Below are positions 1 through 64,000 of a DNA stretch of 64,000 bases, piece by piece. Under the pieces are notes generated by a model. The model was not told where the DNA came from. It ran no database searches and worked only from the letters and a program-made list of their open reading frames with translations. This DNA comes from Amphiura filiformis (Eukaryota; Echinodermata; Ophiuroidea; Amphilepidida; Amphiuridae): NCBI RefSeq assembly GCF_039555335.1, contig NC_092636.1, forward strand, positions 55,855,706 through 55,919,705. The letters are read 5' to 3'. Position 1 is the stretch's first letter. The number at the start of each line of letters is the position of its first letter. The translations under genes were made by a program, and so were the position numbers.

Positions 1-519
1 GATATATATCTAAACGATGTCGCTGGAAGTGAAAAACCTACTTTGATTTCGTGTCTTGTCTACATCCATAACGTCACCTCCGTCGTCTGTGCTATTTCAC
101 GCTTACCATTTCTGAAACAACGTATTTATAATACTCGGTTTAAGTTAGATATACGTATCAATAGGCTACTGATAAATCTTGAAAGAGGATAGCACAAAAA
201 TGTATTTAATCCAAACAAAATTTAAATCAACAATACATAACGGCGTCACTGAAACTGGTAAACTTTTACAATAATCTAAACTTTAATTACTTAAGAGGAT
301 TTACAACACATGTGAACAAATATATCAGCAGAGTGCAGCTGGAGTTTGAAGGAATAATGGCTTTGTTAAATGATGAAAGAGCTTAATGTAATTGCCATTG
401 CTAGGATTAGATATCTATAATTGGTTTCGGAGTTTCGGTGAAATAAAGAAAGACTAATAAATAAATTCGGGAACATACATACATAATCGTTTGAAATGAA
501 AATGCAATCGCAATGTTAA
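1..519. other. Non-coding, nothing recognised
   Basis: AT-rich sequence with no recognisable gene or repeat. A 113-codon open frame on the minus strand (407-748) reaches into this stretch. Its protein matches no family I know, so I do not call it a gene. Confidence 0.5.
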
Positions 520-1480
520 ATATCCTTGGGATAGTGATTTCCTTGGTAAAATGATAACAATCACTTTCCATAATAATACTTACAGTACAGTACGGATAAT
601 AGTGTAACAAAATTATCCATTCCAATATTATCCAATTGAATTCAAATGTATACTGGCATTTGTTTAAGCCATTTGGACTGTTTTCGATTCCCAGGGTTCT
701 AGTCTGAGGTGAGCTTGAAGGCGTGTACAATATCGATCGCCTTTTCACTGATGGTTCTCAAATGAAGTTAGACAGTATACCGAGTCACTGTACCATAAGT
801 GTTTCTTCAATGTCTGCATTTGTAATGTTCGTGTTTTCAGTAATTCAGTAGCGTGAAAAAAAAATTTACTTTTCTCAATATTAGGTTTCATTTCTTAAGT
901 ATTATACTTAACACGACCTTTATCTTGGTATACCCACAGCAGCGTTGAAAAGCAGCATTCAATTTCCAGTAGTGGGATAACAGGAGCTTTCAGTTTCAGC
1001 CATTTTAATGAGTCAGCTTTATTTGTCTCAATAATTGAGTGCAAACACCGCTAGGTCATGCTCCCCTCCTACCCGCCTAAAACGTTAACAACGTTGAGAA
1101 AGGCTAACTGTACTATATTTAAAGACACCTTCGGATTTCAGGGAATACGCGATTTTCCTACAAAAGATAGATCATACAGACAAAAAATGTAACCAAAAAA
1201 CCCCACAAACCCCCCAAAAAAAAAACCACCCACACACACGCATAGATTTACGTAGTTCAATGTTGGCGATTAAAATGAAGGATGTCAAATGAAAACAGCT
1301 CCTATTTGTTTCAAATCATTTCTAAATTCAGAATAATTCATCGCTCTAGAGCAAAATATTATGGTATGGAAGTATGCTTGCATGAGTTTATAGGACTATT
1401 CGATTACAGTTTTATGCCAAAGTGTAATTCGTAAGTGATTAGTTGCACTAGCAGGCACAAAAATCACATTATTTTGTCAA
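520..1480 (+). repeat. Diverged duplicated block A, copy 1
   Basis: This stretch resembles 11513-12160 in the same orientation and order. Shared landmarks are a run near 690-760 reading TTCTAGTCTGAGGTGAGC, the phrase CCTTTTC(A/G)CTGATGG, an ACACGACCT motif and a later GTGATTAGTTG. By eye identity is about 75-85% in the best parts with many indels. It could be an old transposon or a local segmental duplication. Both strands are open through the best part, but the two copies do not keep one clear shared protein, so coding is not supported. Confidence 0.6.
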
Positions 1481-1551
1481 AATTGTTCCAAAATGATTGT
1501 ACCAATCTATTTGTTCCAAGTTGAAATATTGCAAAGTTTGGTCAATAATAA

Positions 1552-2372
1552 TACAGACTAGACATTAAGTATGGAATATTTCTTCACGAATTATCAAGAC
1601 TAGTCTGGAAGGGGTTTGCATAAACCGCACGAGCTAAATATTGATTGAGGTGCGTCGGGAGGTGGTGTAAAATAATTGTTTGATTGAAATGTGCTTTCCA
1701 TGAATTTACATTATGGCGCTCATAATGTAGAGATAAAAGAAGGTTGAGTTTGAGCTTTGTGGGGGGACACAATTTCGGACTTTATGCAACATTGTTCTGT
1801 TATTATCAACTTTATTGGGGTTTTAGGTGATATTTCCTAAACTTGGCATTCTTTAGAGCTGAAATGCACTTGCAATGTACCATTTGTTTGGAAATGGGAG
1901 GATCTTAAAATATAGCTCTTCAAAGTGGTACGTACTCAGAAAGTTTGAGTCACCCCATGTGGTCAAAGGTTATAGACTTACAGTACAAAAACAACTTCGC
2001 GGATTCCTGGTTGTCCAATGAACTGACGCCGTTTCTTTGTGTAGAGTCAGTTTATAACATTATTTTGGCCCAAGAGGGTCATTCAAGCTTTCTGATTTCG
2101 TACCACTTTTATGAGCCATTTTTTAAAAAAGCTCCTCCAACCTTTAAAACTTTAGTCTCCTTAAATCCGCCATTTTAGGCAAATTCACTACATTATGAAC
2201 ACCATAATGTAAACTCATGGTAGGCATATTTTCTATCAAACGATAGTTTTACACCGTCTACCGACACATCCCAATTAATATTTAGCCCGTGCGGTTTATG
2301 CAACCCCCTTTCAGACTAGTCTTGACACTTCGTGAAGAAGTAATACATACTTATTGACAAGTCTGTAGTAAA
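1552..2372. mobile_element. Inverted-repeat (MITE-like) element, ~0.8 kb
   Basis: The left arm (about 1552-1735) is the imperfect reverse complement of the right arm (about 2190-2372). Landmarks are GACTAGTCT plus TTGCATAAACCGCACG on the left and CGTGCGGTTTATGCAA plus AGACTAGTC on the right. Arms of about 180 bp flank about 450 bp with no transposase. It is most simply a non-autonomous DNA transposon; the family was not determined. Confidence 0.75.
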
Positions 2373-3249
2373 AGGATATCTCTGTCAAAGATGACACTTA
2401 AATTCAACATTATACATTAGATTGCTCATTAAATTCGGTACGTTTCGCAAAACACTACCGGACGTCATTCGCTATCTATGTGATGTGGTTGTTTTTAAAC
2501 GATACCAGAAGACAGATGGTTCAAGAGAAGAAAGACACCTGGAACATGTGGAAATTGTAACGGAGTTTGTTATCAGCAATGAAAATGGGGGTCAGTTTTT
2601 ATATATAATTCAAAAGTTTAAAATATCCAGCAAGTGACGTTCATTTCTAAAAGCTATTCTTGATTAAGCCAGACCAATGTCATGCGCAATGGTTGTATAC
2701 AATATCAACAATTTAAATTCGGCTCTTGTTGTATACAATTAGTGCTCAACATGTAATTATTTCATGAAGTGAAATAGAAACTTTGCAAACTTATACGGTA
2801 GTATGTAGCTTTGTATGTATATAAATGTCTTTAATATGGATTAACAATTGAGCTGCAGCATTTTGACCGATGATGACCGAATACAATTTCATGTTTAATT
2901 ATTTAAATATAAGACAAAACAATGATGAATAGGTTATATATTGCCTATTGTATTATTTTACGTGTAGCTTAAACACCATGTCAATCCTTCATTTGGCATT
3001 CTATTACTCTTACGACCCATTATTCAAAATCGCGCACTATGATTTGTTAAAACGCGTCACGTGAGAGCCCATTATTCTGCAATAATGAGTCAAGTGCCGT
3101 AACACATCTACGCACAGCATTACGCTTGCTTACGCGTGCAATATTTCCGCGATACTCGCTGTCACTTACGTGTACGCGCTCCACCTTGAAGTAAACAACT
3201 TAAAATATTTGTGCCAAAAAAAATGATATTTTCTCTTTAAATCGCAATA
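2373..3249. other. Non-coding, nothing recognised
   Basis: No gene recognised. A 71-codon frame at 2422-2637 (+) resembles nothing I know. The segment 3040-3180 is relatively rich in CpG and ACGCG words, unlike its AT-rich flanks. Confidence 0.4.
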
Positions 3250-3254
3250 TTTTC

Positions 3255-3432
3255 TGGTAATAGAATAGAAATAAAGGGCGCAGCATTATCCTTTACACAC
3301 AAATAATGTGTCCTCGGCAGTAAAAACGTTTAAATAACGGGTTCGGTTGCGCCTCACCCATTATTTACGTTTTTACTGCCTCGGACACATTTTTGGGTGT
3401 AAAGGATAATGCATTACCCTTTATTTCTTAAT
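3255..3432. mobile_element. Hairpin element (~175 bp)
   Basis: The sequence folds back on itself: GCATTATCCTTTACAC and GGCAGTAAAAACGT on the left are matched by ACGTTTTTACTGCC and GTGTAAAGGATAATGC on the right. Arms are about 75 bp with a short GC-rich loop near 3340-3355. Typical of a small hairpin MITE. Confidence 0.75.
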
Positions 3433-4209
3433 TATAATTTCCCATTTTCTTTTTTTCTCGTAACAATTAATCATGGATTTAACTTTACCTGCTCACGGAC
3501 TGCCCATCAGATCATGTCTATTGAATTAGCCACAACCTTTATCCATATTACAAGCCCATTATGGTATTGATGGGCATAAATAGGAAAAATTGGAGTTTGT
3601 CCCGTACAATTATGACCCATTTTACTGACTATCGTCGTTTACACACATAACGCGATAAGCTGATGACAAAGGTACAGTGAGATCATTTCAGAAGACTAAG
3701 GTTTGCGAGGCAGGTTGTAAAGTTGAGACTATTGCATAAATGAGCATTGTAAACTGCCAAAAGATGCGTGTGGTGTACTGGTCCCATATAAAGTTTGGTC
3801 TTAAAACACGCAGTGATAGTGCGCTATTATATAAACCTATACAAGCCTCAGCGCAATTTACAGGAATGCGTTGACCACTGTGGCTCAAGACAAACCAATG
3901 AGAGACTAGTAGTTTAAAGAAGCGTAGGCCTACACCTTCCCCAATAAACCATCGCAGCTATGATCAGCTCTCCAAGTTCTCATACAGGCAACCGATGGAA
4001 CAAGCATAGAATTAACAGAGGCTGTGCCGGGGCTGTGTAATTCAGACAGCTAAGGCTAAACAAGTCGCAAGTTCCTTACAAAGAATTCAAGTGGATCTAA
4101 GGGGGGGGGGGCATTTTCTTCGGAAGGAGGGGGTCCTGAATATACTGGGGGGGTCATAAATATATGGGGAAAAATAGGGGGGTCATAAAATATTTGATGA
4201 CCAAAATGT
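3433..4209. other. Non-coding; G-rich tract at 4100-4190
   Basis: No gene recognised. Around 4100-4190 there are several poly-G runs spaced by GGTCATAAA-like words, which may be a decayed G-rich repeat like the one at 61.5 kb. Confidence 0.4.
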
Positions 4210-5545
4210 GGGGAGTCACAAGATGACCACAGATAGTGTGTTTATTTTATTCAAAAAGACTGATTTTGCGTGCTGTATTTTCAAAATCTTCGGAGCTTTT
4301 ATTCTTCTCTGTTTAAGGTTATTAACTATTTTAAAATGTTGTGATTTGGTAGTTCACAGCATCGTGCGAATGGTAGTGAGCTATGGAAAAACCTGCATTG
4401 CTCAATTCATAGCGAGCGTGTAGAACAATCAAAATATATACTTTTATAGGTAATGCGGTTCTTGAGTTACGTTGTAAAGAGGGCTGAAACAACAACACTT
4501 TTGTAAAACGTACATAACTCATTTAACAACAATAAATTATGCAAGTTTGCAAAGTATACGATTTGTAGAATGAACTTTTGCAAAACATCAAGGTGTTATT
4601 TTTGAATAATATATTGATCTAGATAATGAAAATCGATGGTTAGGTTGCTTCGACCAACAATACCTCGTCTAGCCTTAATGCGTGGAAATCCTTGATTTTC
4701 ACCAACACATGTGTGTGATGATACTCTTGTCAAGGAAAGTTCTGTTAAAATTGATTGATTTGAGGTATTCATTTTACAGGATCACTAAATGCGTATTATG
4801 CCCAGCTTTGTTCACTTACATCATGTACATCCCGGAGATATTTGGCAATCTTTTACAGTATAAGTTACGCGTGAAATTCTGTTCATATAATCAACAAGAA
4901 ATGGGGTACAAAAAGTTCAACTAAATTTGAGCTTCAGATTTGGGTTTTGTAAGGCAGACACCCAAATGAGGTGTTTAGTGGATGAATATGATAATCTTTA
5001 CAGAGTAAGAGTACATCGCGACAAGGATTTCTGACAAGGTGTCAACTGGTTTTAGTCACCTACTTTCCACATTGTTAAACAAAATGTTACGTTTAAGGGT
5101 AGACGCGGTATTGTTGGTCGAAGCAGCCGAAAAATTGATTTTCATTACCTAAATCAATATATTATCATGATTATTTAAAAATAACACTTTGATGTTTTGC
5201 AAAAGTTCATTCTACAAATCATATACTTTGAAAACTTGCTTGATTTATTGTTGTTAATGATTATGTTTGTTTTACAAAAGTGTTGTTGTTTCAGCCCTCT
5301 TTACAACATTACTCAAGAACCACATGACCTACAAAAATATATCTGTGATATTTGAATTCTTCTACACACTCGCTATGAAATGATCACGGGGGAATGATCT
5401 ATGCAATTTTTGCCAAAGCTCACTACCATTCGCAAGATGCTGTGAACTACCAAATCGCAAGAGTTAAAAATAGTTGCTAACATTAAGTTTGTGAATTTCA
5501 ATTTGATCAATTGTCGTAACTGACCCATATCTGTGGTCTGATATA
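4210..5545. mobile_element. Long terminal-inverted-repeat element, ~1.3 kb
   Basis: The segments 4330-4680 and 5098-5480 are reverse complements over about 350 bp with scattered differences. Both ends of the loop carry a TTGGTCGAAGC-type motif and its complement, and the outer parts share GACCACAGATA near 4222 and its complement near 5535. The central 420 bp contains only an 80-codon frame of no recognised family. It is a non-autonomous DNA transposon by structure, and no target duplication was identified. Confidence 0.75.
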
Positions 5546-6044
5546 TTCGCAATCCATCCCTAGCCGATTGGAGAATCTTTCATACAAACAGAGCGTGACA
5601 TGAACATTTGAAAAAATACATACATAACAACTCTGATATTGAGAGAATGATTTCTCCTTCAATATAGCATTTATGCAAAGTGACAATCAGCGCAGTTTTA
5701 AGGAAGAAATCATTTGTTATACACGAATTACTGATCAATGCAATCCTTATTTGTGTCTTGAATTAACATCATTTACGTTTTCGTGATCTTTGCTAAATAT
5801 TCATTAAAATATTCTCAAATACGAGTACGTATCCTTCATTCCATATTAAGCCATTATCATGACAGGGAATGGAAATTTAAAATGAACAACTACTTCTCCA
5901 TATTTAAAGTGTTTTCTCCCGATGTGCGTATGTAGGGCATTCAAGCTGACTATATAATACTAAATTTCCTAATTCATCGGCGTTATGAGCCATTCGTCGA
6001 GCGTGAACGCAGATGTGATACACAATCACGCTAATTAGCCCAAT
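5546..6044. other. Non-coding, nothing recognised
   Basis: AT-rich sequence with no gene, repeat or RNA that I can recognise. Confidence 0.4.
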
Positions 6045-7960
6045 GAAATTATAAAATCACTAATTGCCACAGATTCCATTTTACATGCGGCCATCTCCCA
6101 AAAACTCACACAAAAACCTGTCAAAAGTTCTGGAAAATCTATGTTGTGGAATAGTGCCTAATTTGCATAAATCCGCAGGTAGTGGAAATGGGTAAAATCT
6201 TGTTAAAAACCATAAGGATTCAATGGGAGCAGGATATACATGTCAGGCCAAGACGTTCCCTATATTTGTCAAATGACGGCGCGGAAAGCGCACAGAAATA
6301 TTCGCATGTTTTTATTTATATTTTGGTAAATGATGATGTTAATTTTCTTTAAACTGAGCTTATATGAGAATAGGCTGCAATCACTGTAGTTGCTTTCTTT
6401 TTGAGTATCCTAAACATGAAGATTCGTCTTTGAAATGCTAAGGTAGATGGCTAAATGTTGAAAAAAACATAAGAAATCTAAAGACGTAATATCAATAGAA
6501 GCATTAATTTGGTTTTTTGCTCATCATATATTCTGGATAATTAGTGAAGCTTTTCTCTCTGGTTTTGAAAGCAATAATGACATTTGTGTTACATGCAAGG
6601 TATTCGCTAGACTTGTTTCAAGTCCTTTGGCGTCCATAGTTAATGAATGTAAAATTCATGGAAGCTTTGCCACATTTTCCAAAAATTTCTGTTTCAAAAG
6701 TTATTCTTTTGAAATAATTATTTGGCATCATAACTTTGTAAACATTGATTTGACATTTAATATATATTTGAATTGTTGAGGCCAGATAGTGGACTTTCTT
6801 ATCTTACTTTTTACTCCAGACACACTGTGCACTGCAGGGGTAGTGTTTGAGCAAAATGACACCACACCCACCCCACAAGGCACACTTCCTCCCTAGCTCA
6901 TGTAGCCAGCATCCTACACAAAAAATATGACCTGACTAAAAATCCAGTCCAGTATATGATAGGCCTACTTCTACCACTGATTATACATGGGTCCTATGAG
7001 GAGCATGAATAGAGAAAAAGTAAGGAGGAAGCCTTGATCAAGGCTAGGTATTCGCACTTATGCTGTTCTTGTTCACTTATATTGTTCTTGAATTACCTAA
7101 AGTTTCGCTTCATTTTTGAAAACCACTTTGGTCCATTAAACAATTGAAATATTGCACACAATGCTCCTGTTATCTTTTCACCTAAGCGTGACACGATTAC
7201 TGCAATACCATAAAATGGATCGCTAAATCATTTGAAAAAACTCCCATGCCCGCCATGCGTCTCATACTATACTGCGTGTCACCTCGAGATTGGTAGTGAC
7301 GTCAAACTGCGTGTCTGTATGTGAGAGAGAGAGAGAGAGAGCGTTCATATTGTGCCACCTTCTAGCCAGTCAAATTATGAAATCACCCACCACTAAATGG
7401 AAAATGTCAAATGTCCAAATTTGGATTCCACAGGGGACAAAAACTGAAAAAATGTCTGAGTTTCATGAAATGGTCTCAGATTGCTCCGCTTGCAGAAACA
7501 TTAAAAAAAGAATAGTTTACCATATCTCAGGTGGTTTATTACCTTGGTAACATGGTCAAAAGATCAAAATCCATTGAGCCCTGCTAACCTTGACCTATTT
7601 TGTGATGTTAACTCAAAAACAATGTAACTGTTCTCATTTGAATTTATTTTGTCCAAGTGGACACATGTGGAACCCAAAATTTGACCTTTGACCAAGAACT
7701 GTATGTCGGAGACAGTCAAACTATACTTTTTTCTGAATCCTTATGATGAGAGCAATACAATGATATGATTTCTAACATTTTAACAGGACCAATTTTGAAA
7801 TTCCACCCCTGTATAAGGGGCCATTTTAGATTTATGCGAATTAGGCACTGTTCAACAACTTGGATTTTCGGGGACTTTTGATGTGTTATTTATTAAGCTT
7901 TTCTGAAATGAATGGTGATTAAATGGATTCTGTTGCAATTAGTGGTGGCTTAACCCCTTA
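6045..7960. mobile_element. Inverted-repeat element, ~1.9 kb
   Basis: About 150 bp at 6045-6200 is the imperfect reverse complement of 7790-7960. Landmarks are CACTAATTGC at both outer ends and AGTGCCTAATTTGCATAAAT against ATTTATGCGAATTAGGCACT at the inner ends. The interior has no recognisable transposase and includes a short GA dinucleotide run. Arms are diverged, so the insertion is old. Confidence 0.65.
7321..7342. repeat. (GA)n microsatellite
   Basis: About ten GA units in a row, inside an 86-codon frame (7290-7550) that I judge non-coding because it has no recognisable domain and starts with the microsatellite. Confidence 0.9.
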
Positions 7961-10900
7961 TTTTTCTTAATTTGAATAGCCTATTTATATGCGAGCATAA
8001 TTATTATGTCATGATTCCGAGAACGGCGCCCGCGTTTTAACACTACAAAACCTAAATAGCGCAGAGACATCACTACAAATCTTAAGGCGACAAGCAATAT
8101 AGCTAAGTGCAGATGAATGTAGATCTTTGCCAACTATCTACTTATTGTTGTCCGAATAAACTGGATTGTTCTTTCCAAAGTACCACATAGCGCACAAGCC
8201 CATTGGTCAAATCTCAATTGCTGCTTTTGCTTCCATCACCACTGAACATTGTTATTGGCAAGTTGAAAGAAACAAACGAAATGCTACAGAAGAGAGTGAC
8301 TTAGTTATCTGGATTTTCCGTTAACGATATCGCTTTAATAATGCATATTTAAATCCAAAAGAAGAGAAGATTAAACAGAATTAATAATCAGAGTAGCTGG
8401 TTCAAAAGGTATTGCAAATGTTTGTTAACTACAACAACCGCGTAACATATGTTTGTTCTACACGCACTCGTCTACGTCTCTAATGACAGGGAATAAAAAG
8501 TCAATTATCAAAAAATGGCACGATTTCGTCGAAACTGGTCTCATCTTATACTCCCCTTGACATAGGAAATCGCCAATATATACGTAATTCACAAATTTAG
8601 TGTATGTTTGTATTTTCATGTCCCCTTTCAAAGCTCATACAGCCAAAGTCAAATAGAAATTTGTACAACAATAACATTTGACCCATGATTTCATCCGATT
8701 CTGAGGTTATACATTTCTTATTTAAATTATTTGGTTTACCATGAGGAGTAATTTACGACAAATTTTGATTGAATCGGTGCATTTTGAAAATTTGGCTTCT
8801 ATGCATGAGGTATTTGACACGTGACCTTATTACTCCTGAACTAAGCACCCTAGTGCACTATGACAATTGACTTGGAGTGAGAGGAACGATTGTGCGGTAT
8901 ATTACAACATAAAACATATTAAATTTTGGCCCTTTATGACTTTCGACCCCTCGTGGAAAGCATAAAGGGCATAGAAAAATGGAAACTAGTTTTATTCTTT
9001 GATGTGTATAAAGGATGGCCAAAAAATTGGTTCCACTAATGAAGGAAAGTTAGATGGTAACTCAAAAAACACCCCCATAGCGCCCCATACTATATAAAGA
9101 TCGCAAAAGCAGCAGCACATGCTTTTTCCAAATATTACTAAGTATATTTCCCGTATACCTACATGTCGATAGCCTGCTGCAGATAGCTAAATATTCGACA
9201 ACGCACTCTATTTATGCAGTATCAATTCTAATGATAAGCCAATGTTATGGTCCTACAATCAGCTGTAGTTATTTGGTGATTTATGTGAGAGATTTGGCAT
9301 AGGCTACTGCTGCTGTATGGTAATCCTGAAGGAGGGAATGTTTTATTTTTCTCGTTGGGATATTTACTCTAAACTAGGTTTATGCTTGAAAATGATCTTT
9401 TAGTCAGAAATGATCGATACCGACAGTTAAGTTTTTCAAAAATAAAATTGAATTCTACCCTTGAATTCAATAACTTACGTCCCTGGTGATTTTTCTACGA
9501 ACCATTACGGCTTTCGTCAGCGTGGCTTTAGTTGATTAACACAACGAGGAAAGTTAATGATACTTTCTGACATTAATAAAGCAGATATCATGTGTTCCTC
9601 AAGGAAAGTGATGGTATTGATTGCTTTTCCCCACTCTGATGGATACAGGGTCAGTTTCCGTCCTGCTTCTGTATGGGTATAAATATTTCAAGATGCATGT
9701 ATTTTAATTACTCAGAACTTGCCTCTTGTAAAGACAACAAAGTAGTTACTAGAAAGGCAAGAGCAATTCAACTAAATAACCTGGATGAGATATCGTAGGC
9801 CTCGAAAATAAGCACGGATATTTCTGGGTAATTTAAGTACTTTGCCTTGATGTTTTTGGGACACTCACAATTGCTTGTTTTTGGTTCGAATGTCAAATTT
9901 AAGGTTATATAGTCTTACCGAATACGAAGTTTGTATCGGCTATAGCAATATTTGTGAACTGTTTCAGCTGATAGCATTGTTGGCACTCATTGTGAAAAAA
10001 TGGAACAAAAGAGGATTTACCAGGCGAATGAGCCAAGGGGCAGATGACTAAAACATTTGCTTATCAACTTATATGCCGGGTAAATTGTAAATATTTTGCA
10101 GGCTACCGTATTTGCCCTTGCTGCCTTATTTCGAGGGCCGATAGAAATCACTCCAGAAATATTGTTTACTTCCTGTAAAATACACATAAAGCCTTAAAAG
10201 TATTTGATGAACGCGATCGCAATCAATCATATTCTTCATTTAAAATTGTGGATTGATAAAGTATTGACAAATTGATATCTAGACACTTGGTCCGTTGGGA
10301 ATAAAGTGCCACAGTCGGCTTAAATCATCACGTACGCTCATCTTACACCAATGCGAGGATATGAAAATATAACGCTTGCGTGAAACGCTGTAATGAGTTC
10401 ATTTAAAGTGTGAAACGACGCGTCAATGTGTCGATGAACTGTGATCAAAAATTTGTTAGTTACTGACGGAAATTTACCGCAGCGTGAATGTGGCAACTTA
10501 CAAAATCAGTCAGTTAAGTGTCTGTGTATGAGTCTATGTGAAAGTCAGTGAGAGGTCTGTGAATCAAAATACACTGATTAAGATGTTTTATCAGCGAATA
10601 AACTAATAAAGATTGTTGATTATTAATTCCAGTTTCCGCAATGGGGCATGCCAATCAAATTCTGGCTCATTTAGGAGTTACAATGTAGGTAGGGGTGTCT
10701 TCAATAGACGAGGTACAATACACACCAAGAATCAAAGGATGGTACAAGAGGATATCTAGATTCTACAGGATACCTGAAGAAGTTACAAATATTACATTTT
10801 TTGCAGTAGGGATGTCAATGATTAATTTGTGACTCAACACTAGGAGTTACAAATTTACATGTACGAAAGATTTTGACCGAGCAATTTGTGAGTAAATGCT

Positions 10901-11512
10901 ACAAAGATTCTTTAACACAAATTAACACAAATGTCAATAATGATAATAATAATAATAATAATATAATGAAAGAAACTATGAACATATGGAACATGTAGAA
11001 TATTTCGAACAGATTTAACCTAAAAAACCCACCAAGAACAATATTAAAGGATCTTCGATCATTGCGCTAAATTCTTTCTGGACTGTTATATCACCTGCAC
11101 GGTAGACAGGTAAACAAACTCAAAAGCACTTTTAAGTATGATGGGTCATCTTTTTGTATGGTTCTTCGTTTGGAGTAAGTTCATGTCTGGGGGCGCTCAA
11201 TAAAAATAACTGACATTATTGAAAAAAGAAAAAAAATATTGCTTTATATTTGACCGAGAAAATTAATTTCATAGCAAAAAGGTGTATCTCTGAATTGTGC
11301 TGATTTTAACATGTATCGATCGACTTTTAGCGCGACTAAGCATTTCTAAAGAATCGGTTGTCCAGGTGGCTGACTGTTTGAGCTTTTTCAGCATTTTTCG
11401 GATAACTAAAATGAATTTGTTTTGGCAACTTTTACACTATTTTTGAGTTGTCCAAACTTACTCCTTTTGAATTGCGCCAACAAGGCGAACAAGTCATTTC
11501 TATGAGTGTAAC
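7961..11512. other. Large non-coding stretch
   Basis: No ORF of 60 or more codons is present, and no splice-flanked exon or inverted-repeat element was recognised by eye. A small AAT microsatellite lies at 10938-10962. Regulatory elements could be present but nothing in the sequence singles them out. Confidence 0.5.
10938..10962. repeat. (AAT)n microsatellite
   Basis: Short run of AAT units, about eight, in AT-rich DNA. Confidence 0.85.
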
Positions 11513-12160
11513 AGTCACTTTCCATGACAATACTTCTGAGATGTGGGATAATTCGTTAACGAACCGAAATATAAAATAAGTACTGATAATACTGTAATCG
11601 AAATATCATTAAAAAACTTGTCCAACTAAATTACATTGGTTTGAGCTGCCAGTGGGACTGCTTTCGATCCCCAGGCTTCTAGTCTGAGGTGAGCTCGAAG
11701 GCATGTTCCATATCGATTGCCTTTTCGCTGATGGATTTCAGACCAAGTTAAACAATATACGGAGTCATTGTATTCCATCTGTGTTGTGCTAGGGTATATT
11801 CAATTTCAAGATTTATAATGTTCATGTTTACTGTACTCCAGTATAGCGTACTTAGAAATTTACTTTTTTAGGTTTTAATTTTTTTAAGTATCAAACTAAA
11901 CACGACCTATTGATACACACACAACAGTGTTGAATTAGCCGTAATACATTTTCAGTATCTACAAGTATAGGCTACTAACTTCATACTTTAATAACGCTGA
12001 CAACGCTTGAATGTTTTATACAAATCCACGAGATTCCTACTCATAGATTTTACAGTCACTGAGAAAGTGACAACGAATTTAGTACGCAAATTAGTCAACA
12101 GATTTTCAACTTTGTTCCAAAATGCAATTCATAAGTGATTAGTTGGACTAACAGGCACAA
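11513..12160 (+). repeat. Diverged duplicated block A, copy 2
   Basis: Same-orientation partner of 520-1480. It keeps the order of shared words: TCACTTTCCAT, TTCTAGTCTGAGGTGAGC, CTGATGG, ACACGACCTA, GTGATTAGTTGGACTA. It is shorter because several internal segments are missing. Confidence 0.6.
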
Positions 12161-12420
12161 TGTAACCCGTAACCTTTAAGAAACCACGTAGTAGTAATTA
12201 GGGAACAAACGTGAATCTCTGACCTTTCATGACTAATCACATGATCTTCAAAATATGTTGTAAATTTACAAAGTTGAAATGTAACTATAAACATAATGAA
12301 AAAAATATACATTCACATACAACCGGATAAATCAATAAAGCTTTACAATATTGTATACTGTACAGTCTATATATTATTAAATGCTTTTGCAAAAATAGCC
12401 AAGGTGGTTTAAATCAGCAC

Positions 12421-12486
12421 ATACAATACAATACAATACAATACAATACAATACAATACAATACAATACAATACAATACAATACAA
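12421..12486. repeat. (ATACA)n microsatellite, ~13 units
   Basis: A near-perfect pentanucleotide run of about 65 bp. It is followed by a GAACCACAGCGCTTTCC stretch of no recognised family. Confidence 0.95.
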
Positions 12487-13577
12487 CCAATCATTTATAT
12501 AGCGCCCTCCAAGAACCACAGCGCTTTCCAAAAAGAACATAATAATAATAATATAATATACATTGGCATTCTACACAATAAACAAAACAATTTCCAGAAA
12601 AGCAAAGAATTCAACAAACAAACAAACAAGTGAGTTTTTAAATTGGTTTTGAAGATGTCCAATGTTTTGGCCTGCCTGATGATTGGAAGAGAATTCCGTA
12701 GACGAGGACATACAATGTTCGCTTTTAACAGAGCCAGTCAATATTCTAACCAATTTGTAATGGGCTGACTCTTTCATTGGCAATAAACTTTCCACTCTGT
12801 AGGAAGAGCACATAATTATAATTCATTGTTGTCTTGTCGTATCCATTACATAATAAACACAGCAGCTATCTGTCCGCAGCAGGTTAATTACAGAAAGAAA
12901 CGCACATGGCGTAATACGGACTGGCCCAAAATTATTGGCGCCCATCAGTGTTACAATTGGATATAACAATATTTCATCACTTGTTATAAAGCACATAATT
13001 ACTAACTTTATTTCAAAGATTACTTTAAGCTTTAACATTATACACTACATATTATGTGGGAAGAATCTCCAGCACAATAATTACAACCGACTTCTTATAT
13101 CAAACATATTTGCTTGTGTGTTGGTGTACTTGCTTATGTAGTGTTACGAGTGTAATTTTTTTTTAATGTGCTAGTGGACGGTATGCTAATGGTAAACCAA
13201 TTATTTTAACTAAAGCTATAACGTCTTCTACACCCAATGTTAAAATGAGGCATTATAGTCAATTCTTATTATTTCAAGAACGGAGCGGTCAGTATGTAAT
13301 AGCTGTTTTGCCCTCAACCATATTCAGTTATTTAATTTAGTTTGGTTCGTGCATTTACAATATCCAAAAAATCAAGTTCTGACAATCAGGGACACCATGT
13401 ACACCTACAAATTAACGTGTACTTATAAAACCAAAGAGCTTTATCGAGTACCATCATCTTTATTTCTATATACTCGTAGCATGATTGCTATTGTTACCAA
13501 ACTTCTTAGTCAAAATTACAGTAGAAGGACTACTCTTTCCTTATATTTGAATAAGGCGCTGAGTATAATACACAACT
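12487..13577. other. Non-coding, nothing recognised
   Basis: Several 68-80 codon frames occur on both strands (for example 12571-12813 minus, 12935-13141 plus). They overlap each other and match no family I recognise. I see no gene here. Confidence 0.45.
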
Positions 13578-15300
13578 AGAAGGCTATATATTTGTACACA
13601 AATACGGCTATACCCGCATGTTATCGGTGTACCCAAACTTACAGTCCTTATTTGCTGAGGACTTAAAATAAAGAAATTGTAAAAAGTCGCCCAATTGGGC
13701 AGAAAATGTGTAAAAAGTGAAAGTCCAAGTCACAAGCTTTAATTGAAAGTAGGTTGCACTGTCGTAGCACTTAAAATAAAGAAATTGCAAAAGTCCCCTC
13801 TCAGAGTCGTCTCTCTTACTCTCCATAGGTTGCTGTTGTCAGTATCTCTTACTCACAGTGAGGCTATGCAATATGATTAGGGGAAACTATTCCAGAGGGA
13901 GTATGTAAATTAAATGGAACAACCATTTCAGAGGGAGTATGTAAATTAAATGGAACAGCCTATTTTGTGGCCATTTCAGAGGGAGTATGTAAATTAAATG
14001 GAACAGCCAATGGGTATGTAATTTAACTGGAACAGCCTTAACGTTGATGTCATCTATATTATAATTACACTATTCTCTGTGGATCTGTTTATAGTCCTAC
14101 GTGTATGGGGTGGGTGGTAACAATATAATTCTCAGGTGCAATCTGTCTACAAACTCTGAGCCCTGCTTTATTTGATGAGAAACAACCGGCCCTTTGTTTT
14201 AACATTTGGGGCCCTGGTGGGGCCCATAATATTTGATTTATGAGGCTCATGAACATATATTGAAGTATAATTCTCAGGTGCTCTCAGTAGACTCAAGCTG
14301 GGCACTGTAGCTGGTTTATTTACTGAGTAATGGCCGGCCCTATATTTTAGCGTTTGGGGCCCTGGGGCCCATATTATGTGACACATGGGGCTCATATGTA
14401 CATATAACAATATAATTCTCAGGTGCAATCTGTGTACAAACTCTGAGCCCTGAAGCTGCTTTATTTGATGAGAAACGGCCGGCCCTTTGTTTTAACATTT
14501 GGGGCCCTGAGGCCCATAATATTTGACTTATGGGGCTCATGTACATATGTTGAAGTATAATTTTCAAGTGCTATCAGTAAACTCAAGCTGGGCATCGTAG
14601 CTGCTTTATTCACTGAGTAACGGCCGGCCCTATGTTTTAGCGTTTGGGGCCCTGGGGCCCATATTATGTGACATATGGAGGTTATATATACATATGACAA
14701 TATAATAATTAAGACCTATCTGTGTACCAAATCTGAACCCTGTAGCTACTATATTTGCTGAGAAACGGCCGGCCCTTTGTTTTAACATTTGGGCCCCTGT
14801 GGCCCCTAGCCTTGTAAATCTGGGGCCAAAATGAGCAAAAGGCACATCTACAACTTAGGGCCCATACATATGCCATATATGAGCCCCAGTGATCTTGAAC
14901 TTGTAGAGCTAGGCTTGTCAATCTGTTGCACCATATTTTCACATTTGGGCCCCTGGGGCCCATAATATATAACATATGGGGCTCTTGGATATTTATAAAT
15001 ATAGAGTACCCCTAGGGCTATCACTGGACCAACTCAGGGCCCTGAGGCTGCTTCATTTGATGAGAAACGGCGCGCTTTGTATTTTCACATTTGGGCCCCT
15101 GGGGCCCGTGACCTTTGACCTCTGGGGCCAAGATGGGCAAAAGGTACTTCCACAGGGTAGGGTCCATAAGTGTACCACATATGGGCCCTGAGGCCCTTGT
15201 AGTTTTAGCGCTAGCCTTGACAGAATGATGTGTTTGATAGGAGAAGGAGGAGGAGGAGGAGGAGGAGGAGGAGGAGGAGATGAAACCACAGAATGGCACT
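13578..15300. repeat. Higher-order satellite unit 1 (7 monomers)
   Basis: The unit has four parts. A head of about 300 bp carries AGAAGGCTATATAT and a CCCGCATGTTATCGG motif. Next, 3-4 short repeats contain CAGAGGGAGTATGTAAATTA (13888-14035). Then seven monomers of about 146 bp follow, recognisable by GGCCGGCCCT near 14190, 14333, 14480, 14623 and 14767 and by GGGGCCCTGGGGCCC. A GGA-triplet tail ends the unit at 15242-15280. Alternate monomers differ (GCTGCTTTATTTGATGAG versus TTTACTGAGTAA), so the basic period is a dimer of about 290 bp. Open frames on the minus strand here are by-products of the repeat. Confidence 0.9.
15242..15280. repeat. (GGA)n microsatellite
   Basis: About twelve GGA triplets close the first satellite unit. 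The second unit ends at 17430-17462 with a degenerate version. The triplets create proline/serine-rich frames on the minus strand that are not genes. Confidence 0.95.
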
Positions 15301-17478
15301 AGAAGGCTATATATCTGTACACAAATACGGCTATACCCGCATGTTATCGGTGTACCCAAACTTACAGTCCTTATTTGCTGAGGACTTAAAATAAAGAAAT
15401 TGTAAAAAAGTCGCCCAATTGGGTAGAAAATGTGTAAACAGTGAAAGTCCAAGTCACAAGCTTTAATTGAATGTAGTTTGCACTGTCGTAGCACTTAAAA
15501 TAAAGAAATTGTAAAAAGTCCCCTCCCAGGGGAGGCGTCTCTCTTACTCTCCATATGTTGCTGTTGTCAGTCTCTCTTATTCACAGTGAGGCTATGCAAT
15601 ATGATTAGGGAAAACTATTCCAGAGGGAGTATGTAAATTAAATGGAACAGCCATTCCAGAGGGAGTATGTAAATTAAACGGAACAGCCTATTTTGGGGCC
15701 ATTTCAGAGGGAGTATGTAAATTGAATGGAACAGCCAATGGATATGTAATGTAACTGGAACAGCCTTAACGCTTCACGCTGGTATTTCCAATTATTATAT
15801 TATAATACGGATATGTCTGTTTAGTCCTATGTGTGTGGGGTGGGGTGTGGGTGTTAGTAACAATATATATAATTCTCAGGTGCTATCTGTGTACAAATTC
15901 TGAGCCCGGAAGCTGCTTTATATGATGAGAAACGGCTGGCCCTTTGTTTTAACATTTGAGGCCCTAGGGCTCATTATATTTGAGTTATGAGGTCCATGTA
16001 CATATGTTGAAGTATAATTCTCTAGTGCTATCAAGCGACTCAAGCTGGGCACTGTAGCTGCTTTATTTACCGAGTAATGGCCGGCCCTGTGTTTTAGCGC
16101 TTGGGGCCTTGGGGCCCATATTATGTGATATATGGGGCTCAGATGTACATATATCAATGTAATTTTCAGGTGGAATCTGTGTACAAACTCTGAGCCCTAA
16201 AGCTGCTTTATATGATGAGAAACGGCTGGCCCTTTGTTTTAACATTTGGGGCCCTGGGGCCCATTCCCATTGTATTTGACTTATGAGGCTCATGTACATA
16301 TGTGGAAGTATAATTCTATAGTTCTATCAGTAGGCTAAAGCTGGGCATTGTAGCTTCTTTATTTACTGAGTAACGGCCGGCCCTATGTTTTAGGGTTTGG
16401 GGCCCTGAGGCCCATATTGTGTTACACATGGGGCTCATATACACATATAACAACAATATAATGCTGAAGACCGTTTAGTGTATCAAATATGAACCCTGTA
16501 GCTGCTTTATTTACTGAGTAACGGCCGGCCCTATGATTTAGCGTTTGGGGCCCTGGGGCCCATATAATGTGATATATGGGGCTCACATGTACATATAACA
16601 ATATAATTTTCAGGTGCAATCTGTGTACAAACACTGAGCCCTAAAGCTGCTATATTTGATGAGAAACGGTCGGCCCTTTGTTTTAACATTTGGGGCCCTG
16701 GGGCCCATAATATTTGACTTATGAAACTCATGTACATATGTTGAAGTATGATTCTCTAGTTCTATCAGTAGACTCAAGCTGGGTATTGTAGCTGCTTTAT
16801 TTACAGAGTAACGGCCGGCCCTATGTTTTAGCGTTTGGGGCCCTGAGGCCCATATTATGTGACACATGGGGCTCATATATACATATAGTAGTATAATGCT
16901 TAAGACCTATTAGTGTACCAAATCTGAACCCTGTAACTATTTTATTTGCTGAGAAATGGCCGGCCCTTTGTTTTAACATTTGGGCCTCTGGGGCCCCTAA
17001 CCTTTAACATCTGGGCCCAAAATGGGCAAAAGGCACATTGAAAACTTAGGGCTCATACATGTACCACATATGAGCCCTAGTGCCCTTATAGTTTTAGAGC
17101 TAGCCTTGTCAATCTGTTGCCCTTATTTTAACATTTGGGGCCCTGGGGCCCATAATATATGACATATGCGGTTCATGTAAACTTGTATATATAGAGTACC
17201 CTGGGGCTATCAGTGTACCAACTCAGGGCCCTGAGGCTGCTTCATCTGATGAGAAACGGCATGGTTTGTGTTTTTACATTTGGGCCCCTGGGGCCCGTGA
17301 CCTTTGACCTCTGGGGCCGAGATGGGCAAAAGGCACATCTGCGGGGTAGGGCCCATAAGTGTACTACATATGTGCCCTGGGGCCCTTGTAGTTTTGGCGC
17401 TAGCCTTGACAGAATGATGTGTTTGATAGAAGAAGGAGAAGGAGGAGAAGGAGATGGAGATGAAACCCAAGGATGGCA
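15301..17478. repeat. Higher-order satellite unit 2 (10 monomers)
   Basis: Direct repeat of the unit at 13578-15300, starting with the same AGAAGGCTAT head and ending with the same GATGTGTTTGATAG plus GGA-like tail. It has ten monomers of about 146 bp instead of seven (landmarks near 15938, 16080, 16228, 16374, 16523, 16670, 16815, 16955, 17120 and 17262), which accounts for its extra 450 bp. The array ends about 0.64 kb before the GPCR exon at 18121, so it probably sits in that gene's intron. Confidence 0.9.
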
Positions 17479-17550
17479 ATATACCCGTCCATGCTTCGCA
17501 TGCGGGTATAAATATAACCCGTTCATGCTTCGCATGCGGGTATAATATTA
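17479..17550. repeat. Two tandem short hairpins next to satellite
   Basis: Two copies of a unit with ATACCCG, CATGCTTCGCATG and CGGGTAT occur back to back. Each can fold into a short hairpin with a small bulge. The heads of both satellite units carry a related CTATACCCGCATG word. Confidence 0.75.
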
Positions 17551-18120
17551 GCAACATAAAATCAAGTGGTGCTGGTGCAGTCAGTGTTTGCACGTTGGAA
17601 GTTACTTGCAAGGAAGTAGATATGTAAACCGTTGATGGCGGAATAACAAACAAATCACCGATGACGTTTCCAAGCTAGGCTTTCTTCTCACGGTTGTTTG
17701 ATGCATGTATAACTATAGTTATTAGTAACTTAATGTGAACACTGGTGGCGCTATTTATCTTAAATCTTATTTGTATACTTACAAGGGATAGAAACCTAAC
17801 TACACTTGGCTATTGGCATTAAAACTTCAGGAAAATGAATAGCAAATATCATGGAAGTTTTCAAGCAACTTTTTTTGTCATGAAATGAAAGGAATAACTC
17901 ATATTGTTTATCTAAATATATACAAATGACTCCTTCAATTTGCAAACAAATTTACAGAATAAAAATGATCACAAAAGAAAGATTTTAATTCAGTGTGCAA
18001 CCTGCTCGTAATGTGCAGGTATAGTATTGAAAATGATATGTATTGTTATAAAAAATAATAAAATGATCACGAGAACTTTCACCAATATATTTTTTCTTCT
18101 TTTTTTCTCCTTTTCTACAG
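17551..18120 (+). other. Intron 3' end upstream of GPCR exon
   Basis: Non-coding and AT-rich. It ends in a strong acceptor: a pyrimidine run (TTTTTTCTTC...TTTTCTACAG) with AG at 18119-18120. No preceding exon was found within reach. Confidence 0.75.
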
Positions 18121-18877
18121 ATTTGTCGGTATATTCGATCCATTACGACCACGAATGCGGAAAGGCACCCTATGCCTCATCGTGTCCACGATATGGGTTG
18201 TGTCCATTCTTGTAGCCTTACCGACACCACTATTTACCAGAGCAACTGCCGCTCTTGAATGCGTGGGCAATTCTAGATATCGTTTAGTCATAATGTGCTA
18301 TGAACACTGGCACAATCTCACCGCAAGTAAGGCATACATCTCGTTTATAACCATTTTTGAGTTTCTTCTGCCTTCCATTGTGATGGCGTTTATTTACGTG
18401 AGAATTGCACAGCAGCTTTGGTTTCACCGTCGACCGCCAGGAAATGAAACAGCCCGACACCGTGAAATAACTCTGGTCCGAAAGCAAAAGATCATTCCTA
18501 TGTTAGTTGTTTTAGTAATATCCTTCGTTGTATGCTGGTCACCATATTATGGCTACTATCTAGCTATGCATCTGATACCAGAGGAATGGGAATGGGAAAT
18601 GAACCAGCTTCAATTATATTACATTGTAGAAAGTATTGCAATGCTGAATTCTGTAATTAGCACAGTTATCTACTTCTTCATGAGTCCAGTATTTAGAGAA
18701 GAACTTACGAGTTTGTACCATAAATTATTACTTCCATGTCAAACACAAAGGTCAGGGTTCAAGAAAGGTCGGAGTCAGACAACTCGTACCGGAAGTAATA
18801 TGTCCCATACGCATACGAGAAATGGCGCTATGCACGTGATGCCAAAAAGTAACGTGACCGCGGAGGCAAGACTTTGA
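18121..18877 (+). CDS. Last coding exon of a prokineticin-receptor-like GPCR
   Basis: Encodes the C-terminal 251 residues of a class A G-protein-coupled receptor, from just after the DR of the DRY motif to the stop at 18875-18877. It begins directly after a TTTTCTACAG acceptor; the first base completes the preceding codon (phase 2). Visible parts: intracellular loop 2 with PLRPRMRKG (residues 7-15), TM4 (about 16-37), the extracellular-loop-2 Cys (59, MCYEHW), TM5 (about 72-96), TM6 with CWSP (138-141), and TM7 with NSVISTVIY (176-184) in the NPxxY position. A basic, Ser/Thr-rich tail follows. The SPYYGY and YIVESIAMLNS stretches resemble prokineticin receptors; that subfamily call is by eye. 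TM1-TM3 must lie on upstream exons that I cannot find here. A paralogue lies at 58502-59237 on the other strand. Confidence 0.88.
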
Positions 18878-19198
18878 GCAAATTATTGATAGCCAGCAGT
18901 GACTTTATGATTTGCTACGTGCATGCATGAAATTACGATCAAGAAGGCCTTATCATAGTTATGATAAACCTATCCGGCTATGTGAACTGTGGAGTTGTAT
19001 AACGAAAGACAGAGATAAAAAGACTAAATCGCGTCTGACGTTGTCTGTCAATCTTTAGTCTTTTTATCTCTGTCTTTCATTATCGAGAGTTCACTTTTTT
19101 AGAAAATCCCGAAAGCCTTTATTTATTCCATCATAACTCTGATGACGTATCATCAGTTTGCACATTTGACGGCGCTCTTTACTGTGATTCAATATTAA
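18878..19198 (+). other. Probable 3' UTR/downstream region with a hairpin
   Basis: Follows the GPCR stop. A hairpin at 18999-19083 has about 30-bp arms (AAAGACAGAGATAAAAAGAC against its complement) and a 25-nt loop. No poly(A) signal is convincing; an AATAAA occurs at 19915-19920, beyond the next element. Confidence 0.5.
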
Positions 19199-19697
19199 AG
19201 TCATAATGTACGATCTTTTTTCAGAATTTACCTTTATTTTTTTCAAAACCGATTTTTTGGCATATTTGTAATACTTACACATGTTATAACTTAAATCTAT
19301 GAGCAAACTGTCAAATTCGTCCTATTTGTAGTAAAACAGGACGATTCTGTTGGTCCGACATAAAGTCATAATTTTTTAGATTATGACTTTATGTCGGCCA
19401 CGATCGCAAACCGTAGTCTCGTACAAAACTAGCTTGGTTACGCGCCCTCCACAGGTGGAGGGAGCGTAACCAAACTGGCCGCGTAGGAGACTAACTCTGA
19501 GGCCGCACTCACTGTCCTGATCCAAATAGTGCGATATGTTTCGAGTGATAGAGGTGAAGTTTATGATGTTGTTTCTTTGCAAATTCCCAATGTTTTTCGC
19601 GTCCAAATGTATTGGGAACTTTCATAATGATTGCATATTATCATTTTAGAAGAAAAAAGAAAAATCTAAAAATTTAAAAAGATCGTACATTAAGGCT
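19199..19697. mobile_element. TTAA-flanked inverted-repeat element
   Basis: TTAA at 19195-19198 and at 19698-19701 bounds ends that are reverse complements (AATGTACGATCTTTTT against AAAAAGATCGTACATT). TTAA target duplications are typical of piggyBac and Kolobok families. There is no transposase, so it is non-autonomous. Its middle holds a near-perfect hairpin at 19355-19397 (CCGACATAAAGTCATAAT and complement). Confidence 0.7.
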
Positions 19698-19703
19698 TTA
19701 AGT

Positions 19704-21282
19704 GCCCAGTGAAGATATGCGAATTGATGTTACGTCATCACGGTTAAATTTGCAAAGCCTTTCGAGATTTTCCACGGGTTTTTCCGAAATGATCTGCGGA
19801 TTTTAAATAGGAAAATCGATTGACAATATACCAGCCCACAAACAAGCTGAAGCTCAAGTCAGCCAAGTATTGCACGGCTATCGTCTTCAGCACATTAAAT
19901 AATCATTGATTAACAATAAACTGGAAATATCGACTGGGTAGCAAGTGTGGTAGAATGTTTAAGTAAAGAGGCTTTTGGTGTAGATAATATTTTATATATC
20001 ACACTCTAATTTATTTTTATCAAATATTAGGATATCATGTTGACCATGAAAGTGCTATATATATTGCAAATTGTCAAAATGTTAACTTGACTTTCCGTTT
20101 TAGGAATCTCAGAACTTATCTTATAACACAGAAACCGGATCGGAAACTGGTAGCATCCCGGGCATGGGCTGGTCACTAATGGTAAACTAGCAACCCTAAC
20201 CTGCTTGAAGTTTAACAGAAGATGTAGGCCAAGATGGCTACCCTGGTCAATGTGGCAAACATATCGGGTCGGCTATGTAGCTGTTGTGTTGGTTTCAGAG
20301 TACATGCTGATTGCCGATTTATTTTCCCGCTCTGTTGACGATTTTTACGTCACCACGCTCTCCAGCCAGCAACGCCAGCGGTGACCAGATGCAATCGGCG
20401 TTTTTTGTCCGATACACTAATCAATCAACAAAATTGGTAAATCGCTGGGATCGGAGGTGACTTCAAGTCAACTTATTCGGGAGAGTTGCCGCTTATGGCG
20501 TATGTCCCCAATGAGTAAAAGACGACAACACTGGTGTTTAGAGTTATGCCGCTCCGCTGAGCGGCGTGCCGCGAGGTAAGTGTCACTTGCAGTGACACTT
20601 ACTAGTACTAGTAACTGTATTGTAGGCTTTTCACCAAGCAATACGTAGCTCAGCGGCAGCGGCATGGCACTATGAAAGTACTAGTATTAACCAGTACAAA
20701 AAGTAAAACCAGGACACTAGTTAATGATCTTACAATAAGAACATATTGTTAGTAAAATGTGACAAATTTGGAATGATTTGTCAAAAAATTGTATTTGCGT
20801 TATAAGCCAATGTCAACATCAAAATTTTGGATATCTTGGTCGGAGATTGAACTATTTTAAAAGCGCCCAGAGGGCACTCATTGCAAAATGCCCCTCTTAC
20901 CCAATAACTCCCTGTTTTACTCTCACTCAATAATACCCTTTATAACAAAATTTGGACACATTTTAAATTTATCCTTGCCAAAATATTGACCCATTTTTGT
21001 CTCTAAAATAAACAGAATTTATTTTTATTAGGTTTCTTTAACATTTTGATAATTAACAAAAATTCGACTGCCAAATGCCATATGTCAAGCTGTAGGGCTT
21101 TCAAATCCAATGCCCCCCCTTTTTTTCTTAACGAAAGACCAATAATTTAGAACTACCAGTCCCCACAGCTCCGTCACTATTATAAACCGAGTGTTTCCGG
21201 GCAATGCACTGAAACAATTTGGATCATGTTGTGTTGCGATTTTTCAAGTCAAGTACATGTATAGTCTCGGTCCCAGCCGATC
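19704..21282. other. Non-coding; short palindromes at 20530-20670
   Basis: No gene recognised. At 20570-20602 a GTAAGTGTCACTTGCAGTG palindrome is followed by ACTAGTACTAGT, and GCTCAGCGGCAGCGGCATG at 20648 mirrors GCCGCTCCGCTGAGCGGC at 20548. This may be another small fold-back element. Confidence 0.4.
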
Positions 21283-21880
21283 TGTGCTCCTTCGTCACTA
21301 AACAAACCGTCTGGCGACAACCTCATAGTCTTTCCTGATTGGCTGAATTAACTCAGTAAAATATGGAGTTGCCAAATAAGGCAAGTTGATGGACCGCCAT
21401 GCGGTGGTATAAATCAACACAACGTATGTGAGTCGCTTAAACATGAAAGGCGATACAGACGATTGGCGCCTCAGTGGCTGCAAGCTAAGCGTACATTTTG
21501 CGTTTGCGGTATCTACAAAATGCGATGTTTGTGTCACTTACACTAGTCACGCCCTTATTCATCAGCCATATGGGTTCCATCAGGTGGCGAGCGCCACGAA
21601 TTGTCTAAATTCAGTACATTTCCGTTGTCAACCGTGTAACGGAATGGGATTTTAAACGCTTAAAATATCACAAACATGTAGGCTTATGTTGATAAAAATA
21701 TTAATACAAGCTAAAACCGTTGGGGTTCGAAAATGAACCCCACAAAATTAACCGAGTGTATGGAAAATGCCATACGGCTGAGCAGTTATGCCGTCTCTAT
21801 TTGAAATTCATTAAACCAATCAGCGATCGTTATTTCGGGGTTGTCGCCAGACGGTTTGTTTAGTGACGGAGGAACTGGAA
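21283..21880. mobile_element. Inverted-repeat element, ~0.6 kb
   Basis: GTCACTAAACAAACCGTCTG with CGACAAC at 21293-21320 is matched by its reverse complement at 21842-21870. Short terminal repeats and no transposase suggest a MITE. The 79-codon frames inside it are not recognisable proteins. Confidence 0.7.
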
Positions 21881-21974
21881 CACAAACCGGCTGGTTAGTA
21901 CATGTACTAACGTATTATATTACCTAGGTTTCATTATTATTGAGGTATAGACTTTTTATTTTTTCGGGGAAGAG

Positions 21975-22290
21975 CAGGTAGGGCAACTACTTGAATATAT
22001 TTCTACATGTTCATACTACATACTCTGAAAATTTTAGAAAATTCGCACTAGTCAGTTCTTTTAAAATCACATTTTTGTTCCTAAAATGGGGGTTATAGCG
22101 CCCTCAACGGGCACTCTCTCTAAAGGGCTACATGTAAAGACCAGTTATAGACAAATGGCCCTAAAATAAAACGGACTCGTTCATTTTTCCTCAAATTTTG
22201 CATATGATGTAGATTTAACATCTGGAATGTAATGCAAGTGGTGTCGTTGCTGCTCTTCTAAATTCATTTATAAAATGTCCGCCCCAGACC
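21975..22290 (+). repeat. Dispersed repeat block B, copy 1
   Basis: Inverted relative to 27025-27255. Shared words: AGAGCAGGTAGGGCAA, TCTACATGTTCATACTACAT, TAGCGCCCTCAACG, and CCAGACCAAGGTG against its complement near 27037. Confidence 0.65.
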
Positions 22291-22545
22291 AAGGTGTTAC
22301 CTCTTTCAGACGATGGTTATCATCAAAGAGTGTACCGAGTAAATAAGAAAGCTCGCGTAAGTGAACAAATTTAGTTGTGTGTAACGGTTTAAACTCTACC
22401 AATAAGAATGTTATTGTTAACATCGGTTCAATGTTGTGTACAGTGTAATACTGTCATTCTCCTTTTTTATTTACACGTTCTAATGAGTACCTACATTTGT
22501 ACAGTTGTGTAAGTTGGTGGGTGCAGGTAACAAACAAACAGTAGA

Positions 22546-22835
22546 AAGATCAAGACATTAAACTGTATTCATCAGGTTTTCCAGATAATTTCAGAGCCAA
22601 CTGGTTCCTTCCGTAGTGGGTAACGGTGTGTCTGAGATCAGCGTTTCACGAAGTTCTTCTACTAAAGTTGCTAGTTGGTACGCTGATTTCAACTCTAGTG
22701 GTTTCACTGATTTTAAATTCTAGAAACAATGATCTCAGCATCTCACACACCATTACCAACTAGAGAGGAACCAGTTTGCTCTGAGGTTATCTGGGAAAAT
22801 AACCTGTGATGAAGTTGAATGTCTCAATCTGTGTA
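22546..22835. mobile_element. Hairpin MITE, ~290 bp
   Basis: The two halves are imperfect reverse complements: CAGATAATTTCAGAGCCAAC, TGGTTCCT and GGTGTGTCTGAGATC on the left are answered by GATCTCAGCATCTCACACAC, AGGAACCAGTTTG and CTCTGAGGTTATCTG on the right. Confidence 0.8.
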
Positions 22836-24957
22836 CTACCTACATAATTGTTATGCCTGCATTCTATCTCTAGTGGGTTAATATAGCCTACATATTTTGC
22901 GGAGATTTAATTAGCAGGATGGTGTAGTAAATACAATATCTGCATGTTATCTATTGTACGGTGTTTACGTAAATTGTATGTATTGCAATTTGTCATGTTT
23001 GTACCTTTTAATAAATACCAATGATTAATATTTTGGAAGGAAATAATCACTGCAATGCTACAATTACTTCTTCACATGGTTTATATTTTACGAGCGCAAC
23101 CACCGTTTGAGAAAAAGTCTTTCAAAATATCCGCCCATTCTTACATTGATGTTTGCGTAATATGAAGAAAAGAGGTTACTCAAAATTGTACCACTGTTTA
23201 AAATGTAAAATAAGATCAATTCTATTTATGTTAAAATTTGTTTTAAAGATGCAAAGAGGTGATTTTATTCCGAATCCAATGTTTGATTTGTATCCCCGTT
23301 CCACCTCAACAACGTTGAGTGCTGAATGGAGTAGCAGATTGTGTTTTTACATGAAGCTGGCCTTTAAAACATCAAACAATTTCGCACAATTATTTCACAT
23401 AATTTGAAATGTTGCAACCTGAGGGTACCCACACTTTGGAGACGATGCGTATTATGTAGGGCTGTCAATTAATACACACGCACGCGATGTGTTTAGCGAC
23501 CACTCGATCGGAATAAAACCGGAGATTGTAATGTACTCTAATTAAAGCACTTCAGGCTCAGTCTTTCACATGGTATTTTAGTACATCATTGGGCATTACA
23601 ATCATGCAAAAAGTAGAATTTCAACAAAAATTGAGGGCGTCGCTGTGGAGCAAATCACACATTATGGCTTTAAGTTATCTTGACAGTGTGATATTTTAGT
23701 GTGTTGTTCGCTGTTGTTATCATATTAATAATACCGTACGGTACGATCAAATATTTTGCTTTTATTTGTAACAAAGATGCTTTTGTATGAATGTCACGAT
23801 TCAAAACAACCCATCGGTTTTATTAGGTGGTGCTTCTGAAAATATAATACCAAATGTTTCTTCATAAAGGTTTTAAGGTGATAAAATAATTTTTATTTTG
23901 CCTCTTTGTCTGTAGTTACACCCACCGAAGACTTTGACCTAGCGTAACACAAAATGACATGACTAGAGCTGATTCGAATGACCAGAAATTGACATGACGT
24001 GACATGGACAAATTAGATAATAAAACTATTGTTAAGGTTTATACGGAAGGACATGATTTTCATATCTCTCTTCTTTTTTCTTGCAAGGTTATTAGGTTGG
24101 TTTTTTTTATAGGGGGGAGGGGGTGATGTATATCTTCAATACGATTGGTACAATTTTTCATGTGATGGACGGCTTTTCATTCCAGCTACATACACTTTAA
24201 GTACATGTCATTAGATTTATAAAGTTCACTTCGAGGACTGTTAAATATCAACAATATCAATTTTTAATAATTTGTCATAAAATTTGTATTATATCGCGAG
24301 TTTAAAAAAAATCAGATTTGATATCAGAAGGACATTCCTCGTATTCAGAATGCAATTTGGTGTATATGATGTGCTCTCAGGTTCCACAAAAATATTGTGC
24401 AAACGTTGTTAAACAGATCAACACGAAAATTAATCTTGGATGTAATTTACGTCTTCTTTTGAGACCATTTTTTAAGTGCACTTATGTGCGCGCGTGAACA
24501 CCAAATATCTAAATTAACAATCTTGTCCTGCTATTTCATTAGCTTTCATTTGTAAAGCATACACAAAATGGTTAACATTCAAGAGCGTAGTATAGTAATT
24601 GAATGAGAATAGAGATCGGGATAGATGGGACGTTATCGCATTTCAGGCAACAAAGTTTCTCATCTAGTACACTTTTGGTTCATTTCTGATAACACTGAAT
24701 CAGTAAGGACAATATTGCCAGTTGGTCAGCTCTAGATCGATTTCAACCCCTTAAACGTATGATGTCCTTTTTGCCATTTTCGACGTATAAACAAAATTCA
24801 ATATTTTTTGAACTGGTAAGACCTGTTTTTGTTTTCTCGAATTATTAGGATACTTAGTAAACCTCAGAATGTTTTTGTCATAGCATTTATTTTAACAGCA
24901 CGTTTAATTTTAGACGACATGACTACTGACGGTGCAACCAAACGTTGAACAATAATC
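22836..24957. other. Non-coding, nothing recognised
   Basis: An 84-codon frame at 23153-23407 (+) is the only sizeable one and matches no family I know. The rest is AT-rich with a poly-T/poly-G stretch at 24100-24125. Confidence 0.45.
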
Positions 24958-26157
24958 TACCGTAAAACCTCGTCTACAAGCATATAGTGTTCTTGATGAA
25001 AGCTAAATTAATACGAAACAAGCGTGAATATGCCAATGCAATACAGGGTGTCCCAGAATGATTTATACCGAGAAAGAATGAATTTTATAGGTATGATTGG
25101 TATTTCTATTGGTCATATTGTTTTGCAGTTTACGTTTCACATATATTTAGCTTTCTCAGATTTTTTAGATTTTCCAGTAGAAGTTAGAGAGGATTGCGTA
25201 AAAATGGTGTGAATTACAAGTTTTGACAAAGCAACCTATTTTGAATATCTGTAAAATTACAAACCGTTCAGCACAAAGTAATGATATGCAGTATATTGCT
25301 GTGTCCTGTTCTTACTTCTACTAAATTGTCGATATCTATCATTTATTTATGATGTTACGAATCAATCATTGTATGGAATAAAGGATTTGCCACGCTTGAG
25401 TGACCTTAAATTATTCTTTCTTTGGCGGCAGTTTTGAAGACAATTATAGAGGTATGTGAGTTTCATCATTTGAAATGCCGGCAGAGATTGATTTGTCATA
25501 AAAGTATAGAGAAGGTTCGTCCTTAGTGTCACAGCATGCATTTATGTCCACAGTATATGGGCAAATCCACAGCTACGTAACGAAGAAGATTAAAATTTAT
25601 ATTAACAAGATTAAAAGTTATATCCTCTGTAATAATGACATTTTTGGGTAAAAATTGTGGTAAAAATCACATAAATAGTATGATTTTCAACCTAAATATC
25701 TGATGTCATATTGAAATGTTTCACTTAATCCCATATCAAGAATTATTTAGCAATGTAAGCGCTACATCTCTCCAATATATTGCACAGTGCGGCTGGACGA
25801 TGGTGATAAAGGATCCATGTGTTATGATGCATTTGCACTGTAAATTACACACATGCAGTTTTCGACCATTTTCAGCAATAGCAATGTCACGCCAAAACGA
25901 ATCAAGCTATTTCCATGAAAGTTACAGAATAAGTAGGAGGCATGTATGGCATTGTATTGCACTTATTAAAATTAGACACACTGTTGACTATATATTTTTG
26001 ATATTTTGTTCAAACACGGTATAAATCATTCTGGGACACCCTGTAGATTGGTCTTACAATAGTACTTGTTTGTATATGCTTGGATCTGTAATTTATTTGC
26101 TCAAACTTTGAGCCTGGATTAAGCACTCTATATGCTTGTAGACGAGGTTTTACGGTA
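24958..26157. mobile_element. Outer inverted-repeat element hosting a second element
   Basis: TACCGTAAAACCTCGTCTAC with AAGCATATAG at the left end is mirrored at 26123-26157. The outer bases are TA on each side. Between the arms is a complete second element (25042-26045), so the outer one was the target. No transposase is recognisable. Confidence 0.8.
25042..26045. mobile_element. Mariner-like non-autonomous element (nested)
   Basis: Ends are TACAGGGTGTCCCAGAATGA with TTTATACCG and the exact reverse complement, giving terminal repeats of about 31 bp. A TA outer dinucleotide and CAGGGTG start are typical of Tc1/mariner-type elements. The 1-kb interior includes a 102-codon frame (25716-26024) with no transposase motif. 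Confidence 0.8.
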
Positions 26158-26394
26158 TTATATTTCAAACAATCTTCATACTATGAGGCATACCAGGTAT
26201 TGTAAAAGTCAATTTTGCATTGGTGTTGCATTTTGGTGTCTATAAGTTTTCACCCTAAAGGCTGCTCATATCATAGAACAATCGTCATATCGAAAGGTCT
26301 ACCATTCTAAAGGACCCAATGAACAGTGTTCTGTATTGTGGTATACTACATCGGTGGTGTTAATAAAATATAATAAGAATAAACTCCAGGTTCC

Positions 26395-26447
26395 AATTAA
26401 TTAATTAATTAATTAATTAATTAATTAATTAATTAATTAATTAATTA
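26395..26447. repeat. (TTAA)n microsatellite
   Basis: Perfect tetranucleotide run of 53 bp. Confidence 0.97.
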
Positions 26448-26799
26448 GAACTATTGCCTGCCCTTCCCTCTCGTTACGCTAGTTGCAAATCACGGGATGA
26501 AGCGCAGCTCGTGGGTGCCGTACATTATTCTAAAGTAAAGTCTTGTCATATTTTACCCGAGTTGGTTTTATATAATATTAATACAATGCCTAATGTAGGT
26601 CGTATGAGGAGAAAAACATTACCCCGTGCAAAACGAAAAATTCAAATATTGTTAATGGTTGTATATTGCCTTAAGAATTGTCGTATGACCAAACTTGTTT
26701 GTATATCGTCGATAATAAAATCGTCTTGCTCAACACAATTTGGTTCCAGTGTTACTTTATTTGTGTCTTTTTATATATTCCCAATCCTGAGAGTCATAT

Positions 26800-27050
26800 G
26801 GGACAGAAAGACAACTGTTATTTGTGTCTAAGAATAAATATACATTGAATAGTTTTGTCTTAGTCGAATCACATATTATATGATAGTGTGCAATATTTAC
26901 AAGGCATTTAAGTAAAAAAGACACTAAAAAGGTAGGGGCACATGGTTCCTTTCATTCTTTGATAGTAGTTATAACACTAAAACTTGCATCTGCTTAAAAC
27001 TAAGCTTCATACTAATGTAGTTTGATCACCAGGTGGATACCTTGGTCTGG
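26800..27050 (+). repeat. Dispersed repeat block C, copy 1
   Basis: Same-orientation similarity to 52945-53190: AACTGTTATTTGTGT, AGAATAAATATACATT, CATTTA.GT and TAGTTTGATC.CCAGGTGGAT occur in order in both. It directly abuts the inverted copy of block B. Confidence 0.6.
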
Positions 27051-27255
27051 GATTGCAGATGTTAAATTTGGGCAAAAATGAAAAAGGCGATTTTCAGGGC
27101 AATTTTCTTAAAATTTTGATGTGTCGTTGAGGGCGCTATAATCTCCATTTTAGTAACAAAAACGTCATTAAAAATAACCATTGCTATTTTTCTGTAGTAT
27201 GTAGTATGAACATGTAGAAATATAATCAAGTAATTGCCCTACCTGCTCTTCTCAA
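27025..27255 (-). repeat. Dispersed repeat block B, copy 2 (inverted)
   Basis: Reverse-complement partner of 21975-22290, ending in TTGCCCTACCTGCTCTT. Confidence 0.65.
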
Positions 27256-27268
27256 GGGATGTTACTTG

Positions 27269-27726
27269 TTATATCACTCATACATAAATTCTAGACATTT
27301 CATTGGTTGATTACCATTTGCCATTTTTACTATCACCCTCTCCGTGTGATAGTCTTTACCATCATGTGCTCTGGCGTAGTGCGCCTGCGCAAAGCCGTGC
27401 GCTGACTCTTGGACTCGCCGATTTAGTTATGGGGTGGACCCCAAAATGTGAAATATATCACGGCAAAACATGGTATTATGTTGATGAAAAAATGTATTTC
27501 CTACCTTAAATAGTATTTTAGTAATAGAATTTATGCATGAGTGATATAAAACAAATATTAACTGTCTTAAATTCGTGTAATGGTCGAAATATAATCACTC
27601 GGTGAAAGATGTATTGTTCCATTCCACTCGCCGTTCCGGCTCGTGGAATGGAACAATCCATCTTTCACCTCGTGATTATATTTCGACCATCACACTCATA
27701 GACAGTTAATATTTGTATACTATCAC
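27269..27726. mobile_element. Inverted-repeat segment with a strong ~185-bp hairpin
   Basis: 27540-27726 folds into a nearly perfect hairpin with about 85-bp arms (GGTCGAAATATAATCAC, GGTGAAAGATG, TTGTTCCATTCCACTCG and their complements). Its left edge (GAGTGATATAA) is also the complement of 27269-27295, so a second inverted pair spans 27269-27552. Two elements may be juxtaposed or share an end. Confidence 0.75.
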
Positions 27727-27992
27727 TTCTACCAACCTCTCAGTATTACTTCAATAACTGCTACTGTATATAAGGTTAGCCCATTCGGGCAATATATGAC
27801 GATTTGTCTTCATGTTAACAGTCGATATTTCTGCCTGAAGGTCAATAACAATCAATTCCACAGTTTCCAATGGGACAATGGGAAATTTCAAGCCCAATTT
27901 ATCGTATTCAAAATTCTCAAAGTGAAAAACCATCACTATCGGTTAAAAGTAGAAGGGTAAATTCCCAAATGGCCAAAATCTCATCATATCGT

Positions 27993-28332
27993 CATGAATC
28001 GGCAGACAGCCGAATCCGGATTCGGCTTTTGGTAAATTCATGTTACGCATACATTATTTTTGAATTAGAGAACATGGGATCAATGCTTTACATAATAGAG
28101 GGCAGCATATCAATTTTTTTAACGGAGATCAGATGATAACAGCAAGTAATCAAATGAGGGCGGCATACAGAGTTAGCTAAAGGTGCATCGCAGTACGGTC
28201 TACGATGATATCTATTATAAAAAAATTGATAGGCTGCCCTCTATAGGTAAAACATTGATCAAAAATAATGCATAAATAACATGAATTTACCAAAAGCCGA
28301 ATCCGGATTCGGCCGTCAGCCGAATTCATAAT
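27993..28332. mobile_element. Hairpin MITE with palindromic termini
   Basis: Arms of about 145 bp are imperfect reverse complements. Each arm carries the perfect 18-bp palindrome GCCGAATCCGGATTCGGC (28009-28026 and 28296-28313), and inner words such as GAGGGCAGC are mirrored. Confidence 0.8.
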
Positions 28333-28849
28333 GTTATAATGCAATGACCTGGGTCTTTTTTTTACACATTCCGCTCCGACTGCCTGGCCAGGAAACACTT
28401 CCTGACCAGGCAGCATGTCGCCTGCGCAGGCAACATGATATCCCACAATGCAACGCTCTATTTCAAATAGAGTATCCTTTAATGGGATATTATGTCAGGG
28501 TTTAGAGTAAAGAAGTTATTTTCCGGTTGATGGGTCAAAAACGACTTTTCCCCCAAAATGTTTAAAAACGTATTTTAAGCATCTCTTATGGGTAGGCTAT
28601 ATATAGGGGGCATAATGCACTCAACTGACATCATGACATCGTCCGTGGCTAACGTTACACTTCTGCTATCCTTTAACCATGACATCCTTTAACCGCAGAT
28701 ATTGGAACACAACTTACCGTCACTTTTAAAACTCGCCATTTATCCATCCCAACACAATATGATTATGTTTGCGCTATCCAGTATGTTTCGCTATCATATA
28801 GGTAACGCAGTAAAATAAGCCTATTGACTTTGACCTATTATCAGTTAAC
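28333..28849. other. Non-coding; small palindrome near 28380-28440
   Basis: No gene. CCTGGCCAGGAA and TTCCTGACCAGG at 28380-28410 form a small inverted pair. Confidence 0.4.
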
Positions 28850-29880
28850 ATCATAATATGATGAGTATACCAATCAATTTGATATGTAATTTAGCTTGTA
28901 TCATTATTAGGCCATTAGATAAATGTTTGATTTATTTGATGATTCAAAATTATCATTCATGTTTTAAAATGCCTTAATTGTTTCCGGCTAGTTATTCTTT
29001 ATCCAAAGGCTAGTAGACGAAGCAAGATAAACAAGTTTGTGAGCTGTCAGGCCGAATTCCCATATCACATCAATGTCAGCCATGCTCAAAGCATTTTGTT
29101 GAAGGGGTAAAGAAAGTCTATGCCAATGTTTTACCCGCATAGCACTACATTCTAATTCTAATCTAATTCTAATTGAGCATGCAATTCTTGCCCAAGCAAA
29201 CAACACACTACATTTTTACAATTGCTCTAATTTGTTATTTCGATTTTAACAGTATTAAAAATTTAAGTACGCGGAACAGTTGACTTTCTGGATGAAATAG
29301 CTCGCCGACTAGTATGCTGCTTTCAATCTTGTTTCTTTGAGCTTCCCTGCTACTTAACACTAAAAGGATGTACTCGAATTCTGAGGAAAGTGTCTGGCAA
29401 AAGTCCTTTTAGCCATACTTGACTACTTAGAAACTCATTAAGCTCACCTAATAATCTAATAAACATCTAAAGTTAAAAAACCATGAAAGGTCCGGCAATG
29501 AAGACAGCGCAGATATTCAACTATCTATACATCCACCTAAACGTCAACTCACACACATGGTACCACACCCACATTTACATCACCAAGAAAAAACACAGCG
29601 GTATTGTCCCTGGTCAATATCGATATCACGTAATGAAATGCAAATTGAAAGTGACCTCAAATTGAGCATCAAAATTGTGACGCCAATTGTTGCACGCGTC
29701 ACGTGTGATTCTCACGGTAAATTAATTTGAGGAGTAGGTAAGCGAGGAGTGTTCATTATTATGTCAATTGACAATGACCAAATGCTCAATTCGAGGTTTG
29801 GTGTACGGCATATTACGCGTCCTTGGAAAAAAAGACTTGCAGTTCGATTACATTTCAAGGCATACAATGATACTGTTATG
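28850..29880 (+). repeat. Diverged dispersed block D, copy 1 (uninterrupted)
   Basis: Resembles 44850-45620 plus 47044-47320 in the same order: TTTCCGGCTAGT, AGTAGACGAAG, AAACAAGTTTGT, CACATCAATGTCAG, TCTCACGGTAAATTA, GTACGGCATAT.ACGCGTCC and TGCAGTTCGATTACATTT. Identity is about 75-80% by eye. This copy lacks the hAT-like element present in the other. Confidence 0.7.
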
Positions 29881-30041
29881 TTTTTTAGATTGATAATGAC
29901 CCCTTTTTAAATTTCAGTTAAGGCTAATCGTAATAATGCGATACCTGATTATTAATGAATTACAGAGGGGCAAAAACCAACAAATCATGCGAAAATGACG
30001 TTTTGATGACCCCTAGTTTATGGACTTAGGGGTGATGAGAG

Positions 30042-30770
30042 TCAAAGAGGAGATTTTGATCCGTGTGAGTGTCTTTCTTTTCTGTACACATACGTGATCG
30101 TTACTTTCGATACTAGCAAAACAATCAAGAAAAGAGTTTTCCGTCCTTGGGTTCCTCCTGCGTAAACTTGATGTTGTTGGTTAACCCTATGAGAACTACC
30201 TGCCGGTTGGTCAAAATGAATATTGTATCCAATTTTGAACCAATCAAGGAGGGTATTAATAAGATCATCTGCAAATACAAGTCTGCCCATAAATAGGTTA
30301 AAGCCTAGTCATCATTGGCAATTGAAATCAGCATTTCAAGTTATCAACCAATCAGAAATGCTGTTAGCTGACCAGTAATGTCCAGGAGGTTAATGTTATT
30401 TCTTGCGAGAAAAATGGAACCAGCTGGCTTCCTTTGATCTTAACCCAGGTGTTATCCACATAACGAAACCAATGGGTTCGCGCTGTACCGACTTGTGATT
30501 CTAAGGCTCGGCGTTGAAAACGTTCCATAAAAGTTCACAACGATCGGAGAAACCGGTGAACCCATGCCGCAGCAATGGCGTTGACTGTAGAAGTTCCCAC
30601 AAAGTATGTGATGTTCAAACAAAGTTCTAACAATGAACACACTTGATCTGGATTAACTTTCGTTCTTTCGCTCAAAGTGTCGTCATTGATCAAAAACTCC
30701 TTAACAACTTCAACGGCTTCATCCGGTGGAATACACGTGAAGAGGGCCGACACTTCTTATGATGTAATAG
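30042..30770 (-). pseudogene. Decayed Penelope-like reverse transcriptase
   Basis: Read on the minus strand, this encodes fragments of a Penelope-like element (PLE) RT in several frames. From the 5' side there is a segment with SALFTCIPPDEAVEVVKEFL (about 30753-30690), then GMGSPVSPIVVNFY (about 30565), then WFRYVDNTW at about 30470-30445. A later part has KTLFLIVLLV and VYRKERHSHG. The catalytic box reads YVDN (30451-30462) instead of YVDD, and frames shift at least twice, so it is dead. Upstream it meets an opposite-strand endonuclease tail at 30778, the inverted-end arrangement also seen at 33.9 kb. Confidence 0.8.
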
Positions 30771-30774
30771 TCTC

Positions 30775-30970
30775 CTCTTGATCCAACTGGTGGCTTCAAA
30801 CTGGTTTGAAAGAGGTGTCAAAGAAGCGGGAGGAGCTATCTCTGAACAGAGGAGGAGGAAGAGGAGGTCTGCGCCACAACTTGGCGGGGCCTACATTTAT
30901 GCTATCCAAAAGATTCCTCGACGATTCAGTTCTGTGACCCCGTCACGGGTCACTAACCAATTCCGCCGAC
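30775..30970 (+). pseudogene. PLE GIY-YIG endonuclease C-terminus (inverted relative to RT)
   Basis: On the plus strand, NWFERGVKEA is followed, after a frame change, by GGLRHNL, then by AIQKIPRRF in the original frame. These resemble the C-terminal part of PLE endonucleases as I remember it. It is head-to-head with the minus-strand RT at 30042-30770. I interpret it as the inverted 3' end (pseudo-LTR) of the same element rather than a separate gene. Confidence 0.65.
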
Positions 30971-30999
30971 CAGATTTTAATTATCAATTTGATATTCGT

Positions 31000-31543
31000 C
31001 TTTGTATATTAGCGACATTTGTCAACCTATTGAATAGTTCTTGAATTGCTTTTGCATTATTACATATTCAATGCCGAGCTGGTGCCTGAAGCTTAAAGAT
31101 AAAAGTTCAGATATTCAAGAAAGGGAGCAGACCAAATCCATGTAGAATTTGCTAGAGTAAAAGAACAAATAATGTTTGACAGGTGGCTTGGTTCAAAAGA
31201 AGTCAAAGATGATTTTGGTCAACTTAGGCAATTTGTTCTTGTATAAGATTTCAAAATATGTGTCCACGCTGATATCAAAACTCACTTTGATAAAGAAAGC
31301 GCTAGCCAAATTACAACTTTGCATGAAGCAGCAACAATGGCAGATGACTATGGCCTAGCTCACAAGTTGAATGCATGTAAATGATTTTACCTATCTATGC
31401 AGATAATCGACATAATTTTTGTATGTGTGTTTAACTTTTCTTATTTCTCACAAACTTTAAATTGCTTACCGAGAGGAAGCTTTCATCCAGTGTTCTCTTG
31501 GACGTCTTCAGCCCCAATATTTGGCACATGGGGGCGCTGTTGG
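31000..31543. other. Non-coding, mostly unassigned
   Basis: No host gene. Just before 31544, on the minus strand, GCTGAAGACGTCC and GGATGAAAGC occur 11 bases apart. This resembles a decayed hammerhead core following the endonuclease remnant. Confidence 0.35.
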
Positions 31544-31740
31544 CTATTCGGAGCCACCGACACCAGACGGTGTCAGTCGGCTCAGAAGAGAGTTGTACAC
31601 GGCGGGCAGGTAGTATCTCCCGGCATCCCTGTTGAGGTCGCTTTTATTAATTCTGATGTGGCAGGCTTCGCGAACTCCACGACCAAACCACGACTAATCC
31701 TGGTCGATGATTTTGACCTGTTCGGTGGGAATGTTATCTA
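31544..31740 (-). pseudogene. PLE endonuclease C-terminal remnant
   Basis: Minus-strand translation gives QVKIIDQD, an in-frame TAG, then REACHIRINKSDLNRDAGRY and LPAVYNSLLSRLTPSG, ending at a stop (31544-31546). REA.xIR...LNRD.GRY.L..VY is the pattern of the C-terminal part of PLE GIY-YIG domains. The matching N-terminal half may be the piece at 32560-32690, with tandem repeats in between. Confidence 0.7.
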
Positions 31741-31897
31741 TGCCCGTGCAACGGGGCATAGATATTGTATTTGTTGTGTTTAGTTATCTATGCCCGTGCA
31801 ACGGGGCATAGATATTGTATTTGTTGTGTTTAGTCTTCGACTTCTCCTTATCTATGCCCGTGCAACGGGGCATAGATATTGTATTTGTTGTGTTTAG
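31734..31897. repeat. Three copies of a 50-bp hairpin-bearing repeat
   Basis: TTATCTATGCCCGTGCAACG plus GGGCATAGATATTGTATTTG recurs at 31734, 31784 and 31848 (spacing 50 and 64 bp). Each copy contains the short hairpin CTATGCCC...GGGGCATAG. CTTC-rich tails follow copies 2 and 3 and produce an arginine-rich minus frame that is not a gene. Confidence 0.95.
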
Positions 31898-31949
31898 TCT
31901 TCTCCTTCGTCTTCGCCTTCTTCTTCTCCGTAAGACCACTTCTTTGCAC

Positions 31950-32346
31950 TCCTCTAGCTCAAGAACTAAAGTAGCCTCGGGGTTCATACTTGGTATAATG
32001 ATGGCCCATGACCCCTAAAAGTTTCTTAGGGTACCCACGACCCCAGCGGTCAAAGGTCATAGGCTACAGGGAGCAATATGTGTAAACTTTTAAAACAGCT
32101 TTAGCTTAAGAACTATAGCGCCCTCAGGGTTCATACTTGGTACAACGATGGCCCATGACCCTTAGATATTTTCTGCAGTAACATCGACCCCAGAGGTCAA
32201 AGGTCAATTGCTACAGGGGGCAATATGTGTAAAATTTCAAACAGCTCTAGCTCAGGAACTACAGCGACCTCAGGGTTCATACTTGGTACAATGATGACCC
32301 ATGACCCTAGATGTATTCTATGTTAGCCGCATCCCCAGAGGTCAAA
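31950..32346. repeat. 147-bp tandem repeat, ~2.7 copies
   Basis: The word GGTTCATACTTGGTA occurs at about 31981, 32128 and 32274, a period of 146-147 bp. Other shared words are TAGCTCA(A/G)GAACTA, GGCCCATGACCC and GAGGTCAAAGGTCA. Copies are about 80-85% alike by eye. Confidence 0.9.
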
Positions 32347-32559
32347 GTCTAAAGGCTTTAAAAAGCAAACTAGGTACGACATATTAACACAGTGTAGCGC
32401 AATAGGTAGTATTTTGTTAGATACCTGTGTTTGCAATGATAAAGGTCTGAATCGTACGTCAAGGAAACTCATCACTTGACAAATACTCCCAGAAAAGGGA
32501 ATGTGTAGGCATTTTGATTTTGATTCCTTGGACCACCTCAAAAGGTTGTCATGAGGGTT

Positions 32560-32690
32560 CACGTTTATGCTTGTGACTTCTAACCCCTGCAGGGCGTTTA
32601 GTTTCACCGATGTGAGTGGCGTTGCACGACTGACAGGCGATGTTATACACAGTGTGGCACAGTTCTTCGAAAAAATGTAAATTTTAGACT
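32560..32690 (-). pseudogene. PLE GIY-YIG endonuclease N-terminal fragment
   Basis: Minus-strand codons give CHTVYNIACQSCNATHIGET followed by KRPAG and then a stop after KREPS. This lines up with the GIY-YIG start of PLE endonucleases (compare CVYEIPCKSCKKSYIGETGR at about 35.6 kb), including the paired cysteines. The usual YIG reads HIG here. An identical fragment lies at 36573-36703 in the second duplication copy. Confidence 0.75.
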
Positions 32691-34209
32691 ATTTTAGCCC
32701 GAATTGAAGCGAAGCAGTTTTTGTATGCTATTTTGGCCCAAAACAAGGTGTTTTTCGGCTAAAATGGAAGATGCACACTGCTCATGGCAATTTTTGGGGC
32801 CCCAAACTTTGGTTATTGGTTATTGCTCTGGCCCTATGGTAAATCCGGCCCTGATTTTTGTAGAATGTTTAACACTGGCCTTATTACTACTCGTTACTAG
32901 TTAGTTGCTCGGATTTATTTTACTCGGGGTCACTTGACCTTCTATGGTATAGCGAGGGCTTTGATCAAGAGCTAACATCGAAACTGACAATCCAAGTTCA
33001 GTCAAATAAAGCTGTTCATTATTTGTAGGAATATTTGGAATCTTGGGATTTCTACGCAGGATGGACAACGCCAACAGGTTGTGGGCAAGAAGCTTTGAAA
33101 GTCCATCTGGTAACTCTCTAGTGGTTCAATGAAGGTCAGCTTGCGGAGCCAGCTTATATTTGCCCTAATATTTTAGATTGTTTGTGGAGTATACGCACAG
33201 GTGTCTCATCTAATGAAAGAATAGTGCACCACTGAACCGTAATACAATTATTGCTTGAATTTGACGGTATTGCATCATAAACGCTGAAGGCAGTGGAAAT
33301 GTTGGAAAAAAGCCCTTATCTTCGACGGAAAGTTTTGAATTGGCTCTTAAAGGTCATAGGTTTCTCTGAACTCTGTGTCTATGACGAAGATTATACAGGG
33401 TGAGTCAAAAAAGTGCAATAGAGCAAAGAATCGGTATTTATGTAAGAACCAAGTTGAACTTTCCCATTATTGAAACTTTCTATCAATAGTCACCTTCTGT
33501 GAAAAAATGAAGTGACTCGCTTCTACCGTTTAATTTTATGAGTCCTTTTGCTGCGATACCCAATTTCATTATTTGTCCACGAAGTACCATGTATTTTGAA
33601 TAGGAGGACACAATGCACGATAAATGCAACAGCTCTGAAAATGACTTTAACTTAAGTTTTTATTTCTTTTGTTCTGTTCAAACAAACTTTCTTACAAAGT
33701 TTTTGTAATCCCAATATGTCCAATTTACTGGATATTTTGAAATTCACTCCACTTCAATTTGCGCGCATTTCATTTCGACATTTGAAAAACCCGCCTACAA
33801 ATTTATATGGTTTTAATGGAAAATGAACATCTTTAAAATAAAGGGGAAATGAAAATAACAACAAATAATCCCTTTAATAAGTTCATCAGGATTGTAGATA
33901 TCAATTATTGGTAGATTATGCTTTACAAATCCACTTGATTACTCACGTTTTTAGACGTTTCATCTTCCTACGGAAGACTTCATCAGTAATGTGATGAACC
34001 AGCAACACTCCTACTCTCATCTCCAGAGGGTGTAGTTCTTTGCAATAGCTGGTCATATACATGATTGAGTGAGTATGTCCCTTCATCGCGGTTGATAACG
34101 TTGGCCCCCCGTTTCCTGATCCACATTGCTTCTCTAATCCATCTGGTTTGCTTACATGAGTCTTTGTCGATTACTTTGGCTCCGTCCCAATCAATAACAT
34201 GGTTTTGTT

Positions 34210-36038
34210 AGCAAAGAGGAAAGAGTAGCACTCAAACAGTTGAAAAAGGACAAGTCAATCATAATAATGGGTGCAGACAAGGGTAGAAGCACGGTTGTTA
34301 CATCTACCGACGGCTATGAAGAAAAGGTAAACAACTTGCTTAGTGATGAAAAAACTTACGAGAAACTTAAAGGAGACCCCACTTCAAAGTACAAGCGGAA
34401 GTTGTTGGGTACCTTACAGAGACTTAAGAAAGAAAACAAGATTGATAATAGCCAATATAAGTTGCTCTACCCCACTGCTGAAAATACACCACGCATATAC
34501 TGCACCACAAAGATTCACAAAGAGGGATACCCGGTCAGACCAATTGTGGATTACACTGGATCCATCGCGTATCAGACATCTAAAGCGTTAGCGGAGATTC
34601 TGTCCCCCATGGTAGGAAAGACAGCCCATCATGTCACCAACTCGCGGGAATTAGCGGAAAAACTAGCTACGGTCAGAATTGACGACGAGGACATTTTTAA
34701 TTCACATGATGTCGTGTCACTGTTCACGAATACCCCTATCAATAAAACGCTGGAGTTAGTGAGAGATTATCTGGACAAGGACACCACGCTGAAACAAAGA
34801 ACATTACTCAACACCGATGACATTATTGAATTACTTGAATTTGTCTTGACGACGACATATTTTTCCTTCAGGGGAGATATTTACATGCAGAAATTTGGAG
34901 CGGCCATGGGAAGCCCAGTGAGCGCGATTATCGCGAACATTTTTATGGAATGGCTGGAACAAAAAGCCATAGCCAATGCACCCATCGCGTGTCGTCCAAA
35001 ATTATGGAAAAGATATGTCGACGATATCCTCGAGATTATACCAAAGGGCACTACGCAAGAACTGACAGATCACCTCAACAAAGCGGATCCAACCAACAAC
35101 ATTAAGTTCACGCACTAGGAAGAAGCAGAAGGAAAAATACCTTTCCTCGATACGCTGATCAATCGGAAAGAAGACGGTTCGGTAAAGACAACAGTGTACA
35201 GAAAGAAAACGCACACCGACCAGTATTTAAACTTTGCTTCGCAACATCCCTTACACCAAAAATTGGGTGTAGTCAGAACATTGCTTGATCGGAAAGACGC
35301 GATTGTAACGGAAGAGGAGGATAAACAACAGGAGGAGGAACACATCAAACATGCGCTAAATCAATGTGGATATCCTAACTGGACGATTGAAAAAGTGAAA
35401 CAACAGATCAGTGATAAGACCAAAGCGAAGAAGAAAGCAAAGGACAAGAACACAGAAAGAAGTAAGGGCATGGTAGTGATACCCTATGTCCAAGGCGTGT
35501 CCGAAAGACTGCAACGTGTGTTTAAAAGCATAACATCCAGACAGCGATGAGACCACACAATACGCTGAAACAAAACCTTGTACACCCCAAAGACAAAATA
35601 GAAGCCACCACAACTTGCGATTGTGTTTATGAAATACCATGCAAAAGTTGCAAGAAGTCGTACATTGGGGAAACCGGCAGACCTTTCGGGGTAAGACTGA
35701 AAGAACATTTAAAAGAATCTGAAAAGTTAACAGAGAGGAAATTCACACGCGCTGTTCGAAAGGAGTCGGTCGATGAAATTAACAAGTCCGCCATCACAGA
35801 CCATGTTTCGCAACAAAACCATGTTATTGATTGGGACGGAGCCAAAGTAATCGACAAAGACTCATGTAAGCAAACCAGATGGATTAGAGAAGCAATGTGG
35901 ATCAGGAAACGGGGGGCCAACGTTATCAACCGCGATGAAGGGACATACTCACTCAATCATGTATATGACCAGCTATTGCAAAGAACTACACCCTCTGGAG
36001 ATGAGAGTAGGAGTGTTGCTGGTTCATCACATTACTGA
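34210..36038 (+). pseudogene. PLE reverse transcriptase + GIY-YIG endonuclease (broken)
   Basis: The RT frame enters straight from the inverted arm at 34210 with no own start. It contains ADKGRSTVV, the catalytic Asp in HDVVSLFTN (34708-34710), GAAMGSPVSAIIANIF and YVDD (35014-35025). An in-frame TAG at 35116-35118 (after IKFTH) interrupts it, and the same frame continues with IPFLDTLI and YRKKTHTDQY to a TGA at 35548-35550. The endonuclease is in another frame, from an ATG overlapping that stop as ATGA. It shows CVYEIPCKSCKKSYIGETGR, FTRAVRK and EAMWIRKRG, ending at 36036-36038. Catalytic residues look intact, but truncation, stop and frame change make it inactive as it stands. The N-terminal RT region is missing. 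Confidence 0.92.
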
Positions 36039-36084
36039 TGAAGTCTTCCGTAGGAAGATGAAACGTCTAAAAACGTGAGTAATC
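36021..36084 (+). ncRNA. Hammerhead-ribozyme-like motif in PLE 3' end
   Basis: CTGATGA (36035-36041) is followed by a stem (GTCTTCC, loop GTA, GGAAGAT), then GAAA (36060-36063), a short ACGT...ACGT stem, and TAAT complementary to the ATTA before the core. This is the order of a type I hammerhead. PLE pseudo-LTRs are known to carry hammerheads. It departs from consensus: there is an extra A after CTGATGA, the nucleotide at the cleavage position would be G, and stem I is offset by two bases. It may be degenerate or a look-alike. The same motif is in the inverted arm at about 33940-33995. Confidence 0.5.
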
Positions 36085-36572
36085 AAGTGGATTTGTAAAG
36101 CATAATCTACCAATAATAAACAACAAATAATGTTTCTTCTCCTTAAACAAGACCAAGGGCAATAACAGTTTGGGTGCTCCATTTTATTCCAATGCCAATG
36201 AGGTTAAGAAAAATGTCAGTGGCACCAAATCTACTTTACACAGAGTGGGCTGACATTCAAATTTTAGATGTCTCTTGGACAAACATTCAAATTGGGTATC
36301 TCTATAAAATCTGTCATAAAAACAAAACGGAAAATGCTAATTCCTTGATATTTTCACACAAGAACACTAATGTTATCACTATGTTAATTATAAAATATGT
36401 TTTAAAACCTGAAAGGTTCAACTCGGTTCTTAGATACCTGTGTTTGCAATGATAAAGGTCTGAATCGTACGTCAAGGAAACTCATCACTTGACAAATACT
36501 CCCAGAAAAGGGAATGTGTAGGCATTTTGATTTTGATTCCTTGGACCACCTCAAAAGGTTGTCATGAGGGTT

Positions 36573-36703
36573 CACGTTTATGCTTGTGACTTCTAACCCC
36601 TGCAGGGCGTTTAGTTTCACCGATGTGAGTGGCGTTGCACGACTGACAGGCGATGTTATACACAGTGTGGCACAGTTCTTCGAAAAAATGTAAATTTTAG
36701 ACT
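36573..36703 (-). pseudogene. PLE endonuclease fragment, second copy
   Basis: Duplicate of the 32560-32690 fragment, with the same VYNIACQSC and THIGETKRPAG words and the same stop. It was carried along by the tandem duplication, not by a separate insertion. Confidence 0.75.
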
Positions 36704-36796
36704 ATTTTAGCCCGAATTGAAGCGAAGCAGTTTTTGTATGCTATTTTGGCCCAAAACAAGGTGTTTTTCGGCTAAAATGGAAGATGCACACTGCTC

Positions 36797-37167
36797 AGAG
36801 GAGGCTTAAAGGCATTCCTACAATGCACTATGATTGGGAAATTTGATCAATATAACCTAATTTTAAAGGCAAAGTCCCCATTGCCACACACACAAAATGG
36901 TCATTTTAAAACTGCAGCCAACGAGCTAATAGTTGAGACTTAGGACTGATATTTGATTTTCTTACAGGAAACATTCATATTGTCCCACTGCATTAATTTT
37001 ATTCCTAAGTCTCGATGTTATGAATGTTAAATAATAGGATGAAAACACCAGATATTTGCACACAATTCCAATGAGAGGCATGGTCAACTGTACCATATGT
37101 GTACAAAAGCCAGACATACAAGGTCAGAAACCCCATTGGGTTGTGGGAATGTCTTTAAACATCCTCT
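36797..37167. mobile_element. 371-bp MITE with 11-bp target duplication
   Basis: Flanked by GCACACTGCTC at 36786-36796 and 37168-37178, which occurs once at the empty site in copy 1 (32774-32784). Ends are imperfect inverted repeats of about 27 bp (AGAGGAGGCTTAAAGGCATT against AGAGGATGTTTAAAGACATT on the complement). An inner GACTTAGGA/TCCTAAGTC pair is visible. Target duplications of 9-11 bp are typical of Mutator-like elements, so a non-autonomous MULE is the best guess. Confidence 0.85.
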
Positions 37168-38799
37168 GCACACTGCTCATGGCAATTTTTGGGGCCCCAA
37201 ACTTTGGTTATTGGTTATTGCTCTGGCCCTATGGTAAATCCGGCCCTGATTTTTGTAGAATGTTTAACACTGGCCTTATTACTACTCGTTACTAGTTAGT
37301 TGCTCGGATTTATTTTACTCGGGGTCACTTGACCTTCTATGGTATAGCGAGGGCTTTGATCAAGAGCTAACATCGAAACTGACAATCCAAGTTCAGTCAA
37401 ATAAAGCTGTTCATTATTGTAGGAATATTTGGAATCTTGGGATTTCTACGCAGGATGGACAACGCCAACAGGTTGTGGGCAAGAAGCTTTGAAAGTCCAT
37501 CTGGTAACTCTCTAGTGGTTCAATGAAGGTCAGCTTGCGGAGCCAGCTTATATTTGCCCTAATATTTTAGATTGTTTGTGGAGTATACGCACAGGTGTCT
37601 CATCTAATGAAAGAATAGTGCACCACTGAACCGTAATACAATTATTGCTTGAATTTGACGGTATTGCATCATAAACGCTGAAGGTAGTGGAAATGTTGGA
37701 AAAAAGCCCTTATCTTCGACGGAAAGTTTTGAATTGGCTCTTAAAGGTCATAGGTTTCTCTGAACTCTGTGTCTATGACGAAGATTATACAGGGTGAGTC
37801 AAAAAGTGCAATAGAGCAAAGAATCGGTATTTATGTAAGAACCAAGTTGAACTTTCCCATTATTGAAACTTTCTATCAATAGTCACCTTCTGTGAAAAAA
37901 TGAAGTGACTCGCTTCTACCGTTTAATTTTTATGAGTCCTTTTGCTGCGATACCCAATTTCATTATTTGTCCACGAAGTACCATGTATTTTGAATAGGAG
38001 GACACAATGCACGATAAATGCAACAGCTCTGAAAATGACTTTAACTTAAGTTTTTATTTCTTTTGTTCTGTTCAAACAAACTTTCTTACAAAGTTTTTGT
38101 AATCCCAATATGTCCAATTTACTGGATATTTTGAAATTCACTCCACTTCAATTTGCGCGCATTTCATTTCGACATTTGAAAAACCCGCCTACAAATTTAT
38201 ATGGTTTTGATGGAAAATGAACATCTTTAAAATAAAGGGGAAATGAAAATAACAACAAATAATGTTTCTTCTCCTTAAACAAGACCAAGGGCAATAACAG
38301 TTTGGGTGCTCCATTTTATTCCAATGCCAATGAGGTTAAGAAAAATGTCAGTGGCACCAAATCTACTTTACACAGAGTGGGCTGACATTCAAATTTTAGA
38401 TGTCTCTTGGACAAACATTAAAATTGGGTATCTCTATAAAATCTGTCATAAAAACAAAACGGAAAATGCTAATTCCTTGATATTTTCACACAAGAACACT
38501 AATGTTATCACTATGTTAATTATAAAATATGTTTTAAAACCTGAAAGGTTCAACTCGGTTCTTAAATTAAAATTGATTATTTTCTCTATTGCACTGGTCA
38601 GGGCTGTCAACTCTCACGCATTGGGCGTGAGCTTCACGCATTCGGTCACTTTCTCACGGTCTCACCCACTTACTGCGTGACTCCTGTTTCATGGTAGTGC
38701 TTGTATATAAGATGAACGTATTTGCCTATTCAAGATCTACAAATCTGTGCACTTGTAATAGCAACCAAATAAGAAAGACATCCGAATATAACAATCTGT

Positions 38800-40410
38800 G
38801 AAAACGGCACGGTTGACAAAATGGGTGAAGGTCGAATACCCGGCCACTTCATAACTTTCAAAACGTCCACTACACAACTCAAGTCAGCACGTAGTCCCTG
38901 CATTCAGACCCAATTTAATCCATCCCAGCCTAGAACGAAATCCTTAATGTGGATACCCATTTGGGATACCCCCAATGGACTTGAAATGTTATCTATTAGT
39001 ATTCTCCAATCACTGTGCAATTTAGTTCAATACCGCGACACATGATCGTTTGGGAATCCCTTCTGTATAAAGAGGCACAAATTATCTTCACACTTGAGCT
39101 AATGGAAGAAGAGAAATGTATCATTTTCTAACCTTTCAGCTCTTACCCAGTAAAACCAAAGCGTTTTTAAAACGTTTTAAACAGGTTATATTTTGGGCTT
39201 TTGGTTTTGGTAAAAACATTTTAATAACATTAAATGTCGGGTTATATAAAGGTCATGAAAACGTTTTAAAAAGTTCTGTATGAAAACACACTACAAAAAT
39301 ATTTTAAATGTTTTCATAATGTCATTGAAATATATTTTCTGCAAACATTTTTTGTCTAATATTTTGTCAACACTTAAATAACGATATGTTAGAATGTTTG
39401 CATTAGTTTATCCACAAAAAAAATGAATGTTATGAAAACGTTTTATACCCTTTATATACCCTTTATATAACCCGACATTTAAACGCTTTCTGGCTACCTT
39501 TTCTAACCTTTTGCCGAAAACATTTGTATTTGCTGGGTATATACATTCCTTTTTTTTTTTTTTTTTTATTGTCTTTATTCAAGACCATAAATATTGGAAA
39601 CAATATGGATCAAGTAAATCTACAGAAATTCTACCTAGCTGTAATCGCTTTTCTTTTCACTTTTTAAATATAATCGTGATACAATGTCTTGAACTTTATA
39701 GCATCTAGAAGTAAGAAATGAAACTATTTCTATGTGACATGTGATACATATTAAATGAAATATACAGTAAGCAAAAGAATTAAGGTAGCAGCTGTGTTCA
39801 CCCCTGTATATCCTAAATAAAGACAAACGTGTCAAAATTAAAACCAACAGCCGATGCCTGTATTTCTTAGCTCTGATTATAGACCGTATGTTGAAATTGG
39901 TTGAGAATTAAAGAAACGGTGATACAAAACCTAATGAAGATACGAAATAAAAAGTTGCACCTTTGTGTTCTAATCAATAAAAGCACGACGCTAGTTTTTC
40001 GTCCTAATCAATGAAAGCGTTTCGCTAGTTCTCTTGTTCGCGAACGCTTTGTGTACAAATCAATAGGGCATATGTAATGTGGCAAACTGCAACTTTTAAA
40101 TTTGCATCTTCCTTGGGTTTTTGGATCGTCGTGTCTTTATTTGAACAATTTCAACGAATGAGGTCTTAAATTCGAGCTAAAAGATGCAGCTATTGGCTGC
40201 TGGTTCTAATAATGACATATCTACTTTGGTTTAGTGAACGTAACTGGTACCTTTATTATTTGGCTTACTGTAATGCCCTCAGTATTTACTTAATGACTTT
40301 AGTGCTATAAAATAAGGCATTATTTTATAACGTGAAGACCCACCCAAGGCGCATACAATAAGTAGACACTTACAATAAATGTACCATAATAGAGTAGGCA
40401 TAACCCAGTT
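38800..40410 (+). repeat. Paralogous block E, copy 1
   Basis: Similar in order and orientation to 60080-63715: CATCCCAG/CATCCCGA after CAATTTAATC, TTATCTATTAGTATTCT, GCGACACATGAT, CTAATGGAAGAAG, TTGTCTTTATTCAAGACC-like and AATAAGTAGACAC. The second copy carries at least three extra insertions. The second copy starts about 0.85 kb 5' of the minus-strand GPCR exon. Around this copy I see no GPCR exon. Confidence 0.7.
39144..39541. mobile_element. Short-TIR element rich in AAACGTTTTA
   Basis: Ends ACCCAGTAAAACCAAAG and the complement of CCAGCAAATACAAA are imperfect inverted repeats. The interior repeats ATTAAATGTCGGGTTATATA and its complement. A partial copy lies at 59812-59940. A poly-T run (39550-39567) follows. 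Confidence 0.7.
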
Positions 40411-40411
40411 T

Positions 40412-41285
40412 CTATTCTAAAGTGCCAATATTAAGCACTGTACAGTAGTCTCAAAGTTCTAATATTGAGCAAATTAATACAGTGATAGCGCCATCTGTTG
40501 ATTTTCAGTACACGTATATTTAAGGTTACGCAAGGTTGTTTTTTTATATTAAAAACACATTAATTTCCCCCGTTCTGCATGTCCTGCCCTCTAGCGGGGG
40601 CTTGTTTATAGTTCTTTTTAGAGCAACCCCGATGGCTATTGCTTTTTCTTGTTTGTCATATTTTTCCAGAAACGAAATAAACTGAATAACAACAGATGAC
40701 ACTGTTATTGCGCTAACATATAATGTACACATTGGAAAAAGGAAGGACATAACTATGATAATAGTTATCTAAGTAATGTGAATTGTACAGATATTGCATC
40801 CGTTACCTTTATGCTATGTAATATACATGGTGAACAATACATGAAAATCCTTTGTCACAGATCAGTTTGAATTTACATGTAAATTGTATGAACACCTGTG
40901 TGATTCTTTTTCAGATTTTAAAAACAAGCGCACATGAAACATCTAAAAGCAATGTAAGGAACATAACAACATCATCAAGCTTCATCAGATTCAATTGAAT
41001 TCAATAATATCTTTAGTACCGTTAATTGAGGAAGAGGCTATTTTTGAAGTAAATACTCTATTTCTCCTTTTGTAGTAGATTATACTGTGTATCGGTCCAT
41101 TTCGTTTTTCATCTTTTCAAAAGTTTGATGAGTTATGTACCCAAGGGAGACGTGTCAGCTTCATACTAATGATGTCTCTTGTGATGACACGTTATTGTTC
41201 ACTGGTCATTGAACCTTTTACTTCAAGGGTGAAGTTGCAGGTACCTTATGGTTTCAGTCCTTTAAAGCCTAATGAAAACTGATGG
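40412..41285. other. Non-coding, nothing recognised
   Basis: No gene or element recognised; only a 68-codon minus frame of no known family. Confidence 0.4.
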
Positions 41286-42033
41286 GTACATATCCCGGGG
41301 GTGCCAGTTGAACCGTCAATGAAGTCATCACCGACCAAAATTTCGCGGTAAAAGGGTATCTTTTTTAAGCATAGGCCACGTCCCGCGCGGGACGCGAAAA
41401 GGGTCTCAATTTTGGTGTTTTCTGAAAAAAAGGGTACCTTTTTTACAATAGATATGTCGGCGTTTTGGGTTCATGAAAAATCAAAGTCCAGCATTTGACG
41501 TCAGCCGCTGTTTTCGTTCCTGATTGTAAACAACTTCTTACTTCCGGGTCTGTAAGTGTAATATATTAGTCTTGTGCCCGGTCTTGTACCATGATTAAAA
41601 CTCGGTGATGTTTGTGCATGCTGCCGAGCGGGCTGCGTAGAGACGGGCGTAGAGACTACGAATTTTGTACAAGGTACAGATACTGTGTAATCGGAATGGA
41701 TTACGACATACGTTTGACTGCTGAACCAGATATGACAGGAACCATGCTATAACAGAAATTGTATGTAAAGGGATTGGAAATACACTAGGTAAATATTGCT
41801 TTCTACCTTCGTCAGTGAAAAGGGTCATTGAGACATGTAAGGTCAGTGATATGGGTACCTTTGTTTGCACCATGGCTGTGGTCAGTGATTTGGGTATCCT
41901 TTTTTCATAGCAGGTCAGTGGTAAGGGTTACCTTTCAGCCCTTGGGCATGTCAGTGTTTTGGGTGAAAAATAAAAGTGTCTGGTCAGTGATGACAACATG
42001 CAATGGTATATGAGTGGCACCCCCGGGGTACAT
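41286..42033. mobile_element. Inverted-terminal element with GGTCAGTG repeats
   Basis: Left end GTACATATCCCGGGGGTGCC is mirrored at 42014-42035. The interior holds short tandem motifs of the type GGTCAGTGATATGGGTACCTT (cut here to its core) at 41845-41980 and AAAGGGTATC(T)TTTTT at 41350-41460. No transposase. Probably a non-autonomous element with internal minisatellite. Confidence 0.7.
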
Positions 42034-42079
42034 ATTCTTACACTGTCATACATTGCTTAGCAGGTACGTGCAGATACAT

Positions 42080-42135
42080 GTATGTGTGTGGGGTGGGGGT
42101 GTGTGTGTGTGGGGGGGGGTAGGTGTTTTTTCCCC
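42080..42135. repeat. (GT)n/poly-G tract
   Basis: GT repeats mixed with poly-G, then poly-T. It abuts the 3' end of the LINE and may include its target-primed tail. Confidence 0.8.
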
Positions 42136-42362
42136 CTTTTTTTCAGAGGAAAAAACATTTATTCAAGTTAAACTTTAAACAGAGGTAAACATTAATCATA
42201 CACATGATACGCAATGATATTACATGATACACATGATGAAATATTTCATGCACACAGAGAGGCTCTCACACAACGCTATGTAAGTACAGAACCTCACATT
42301 ACAAGGTTCTGCCACTACACATCGCCATGCAAAAACCTCTCCGCGTGTATGAGGGTCTAATC

Positions 42363-44600
42363 TTATTCTCTACAGAGTGAATTGAAAATACCCCATCTTT
42401 TATAAAATATACCAATATTATTATTACATATGTAAATATATTTTTCTAATTTATAATGATTTTGCAGTTCTTTCTTGAAAATGTGGATCGAAGGGTTATT
42501 TTCTTTCATTTTCATTTTATATGTATGGAATCTGCATAAAACAATATAGCTAGGACCAACGCCAAAAAGAAGATTTTCTTTTTTTTTCCAAGAGAGGTTT
42601 ATATTAACTTTGTTTTCGATCCACCTTTTCACATCATCCCAAAATTTCTTAACCACATGACAATCGCAAAACATATGAATCATAGTTTCATTCTCCTCCA
42701 GACAGAAGGTACACAGACTGGAATCTTTTATCCCTATTTTAAATAAAAATGCGTTTGTACCAAGGATTCTGTGAATTATTCTGAATTGAAACCACCTGAG
42801 TTTAGTACTTATTGTACATTTGAAGGGTGTATTAAAATAACATTCCATCTTGAAGGATCAAATGTAGCTTCAAGCTTTTCTTCCCATTTTGTACATATTT
42901 ACGAACAATTGGTTTTCTCGAAACCAGAATATTATATATTCTTCTGGAACCCTTAAAGAGGACATCAAAGTGAAATGGAATAGTAGGGTAAACAAGAGTA
43001 TCACCAGGTTTGTCAAAGAATTTTGGAAATGACTTTTTGATCGCCAATATTACACCACCGTACTCAACAAAATTTGTGCGAACATGAAAAATACTCATAA
43101 AATCCTCCAGCGAGAGGAATTCCCCTCTCTCATTTAAAAGATCATTTACAAGATCAACACCATTACGAATCCAATGTGGTAATACAAACTTTGTTTACCC
43201 ACTTTAATGTTTTCATTGTACCAAAGTGAACTCTTCAGTATCTCCTGTCTGGTAGTTGGTTGATGACAGTTAGAAAAACTAAACCATGCCAAAAAAACAT
43301 CTTTCCAAAATTGATTCGGTTTATCATTGTTGTTATTCATGAAATTCATAATATTAATAGATCCACCCTCAATGTCCTGGATACGATTTATACCTGTTGT
43401 CTTAAGAAAGAGTTTTGCCCACTCTGTCTCCGTATTTTTAATGATTCTAGGGATCCAGGTTATTTTTAGCGCATATATATATGACTGGACATCTTGTATC
43501 ATTTGATTTCTTGTAACCTTATCAATACCTTTCCATATAAATTTATATATTATTTAATTTAAATCTTTTATTAACTCGTATTGTGGATTAGGCAAAGTTA
43601 AAATCAAAAAGGTAAGCTTTGATAAAATAAGTGATTTAACTATTGTTACACGGCCCAGAACTGTAAGGTTACGTCTTGAACATTGGTGAATTAATTCATG
43701 AATTGACTCCATTGTTTTTGCATAATTAATCTGCACAATTCTTTCAAGTGACACAGTGAAGTCAATACCATGTGCTCTAAAACAGTTATTATTATGAATC
43801 CATTTAACGTTCAAATGATCACAAATCGTTTCATTGCTACCACTTTTTGACCCAATCCACACAACATTAGTTTTGTCTATATTTACCCGTAAACCACAGT
43901 GAAGTCAATACCATGTGCTCTAAAACAGTTATTATTATGAATCCATTTAACGTTCAAATGATCACAAATCGTTTCATTGCTACCACTTTTTGACCCAATC
44001 CACACAACATTAGTTTTGTCTATATTTACCCGTAAACCACACATGTTTTCAAACGAATCGAGGATTTTAAAAGCTTCATTCATTGACTTCTCTGTGCCAT
44101 CAAGAAAAAGAACAGTATCATCAGCATATTGAGATATGCGATATTCTGCATCCCCTATTCTAATACCTTTAATATTCTGATTTTTTCGAACCATCATACC
44201 TAGAACTTCCGCACAAAGGATAAATAAATAAGGACTTAGTCCGTCGCCTTGTCTGCATCCTCTACCCACTTTAAAAGATTCCGAAAGAAATCCATTTAGG
44301 CCTACTAGGACTGATGATGAAGCTTGGTTATAAAAAACACGAATCCATTTTTTAATAGAATTGCCAAAATTGAATTTATCGAATATTTTCATTATAAATG
44401 TATGTGACACCGAATCGAAAGCCTTTTCGAAATCAATCATGAGAAAAGGCCAGGAATATTTTTATTCTCTGCCAAAATTATCAGGTCGTACATTAAACGT
44501 ATATATTCTCCAATATATCGAGCCGTGACAAAACCTTTTTGGCGTTCGTGTATAATATCGGACAAGCAGGATTTTAATCTGGTTGCGATGCACGACGAGG
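42363..44600 (-). pseudogene. LINE reverse transcriptase ORF2 (broken)
   Basis: In order on the minus strand: HERQKGFVTARYIGEYIRL (RT block 1, 44560-44500); a 1-base frame change near 44445; MIDFEKAFDSVSH; GRGCRQGDGLSPYLFILCAE; then YADDT (YADD at 44117-44128) and VNIDKTNVVWIGS. A 143-bp tandem duplication at 43753-44038 then breaks the frame. The thumb region follows at 43550-43860 (RRNLTVLGRVTIVKSLILSK) and 43146-43502. At 42363-42848 a C-terminal part has a zinc-knuckle pattern CTFC...H...C (CTFCLEENETMIHMFCDC). The catalytic YADD is intact, but the truncation, duplication and several frame changes make it inactive. Confidence 0.9.
43753..44038. repeat. 143-bp tandem duplication inside LINE
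   Basis: 43753-43895 and 43896-44038 appear identical by eye over the 143-bp period (ACAGTGAAGTCAATACCATG to ATTTACCCGTAAACC). 143 is not a multiple of three, so it shifts the RT frame. Short ACAC/CACAG microhomology is at the junction. Confidence 0.95.
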
Positions 44601-44849
44601 CGAGTTTATAAGATACATTTAGGATGGGGGGTGTTGGGGTGTGCGACGTCTCGTGGTTCGGAAGTCACGTAAAGCCGTTGGTCCCGTGTACACGAATAGT
44701 CATCCCTGTGCACGTTATGTGTCAGACCTATTCGAAAAGAGAAGTGGACCATCCCCCGGTTTGACGCAATGCTACAAAGGCCCTGGCGACTCAACAAAGA
44801 TAATGAAGAACAAAGATCATACAATAAATGGTGGTAATTTCAAGAGAAT

Positions 44850-47320
44850 CCGAATTATTTTCGTCAATGGATATATCAATCACTTTGATATGACTTGTAT
44901 CATTATTATCAAATTAATGTTTGATTTATTTGTTGCGTTTGAAAATGATCATACATGGTTTAAAAATGATATAAATTGTTGACACATTTCCGGCTAGTAA
45001 TTCTTTTTTCAAAGGCTATAGTAGACGAAGTAAAATAAACAAGTTTGTAAGCTGTCACGACGACTTATATATATATATCACATCAATGTCAGTCGTGCCC
45101 GAAGCATTTTATTGAAGGAGTAAAAAAAGCAACAAGTGCAATGTCAATATTTCACACAAGAATGACAATTATATTTCCCCATAGCTATAATTTATTTAAT
45201 ACAATTCTTAAACAAACAACACACTTCATTTTTACAATTGATCAAATTTGTTGTTAGTAAGTTAAGTATGCCCGCAACTATCAAAAACATTCATACGTTA
45301 TAACCACTTGTGCGCGAAACAGATGACTTTCTGGATGACATAGCGGGTCGAGTAGTATGCTGCTTTCAATCTTGTTTCTCTGCTACTTAATGCAAAGATG
45401 ATGTCTGGCGAAAGTACTTTTATCCATAGTATTTTTTACTTCCTAGAAACTCATTAAAGCCCACATTATAATCTAGTAAACATGAACAGCCGGGTAGTAA
45501 TGACGACAGCATATCAATTCAACAGTCCACATGCCCACCTAAATCCCAACCTACCCCACATCCCAGGGTCCACACTCACCCTACACCACCAACAACAACG
45601 GCACACAGCACTAGTCGTGCTACTGACCGACCAGGGGCTATTTTAGATGAAAAAAGTCACTGCACGTTGGCGATGTAAAGCAGGGGCTATTTTAACGTGC
45701 CTCCTGGCACGTTTGTGCAGTGAGATTAAAATTCCGTGCAGTGAGAATTAAAAATCCGTGCTTAAAATATTTCGATGCAATTCGACAAACTCAATAGGGA
45801 TGCTTTAAATATAGCACCTACTGTATGGTCACTTTAAAAATTTTCGCGCTGCGCGCACTTAACACTTCATCACCCATTTCCTTGTGTTTCTTGAAAACTC
45901 CAATTTTCAAAGGGCCTTATGCATATTATACGCATAGCTGGCGTACCGCTACTTAGTATCATCAACTCCCCCACGCTTTGCTCACAATCTAAACAAGGTC
46001 TTTCCATTTTTCCAGCTTTCCATTTGCTAACTTGCGTGCTATATGGGGTGGGGTGCGGCAACGCTTGGAAATCGCAACAAAAAGACACAGGCCTAGATAC
46101 CGGGGGGTGATCCACCAATTTTTTTTATATGTGGGATGGTCCATGCAATCATCCTCCCCCATGATGACGCCCGTATGTGAGTTTCTGACAAAATTAACCT
46201 CATATTTGGCCATTTTATCCTACCTGAAATCTACGCCCATGCAAAAAAAGGAGAGTGAGATTAACCCAATTTTTAGCTCATTTTAGCATTAAAATGCTAA
46301 TTTTTTTTCGCGATTCGCGCAGGCCAGCGGACCGGCTTCGTCATTTTTATACCTTTGAAAATATATTTTTTCATCTCGAACTTCTTCAAAAATCAGAGAT
46401 TATAGTTCCATCCTTTCTAAATTATATAAATCATCAATATGAGTGCTGGGAAGCTCTACAGTCCGATGCCTTGAAAAGGCCTAAATGTAAAAACTAGTGA
46501 GCTTGGGGCTCTACACCCTGGGCCTCCGCCAGGGGCTGTGATACACGACTCCACCAGGGGATCCACCCCAACCCGTTTGAGCTCGCAACATTGATAACCT
46601 GCCAATAAAAATAGTCCCTAAAAGTGTCAAGTGAGCAAAGTGTTGGACTGCAGAAATGTCCCCCCTAAAATCATTTTGTTGGGCCTTCGGCCAAGTTGCT
46701 TTTTAAAAATTCAATGTTGGGTGAATTTTTGTGAAAGTGGAAGAGTATTTTGTACTCATTTCGTGGGTGTTCTTTCTGTTTTCAAAAAGTAACAAAATAA
46801 GAGCAAACAAGAGTATTTTGCAGGTTTGTTTGTTTGTAGATAAGACTTAACGTTGCTTGTTTGACAAGTGTTAAGTGCGAAAATTTTGAAAGTGACCATA
46901 CGGTAGGTGCTATATTTAAAGCATCCCTATTGAGTTTGTCGAATTGCATCGAAATATTTTAAGCACGGATTTTTAATTCTTACTGCACGGAATTTTAATC
47001 TCACTGCACAAACGTGCCAGAAGGCACGTTAAAATAGCCCCTGTGACCGACCGGGGAGGCATTGAGCATTAGAATTTCGCCGCCTCCCCGGGGCCGCCTG
47101 ACCGCCTCTTGAGCTTGTCGAACGCGTCACGCTTATTTCTCACGGTAAATTATTGCGGGGAGTAGGAACGTGGAAAATGCTCAATTATATCAATTGACGA
47201 CGACCGGTCGTTCAAATGCTAAATTTGAGGCTCGATGTACGGCATATCACGCGTCCTCGGAAAGGTAGACCTGCAGTTCGATTACATTTTGGAAACAATG
47301 ATAGAGATCTCGTTAGCAAA
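44850..47320 (+). repeat. Diverged dispersed block D, copy 2 (interrupted)
   Basis: Second copy of 28850-29880, split by the hAT-like element at 45632-47043. The left part ends near 45620, and the right part resumes with TCACGGTAAATTATTG and ACGGCATATCACGCGTCCT. Confidence 0.7.
45632..47043. mobile_element. hAT-like non-autonomous element, 1,412 bp
   Basis: Bounded by the 8-bp direct repeat TGACCGAC (45624-45631 and 47044-47051). Ends are CAGGGGCTATTTTA and its complement. An 8-bp duplication with CAGGG-type ends is the hAT signature. Inverted arms are about 170-185 bp (45681-45865 and 46876-47043). At the left, a second CAGGGGCTATTTTA begins at 45681, so the first 49 bp is an extra partial terminal copy. 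Frames inside (for example 45870-46118 minus) show no transposase motif. Confidence 0.85.
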
Positions 47321-47448
47321 AATCGTGGTTAGGCATGGCCATTTAAAGCCTGGTTTTGACTGGTTTCAAATTCTTCGTATTGCATAACAAAGTGTTTGTA
47401 AAGGATTTTGTAACTCTTGGGTTCCAGATCTACTAGCTTCTACTACAC

Positions 47449-48378
47449 AGGGTGTCTATTGAAGTGATTGGACGCGAGATACGTTTTAATTCAGTGCCGC
47501 CGAGAGCCATTGCGGGCCAGGAGGTAAAATGATTGCACGGGCCCCCTTTTTACGGTTCCCGAGGTCTCTTTACTTTGCTTTTATTTTTTCCTTTGGGGCA
47601 AAATCCAAAGCGACGTCTATGAGCGAGGACCACCAGCTAGCCTCCTTTGCAACCATAATTATTACTTCTGCATTCACAAGTACCCGGCGCCTTACAAGGA
47701 TGGTACGAAACGCAATTGATGCAATGAGGTAAGCTACCTTAAGGGCTGGAACCTGTATTCGTCAAGGAGGCAACCAAGAAGAGGGCAAAGCAGCATAGTA
47801 AACTTCAGAAGAACCAAAGAAAAACCAAAGAGCCCTCTTTAGGGCTACCTTTTATACGAAAAAGAGAAATGACTTATGTTGTAAATAAAAGGAAAGCAAG
47901 AAACAACAAAATAAGAAAGTAAGAAAAATGATAAAACAAAAAGGCATAAAAAACTAACAAAGTAAGTAATTGCAAGTAGGGCCTATATAGTAGAAAAAGT
48001 CCCACATCCATTTTGTCCACAAATTGATGATATTTTACAAAATCCATATCCCATCTGGTAAAGCCCATTCCTTAAATAAAGTTACTATTTTATAAAATTA
48101 TCATTGAAGAATATTTGATACTAATGCATGGTACGTGTTCTCCTTTTCAATCTTTGAAGTAGCCAAACCTCCTCCGTGGACAGAGTGAAAAATGGGTACA
48201 TTTCTTTAAAAGAGCATTATCTTCAAAGGTTGTGAGCCGATTGGAATATTTTTTATCGGTTTATTAAAGCTAACGAGTACAGGTTTCTTTACATATAAAA
48301 TATATTTGATCAACTTTTCTGAAATAGGATACAAAGAGTGCGCAATTAGGATTCTATTTTGTCTGGGATACCCTGTAT
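47449..48378. mobile_element. Possible mariner-like element (weak)
   Basis: ACACAGGGTGTCTATTGAAG at the left and TGGGATACCCTGTA at the right are partial reverse complements about 0.9 kb apart, with the CAGGGTG-type ends seen at 25042. The match is only about 12-14 bp. The interior has no transposase. It may be old or coincidental. Confidence 0.4.
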
Positions 48379-48749
48379 GGTGCGAGCATAGCGAGCATGA
48401 AACTGCACATTTGAACGTTTCTGTACTGTTTATCTGTTTAGAGCCGTTTTACTAGAAAGTGTTATTTAAAAGGTGCCTCATAAATATGTGCCAAAAATTG
48501 CTTTCCCCCTCTCAGTCATCGACCCCCGATGCCACAGATTTGGTTTGTACTTCTATGTGGACAGACTATGTTATCTTAGTAGTTGATTCTTTTTTAAAAC
48601 AACTCTGTCGGAGGTACTTCTTTCCTCCGCATTTGGCAACCTATTGACCCGGGCCTATTGATTTCGTCTGGAATTACTCAGTTGCGCATTACAATTTCAA
48701 TTCCGTCCATTCATAGCACTGAATTTTATGCGATTGTTTTTGTAGCATT
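48379..48749. other. Non-coding, nothing recognised
   Basis: A 62-codon frame (48459-48647) is the only one and is not recognised. Confidence 0.4.
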
Positions 48750-49118
48750 TCGGTGACAACTCTCTAGTCGGAAGGTTCGCTAGTTCGAACACATAATCTA
48801 CCATTCGCTAGTACGAATTCTGAAAAAGGTTCGCTAGTCCGAATATCGGGTTCTCTAGTCCGAAGGTTCGCTAGTCCAAATGATAAATAAGGTTCTCTAG
48901 TCCAAATATTGAATAAGGCTCGCTAACCCTAACCCTAACATCAACCCTAACTCTAACCTTAACCCTAACACTAACCCTAACCCTAACCCTTATTCTATAT
49001 TCGGACTAGAGAACCTTCGGATTAGCGAACTTAATTTGGTTTTCGGACTAGCGACCCTTCGGACTAGAAAACCTTCGGACTAGCGACCCTTCGGACTAGA
49101 GGGAAGTCACGGAAATTT
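48750..49118. mobile_element. Palindromic minisatellite with telomere-like core
   Basis: The left arm repeats GGTTCGCTAGTCCGAA-type words, the right arm repeats the complement (TTCGGACTAGCGACCC), and outer ends (CGGTGACAACTCTCTAGTC) are mirrored. The centre, about 48920-48992, is a degenerate CTAACC tract (several perfect CTAACCCTAACCC runs). The symmetric flanks suggest a fold-back element rather than a chromosome end. Confidence 0.8.
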
Positions 49119-50049
49119 CTCTCTATACCTTGAAACTCCGCCACCAATATGAAATACTCGAATTAAGAGCTTTTAATATCAATGCTTGAATTAGACATGT
49201 TAGATATAAACCTTTTGATTTATCTGCAATGTCTTTGTTTTGTCATGGTTTTCCTCATCTGGACAATAGAAAAATGATATAGATGAATAAAATACATCAA
49301 AGCTGAAACCGGTTCCAAATTCTCAACGCTGAACATGACTAGTATAGGCAGAGGCTACGTGTAACTAATTAACCCCTTTCCTTCGGCTTCATAAAGTTGA
49401 AGCATTATCACCCTATTTTGTCACCGCTTGTTACGCTTGGTAATCGTCTGTAGCATGCTGGAAGGTAACATACTTAGTAAAGTTGATACAAATATAAATA
49501 TAAGCCTATACCTGCTTATCAAGCGTCCTTTTATAAGAACGTGAGTGTGCAAATGACACTCTTGGCGACAAGAACTCAAAATATTTGCTTGCATCGCACA
49601 CTTGTATTACGTATTACGAAGATTATCAATATTTACGCCGGAGAAGGGGAATAGGGTATTCACACTTTTTAGAGCAAACAATTTCGCATTTTCCTCATCA
49701 CGTTCGCACTAAAACTTCCTTTCTCACTGATTTCTCAAGTTTCTTCATATAAAATTTTGTAATCCTCCACTATCTGAATTGATCGGCCCTTGCGTAAAAT
49801 TCAAATCACAGACTTCTTCATATTCTTACACAAAAATATTTTGTTACCAATGGCACATTTAGTTTGTTTGTTTTGCGGTTCATTTAATGTTCATTCACTG
49901 GTCACAATAAATAATCTTCTAGACGGTGAAGTTAATTACGTTTCGCAAACATTCCATTATCTACAGAGGATCTCTTAGTTCGCCTCCATACTTATGAAGT
50001 ACGAAAATTGTTGTCCCGAATTGTGCGACGATAGTGTTATTAGAACCAT
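49119..50049. other. Non-coding, nothing recognised
   Basis: AT-rich DNA with only a 62-codon frame (49790-49978) of no recognised family. Confidence 0.45.
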
Positions 50050-50492
50050 CAACTTTAATTCTATCAATTCTCGCCATTCACAAATACGATGAGCCGCCAG
50101 CGGTAGCTCTTACCAGTCTAATTTTTGACATCCGGGGCCAACACCGCCGTTCTAACAACCATTGGATATTCACATGTGAATATCCAATGGTTGTTAGAAC
50201 GGCGGTGTTGGCCGTGGAATCATAATAATAATATTTAAAAGAAATTCACCAAGTATTCCGTTTGATCAATGGATAGAAAATGGATCTATTAGTATTGCGC
50301 ATAACATCATTATCAGATTATATTGACATTTACACAAACAATCACTCAAAACAATTATGTTCCTGTGTTGTATTCGTATTATGCGGGCTTTGGATGTCGA
50401 CCTTTTCCCATGATGCAGTGAGTATTTTAGCCTCTCCTTAGCAACCGCTGGAGGCGCATCGTATTGTGAATCAACCGAATTAAAAACCTTTG
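50050..50492. mobile_element. Inverted-repeat element, ~440 bp
   Basis: 50050-50115 (CATTCACAAATACGATG, CGCCAGCGGTAGC) is the imperfect complement of 50430-50490. A perfect palindrome (50136-50213) lies inside next to the left arm. Confidence 0.6.
50136..50213. repeat. Perfect 78-bp spacerless palindrome
   Basis: Two 39-bp arms, GGCCAACACCGCCGTTC onward, meet at CACATGTG (centre 50174/50175) with no mismatch and no loop. I checked every block of the arms by reverse complement. Confidence 0.95.
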
Positions 50493-50514
50493 GGTTAGCC
50501 AACCTAAACATAGT

Positions 50515-52776
50515 GAAAAAAGTAACTAACCCCCCTTAAGTAATGGCCATTATTCAAAAACGGGCTATTGTATTACAAATCGGAAAATTGCGTTGGAAGC
50601 AGAATTTATTTCTGCGCATTTTGACACCTCATTTGTTACGATAGCCCAGAAAACAATAAAACACCGGTCAGTTTAATGTAGTGAAGTCCAGATTTGAAAG
50701 TTGCACTTACAAAAATACAAAAACACTCAGATATCATTACACACATTGTCATTTTCAGTTTTAAACTAACTGCCAAGCACCTCCGCCTCATACTGTTTAC
50801 AAGACGTCTGATGAGTCCCTGCACATTCCCGTCTCAGAATTTGTTCCAGTCCAATCAAAGTTGTTGTTGGCTTGATCCTCTTGTCTACCCGGTACTTTAA
50901 AGTCCCCCCAAATGTTCCAACGGGTTCAGGTCGGTAGATTTGGCAGGCCATAGCATACGATTGATACCTTCCAGAATCTGGTTGGTTATCCTAGCCCTAT
51001 GTGGAGTTGCATTATCGTCCATCAAGATGAAGTCTCTTGTATAAGTAGGTATAACAGTGGCTGCACAATAATTCTGCTACACTGTGCATGCAAGCATAAC
51101 AGTGAATTGAAAAGCGCGCGCTTCAAAGTTGGCCAAATTTAGAAAACATCCATGCCGATAAATGAATTTCTTCATATGCTTCATTTATCCAAATTGTTTG
51201 AATTTTTATTATATGGTGTGTGAAGCCTTCCCGAGGCTACCATCGGGTCCCCCAAAATTAAAAATTGTTTTGTTTAAGATACTGCCTGTTTTTATGGATT
51301 TTTGAAGATCGCTCATAAATCAGTAAATATAGGCCTATTGAAATAAAGGGACCTACCACCATTTAGCTGAAATACTAATCTGTCAAATGAAACACTTCGA
51401 GAAAACTAGTTGAAACAAAACATTATATCAAAGATATTTCTAGGGAGTAATTTTCCAAACCTCAATAGCTCTAAGCCATTGTGTGTGTCCAAGGCCATAC
51501 TATTTTTGTATACGCTGTACAGTGGGAATGGCTTTTCCGTTTACCATTTGTCATCCCATGTTAATCCAGATAACAAAATGTTCATTTAAAGTATCATTGC
51601 AAATGAATTATGATTTTTACTTTTCGGATTTGGCTTTGAGCAATGGTGACACATACCATGTTTACAGAAAAATGAAAATTCTATTCCTGACATCGTCAAA
51701 ATGTCAAACTTTGTATGTTTTGTATTATATTTAAGTAATTAACTGCAGTTTCTTTATTCAACATCATAACAGGTTCATACTTGACATATTTATGGTGAAT
51801 GAATAGACTTTCATTAAATATTGAAAAAACCCAAAATTACTCGTGCCTAATTTACATAAAAATACCATGAATACATAATTACCTGTAATTAGCTAATTTG
51901 CATAATCAATTACTTTTTGTGTATTTTTTGTTATCAATTGAAATAACTTATATTATAACTTATTGTATACATATGTGTGCAAAAAAAACCGCACCCTGGT
52001 ATCATGTACGGTTTTCTATTGGCATCAATTTTGCATATTAATTAGCTGAACTTAGTCATTTAACCTGTGGTACTTAAATTAACGCTGCTTTTTCAAGCAA
52101 GCGTCCAAATAAACCTTCAAAATTTCGAAATGTGCCAATTTTGTCATTATAGTCATTTGTGGCAGGTTTTAATTCCATTTACGAGCATCTTAAAATTGAC
52201 ACTACATCACAATGCATTGACCGATTTCAATTCCGTTTTTTGATTTTTGATGCTTTAATAAAGCTCATTCATGTAGAAACATTAAATAACGTTTTTCTGC
52301 TGCGCTTATTTTTGAGGTGATATACCTAGTATAAGCTTGGCTTATTCAAAAGGTGAGATGTTACTTAACCGTTGAAATGGACAACTTGGAGGGCATTTAA
52401 AATGTGTTAACTCTTCATATTTCAACTAGAGATTAAGTGAATATTGACCAACGATAAGAATAATGACAATTGATATTGATTTTCCCGACATTTTGACCCC
52501 CACATGCATGAAACAAAACGAACATTCCCATGAGCGCCGAGCAGATTTCCTTCCATTATACTGAATACATATCAATAGAATTTACTGCAACTTTCAAATC
52601 TTGGGTTACATTGATTTAAATGTACGCTGCGGCGTCAATATTTAGACAATTGCTACAAATATGGTGTCAAAATGCGCAGAAATAAATTCTGCTTCCAACG
52701 CATTTTACAGATTTGTAATACAATCGCCCGTTTTTAATAATGGCCATTATTTAAGGGGGCTTAGTTACTTTTTTTG
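50515..52776. mobile_element. Tc1-like DNA transposon remnant with ~115-bp TIRs
   Basis: 50515-50635 (AAAAAGTAACTAACCCCC, TAATGGCCATTATTCAAAAA, AATTTATTTCTGCGCATTTT) is mirrored at 52655-52776 with a few differences. The 2.26-kb interval encloses minus-strand Tc1-type transposase remnants near its left end. The remaining 1.5 kb shows no recognisable coding and may include later insertions. Confidence 0.8.
50636..51085 (-). pseudogene. Tc1-like transposase C-terminal remnant
   Basis: On the minus strand, starting near 51085: FILMDDNATPHRARITNQ (MDDN...PHRAR carries the second catalytic Asp region), then MLWPAKSTDLNPLEH (the third catalytic acidic residue, the E of PLEH). After a frame change come GTLKYRVDKRI and LIGLEQIL. 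A further segment has RRLVNSMRRRC, resembling the usual Tc1 C-terminus. The DNA-binding N-terminal half is not recognisable. At least two frame breaks make it inactive. Confidence 0.85.
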
Positions 52777-52944
52777 AGATGTTTATTACATTACCCAAGA
52801 TTACGAGCCTCTAAAATCTTTATTAATTTGAATTCAGTAGAAAGTGCTAACCTTGTCAACAACCAAACTTGCAAATATGGTTTGAATATTTGGCTGACAC
52901 TGGCATAGGATGAATGTTGCATTTCTTTATATTTTAAATGTTTT

Positions 52945-53190
52945 AGAAACAAAACGAAAGAAAACTGTTATTCGTGTACTAGAATAAATATACATTTATT
53001 GTGGGGTTTTTTCAGTCGAACATACAATATAGTGCATATTTACAAATTATTTAACAAGTAACAAAAAACACATGAGCACATGTATGAGCCCGCGAATCCT
53101 GTCATTCGCTGATGGAACACTAACATTTGATTTATACATTCCAATTAAAATTACACAAAGTAGTGTCTAGTTTGATCTCCAGGTGGATGA
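52945..53190 (+). repeat. Dispersed repeat block C, copy 2
   Basis: Same-orientation partner of 26800-27050, ending at TAGTTTGATCTCCAGGTGGA. Confidence 0.6.
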
Positions 53191-54397
53191 ACGAAAGATC
53201 CTGTTTATGAACCCGTAGATATGATGTGTAAAAATGTGGATCTTACATTCTCTGCAGGTATATTAAAGTTCCAACCAGAATTCACAGATCATTGAGCAAG
53301 GTGATTACTTGATATCTTGGTGCTAATCCCTAACCATTATCTCAATAATTGTTAATGACAATGTTAGCCTAGAATTATATGCTTTATGACAAACAAAAAA
53401 TGATTAACAAAAAAGACTGAAATTATGAAACAACAACGTCAGGTCGTCCCGTCTAATGATGAAATTATGAAATTATTAATAGCCGACGTTTCTTCTATTT
53501 CGGTATAAATAAAATATATATATGTACAATATATAACATTAATTAAATATATTTGCTGAACATACACTTTTTGAGACATAACATTTGAAACCATGGGATA
53601 GAAAATGTTAAAAACTATATACAATAGCAAGTTTTCAGAGTTATGTTTTACATTGTCGATGATAAATCAAATCCAAAATCACAAAAGATAAAAACTAAAC
53701 AGTGGAGATAACTTTAGGTCATGGAAAATCAGTCGACAGGTGCGTGTAATTCTTAAGTTTTGAATTTGCTATGATAATCAATATTACCTTTTTATGTCAT
53801 GTATTCAGTGTTCATCGGTATTTTGGTGTTCATCGTTTAAGAAGCATAGCACGTTTACGTCTAACTGCTTCGGGATGGTGCTCAAACGTGTTTCAAGAAC
53901 ACCGATAGAAAACAGTGCGTGATTAGTAGAGCCGGGTCCTAGATTACGCAATCAACCCTATTCGTAACATGCTTGCTTCATATCAAAATCAACATAATGA
54001 AATTTAACAGTATAATCAGTTTAGGTATTTTAAAAGTCGTCATACAACTGATCTAATTTATATCAGAAAAATCCTAGCAACGCCACTGTGGAGGGGAATG
54101 GGGTAGAATTTGAGAGAGAGCGCGCAAGGATATGTGGAGGGAGAGGAAGGGGAAAATAAAAAAGGGAGGAGAAACCCAATTGATATGAAGTTCATTTCGC
54201 AAAATCTCTATAATGATCAAAATACGTGAACGTCCACCTCGAAATTATCATTCAGGAATATAGGTCAATAACGCCAACAGAATTTAATATAAAAATGTGT
54301 AAATTGTGGGTGGTCACGTCCAAAAAAAGGTCCAATATCATCAAAAGTGGGTAGACTTCGACATTGAATCTTTGAGTGAGATAAAGCTTCGCATTAT
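53191..54397. other. Non-coding, nothing recognised
   Basis: AT-rich with TA-rich patches near 53510-53550, and a purine-rich GAGAG stretch near 54110-54170. No gene. Confidence 0.45.
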
Positions 54398-54790
54398 GTG
54401 TAGGAATATTTGGAATGTAATGGATTTCTACACAGGATGGACAACGTCAACAGGTTGTGGGCAAGAAGCTTTGAAGTCCATCTAATCTAGTAACTCCCTA
54501 GTTGTTCAGTGAAGGTCATCTTATTTGCCCTAGTATTTGAAATTGTTTGTGGGTAACATGGCTTAATTGACGTTCACACACAGGTGTCTCATTTAATGAA
54601 AGATTTTGGTGGTATTAGATCATAAACGCAATCCTCAGTGAAAAAAAAACCACTTAGCTTCGACAGAACGTTTTAGATTTGCTGTCATATGTCTCAAATA
54701 AGATTGACAATTTTAGAGGTCAAAAGGTCATTTGTCGTTTTTGTCTATGAAGATTTTATAATAAATGTCTATGACTTTGCAGTTCTGTAA
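54398..54790 (+). repeat. Third, diverged copy of part of the 32-38 kb unit
   Basis: Shares GAATATTTGGAAT, ACGCAGGATGGACAACG-like, CAACAGGTTGTGGGCAAGAA, CAGGTGTCTCAT and ATCATAAACGC in order with 33025-33390 and 37420-37780. By eye it is about 80% identical with indels, so the unit contains an older dispersed repeat. Confidence 0.75.
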
Positions 54791-56001
54791 CAACGTTAAA
54801 TTGTGGCACCAACATTCATGATTATGAAAGGGTTTACAGAAAATGTTATACACTTTTTGATGAAATGACCCAAAAAATCACAAAAATCTGTAAATATTTT
54901 GCATTTTGGGAAAATACCAAAAATTGTTCCTGAACTTTTCGAAATTTGGGTAGGCATTCATTTGTACAGTTGGTTTCCCAATTAGTTCAAAATCTAGGTC
55001 GGTCGGGCCTGTAGAACAGGGTTTTCTTTTTTCGTCACCTAAGCATAGATTACAATAACACAATATGTACAGCCAATCATCAAACTACCCTAATACGACA
55101 AAATGAAATAACTGACATATCGCTTATTTTGAGGTAATGGACCAAAATAATGAAGGGTTTTTATTTATAACACTATGAATATACTCCCACAAAAAAATGC
55201 TCAATTTCAGCCAAAATGTCAGTTGTGCCCTCGTGTCGTGACAGGGTAGTATACATAACTTGTCAAAATTAACATTTATCTGATTATGTTACATTGCTGC
55301 AACTAGTGAATATATATATGAACATATTATTACAAATAATAATGACTTGTTTTAATACAGTTTATACAGTAATCGTAGGACAAAGGCACACCAGGAATAT
55401 TTTATAATGATATATATACAGCAATGAGCACCATTTGTACACAATTCTAAAATATTGTTTAAAAAGGAATGACCTGGACATTGATAAATTGATAAATTTT
55501 GATAAAATAATATATATATTTATCTATTTGATACATCAAGCAGGGTCAAAGAAAAGAATAAGGAATATGTATAATTATTATCTGGTCGAGGGTATATTTA
55601 AAAGTCTAATCATTTGAACGAATGATGCGTTTGGAGGAGGCATTTCAAAACACCAAAACCAGATGGAGAACAGATGAAGAACTGGCAACCAGTTTGATAC
55701 ATCCTGAAATTATACGAGAGTATGTTCAGACGAATATCTGTGAACGTGTGGGGCAGGCAATATATAACCATGGTCAGCTGATGGTAATTACATTACATCA
55801 TTGTACTCCCGCGTTAAAATGTCTTTCCGCAACCCTCTATAACAGAAAAAATAAATTCAATGATACTACGATTGGAAACGTATCAAACCTAACTGTCAAT
55901 AAAATATAAACCCTTTAATCAATAAAAGTCATAATTGCAGGAGCCTGGAACCATCATTTATCACAAAAATAAAGAAAGAAATTACATAGCAAAATTGCAT
56001 T
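54791..56001. other. Non-coding; one unassigned 95-codon frame
   Basis: The frame 55622-55909 (+) encodes an acidic/basic mix (RWRTDEELATSLIHPEIIRE) that matches nothing I recognise. No splice signals or neighbours support it, so it is not called as a gene. A TA-rich patch sits at 55305-55325. Confidence 0.4.
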
Positions 56002-56582
56002 GAGAAAAGTGGCGGCGCTGTTTAATGAGGCTCATTCTGACGTCAATACCCTGATGCTATCAAAAAGTTATCATAATCGACTTGCAGTTATCCTGACTGC
56101 ACTGCTGGTAATCATCAACAATGTTTGATACAAACGCTATTTGGGTTCGGTTGTTATTATTATCTTGGTGGTTTTTTTTTTAGATTTTCCTTCACTATGA
56201 TATGCTTCTATCATTCCCTTCTGGTGATCGGTAATTTTTGGCATTTTGAGCCTGATCTGATTTTAAAACTGAAGTTAAAAAAGTCGAAATTAAACTATAA
56301 TGCGCTGCTAGATAGGAAATCCCTGTAGTGAGGCTGCATGATATTAATGTATGAAAGTTATCTCTTTTGGATCGTGGCATATAACATAATCGTTGTAATC
56401 GGGGGATATACCTTTATTCATCTAGTATCACAATTCATAAACTTGATCTGATCATTTGTTATGCATCACATGTTTTAAAAAAGAGTTCAAATGCCCCGGA
56501 CGTCATCTGTTGTTATGGTGGTCGTCAATGACTGACGCCATAATTAGCTAATTAAGCACAGCGCCGCCACTTTTCCTATGGG
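56002..56582. mobile_element. Short-TIR element, ~580 bp
   Basis: GAAAAGTGGCGGCGCTGT at 56003-56021 is mirrored at 56560-56578 (ACAGCGCCGCCACTTTTC). The inner sequences agree only weakly. No transposase. Confidence 0.65.
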
Positions 56583-58019
56583 GATTTTGTACAGGTTTTT
56601 CATAAGATCATAAGAAAGTTTGTTTCGTTATTTTCAAGGAATGATTTGATGTTGAAAAGTTGATTAAAACTGAGTAAAGGTATTATAGATGATATTAAAG
56701 TAAATAAATAGGTTTCAAGATAGTATTATTTACTAAAAATTCAACAATTGTTACTGCGGAAAGACATTTCAGCGCGGGAGTATGTTGAGATTAAAAAGAA
56801 TTAGGTTTTCAAAAGAAATATAATACAATGTAATTTAAACATTTTTGCCGTTTCTTTCATTTCATAAATAAATAACACGTCACAACAGAAACGGAGTACC
56901 ATGTTACTTGATCTCGGTACACAAAGAAAAATAAACAAGACAGACTTGTTACTAACAGTGTGTAAAATTCAATAAGTTCTGCAAAGTCACCTGTCAGTCG
57001 TTAATGTCCAACTTTGGTCAAATCGGGGGATTAGTGTGTTATCAGTTAACATATGCGCGTTTAATGCTGAAAGGGACAAAACAAGATAATCCTTGCCTAA
57101 AAAATGGCCAAAAGGAAGATGAACATTACAAATTTGCGTTGAATTATGTTCTCGTATTTCGAACCATGGGCAACATGCTTCGTCCACCTGACGGTAATGG
57201 TAAAAGTTTATGCATATCAATTTGTAAGCGCTCTTTAGCAAAGTCGTACGGTAGTTCATTGAATTTACAACCGTATGACAAAACAGGCGATCAAAATAGT
57301 AATTGTTTGCACAAGATTCGCAATTTCAAGAGAATTGGCCATTGCTCATTCTAGTGACGCTAGTATATGGACAATATAAATGTGCTTTGTTTTTTATTTA
57401 GTGACATAAAATTGGAAAAATATTGTAAGGAACACTTTTAAAACATACATTTTGGTCAAAAAATGTGCTTGGATAGGTAGTATTCAACAGATTTTCCACA
57501 TTCGCCTTGCTGTAACATTGAATTGCGTTATCTGTTGACCTAGTCACGAAAAGTGTTTTTAGGGGGAAGTATTAGCTTTCGTTTGATATAAATAAATTCT
57601 GATTGGATGAAGGGAACACTTGAGGATTCGACAAAAACCAATCAAAGAGGCCCTTATTTCAGCTAGACGCTCCACAGCTCTTACATTGATATGCACTCAA
57701 CCGTGTAGTGTAATCAAAGACTGCGGAGGCAATCCACTGCTTGCTTGAGAGCTCTTGGACGAAAATATGTGCTCAGGTGTATCGAGGGGAAAACTGTGCG
57801 CATGATGGTTTATAAGAGAACCTTTCCATATGCGTTCGTCGGGCGCGCTGGTTTTGAAAGTAGTGATGACAGAGTAGCCTGTCTCGGACGCGCGGACGCT
57901 CGCCATTTTATACACACTGTTACTAGTATCTGTCTTGTATCTGATTTAACATCTGAAATAACATTCTAATACAAAGTAAAGGATAAATAAAACACAGGTA
58001 TCAATTATATTGAAATAGT
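56583..58019. other. Non-coding; no gene supported
   Basis: The largest frame (57004-57354, 116 codons, plus) overlaps a 90-codon minus frame and matches no family. I see no exon signals. Downstream of the minus GPCR gene this stretch could hold its 3' end; a minus-strand AATAAA-like word is at about 57391-57396. Confidence 0.4.
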
Positions 58020-58087
58020 ACCATATTTACATAGTGTAATATAATATTTACATAGTGTAATATAATATTTACATAGTGTAATATAGT
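58020..58087. repeat. 25-bp tandem repeat, three copies
   Basis: ATATTTACATAGTGTAATAT recurs at a 25-bp spacing three times. Confidence 0.95.
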
Positions 58088-58501
58088 ATTTCAGTGCAAC
58101 GCAACGAGTGACACTCATTGATGTCTCAAAATAAAATAATCGTCATTGATTTCTACTTTGGTTATCAATGTATCAAACCAACTAAAGCATGCAAATGACG
58201 GCAAAATGTACAGGGAATGTGACTGTATTGGGTGGGGTAGGATGTTTTTGGGTGGGGTGGGATGTTTTTGGGTGGGTGTCCCGGAGGTGTGTGAGTGGGA
58301 GGGGGATGTGTTTGTGAATTTGTTTCCTTCATCTTCTTTTGGTAAATCGCTATTAAAAATATGGATTTTCTGTTTCTTCAAGCACATCACAATTTTGTAC
58401 GTGATACGTGGTGAAACATGAACATGTATTTTTGCCACACCTTGCGTACATGTATGTCCCGGGATGTATGTACGCATATTAATTGTTAAAGAAGTTACAT
58501 C
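58088..58501 (-). other. Probable 3' UTR/downstream region of minus GPCR
   Basis: Non-coding. It contains two GGGTGGGGT(A/G)GGATGTTTTT repeats near 58230-58275. No poly(A) signal was identified with confidence. Confidence 0.4.
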
Positions 58502-59237
58502 TCAAATTTTTGTGTCTATTGTGTCTACAGTTATCTTCCTTATATGATTGTTGCTTTTCAAGGCATGTGAGGAAGAATTGCTTCCCGTGCTTTTATTCAA
58601 CACTGCCTTTGATCGACGAAGTTTTGGAGGGCACTCGTGAAAACAGCTGGCATAAACAGCAGAGAGTTCTTTGCGAAACACAGGACTCATTATAAAATAA
58701 ATCACGGTGCTTATGACTGAATTCAACATGGCGATGCCTTCAACAGCATACAACATCGAGTAGCGGTACTCAAAATTGCTTTCGAGATCTTCTTGAAAGA
58801 AAGTGAAGGCAAGATTGTATCCGTAATAAGGCGCCCATGAGAGGAAAAACGCCACTACAAGAGTAACCAACATGGGAATTGTCTTTTGTTTCCGCACAAA
58901 CGTGATCTCGCGATGTCGCTCTGTTACATTTCCAGGGGGTGTGCGATGTGACCAAAGTTTCATGGCGATACTTAGGTATATGAATGCCATTATCCACATG
59001 GGGAGTAAGAACTCTACAACTGTAATCAAGACTGTGTATGCCTTAAGAGCCATGGTATTGTACCACAATTCAAAACAAGCATGTTTAATAGCACCGTCGC
59101 ATTCCCCAGAGGTGACCCGAGTAAACAGAGGAGCTGGAAATGCTGCTAGAATAGATATCAGCCAAATGAACACGACTATGATAACCAAGGTGGATTTACG
59201 CATGCGTGGTCGAAGTGGTCTAAAGATTCCATGATAT
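58502..59237 (-). CDS. Last coding exon of a second prokineticin-receptor-like GPCR
   Basis: Encodes the C-terminal 244 residues of a class A GPCR, paralogous to the exon at 18121-18877. On the minus strand the exon starts after an acceptor TTTCTTTATACAG, and its first base completes the Arg codon before YHGIF. The split inside DRY, phase 2, is identical in the two genes. Visible parts: PLRPRMRKS, TM4, the loop-2 Cys (ACFELW), TM5, a PPGNVTERHREITFVRKQKT loop before TM6, WAPYYGY in TM6, and NSVISTVIY in TM7. The tail is Ser/Lys-rich. The AVEGIAMLNS stretch also recalls prokineticin receptors. The 5' exons must lie beyond 59240 and are not recognisable before the window ends. Its frame is intact, and the two proteins look about 55-60% identical by eye. 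Confidence 0.88.
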
Positions 59238-60079
59238 CTGTATAAAGAAACAAGAAAGATAAAGAACATCTGAATGAAAAATCTAGTAAGGCTTTACGTT
59301 ATTGCTATGTTGGTGCCAATCACCAAAAGTTATTGTTATCAGAAAATACGACAATGAACTTGTACATTTTGCTGTTTGCTCTTTTAAGTGCATTGACAAA
59401 CGAGGAACGTGACCATGCAAAGTTCAAGACTAACATTACAAAAAATCAAGTGCCATAATATTTCGGTAGGTAAGTGCATATACCACAATATTTTGTGTGC
59501 GCTTACATCACTAGGATATCATATGTTGTCAGAATTGATGTTGGATGAAGCGTTTGGTATCAAAACATTAGTATTAACTGCAAGTGTTTGCAGTATGCTC
59601 TTTTAATTCCAATAAACAGTTAGATACCAGGAAAGTGGATTATTCTAATGTTTTCATGGCAAACACTTACACTAAATCTCTGCAAGGAATTTCTTTTATA
59701 ATCTCTACAGTACCGATATATTATCATAGCATTCAATTTTTGTAATAAATGTGGTAAGCAGAAACTAGAGCTACTGTCAGGCAGTGGCAATCATACTTCT
59801 TGGAGACAAACCCAGCAAACACAAAAATGTTTTAAAAATGTTTTAAACATAATTTTGGGTTTTGGTTTAGATAAAAACATTTTAATAACATTAAATGTCG
59901 GGTTATATAAAGGCCATGGAAACGTTTTAGCGGTTCTTCTAACCAAGTTTGGTGATTATAGAATGTAATTTAAATTCTTTTGGACTTTTTGAATGGAATA
60001 TGCTATTCATACGGCAGGGCAGATCCCAAAATATTTTAGAGAAATAAATTCAATAGTACAATTATTCAGAAAAGCATGT
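59238..60079 (-). other. Intron upstream (5') of minus GPCR exon
   Basis: Non-coding. It includes a partial copy (59812-59940) of the element at 39144-39541, sharing ACATTTTAATAACATTAAAT and GTCGGGTTATATAAAGG. No upstream exon recognised. Confidence 0.55.
59812..59940 (+). repeat. Partial copy of the 39.1-kb element
   Basis: Starts with ACCCAGCAAACACAAAAATG and stops after GGAAACGTTTTAGCGG, covering about the left third of the element at 39144-39541. Confidence 0.7.
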
Positions 60080-60149
60080 TTTGAATGTTAAAGGACTTGA
60101 TAACGTCCACTACATAGCTGAAAGTAGTCCCTGCTTTCGGCACCTTTGT

Positions 60150-60555
60150 TCCATAACCATTAAGGTATAGGACATTTTGTTTTTGCTATAGGCCCTGAAT
60201 GAAATGTATTTAATTATGCTTGTACTCACTCAGGTAGCATTGTGTGTGAATTTTACATCCGAACTAAGTGCTATTCTTTTTATAGGTATTTTAGTGTCTA
60301 AAATGGCCCAAAATGAGGGTTTTTCAATATTGCCGTCCATTTCTAATCGTCACTCCCATAGACTTTACATGTAAAATAAAAAGGCTCATAAAAATTTAAT
60401 AGCACCTAGTTCGGATGTAAAATTCACACAAAATGCTTTTTGAGTGATTACAAAGATAATTAAATACCTTTCACGCGGGGCTATGTGGAATTTGTTTTAA
60501 ATATATTCCTTGTATAATGAAATTTCACAATAAAATGTCCATTGGAAACAAAGGT
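60150..60555. mobile_element. Hairpin element inside block E
   Basis: CACCTTTGTT at the left end and AACAAAGGTG at the right end are inverted, as are GTGTGTGAATTTTACATCCG with AACTAAGTGCTATT near 60245 and the complement near 60405-60440. The paralogous block at 38.9 kb has continuous sequence here (CTGCATTCAGACCCAATT), which is the empty site. Confidence 0.75.
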
Positions 60556-61099
60556 GTCAGGTCCAATTTAATCCATCCCGATCTGGAACAAAACCTTGAA
60601 TGTGAATACCTATTAGGGATACCCCAATATACTTGAAATTTTATCTATTAGTATTCTTCGATCACTGTAGTCGATGACCCCAGCGTATGTGATGTAATAT
60701 TGACTCAAATGTCGTCCGTTCATTATCAAAATACTGCGACACATGATAGTTTGGCAATCCCTTTTGTATAAATTGTATAAAGAGACACAAATTATATTCA
60801 CACCTGCGCTAATGGAAGAAGAAAATGTATCCTTTTCTAACCTTTCAACGCTCACTTTCTATTTTGTCCTGCTAAATATCGTCTTTATTTAACACCATAA
60901 CAATAATTTATTGGAAACAGTAAGTATCAAATATGTCTACAGGAAATTTCTTTCTAGCTGAAATCGCATGTCTGTTCACTTTTAAACATAATCGTGATAA
61001 TTATAATGTATTTGACGGTTTTAACTTTATAATATCTAACAGAAACATTATGATACATAGCGAGATTATGTGGAAATTTCATACCCCAGTCTTCACATA

Positions 61100-61457
61100 A
61101 TGACTTTAGCGCTATTCGCCAGCAAAGTGTTACGTGTAATCCGATTATCAACTGGGTCACGCTTTTGAGTTCTGCACAAAGATGTTTTACTTTAGTAAAA
61201 CCTAGATGAGCTTATCGGTATACCGCTGCGTGGCCGCAAACGTAACCGTCTCGGCTGAAACATGCATGTAAATGAATCAAAAAAGGTACGACAAGACCTT
61301 ATCGCATCACGTACGTCGAAGTTCACTTTTTAATGTGCAAACTGTAGTTAGGATAATGAAAACGACTGGTAAGCAAGTCTACTAAATGATCTCAAAATCT
61401 GAAGAAAAAAATGGCGGACCGTCGCCGGACCCTTTCCAGAACTAATACAGCATATTT
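61100..61457. other. Non-coding, nothing recognised
   Basis: No gene or element recognised between block E homology and the G-rich element. Confidence 0.4.
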
Positions 61458-61943
61458 AGGGGTGGTGCAATAATTATGTGTACCCCCGGGGGGTGAATTA
61501 GGGGGGGCAAAGATTTTTTGGCAGGCCAGAAGGGGGGGGCAAGCATTTTTGGCAGGTCAAAGGGGGGTCAAGCGATTTTGGCAGGTCGAAAGGGGGGCAA
61601 GCAATTTTTGGCACAGATATTTTGGGTACTGTTTCTATATTACGCCCTAAAAAGGCGTAGGAAAACATTAGGAACACATTCAAATATGCAAAATTTCCTG
61701 CTCGCTGGTCTCGCATTATATGATAAGACAATTTAATGTTTTAAATTCGGGTTCCCCAAAATCGTGCATGTGTAAGGGGGGGGCAAAGATTTTTGGCACG
61801 TCAAAAAGGGGGGGCAAAGCTTTTTGGCACGTCGAAAGGGGGGCAAAGATTTTTTGGCACGCCCAAAGGGGGGGGCAAGCGATTTTGGCAGACCATTTTG
61901 AGAATTCACCCCCCAGGGTACACATAATTATTGCACCACCCCT
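61458..61943. mobile_element. G-rich inverted-terminal element with minisatellite core
   Basis: AGGGGTGGTGCAATAATTAT with GTGTACCC at the left is mirrored at 61916-61943. Between the ends are about seven degenerate units of the type GGGGGGCAAGCATTTTTGGC followed by AGGTCGAAA or ACGTCAAAA. Proline-rich minus frames here are artefacts of the repeat. Confidence 0.8.
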
Positions 61944-62459
61944 TAGCTATTGTCAACATGGGGTCATCGCCAGGAATATTTTCCTTATATAAAAAACTAA
62001 CCTCCGCTATATGGTATTTCATGATATAACATTAATGGGCCTTTAAGCAAACGCCAAATAAACAAGACAAGAAACAAACTGAGCATGATGCAGTCATGTC
62101 TACAGTAGAATTCATCTCGACCTTTGCAGGACTTAACCCCATTAAAAGCTATTAAACCAAGATAACACTCATTGAAACAGCTCAACTGATTAAATCGGAT
62201 CTTCTCTGGCTGTGCACATGTGACTGTTTTCATGTGCGATATCGCAATAAAGTTTGTATTATAGCTTCAGTTGGGTAACCGATTATAAAGGAAACGAAAG
62301 GAAACAATGGTATGTGTACCATTGTTCACGAAATGAGACAATGGCGTGCTTTTTGTAAACCAGCATTCTTGAAAATGAGCAACATAATGATTGTTGACTT
62401 AACACGGTTTGGAAATAATTTCTTCATATTTTGGTGTTATCTGTCGTTTACATATCCTT
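61944..62459. other. Non-coding, nothing recognised
   Basis: A 78-codon minus frame (61997-62233) is not recognised. There is no other structure. Confidence 0.4.
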
Positions 62460-62826
62460 CCTAAAACACAAAAGTACGACCCTCTCCAAACACCTAAATT
62501 AGCTAAAATTTAGGACATATTGGCCGGTTATTTTCACACAGCGACGTTAACTAGGCAATGTACTATTACCTATAGCATTAACTAAAACACCAAAGTACGA
62601 ATATTTCCAAACATCTAAATTAGCTAAAAATTTAGGACATGTTAAAAAACTATATTTTCGAGAACTTTAGAAGAGTACTTTTAATATTGGCCGGTTATTT
62701 TTCACACAGCGACGTTAACTAGTCATATCCCCATACTTTTAACGTAGGGCTATTTGTAGAGGTCACGCGTCAATGGGAAAGAGCACTGTGTATTGTGTAT
62801 AGGAAAACGGACAGTAACTGCAGTAT
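62460..62826 (-). repeat. Left inverted arm of third PLE, with internal tandem copy
   Basis: 62547-62826 is the reverse complement of 63727-64000. Landmarks are GACAGTAACTGCAG, GACGCGTGACC and its partner, GTTAACTAG, and TAACTAGGCAATGTACTATT. A motif run (AAAGTACGA, CTAAATTAGCTAAA, TTTAGGACAT, ATTGGCCGGTTATTTT, CAGCGACGTTAACTAG) occurs twice, at 62460-62554 and 62578-62720. Confidence 0.85.
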
Positions 62827-62842
62827 GGTCAAAAAACCAGGG

Positions 62843-63300
62843 GGATGGCAGTCCTTCCATATAAAGAAGGGCTCTCCCAACGCGTACGGCGGGTGTTCAA
62901 CAAACATTGCATCAGAACCGCCTTCAAACCACATCAGACCCTTTTTTGGTCCATCCAAAAGATAAACGGGAAGTTACACAAACATCAGACTGTGTGTACG
63001 AAATTCCTTGCCTCAATTGTGACAAGTTCTACATAGGCGAAATATCCAGACTTTTCGGCACCAGACTCAAAGAACACAAAACAGAAGCTGAAAAAGCTTC
63101 CAAGAAAGCCTTTACCCGTTCTCAGAGACAGGCCTCCATTACAGGGGAGGATAACAAATCAGCAATAACTGACCATGGCTCTGAGGAAAATCATGTTATT
63201 GGATGGGACAAATCAGAAATCAAAGACAGAAAACAGAACAGAAAGAAGAGATATATCAAAGAAGCCATCTGGATAAGCACAACGTCAGCTCCAGCAGGTA
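62843..63300 (+). pseudogene. PLE endonuclease fragment (broken)
   Basis: Begins right after the inverted arm. One frame has MAVLPYKEGLSQRVRRVFNK and HCIRTAFKPHQT. A frame change then gives LVHPKDK, SDCVYEIPCLNCDKFYIGE and FGTRLKEHKTEAEKASKKAF, followed by KRYIKEAIWI. This is the RT-to-endonuclease linker and most of a GIY-YIG domain (VYEIPC..C..FYIGE). The RT itself is absent. After EAIWIS the protein degenerates. Confidence 0.85.
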
Positions 63301-63726
63301 GCAGTCGTCGAGGTGCAGGGATTAGAGTTTGGTTGTGTGATTGGTTGTGTGGTTGGATGACTGTATTTGAGAAAGTGACTGTATTTGAGAAAGTGCGAAG
63401 TGTTAGCACGAAACTGTCATTGATCGAGGTATGTAACATCAAAATTGGATTTGCTCTAAGATTGTTGAACTTAATAACCATAGCATTAGATAAATAAAAA
63501 TTTTGAATATATCACATGTGTATGTCTGCAATCATAGGTTGAATACAATGCCGCTCTTTTCAATGCATAGGTACCGCGTGAACGTTGTAGTACAGGGCGA
63601 TATATTCAAAAATTGTATTAATCTGTTGCTACGGTAGTTAATCCCGTTACATCATCACTTCTACGGCGAATAAAGAGAAGACCCAACCCCAAGGCCCATA
63701 GAATAAGTAGACACATGCAATACATA
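63301..63726 (+). other. Likely PLE 3' part and block E remnant
   Basis: No intact gene. It includes duplicated CTGTATTTGAGAAAGTG at about 63361-63394 and ends with a block E word (AATAAGTAGACACATGC) just before the right inverted arm. Confidence 0.45.
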
Positions 63727-64000
63727 CTGCAGTTACTGTCCGTTTTCCTATACACAATACACAGTGCTCTTATCATTGACGCGTGACCTCTACAAATAGC
63801 CTACGTTAAAAGTATGGGGATATGCCTAGTTAACGTCGCTGTGTGAAAAATAACCGGCCAATATTAAAAGTACTCTTCTAAAGTTCTAGAAAATATAGTT
63901 TTGTAACATGTCCTAAATTTTTAGCTAATTTAGATGTTTGGAAATATGCGTACTTTGGTGTTGTAGTGTATGTTATAGGTAATAGTACATTGCCTAGTTA
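63727..64000 (+). repeat. Right inverted arm of third PLE (runs off window)
   Basis: Reverse complement of 62547-62826, with CTGCAGTTACTGTCCG at its start. The window ends inside the arm at the complement of TAACTAGGCA. Confidence 0.85.

Follow-up and report, generated by a model that had tools for sequence, protein, structure and literature searches.

Penelope elements of rotifers, as portrayed in the part of PMC3846280 that deals with them, carry an inverted pLTR, an optional tail of ~31 bp on one inverted pLTR and a short target site duplication (TSD), and they include 5'-truncated members and members with in-frame stops. The protein of Poseidon PAc, a Penelope-like element (PLE) of Anolis carolinensis, cuts and extends both strands and begins reverse transcription inside the RNA (in the excerpt of PMC11167929 considered here). 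Microhomology-mediated tandem duplications combine a tandem copy with a short stretch of sequence common to the ends at the joint; those treated in the relevant portion of PMC5730883 came from induced breaks in embryonic stem cells, whereas at the locus described here, which is like them in both features, the mechanism is deduced from one joint.

We observed this locus in a window of 64,000 bases from Amphiura filiformis (the whole stretch of DNA that was analysed; 37% GC, no N). Two copies of a 1.75-kb unit adjoin head-to-tail with a new joint at 36429/36430, as seen in the alignment and as in a tandem segmental duplication. A global alignment of 32417-36429 with 36430-38563 gave six blocks with 1,749 aligned columns (large gaps left out) and 3 substitutions (copy 1/copy 2 positions 33291/37685, 33815/38209 and 36288/38420). 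A shuffle control for the duplication was unneeded, because the identity is 99.8% over 1.75 kb. Three single-base gaps were present (at 33022, 33407 and 37927), every one inside a run of T or A. The large gaps were two only: 2,262 bp specific to copy 1, made up of the 13-bp direct repeat AACAACAAATAAT and an insert of 2,249 bp, and 382 bp specific to copy 2, made up of the 13-bp direct repeat TGCACACTGCTCA and an insert of 369 bp. Each copy holds the empty site of the other copy's insert, with the target 13-mer present once. Both copies with their joint and low divergence, and the two inserts with their empty sites, are direct observations, and the coordinates are collected in the table.

These results bear out an earlier note on this DNA, which had claimed a tandem duplication with two single gaps bounded by direct repeats, reciprocal empty sites, clean insertion boundaries (the gaps are delimited by the direct repeats) and copies differing by few bases (here 3 substitutions and 3 one-base indels). 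The insert-free lengths that it gave were 1,751 and 1,752 bp. The first stands; the second becomes 1,750 bp, as copy 2 ends at 38561 and not at 38563, the two extra bases being part of the TTA at the right boundary.

Table. Features of the duplicated locus (positions in the window).
Feature	Position	Strand	Remarks
Copy 1 of the 1.75-kb tandem duplication	32417..36429	+	1,751 bp insert-free; Penelope-like element inside
Copy 2 of the 1.75-kb tandem duplication	36430..38561	+	1,750 bp insert-free; MITE-like element inside
Microhomology TTA	32417..32419	+	left boundary; recurs at the joint (36430-36432) and at the right boundary (38562-38564)
13-bp target duplication AACAACAAATAAT	33857..33869	+	right-hand repeat at 36119-36131; occurs once in copy 2 (38251-38263)
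Penelope-like element (PLE)	33870..36118	+	2,249 bp; a stop and a frame change interrupt the coding region
34-nt extension ("tail")	33870..33903	-	on the left inverted arm; right arm without it
Left inverted pLTR arm	33904..34209	-	exact reverse complement of 35812-36117
RT piece	34198..35118	+	ends at an in-frame TAG; YVDD motif by eye
GIY-YIG endonuclease piece	35526..36038	+	3' of the RT piece, in a different frame; YIG motif by eye
Right pLTR arm	35812..36117	+	at the 3' end of the PLE; hammerhead-like pattern at 36035-36063
13-bp direct repeat TGCACACTGCTCA	36785..36797	+	right-hand repeat at 37167-37179; occurs once in copy 1 (32772-32784)
MITE-like element	36798..37166	+	369 bp, or 373 bp with a 9-bp TSD

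We examined the joint and its surroundings for shared sequence. The ends have 3 bases (TTA) in common rightward and 0 leftward. At this base composition at least 3 common bases are expected in ~6% of random joints, and the microhomology is therefore suggested, not proven. When the 2-kb flanks on both sides were compared with the window by BLAST (E up to 1e-3), no match to the copy ends was among the matches listed, and so no longer boundary homology was found. The 200-bp flanks gave local scores of 12 and 10 against the copy ends, values obtained without shuffles. Neither the PLE nor the MITE-like element is taken as the cause of the duplication, as ~300 bp separate the joint from the closest edge of an insert.

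TTA is present beside each copy and at the joint, and TTA is a Harbinger-like target; the 1.75-kb unit could on this ground be a mobile element that entered TTA sites twice, side by side. We give this reading almost no credence and rejected it, since the unit is without terminal inverted repeats: its termini are alike at 8/20 positions (score 5), and 997/1000 shuffles score as well. In addition, no further whole copy of the unit was found in the window; one inner piece has a 74% relative, at 54372-54603. Short stretches within the unit match one another in inverted orientation at 67-72%. The motif CAGGGTGAGTCAAAAA, which we take to be reminiscent of a mariner end, occurs in both unit copies, at 33396 and 37790; its partner GACTCACCC was not found in the 64-kb window. 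The unit is apparently non-coding; with the PLE set aside, it contains none of the window's nine stop-to-stop frames of at least 150 residues, and short exons could still exist.

A second tandem duplication, which is perfect, was seen at 43752-44041 (143-bp unit, joint CACA, 147 identical bases including the shared CACA), so that such events are not unique in the window. It overlaps the end of a LINE-type reverse transcriptase frame at 43883-44461 (- strand; RVT_1, E=4e-23).

The earlier note had read the large insert in copy 1 as a Penelope-like element, and the RT and GIY-YIG pieces, the inverted pLTRs and the tail agree with this. The RT piece matched RVT_1 at E=2e-4 (21.6 bits, under the curated Pfam cut-off of 29.6), and its frame continues past the stop to 35547. 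Its PDB matches up to E=1 were only two group II intron-like RT entries (E=0.2). The GIY-YIG piece matched PF01541 at E=1.6e-4 (22.4 bits, slightly under the cut-off of 22.6). As both Pfam matches are below their cut-offs, it is the RT and GIY-YIG pieces, the inverted arms and the tail in combination that carry the assignment. The arms are a perfect inverted pair of 306 bp, as for pLTRs of which one is inverted and may bear a tail, and for the 13-bp target site duplication the empty site in copy 2 served as the check.

The arrangement is already published, in the part of PMC3846280 on rotifer elements: as in Pen2a of Adineta vaga, an RT piece is followed by a GIY-YIG piece, with an inverted pLTR on the 5' side, a tail, a short TSD and an in-frame stop. 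Unlike in Pen2a as presented there, no direct 5' pLTR was seen before the RT piece here, and the PLE in copy 1 is probably 5'-truncated. The TSD is 13 bp, in comparison to 8, 9 or 10 bp or none for the rotifer PLEs covered by that source, and the arms are 306 bp as against about 180-220 bp (PMC3846280). By analogy with the two-strand activity in the excerpt on Poseidon PAc, priming from both sides of a break could yield a pair of inverted arms that begin at different points, which would fit this insert. Poseidon PAc, as described in that excerpt, has a tandem-repeat arrangement and a recognised hammerhead, whereas the insert here is a single broken copy with a hammerhead-like pattern only (PMC11167929).

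This pattern (CTGATGA...GAAA) is seen in the right arm and also in the inverted arm, and 30/100 shuffles give two such matches, so that it is no rarer in the window than chance would make it. The three folded stretches had z values of -2.3, -1.3 and -2.3, a fold that is no proof of a hammerhead. The Rfam hammerhead had no match up to E=1 in 32300-38700, and the whole window had no Rfam match at the gathering level. The Rfam hits STnc180 (E=0.042) and DLEU2_4 (E=0.91) in 32300-38700 were taken as chance, being far under their gathering scores. Relatives of the RT piece were sought by tblastn, and none was confirmed in viral contigs (7 pattern stretches) or prokaryote contigs (62), as expected for sets that are viral and prokaryotic.

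Since the coding region is broken while the arms are identical, the PLE was perhaps copied from an already defective template; the alternative is sequencing errors. A second PLE-like piece lies at 62548-64000. Its frame at 62865-63497 matches GIY-YIG weakly (E=1.7e-3, 19.1 bits against a cut-off of 22.6) and is flanked by inverted arms (62548-62827 and 63723-64000, 95.7% alike), the second of which extends to the end of the window.

The small insert in copy 2 had been called a MITE, and we found TIRs with 22/26 positions alike, for which 0/1000 shuffles of the 50-base ends were as good. The 11-bp target duplication claimed for it has to be revised: the direct repeat is 13 bp, 11 bp being its inner part, and the TSD may be 9, 11 or 13 bp, each with symmetric ends (CAGAGGA..., AGAGGA... 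and GAGGA..., respectively). With its 369-373 bp, TIRs and target duplication, it is like MITEs and non-autonomous TIR transposons. By structure it is MITE-like, and it would be too short to encode a transposase. A second copy was not found within the 64-kb window, and the DNA fold had no excess stability (z -0.87; 20/100 shuffles fold as well). The 13-bp direct repeat is longer than the target duplications usual for MITEs and TIR transposons. There is a slim chance that either two homologues differing by the PLE and the MITE were joined, leaving both alleles in cis, or the TIR group of the 369-bp element has an unusually long TSD of 11-13 bp. Elsewhere in the window, two inverted 170-bp arms (45681-45850 and 46874-47043; 97% alike, ~1 kb apart) perhaps belong to a DNA transposon.

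The divergence between the copies is 0.17% (3/1,749 substitutions; 95% CI 0.04-0.50%), and the PLE arms have 0/306 differences (upper 95% bound 0.97%). The earlier note had derived from this locus the order of events and the youth of both insertions. The empty sites would place the duplication before each insertion, but they give no order between the two insertions. Insertion after duplication is the best account of an empty site with a single target in the other copy; this order would not hold if two homologues already carrying different insertions were united by the duplication, and the empty sites would also fit two alleles placed end to end by the assembler. Such an unequal exchange between a PLE-bearing and a MITE-bearing homologue, with insertions older than the duplication, would explain the reciprocal empty sites without two later insertions. 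When coalescent variance is allowed for, at most 3 differences in 1,749 sites has P = 0.35, 0.20 and 0.11 at 0.5%, 1% and 2% heterozygosity, although the divergence is too low if heterozygosity is fixed at 1% or 0.5% (Poisson 2.7e-5 and 0.025, respectively). For the exchange, homologues would also have to be joined illegitimately around a region that by coincidence contained two insertions, both polymorphic, and we regard it as quite improbable.

As for youth, the low divergence supports it, but the argument depends on a young duplication, and gene conversion could mimic youth. Tandem copies often undergo conversion, and if it had kept an old duplication alike, the low divergence would date neither the duplication nor the insertions. 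The 6 small differences are spread 0, 5 and 1 over three segments, which is not uneven (p = 0.44) and neither supports nor excludes conversion. The 0.17% divergence is most simply explained by a recent origin, and the identical PLE arms agree with this, so that we hold conversion to be very improbable. The identical 306-bp arms also back the youth of the PLE independently, if loosely.

We also compared insertions with substitutions. For Drosophila, the part of PMC7334843 used here quotes spontaneous rates per site and generation of 2.11e-9 for insertions and 2.8e-9 for point mutations. Two insertions among 5 differences fits these rates (p = 1.0), a plausibility check made with the rates of another organism. 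If large insertions between alleles were rarer than substitutions by an assumed factor of 100 to 300, at least 2 of 5 would have a chance of 9.6e-4 to 1.1e-4. In Daphnia, the available portion of PMC8594854 reports TE rates that differ widely among genotypes and that, counted per copy, far exceed substitution rates; the Drosophila ratio is therefore no constant. Neither comparison is decisive, because such rates vary widely. Moreover, the locus was picked for being striking, which inflates insertion/substitution ratios.

The assembly is presumably correct at this locus, and the duplication would then be present in the organism. A false duplication, in which the assembly placed two alleles of one locus (a PLE allele and a MITE allele) end to end, is unlikely. 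With their 3 substitutions and two large insertions, the copies do show the sort of differences that haplotypes may have, and assemblers tend to separate haplotypes at large heterozygous insertions. Against this, the window has no N, and the joint is a sharp 3-bp sharing, whereas a join through overlapping reads would be expected to need a long overlap.

Together, these observations have led us to consider it probable that a microhomology-type tandem duplication was followed by independent insertions of the PLE and the MITE-like element, with the assembly right. A 1.75-kb stretch would first have been duplicated in tandem by break-repair or a replication error, its ends united via the three common bases TTA, possibly through an end-joining or replication mechanism. 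A defective PLE would then have entered the left copy after the duplication, its second pLTR inverted and 13 bp of target sequence duplicated. The short TIR element would likewise have entered the right copy after the duplication, with no order relative to the PLE. We favour this account because there are two large gaps only, 3 substitutions, reciprocal direct repeats, a TTA joint and no longer boundary homology; in addition, the unit is without TIRs, the PLE arms are identical, a second tandem duplication is present in the window and the Drosophila rates fit.

Several points count against it. The microhomology is short enough for chance (6%), and the share of insertions is high under the assumed ratios of 100 to 300. 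Sequencing errors are often homopolymer length changes, and all three small indels here are of that type. In wild-type cells, according to the portion of PMC5730883 drawn on here, tandem duplications arise mostly via classical end joining, which is microhomology-independent.

Other features were noted in the wider window. Two rhodopsin-type GPCR frames lie at 18062-18877 (+) and 58502-59293 (-), with 7tm_1 matches of E=9.7e-23 and 9.8e-26, and among PDB entries neuropeptide receptors (QRFP, substance P) are similar to the first. The GPCR frames and the PLE and LINE-type pieces would point to an animal-like genome, though to nothing narrower. Two arrays of a ~145-bp repeat (also read as 290-296 bp) are present at 14118-14805 and 15868-16996, with 70-87% matches, and a telomere-like interstitial CTAACC array at 48923-48990 has 11.3 units with 80% matches. 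ARAGORN found no tRNA in the window.

The locus is an ordinary event involving known element types, and it leaves the general view unchanged. As each copy is the other's empty site, it gives clean boundaries for two elements, which helps to annotate both families and to fix the lengths of their target duplications. If confirmed, the 2 insertions against 3 substitutions would be a small data point on the rate of transposition.
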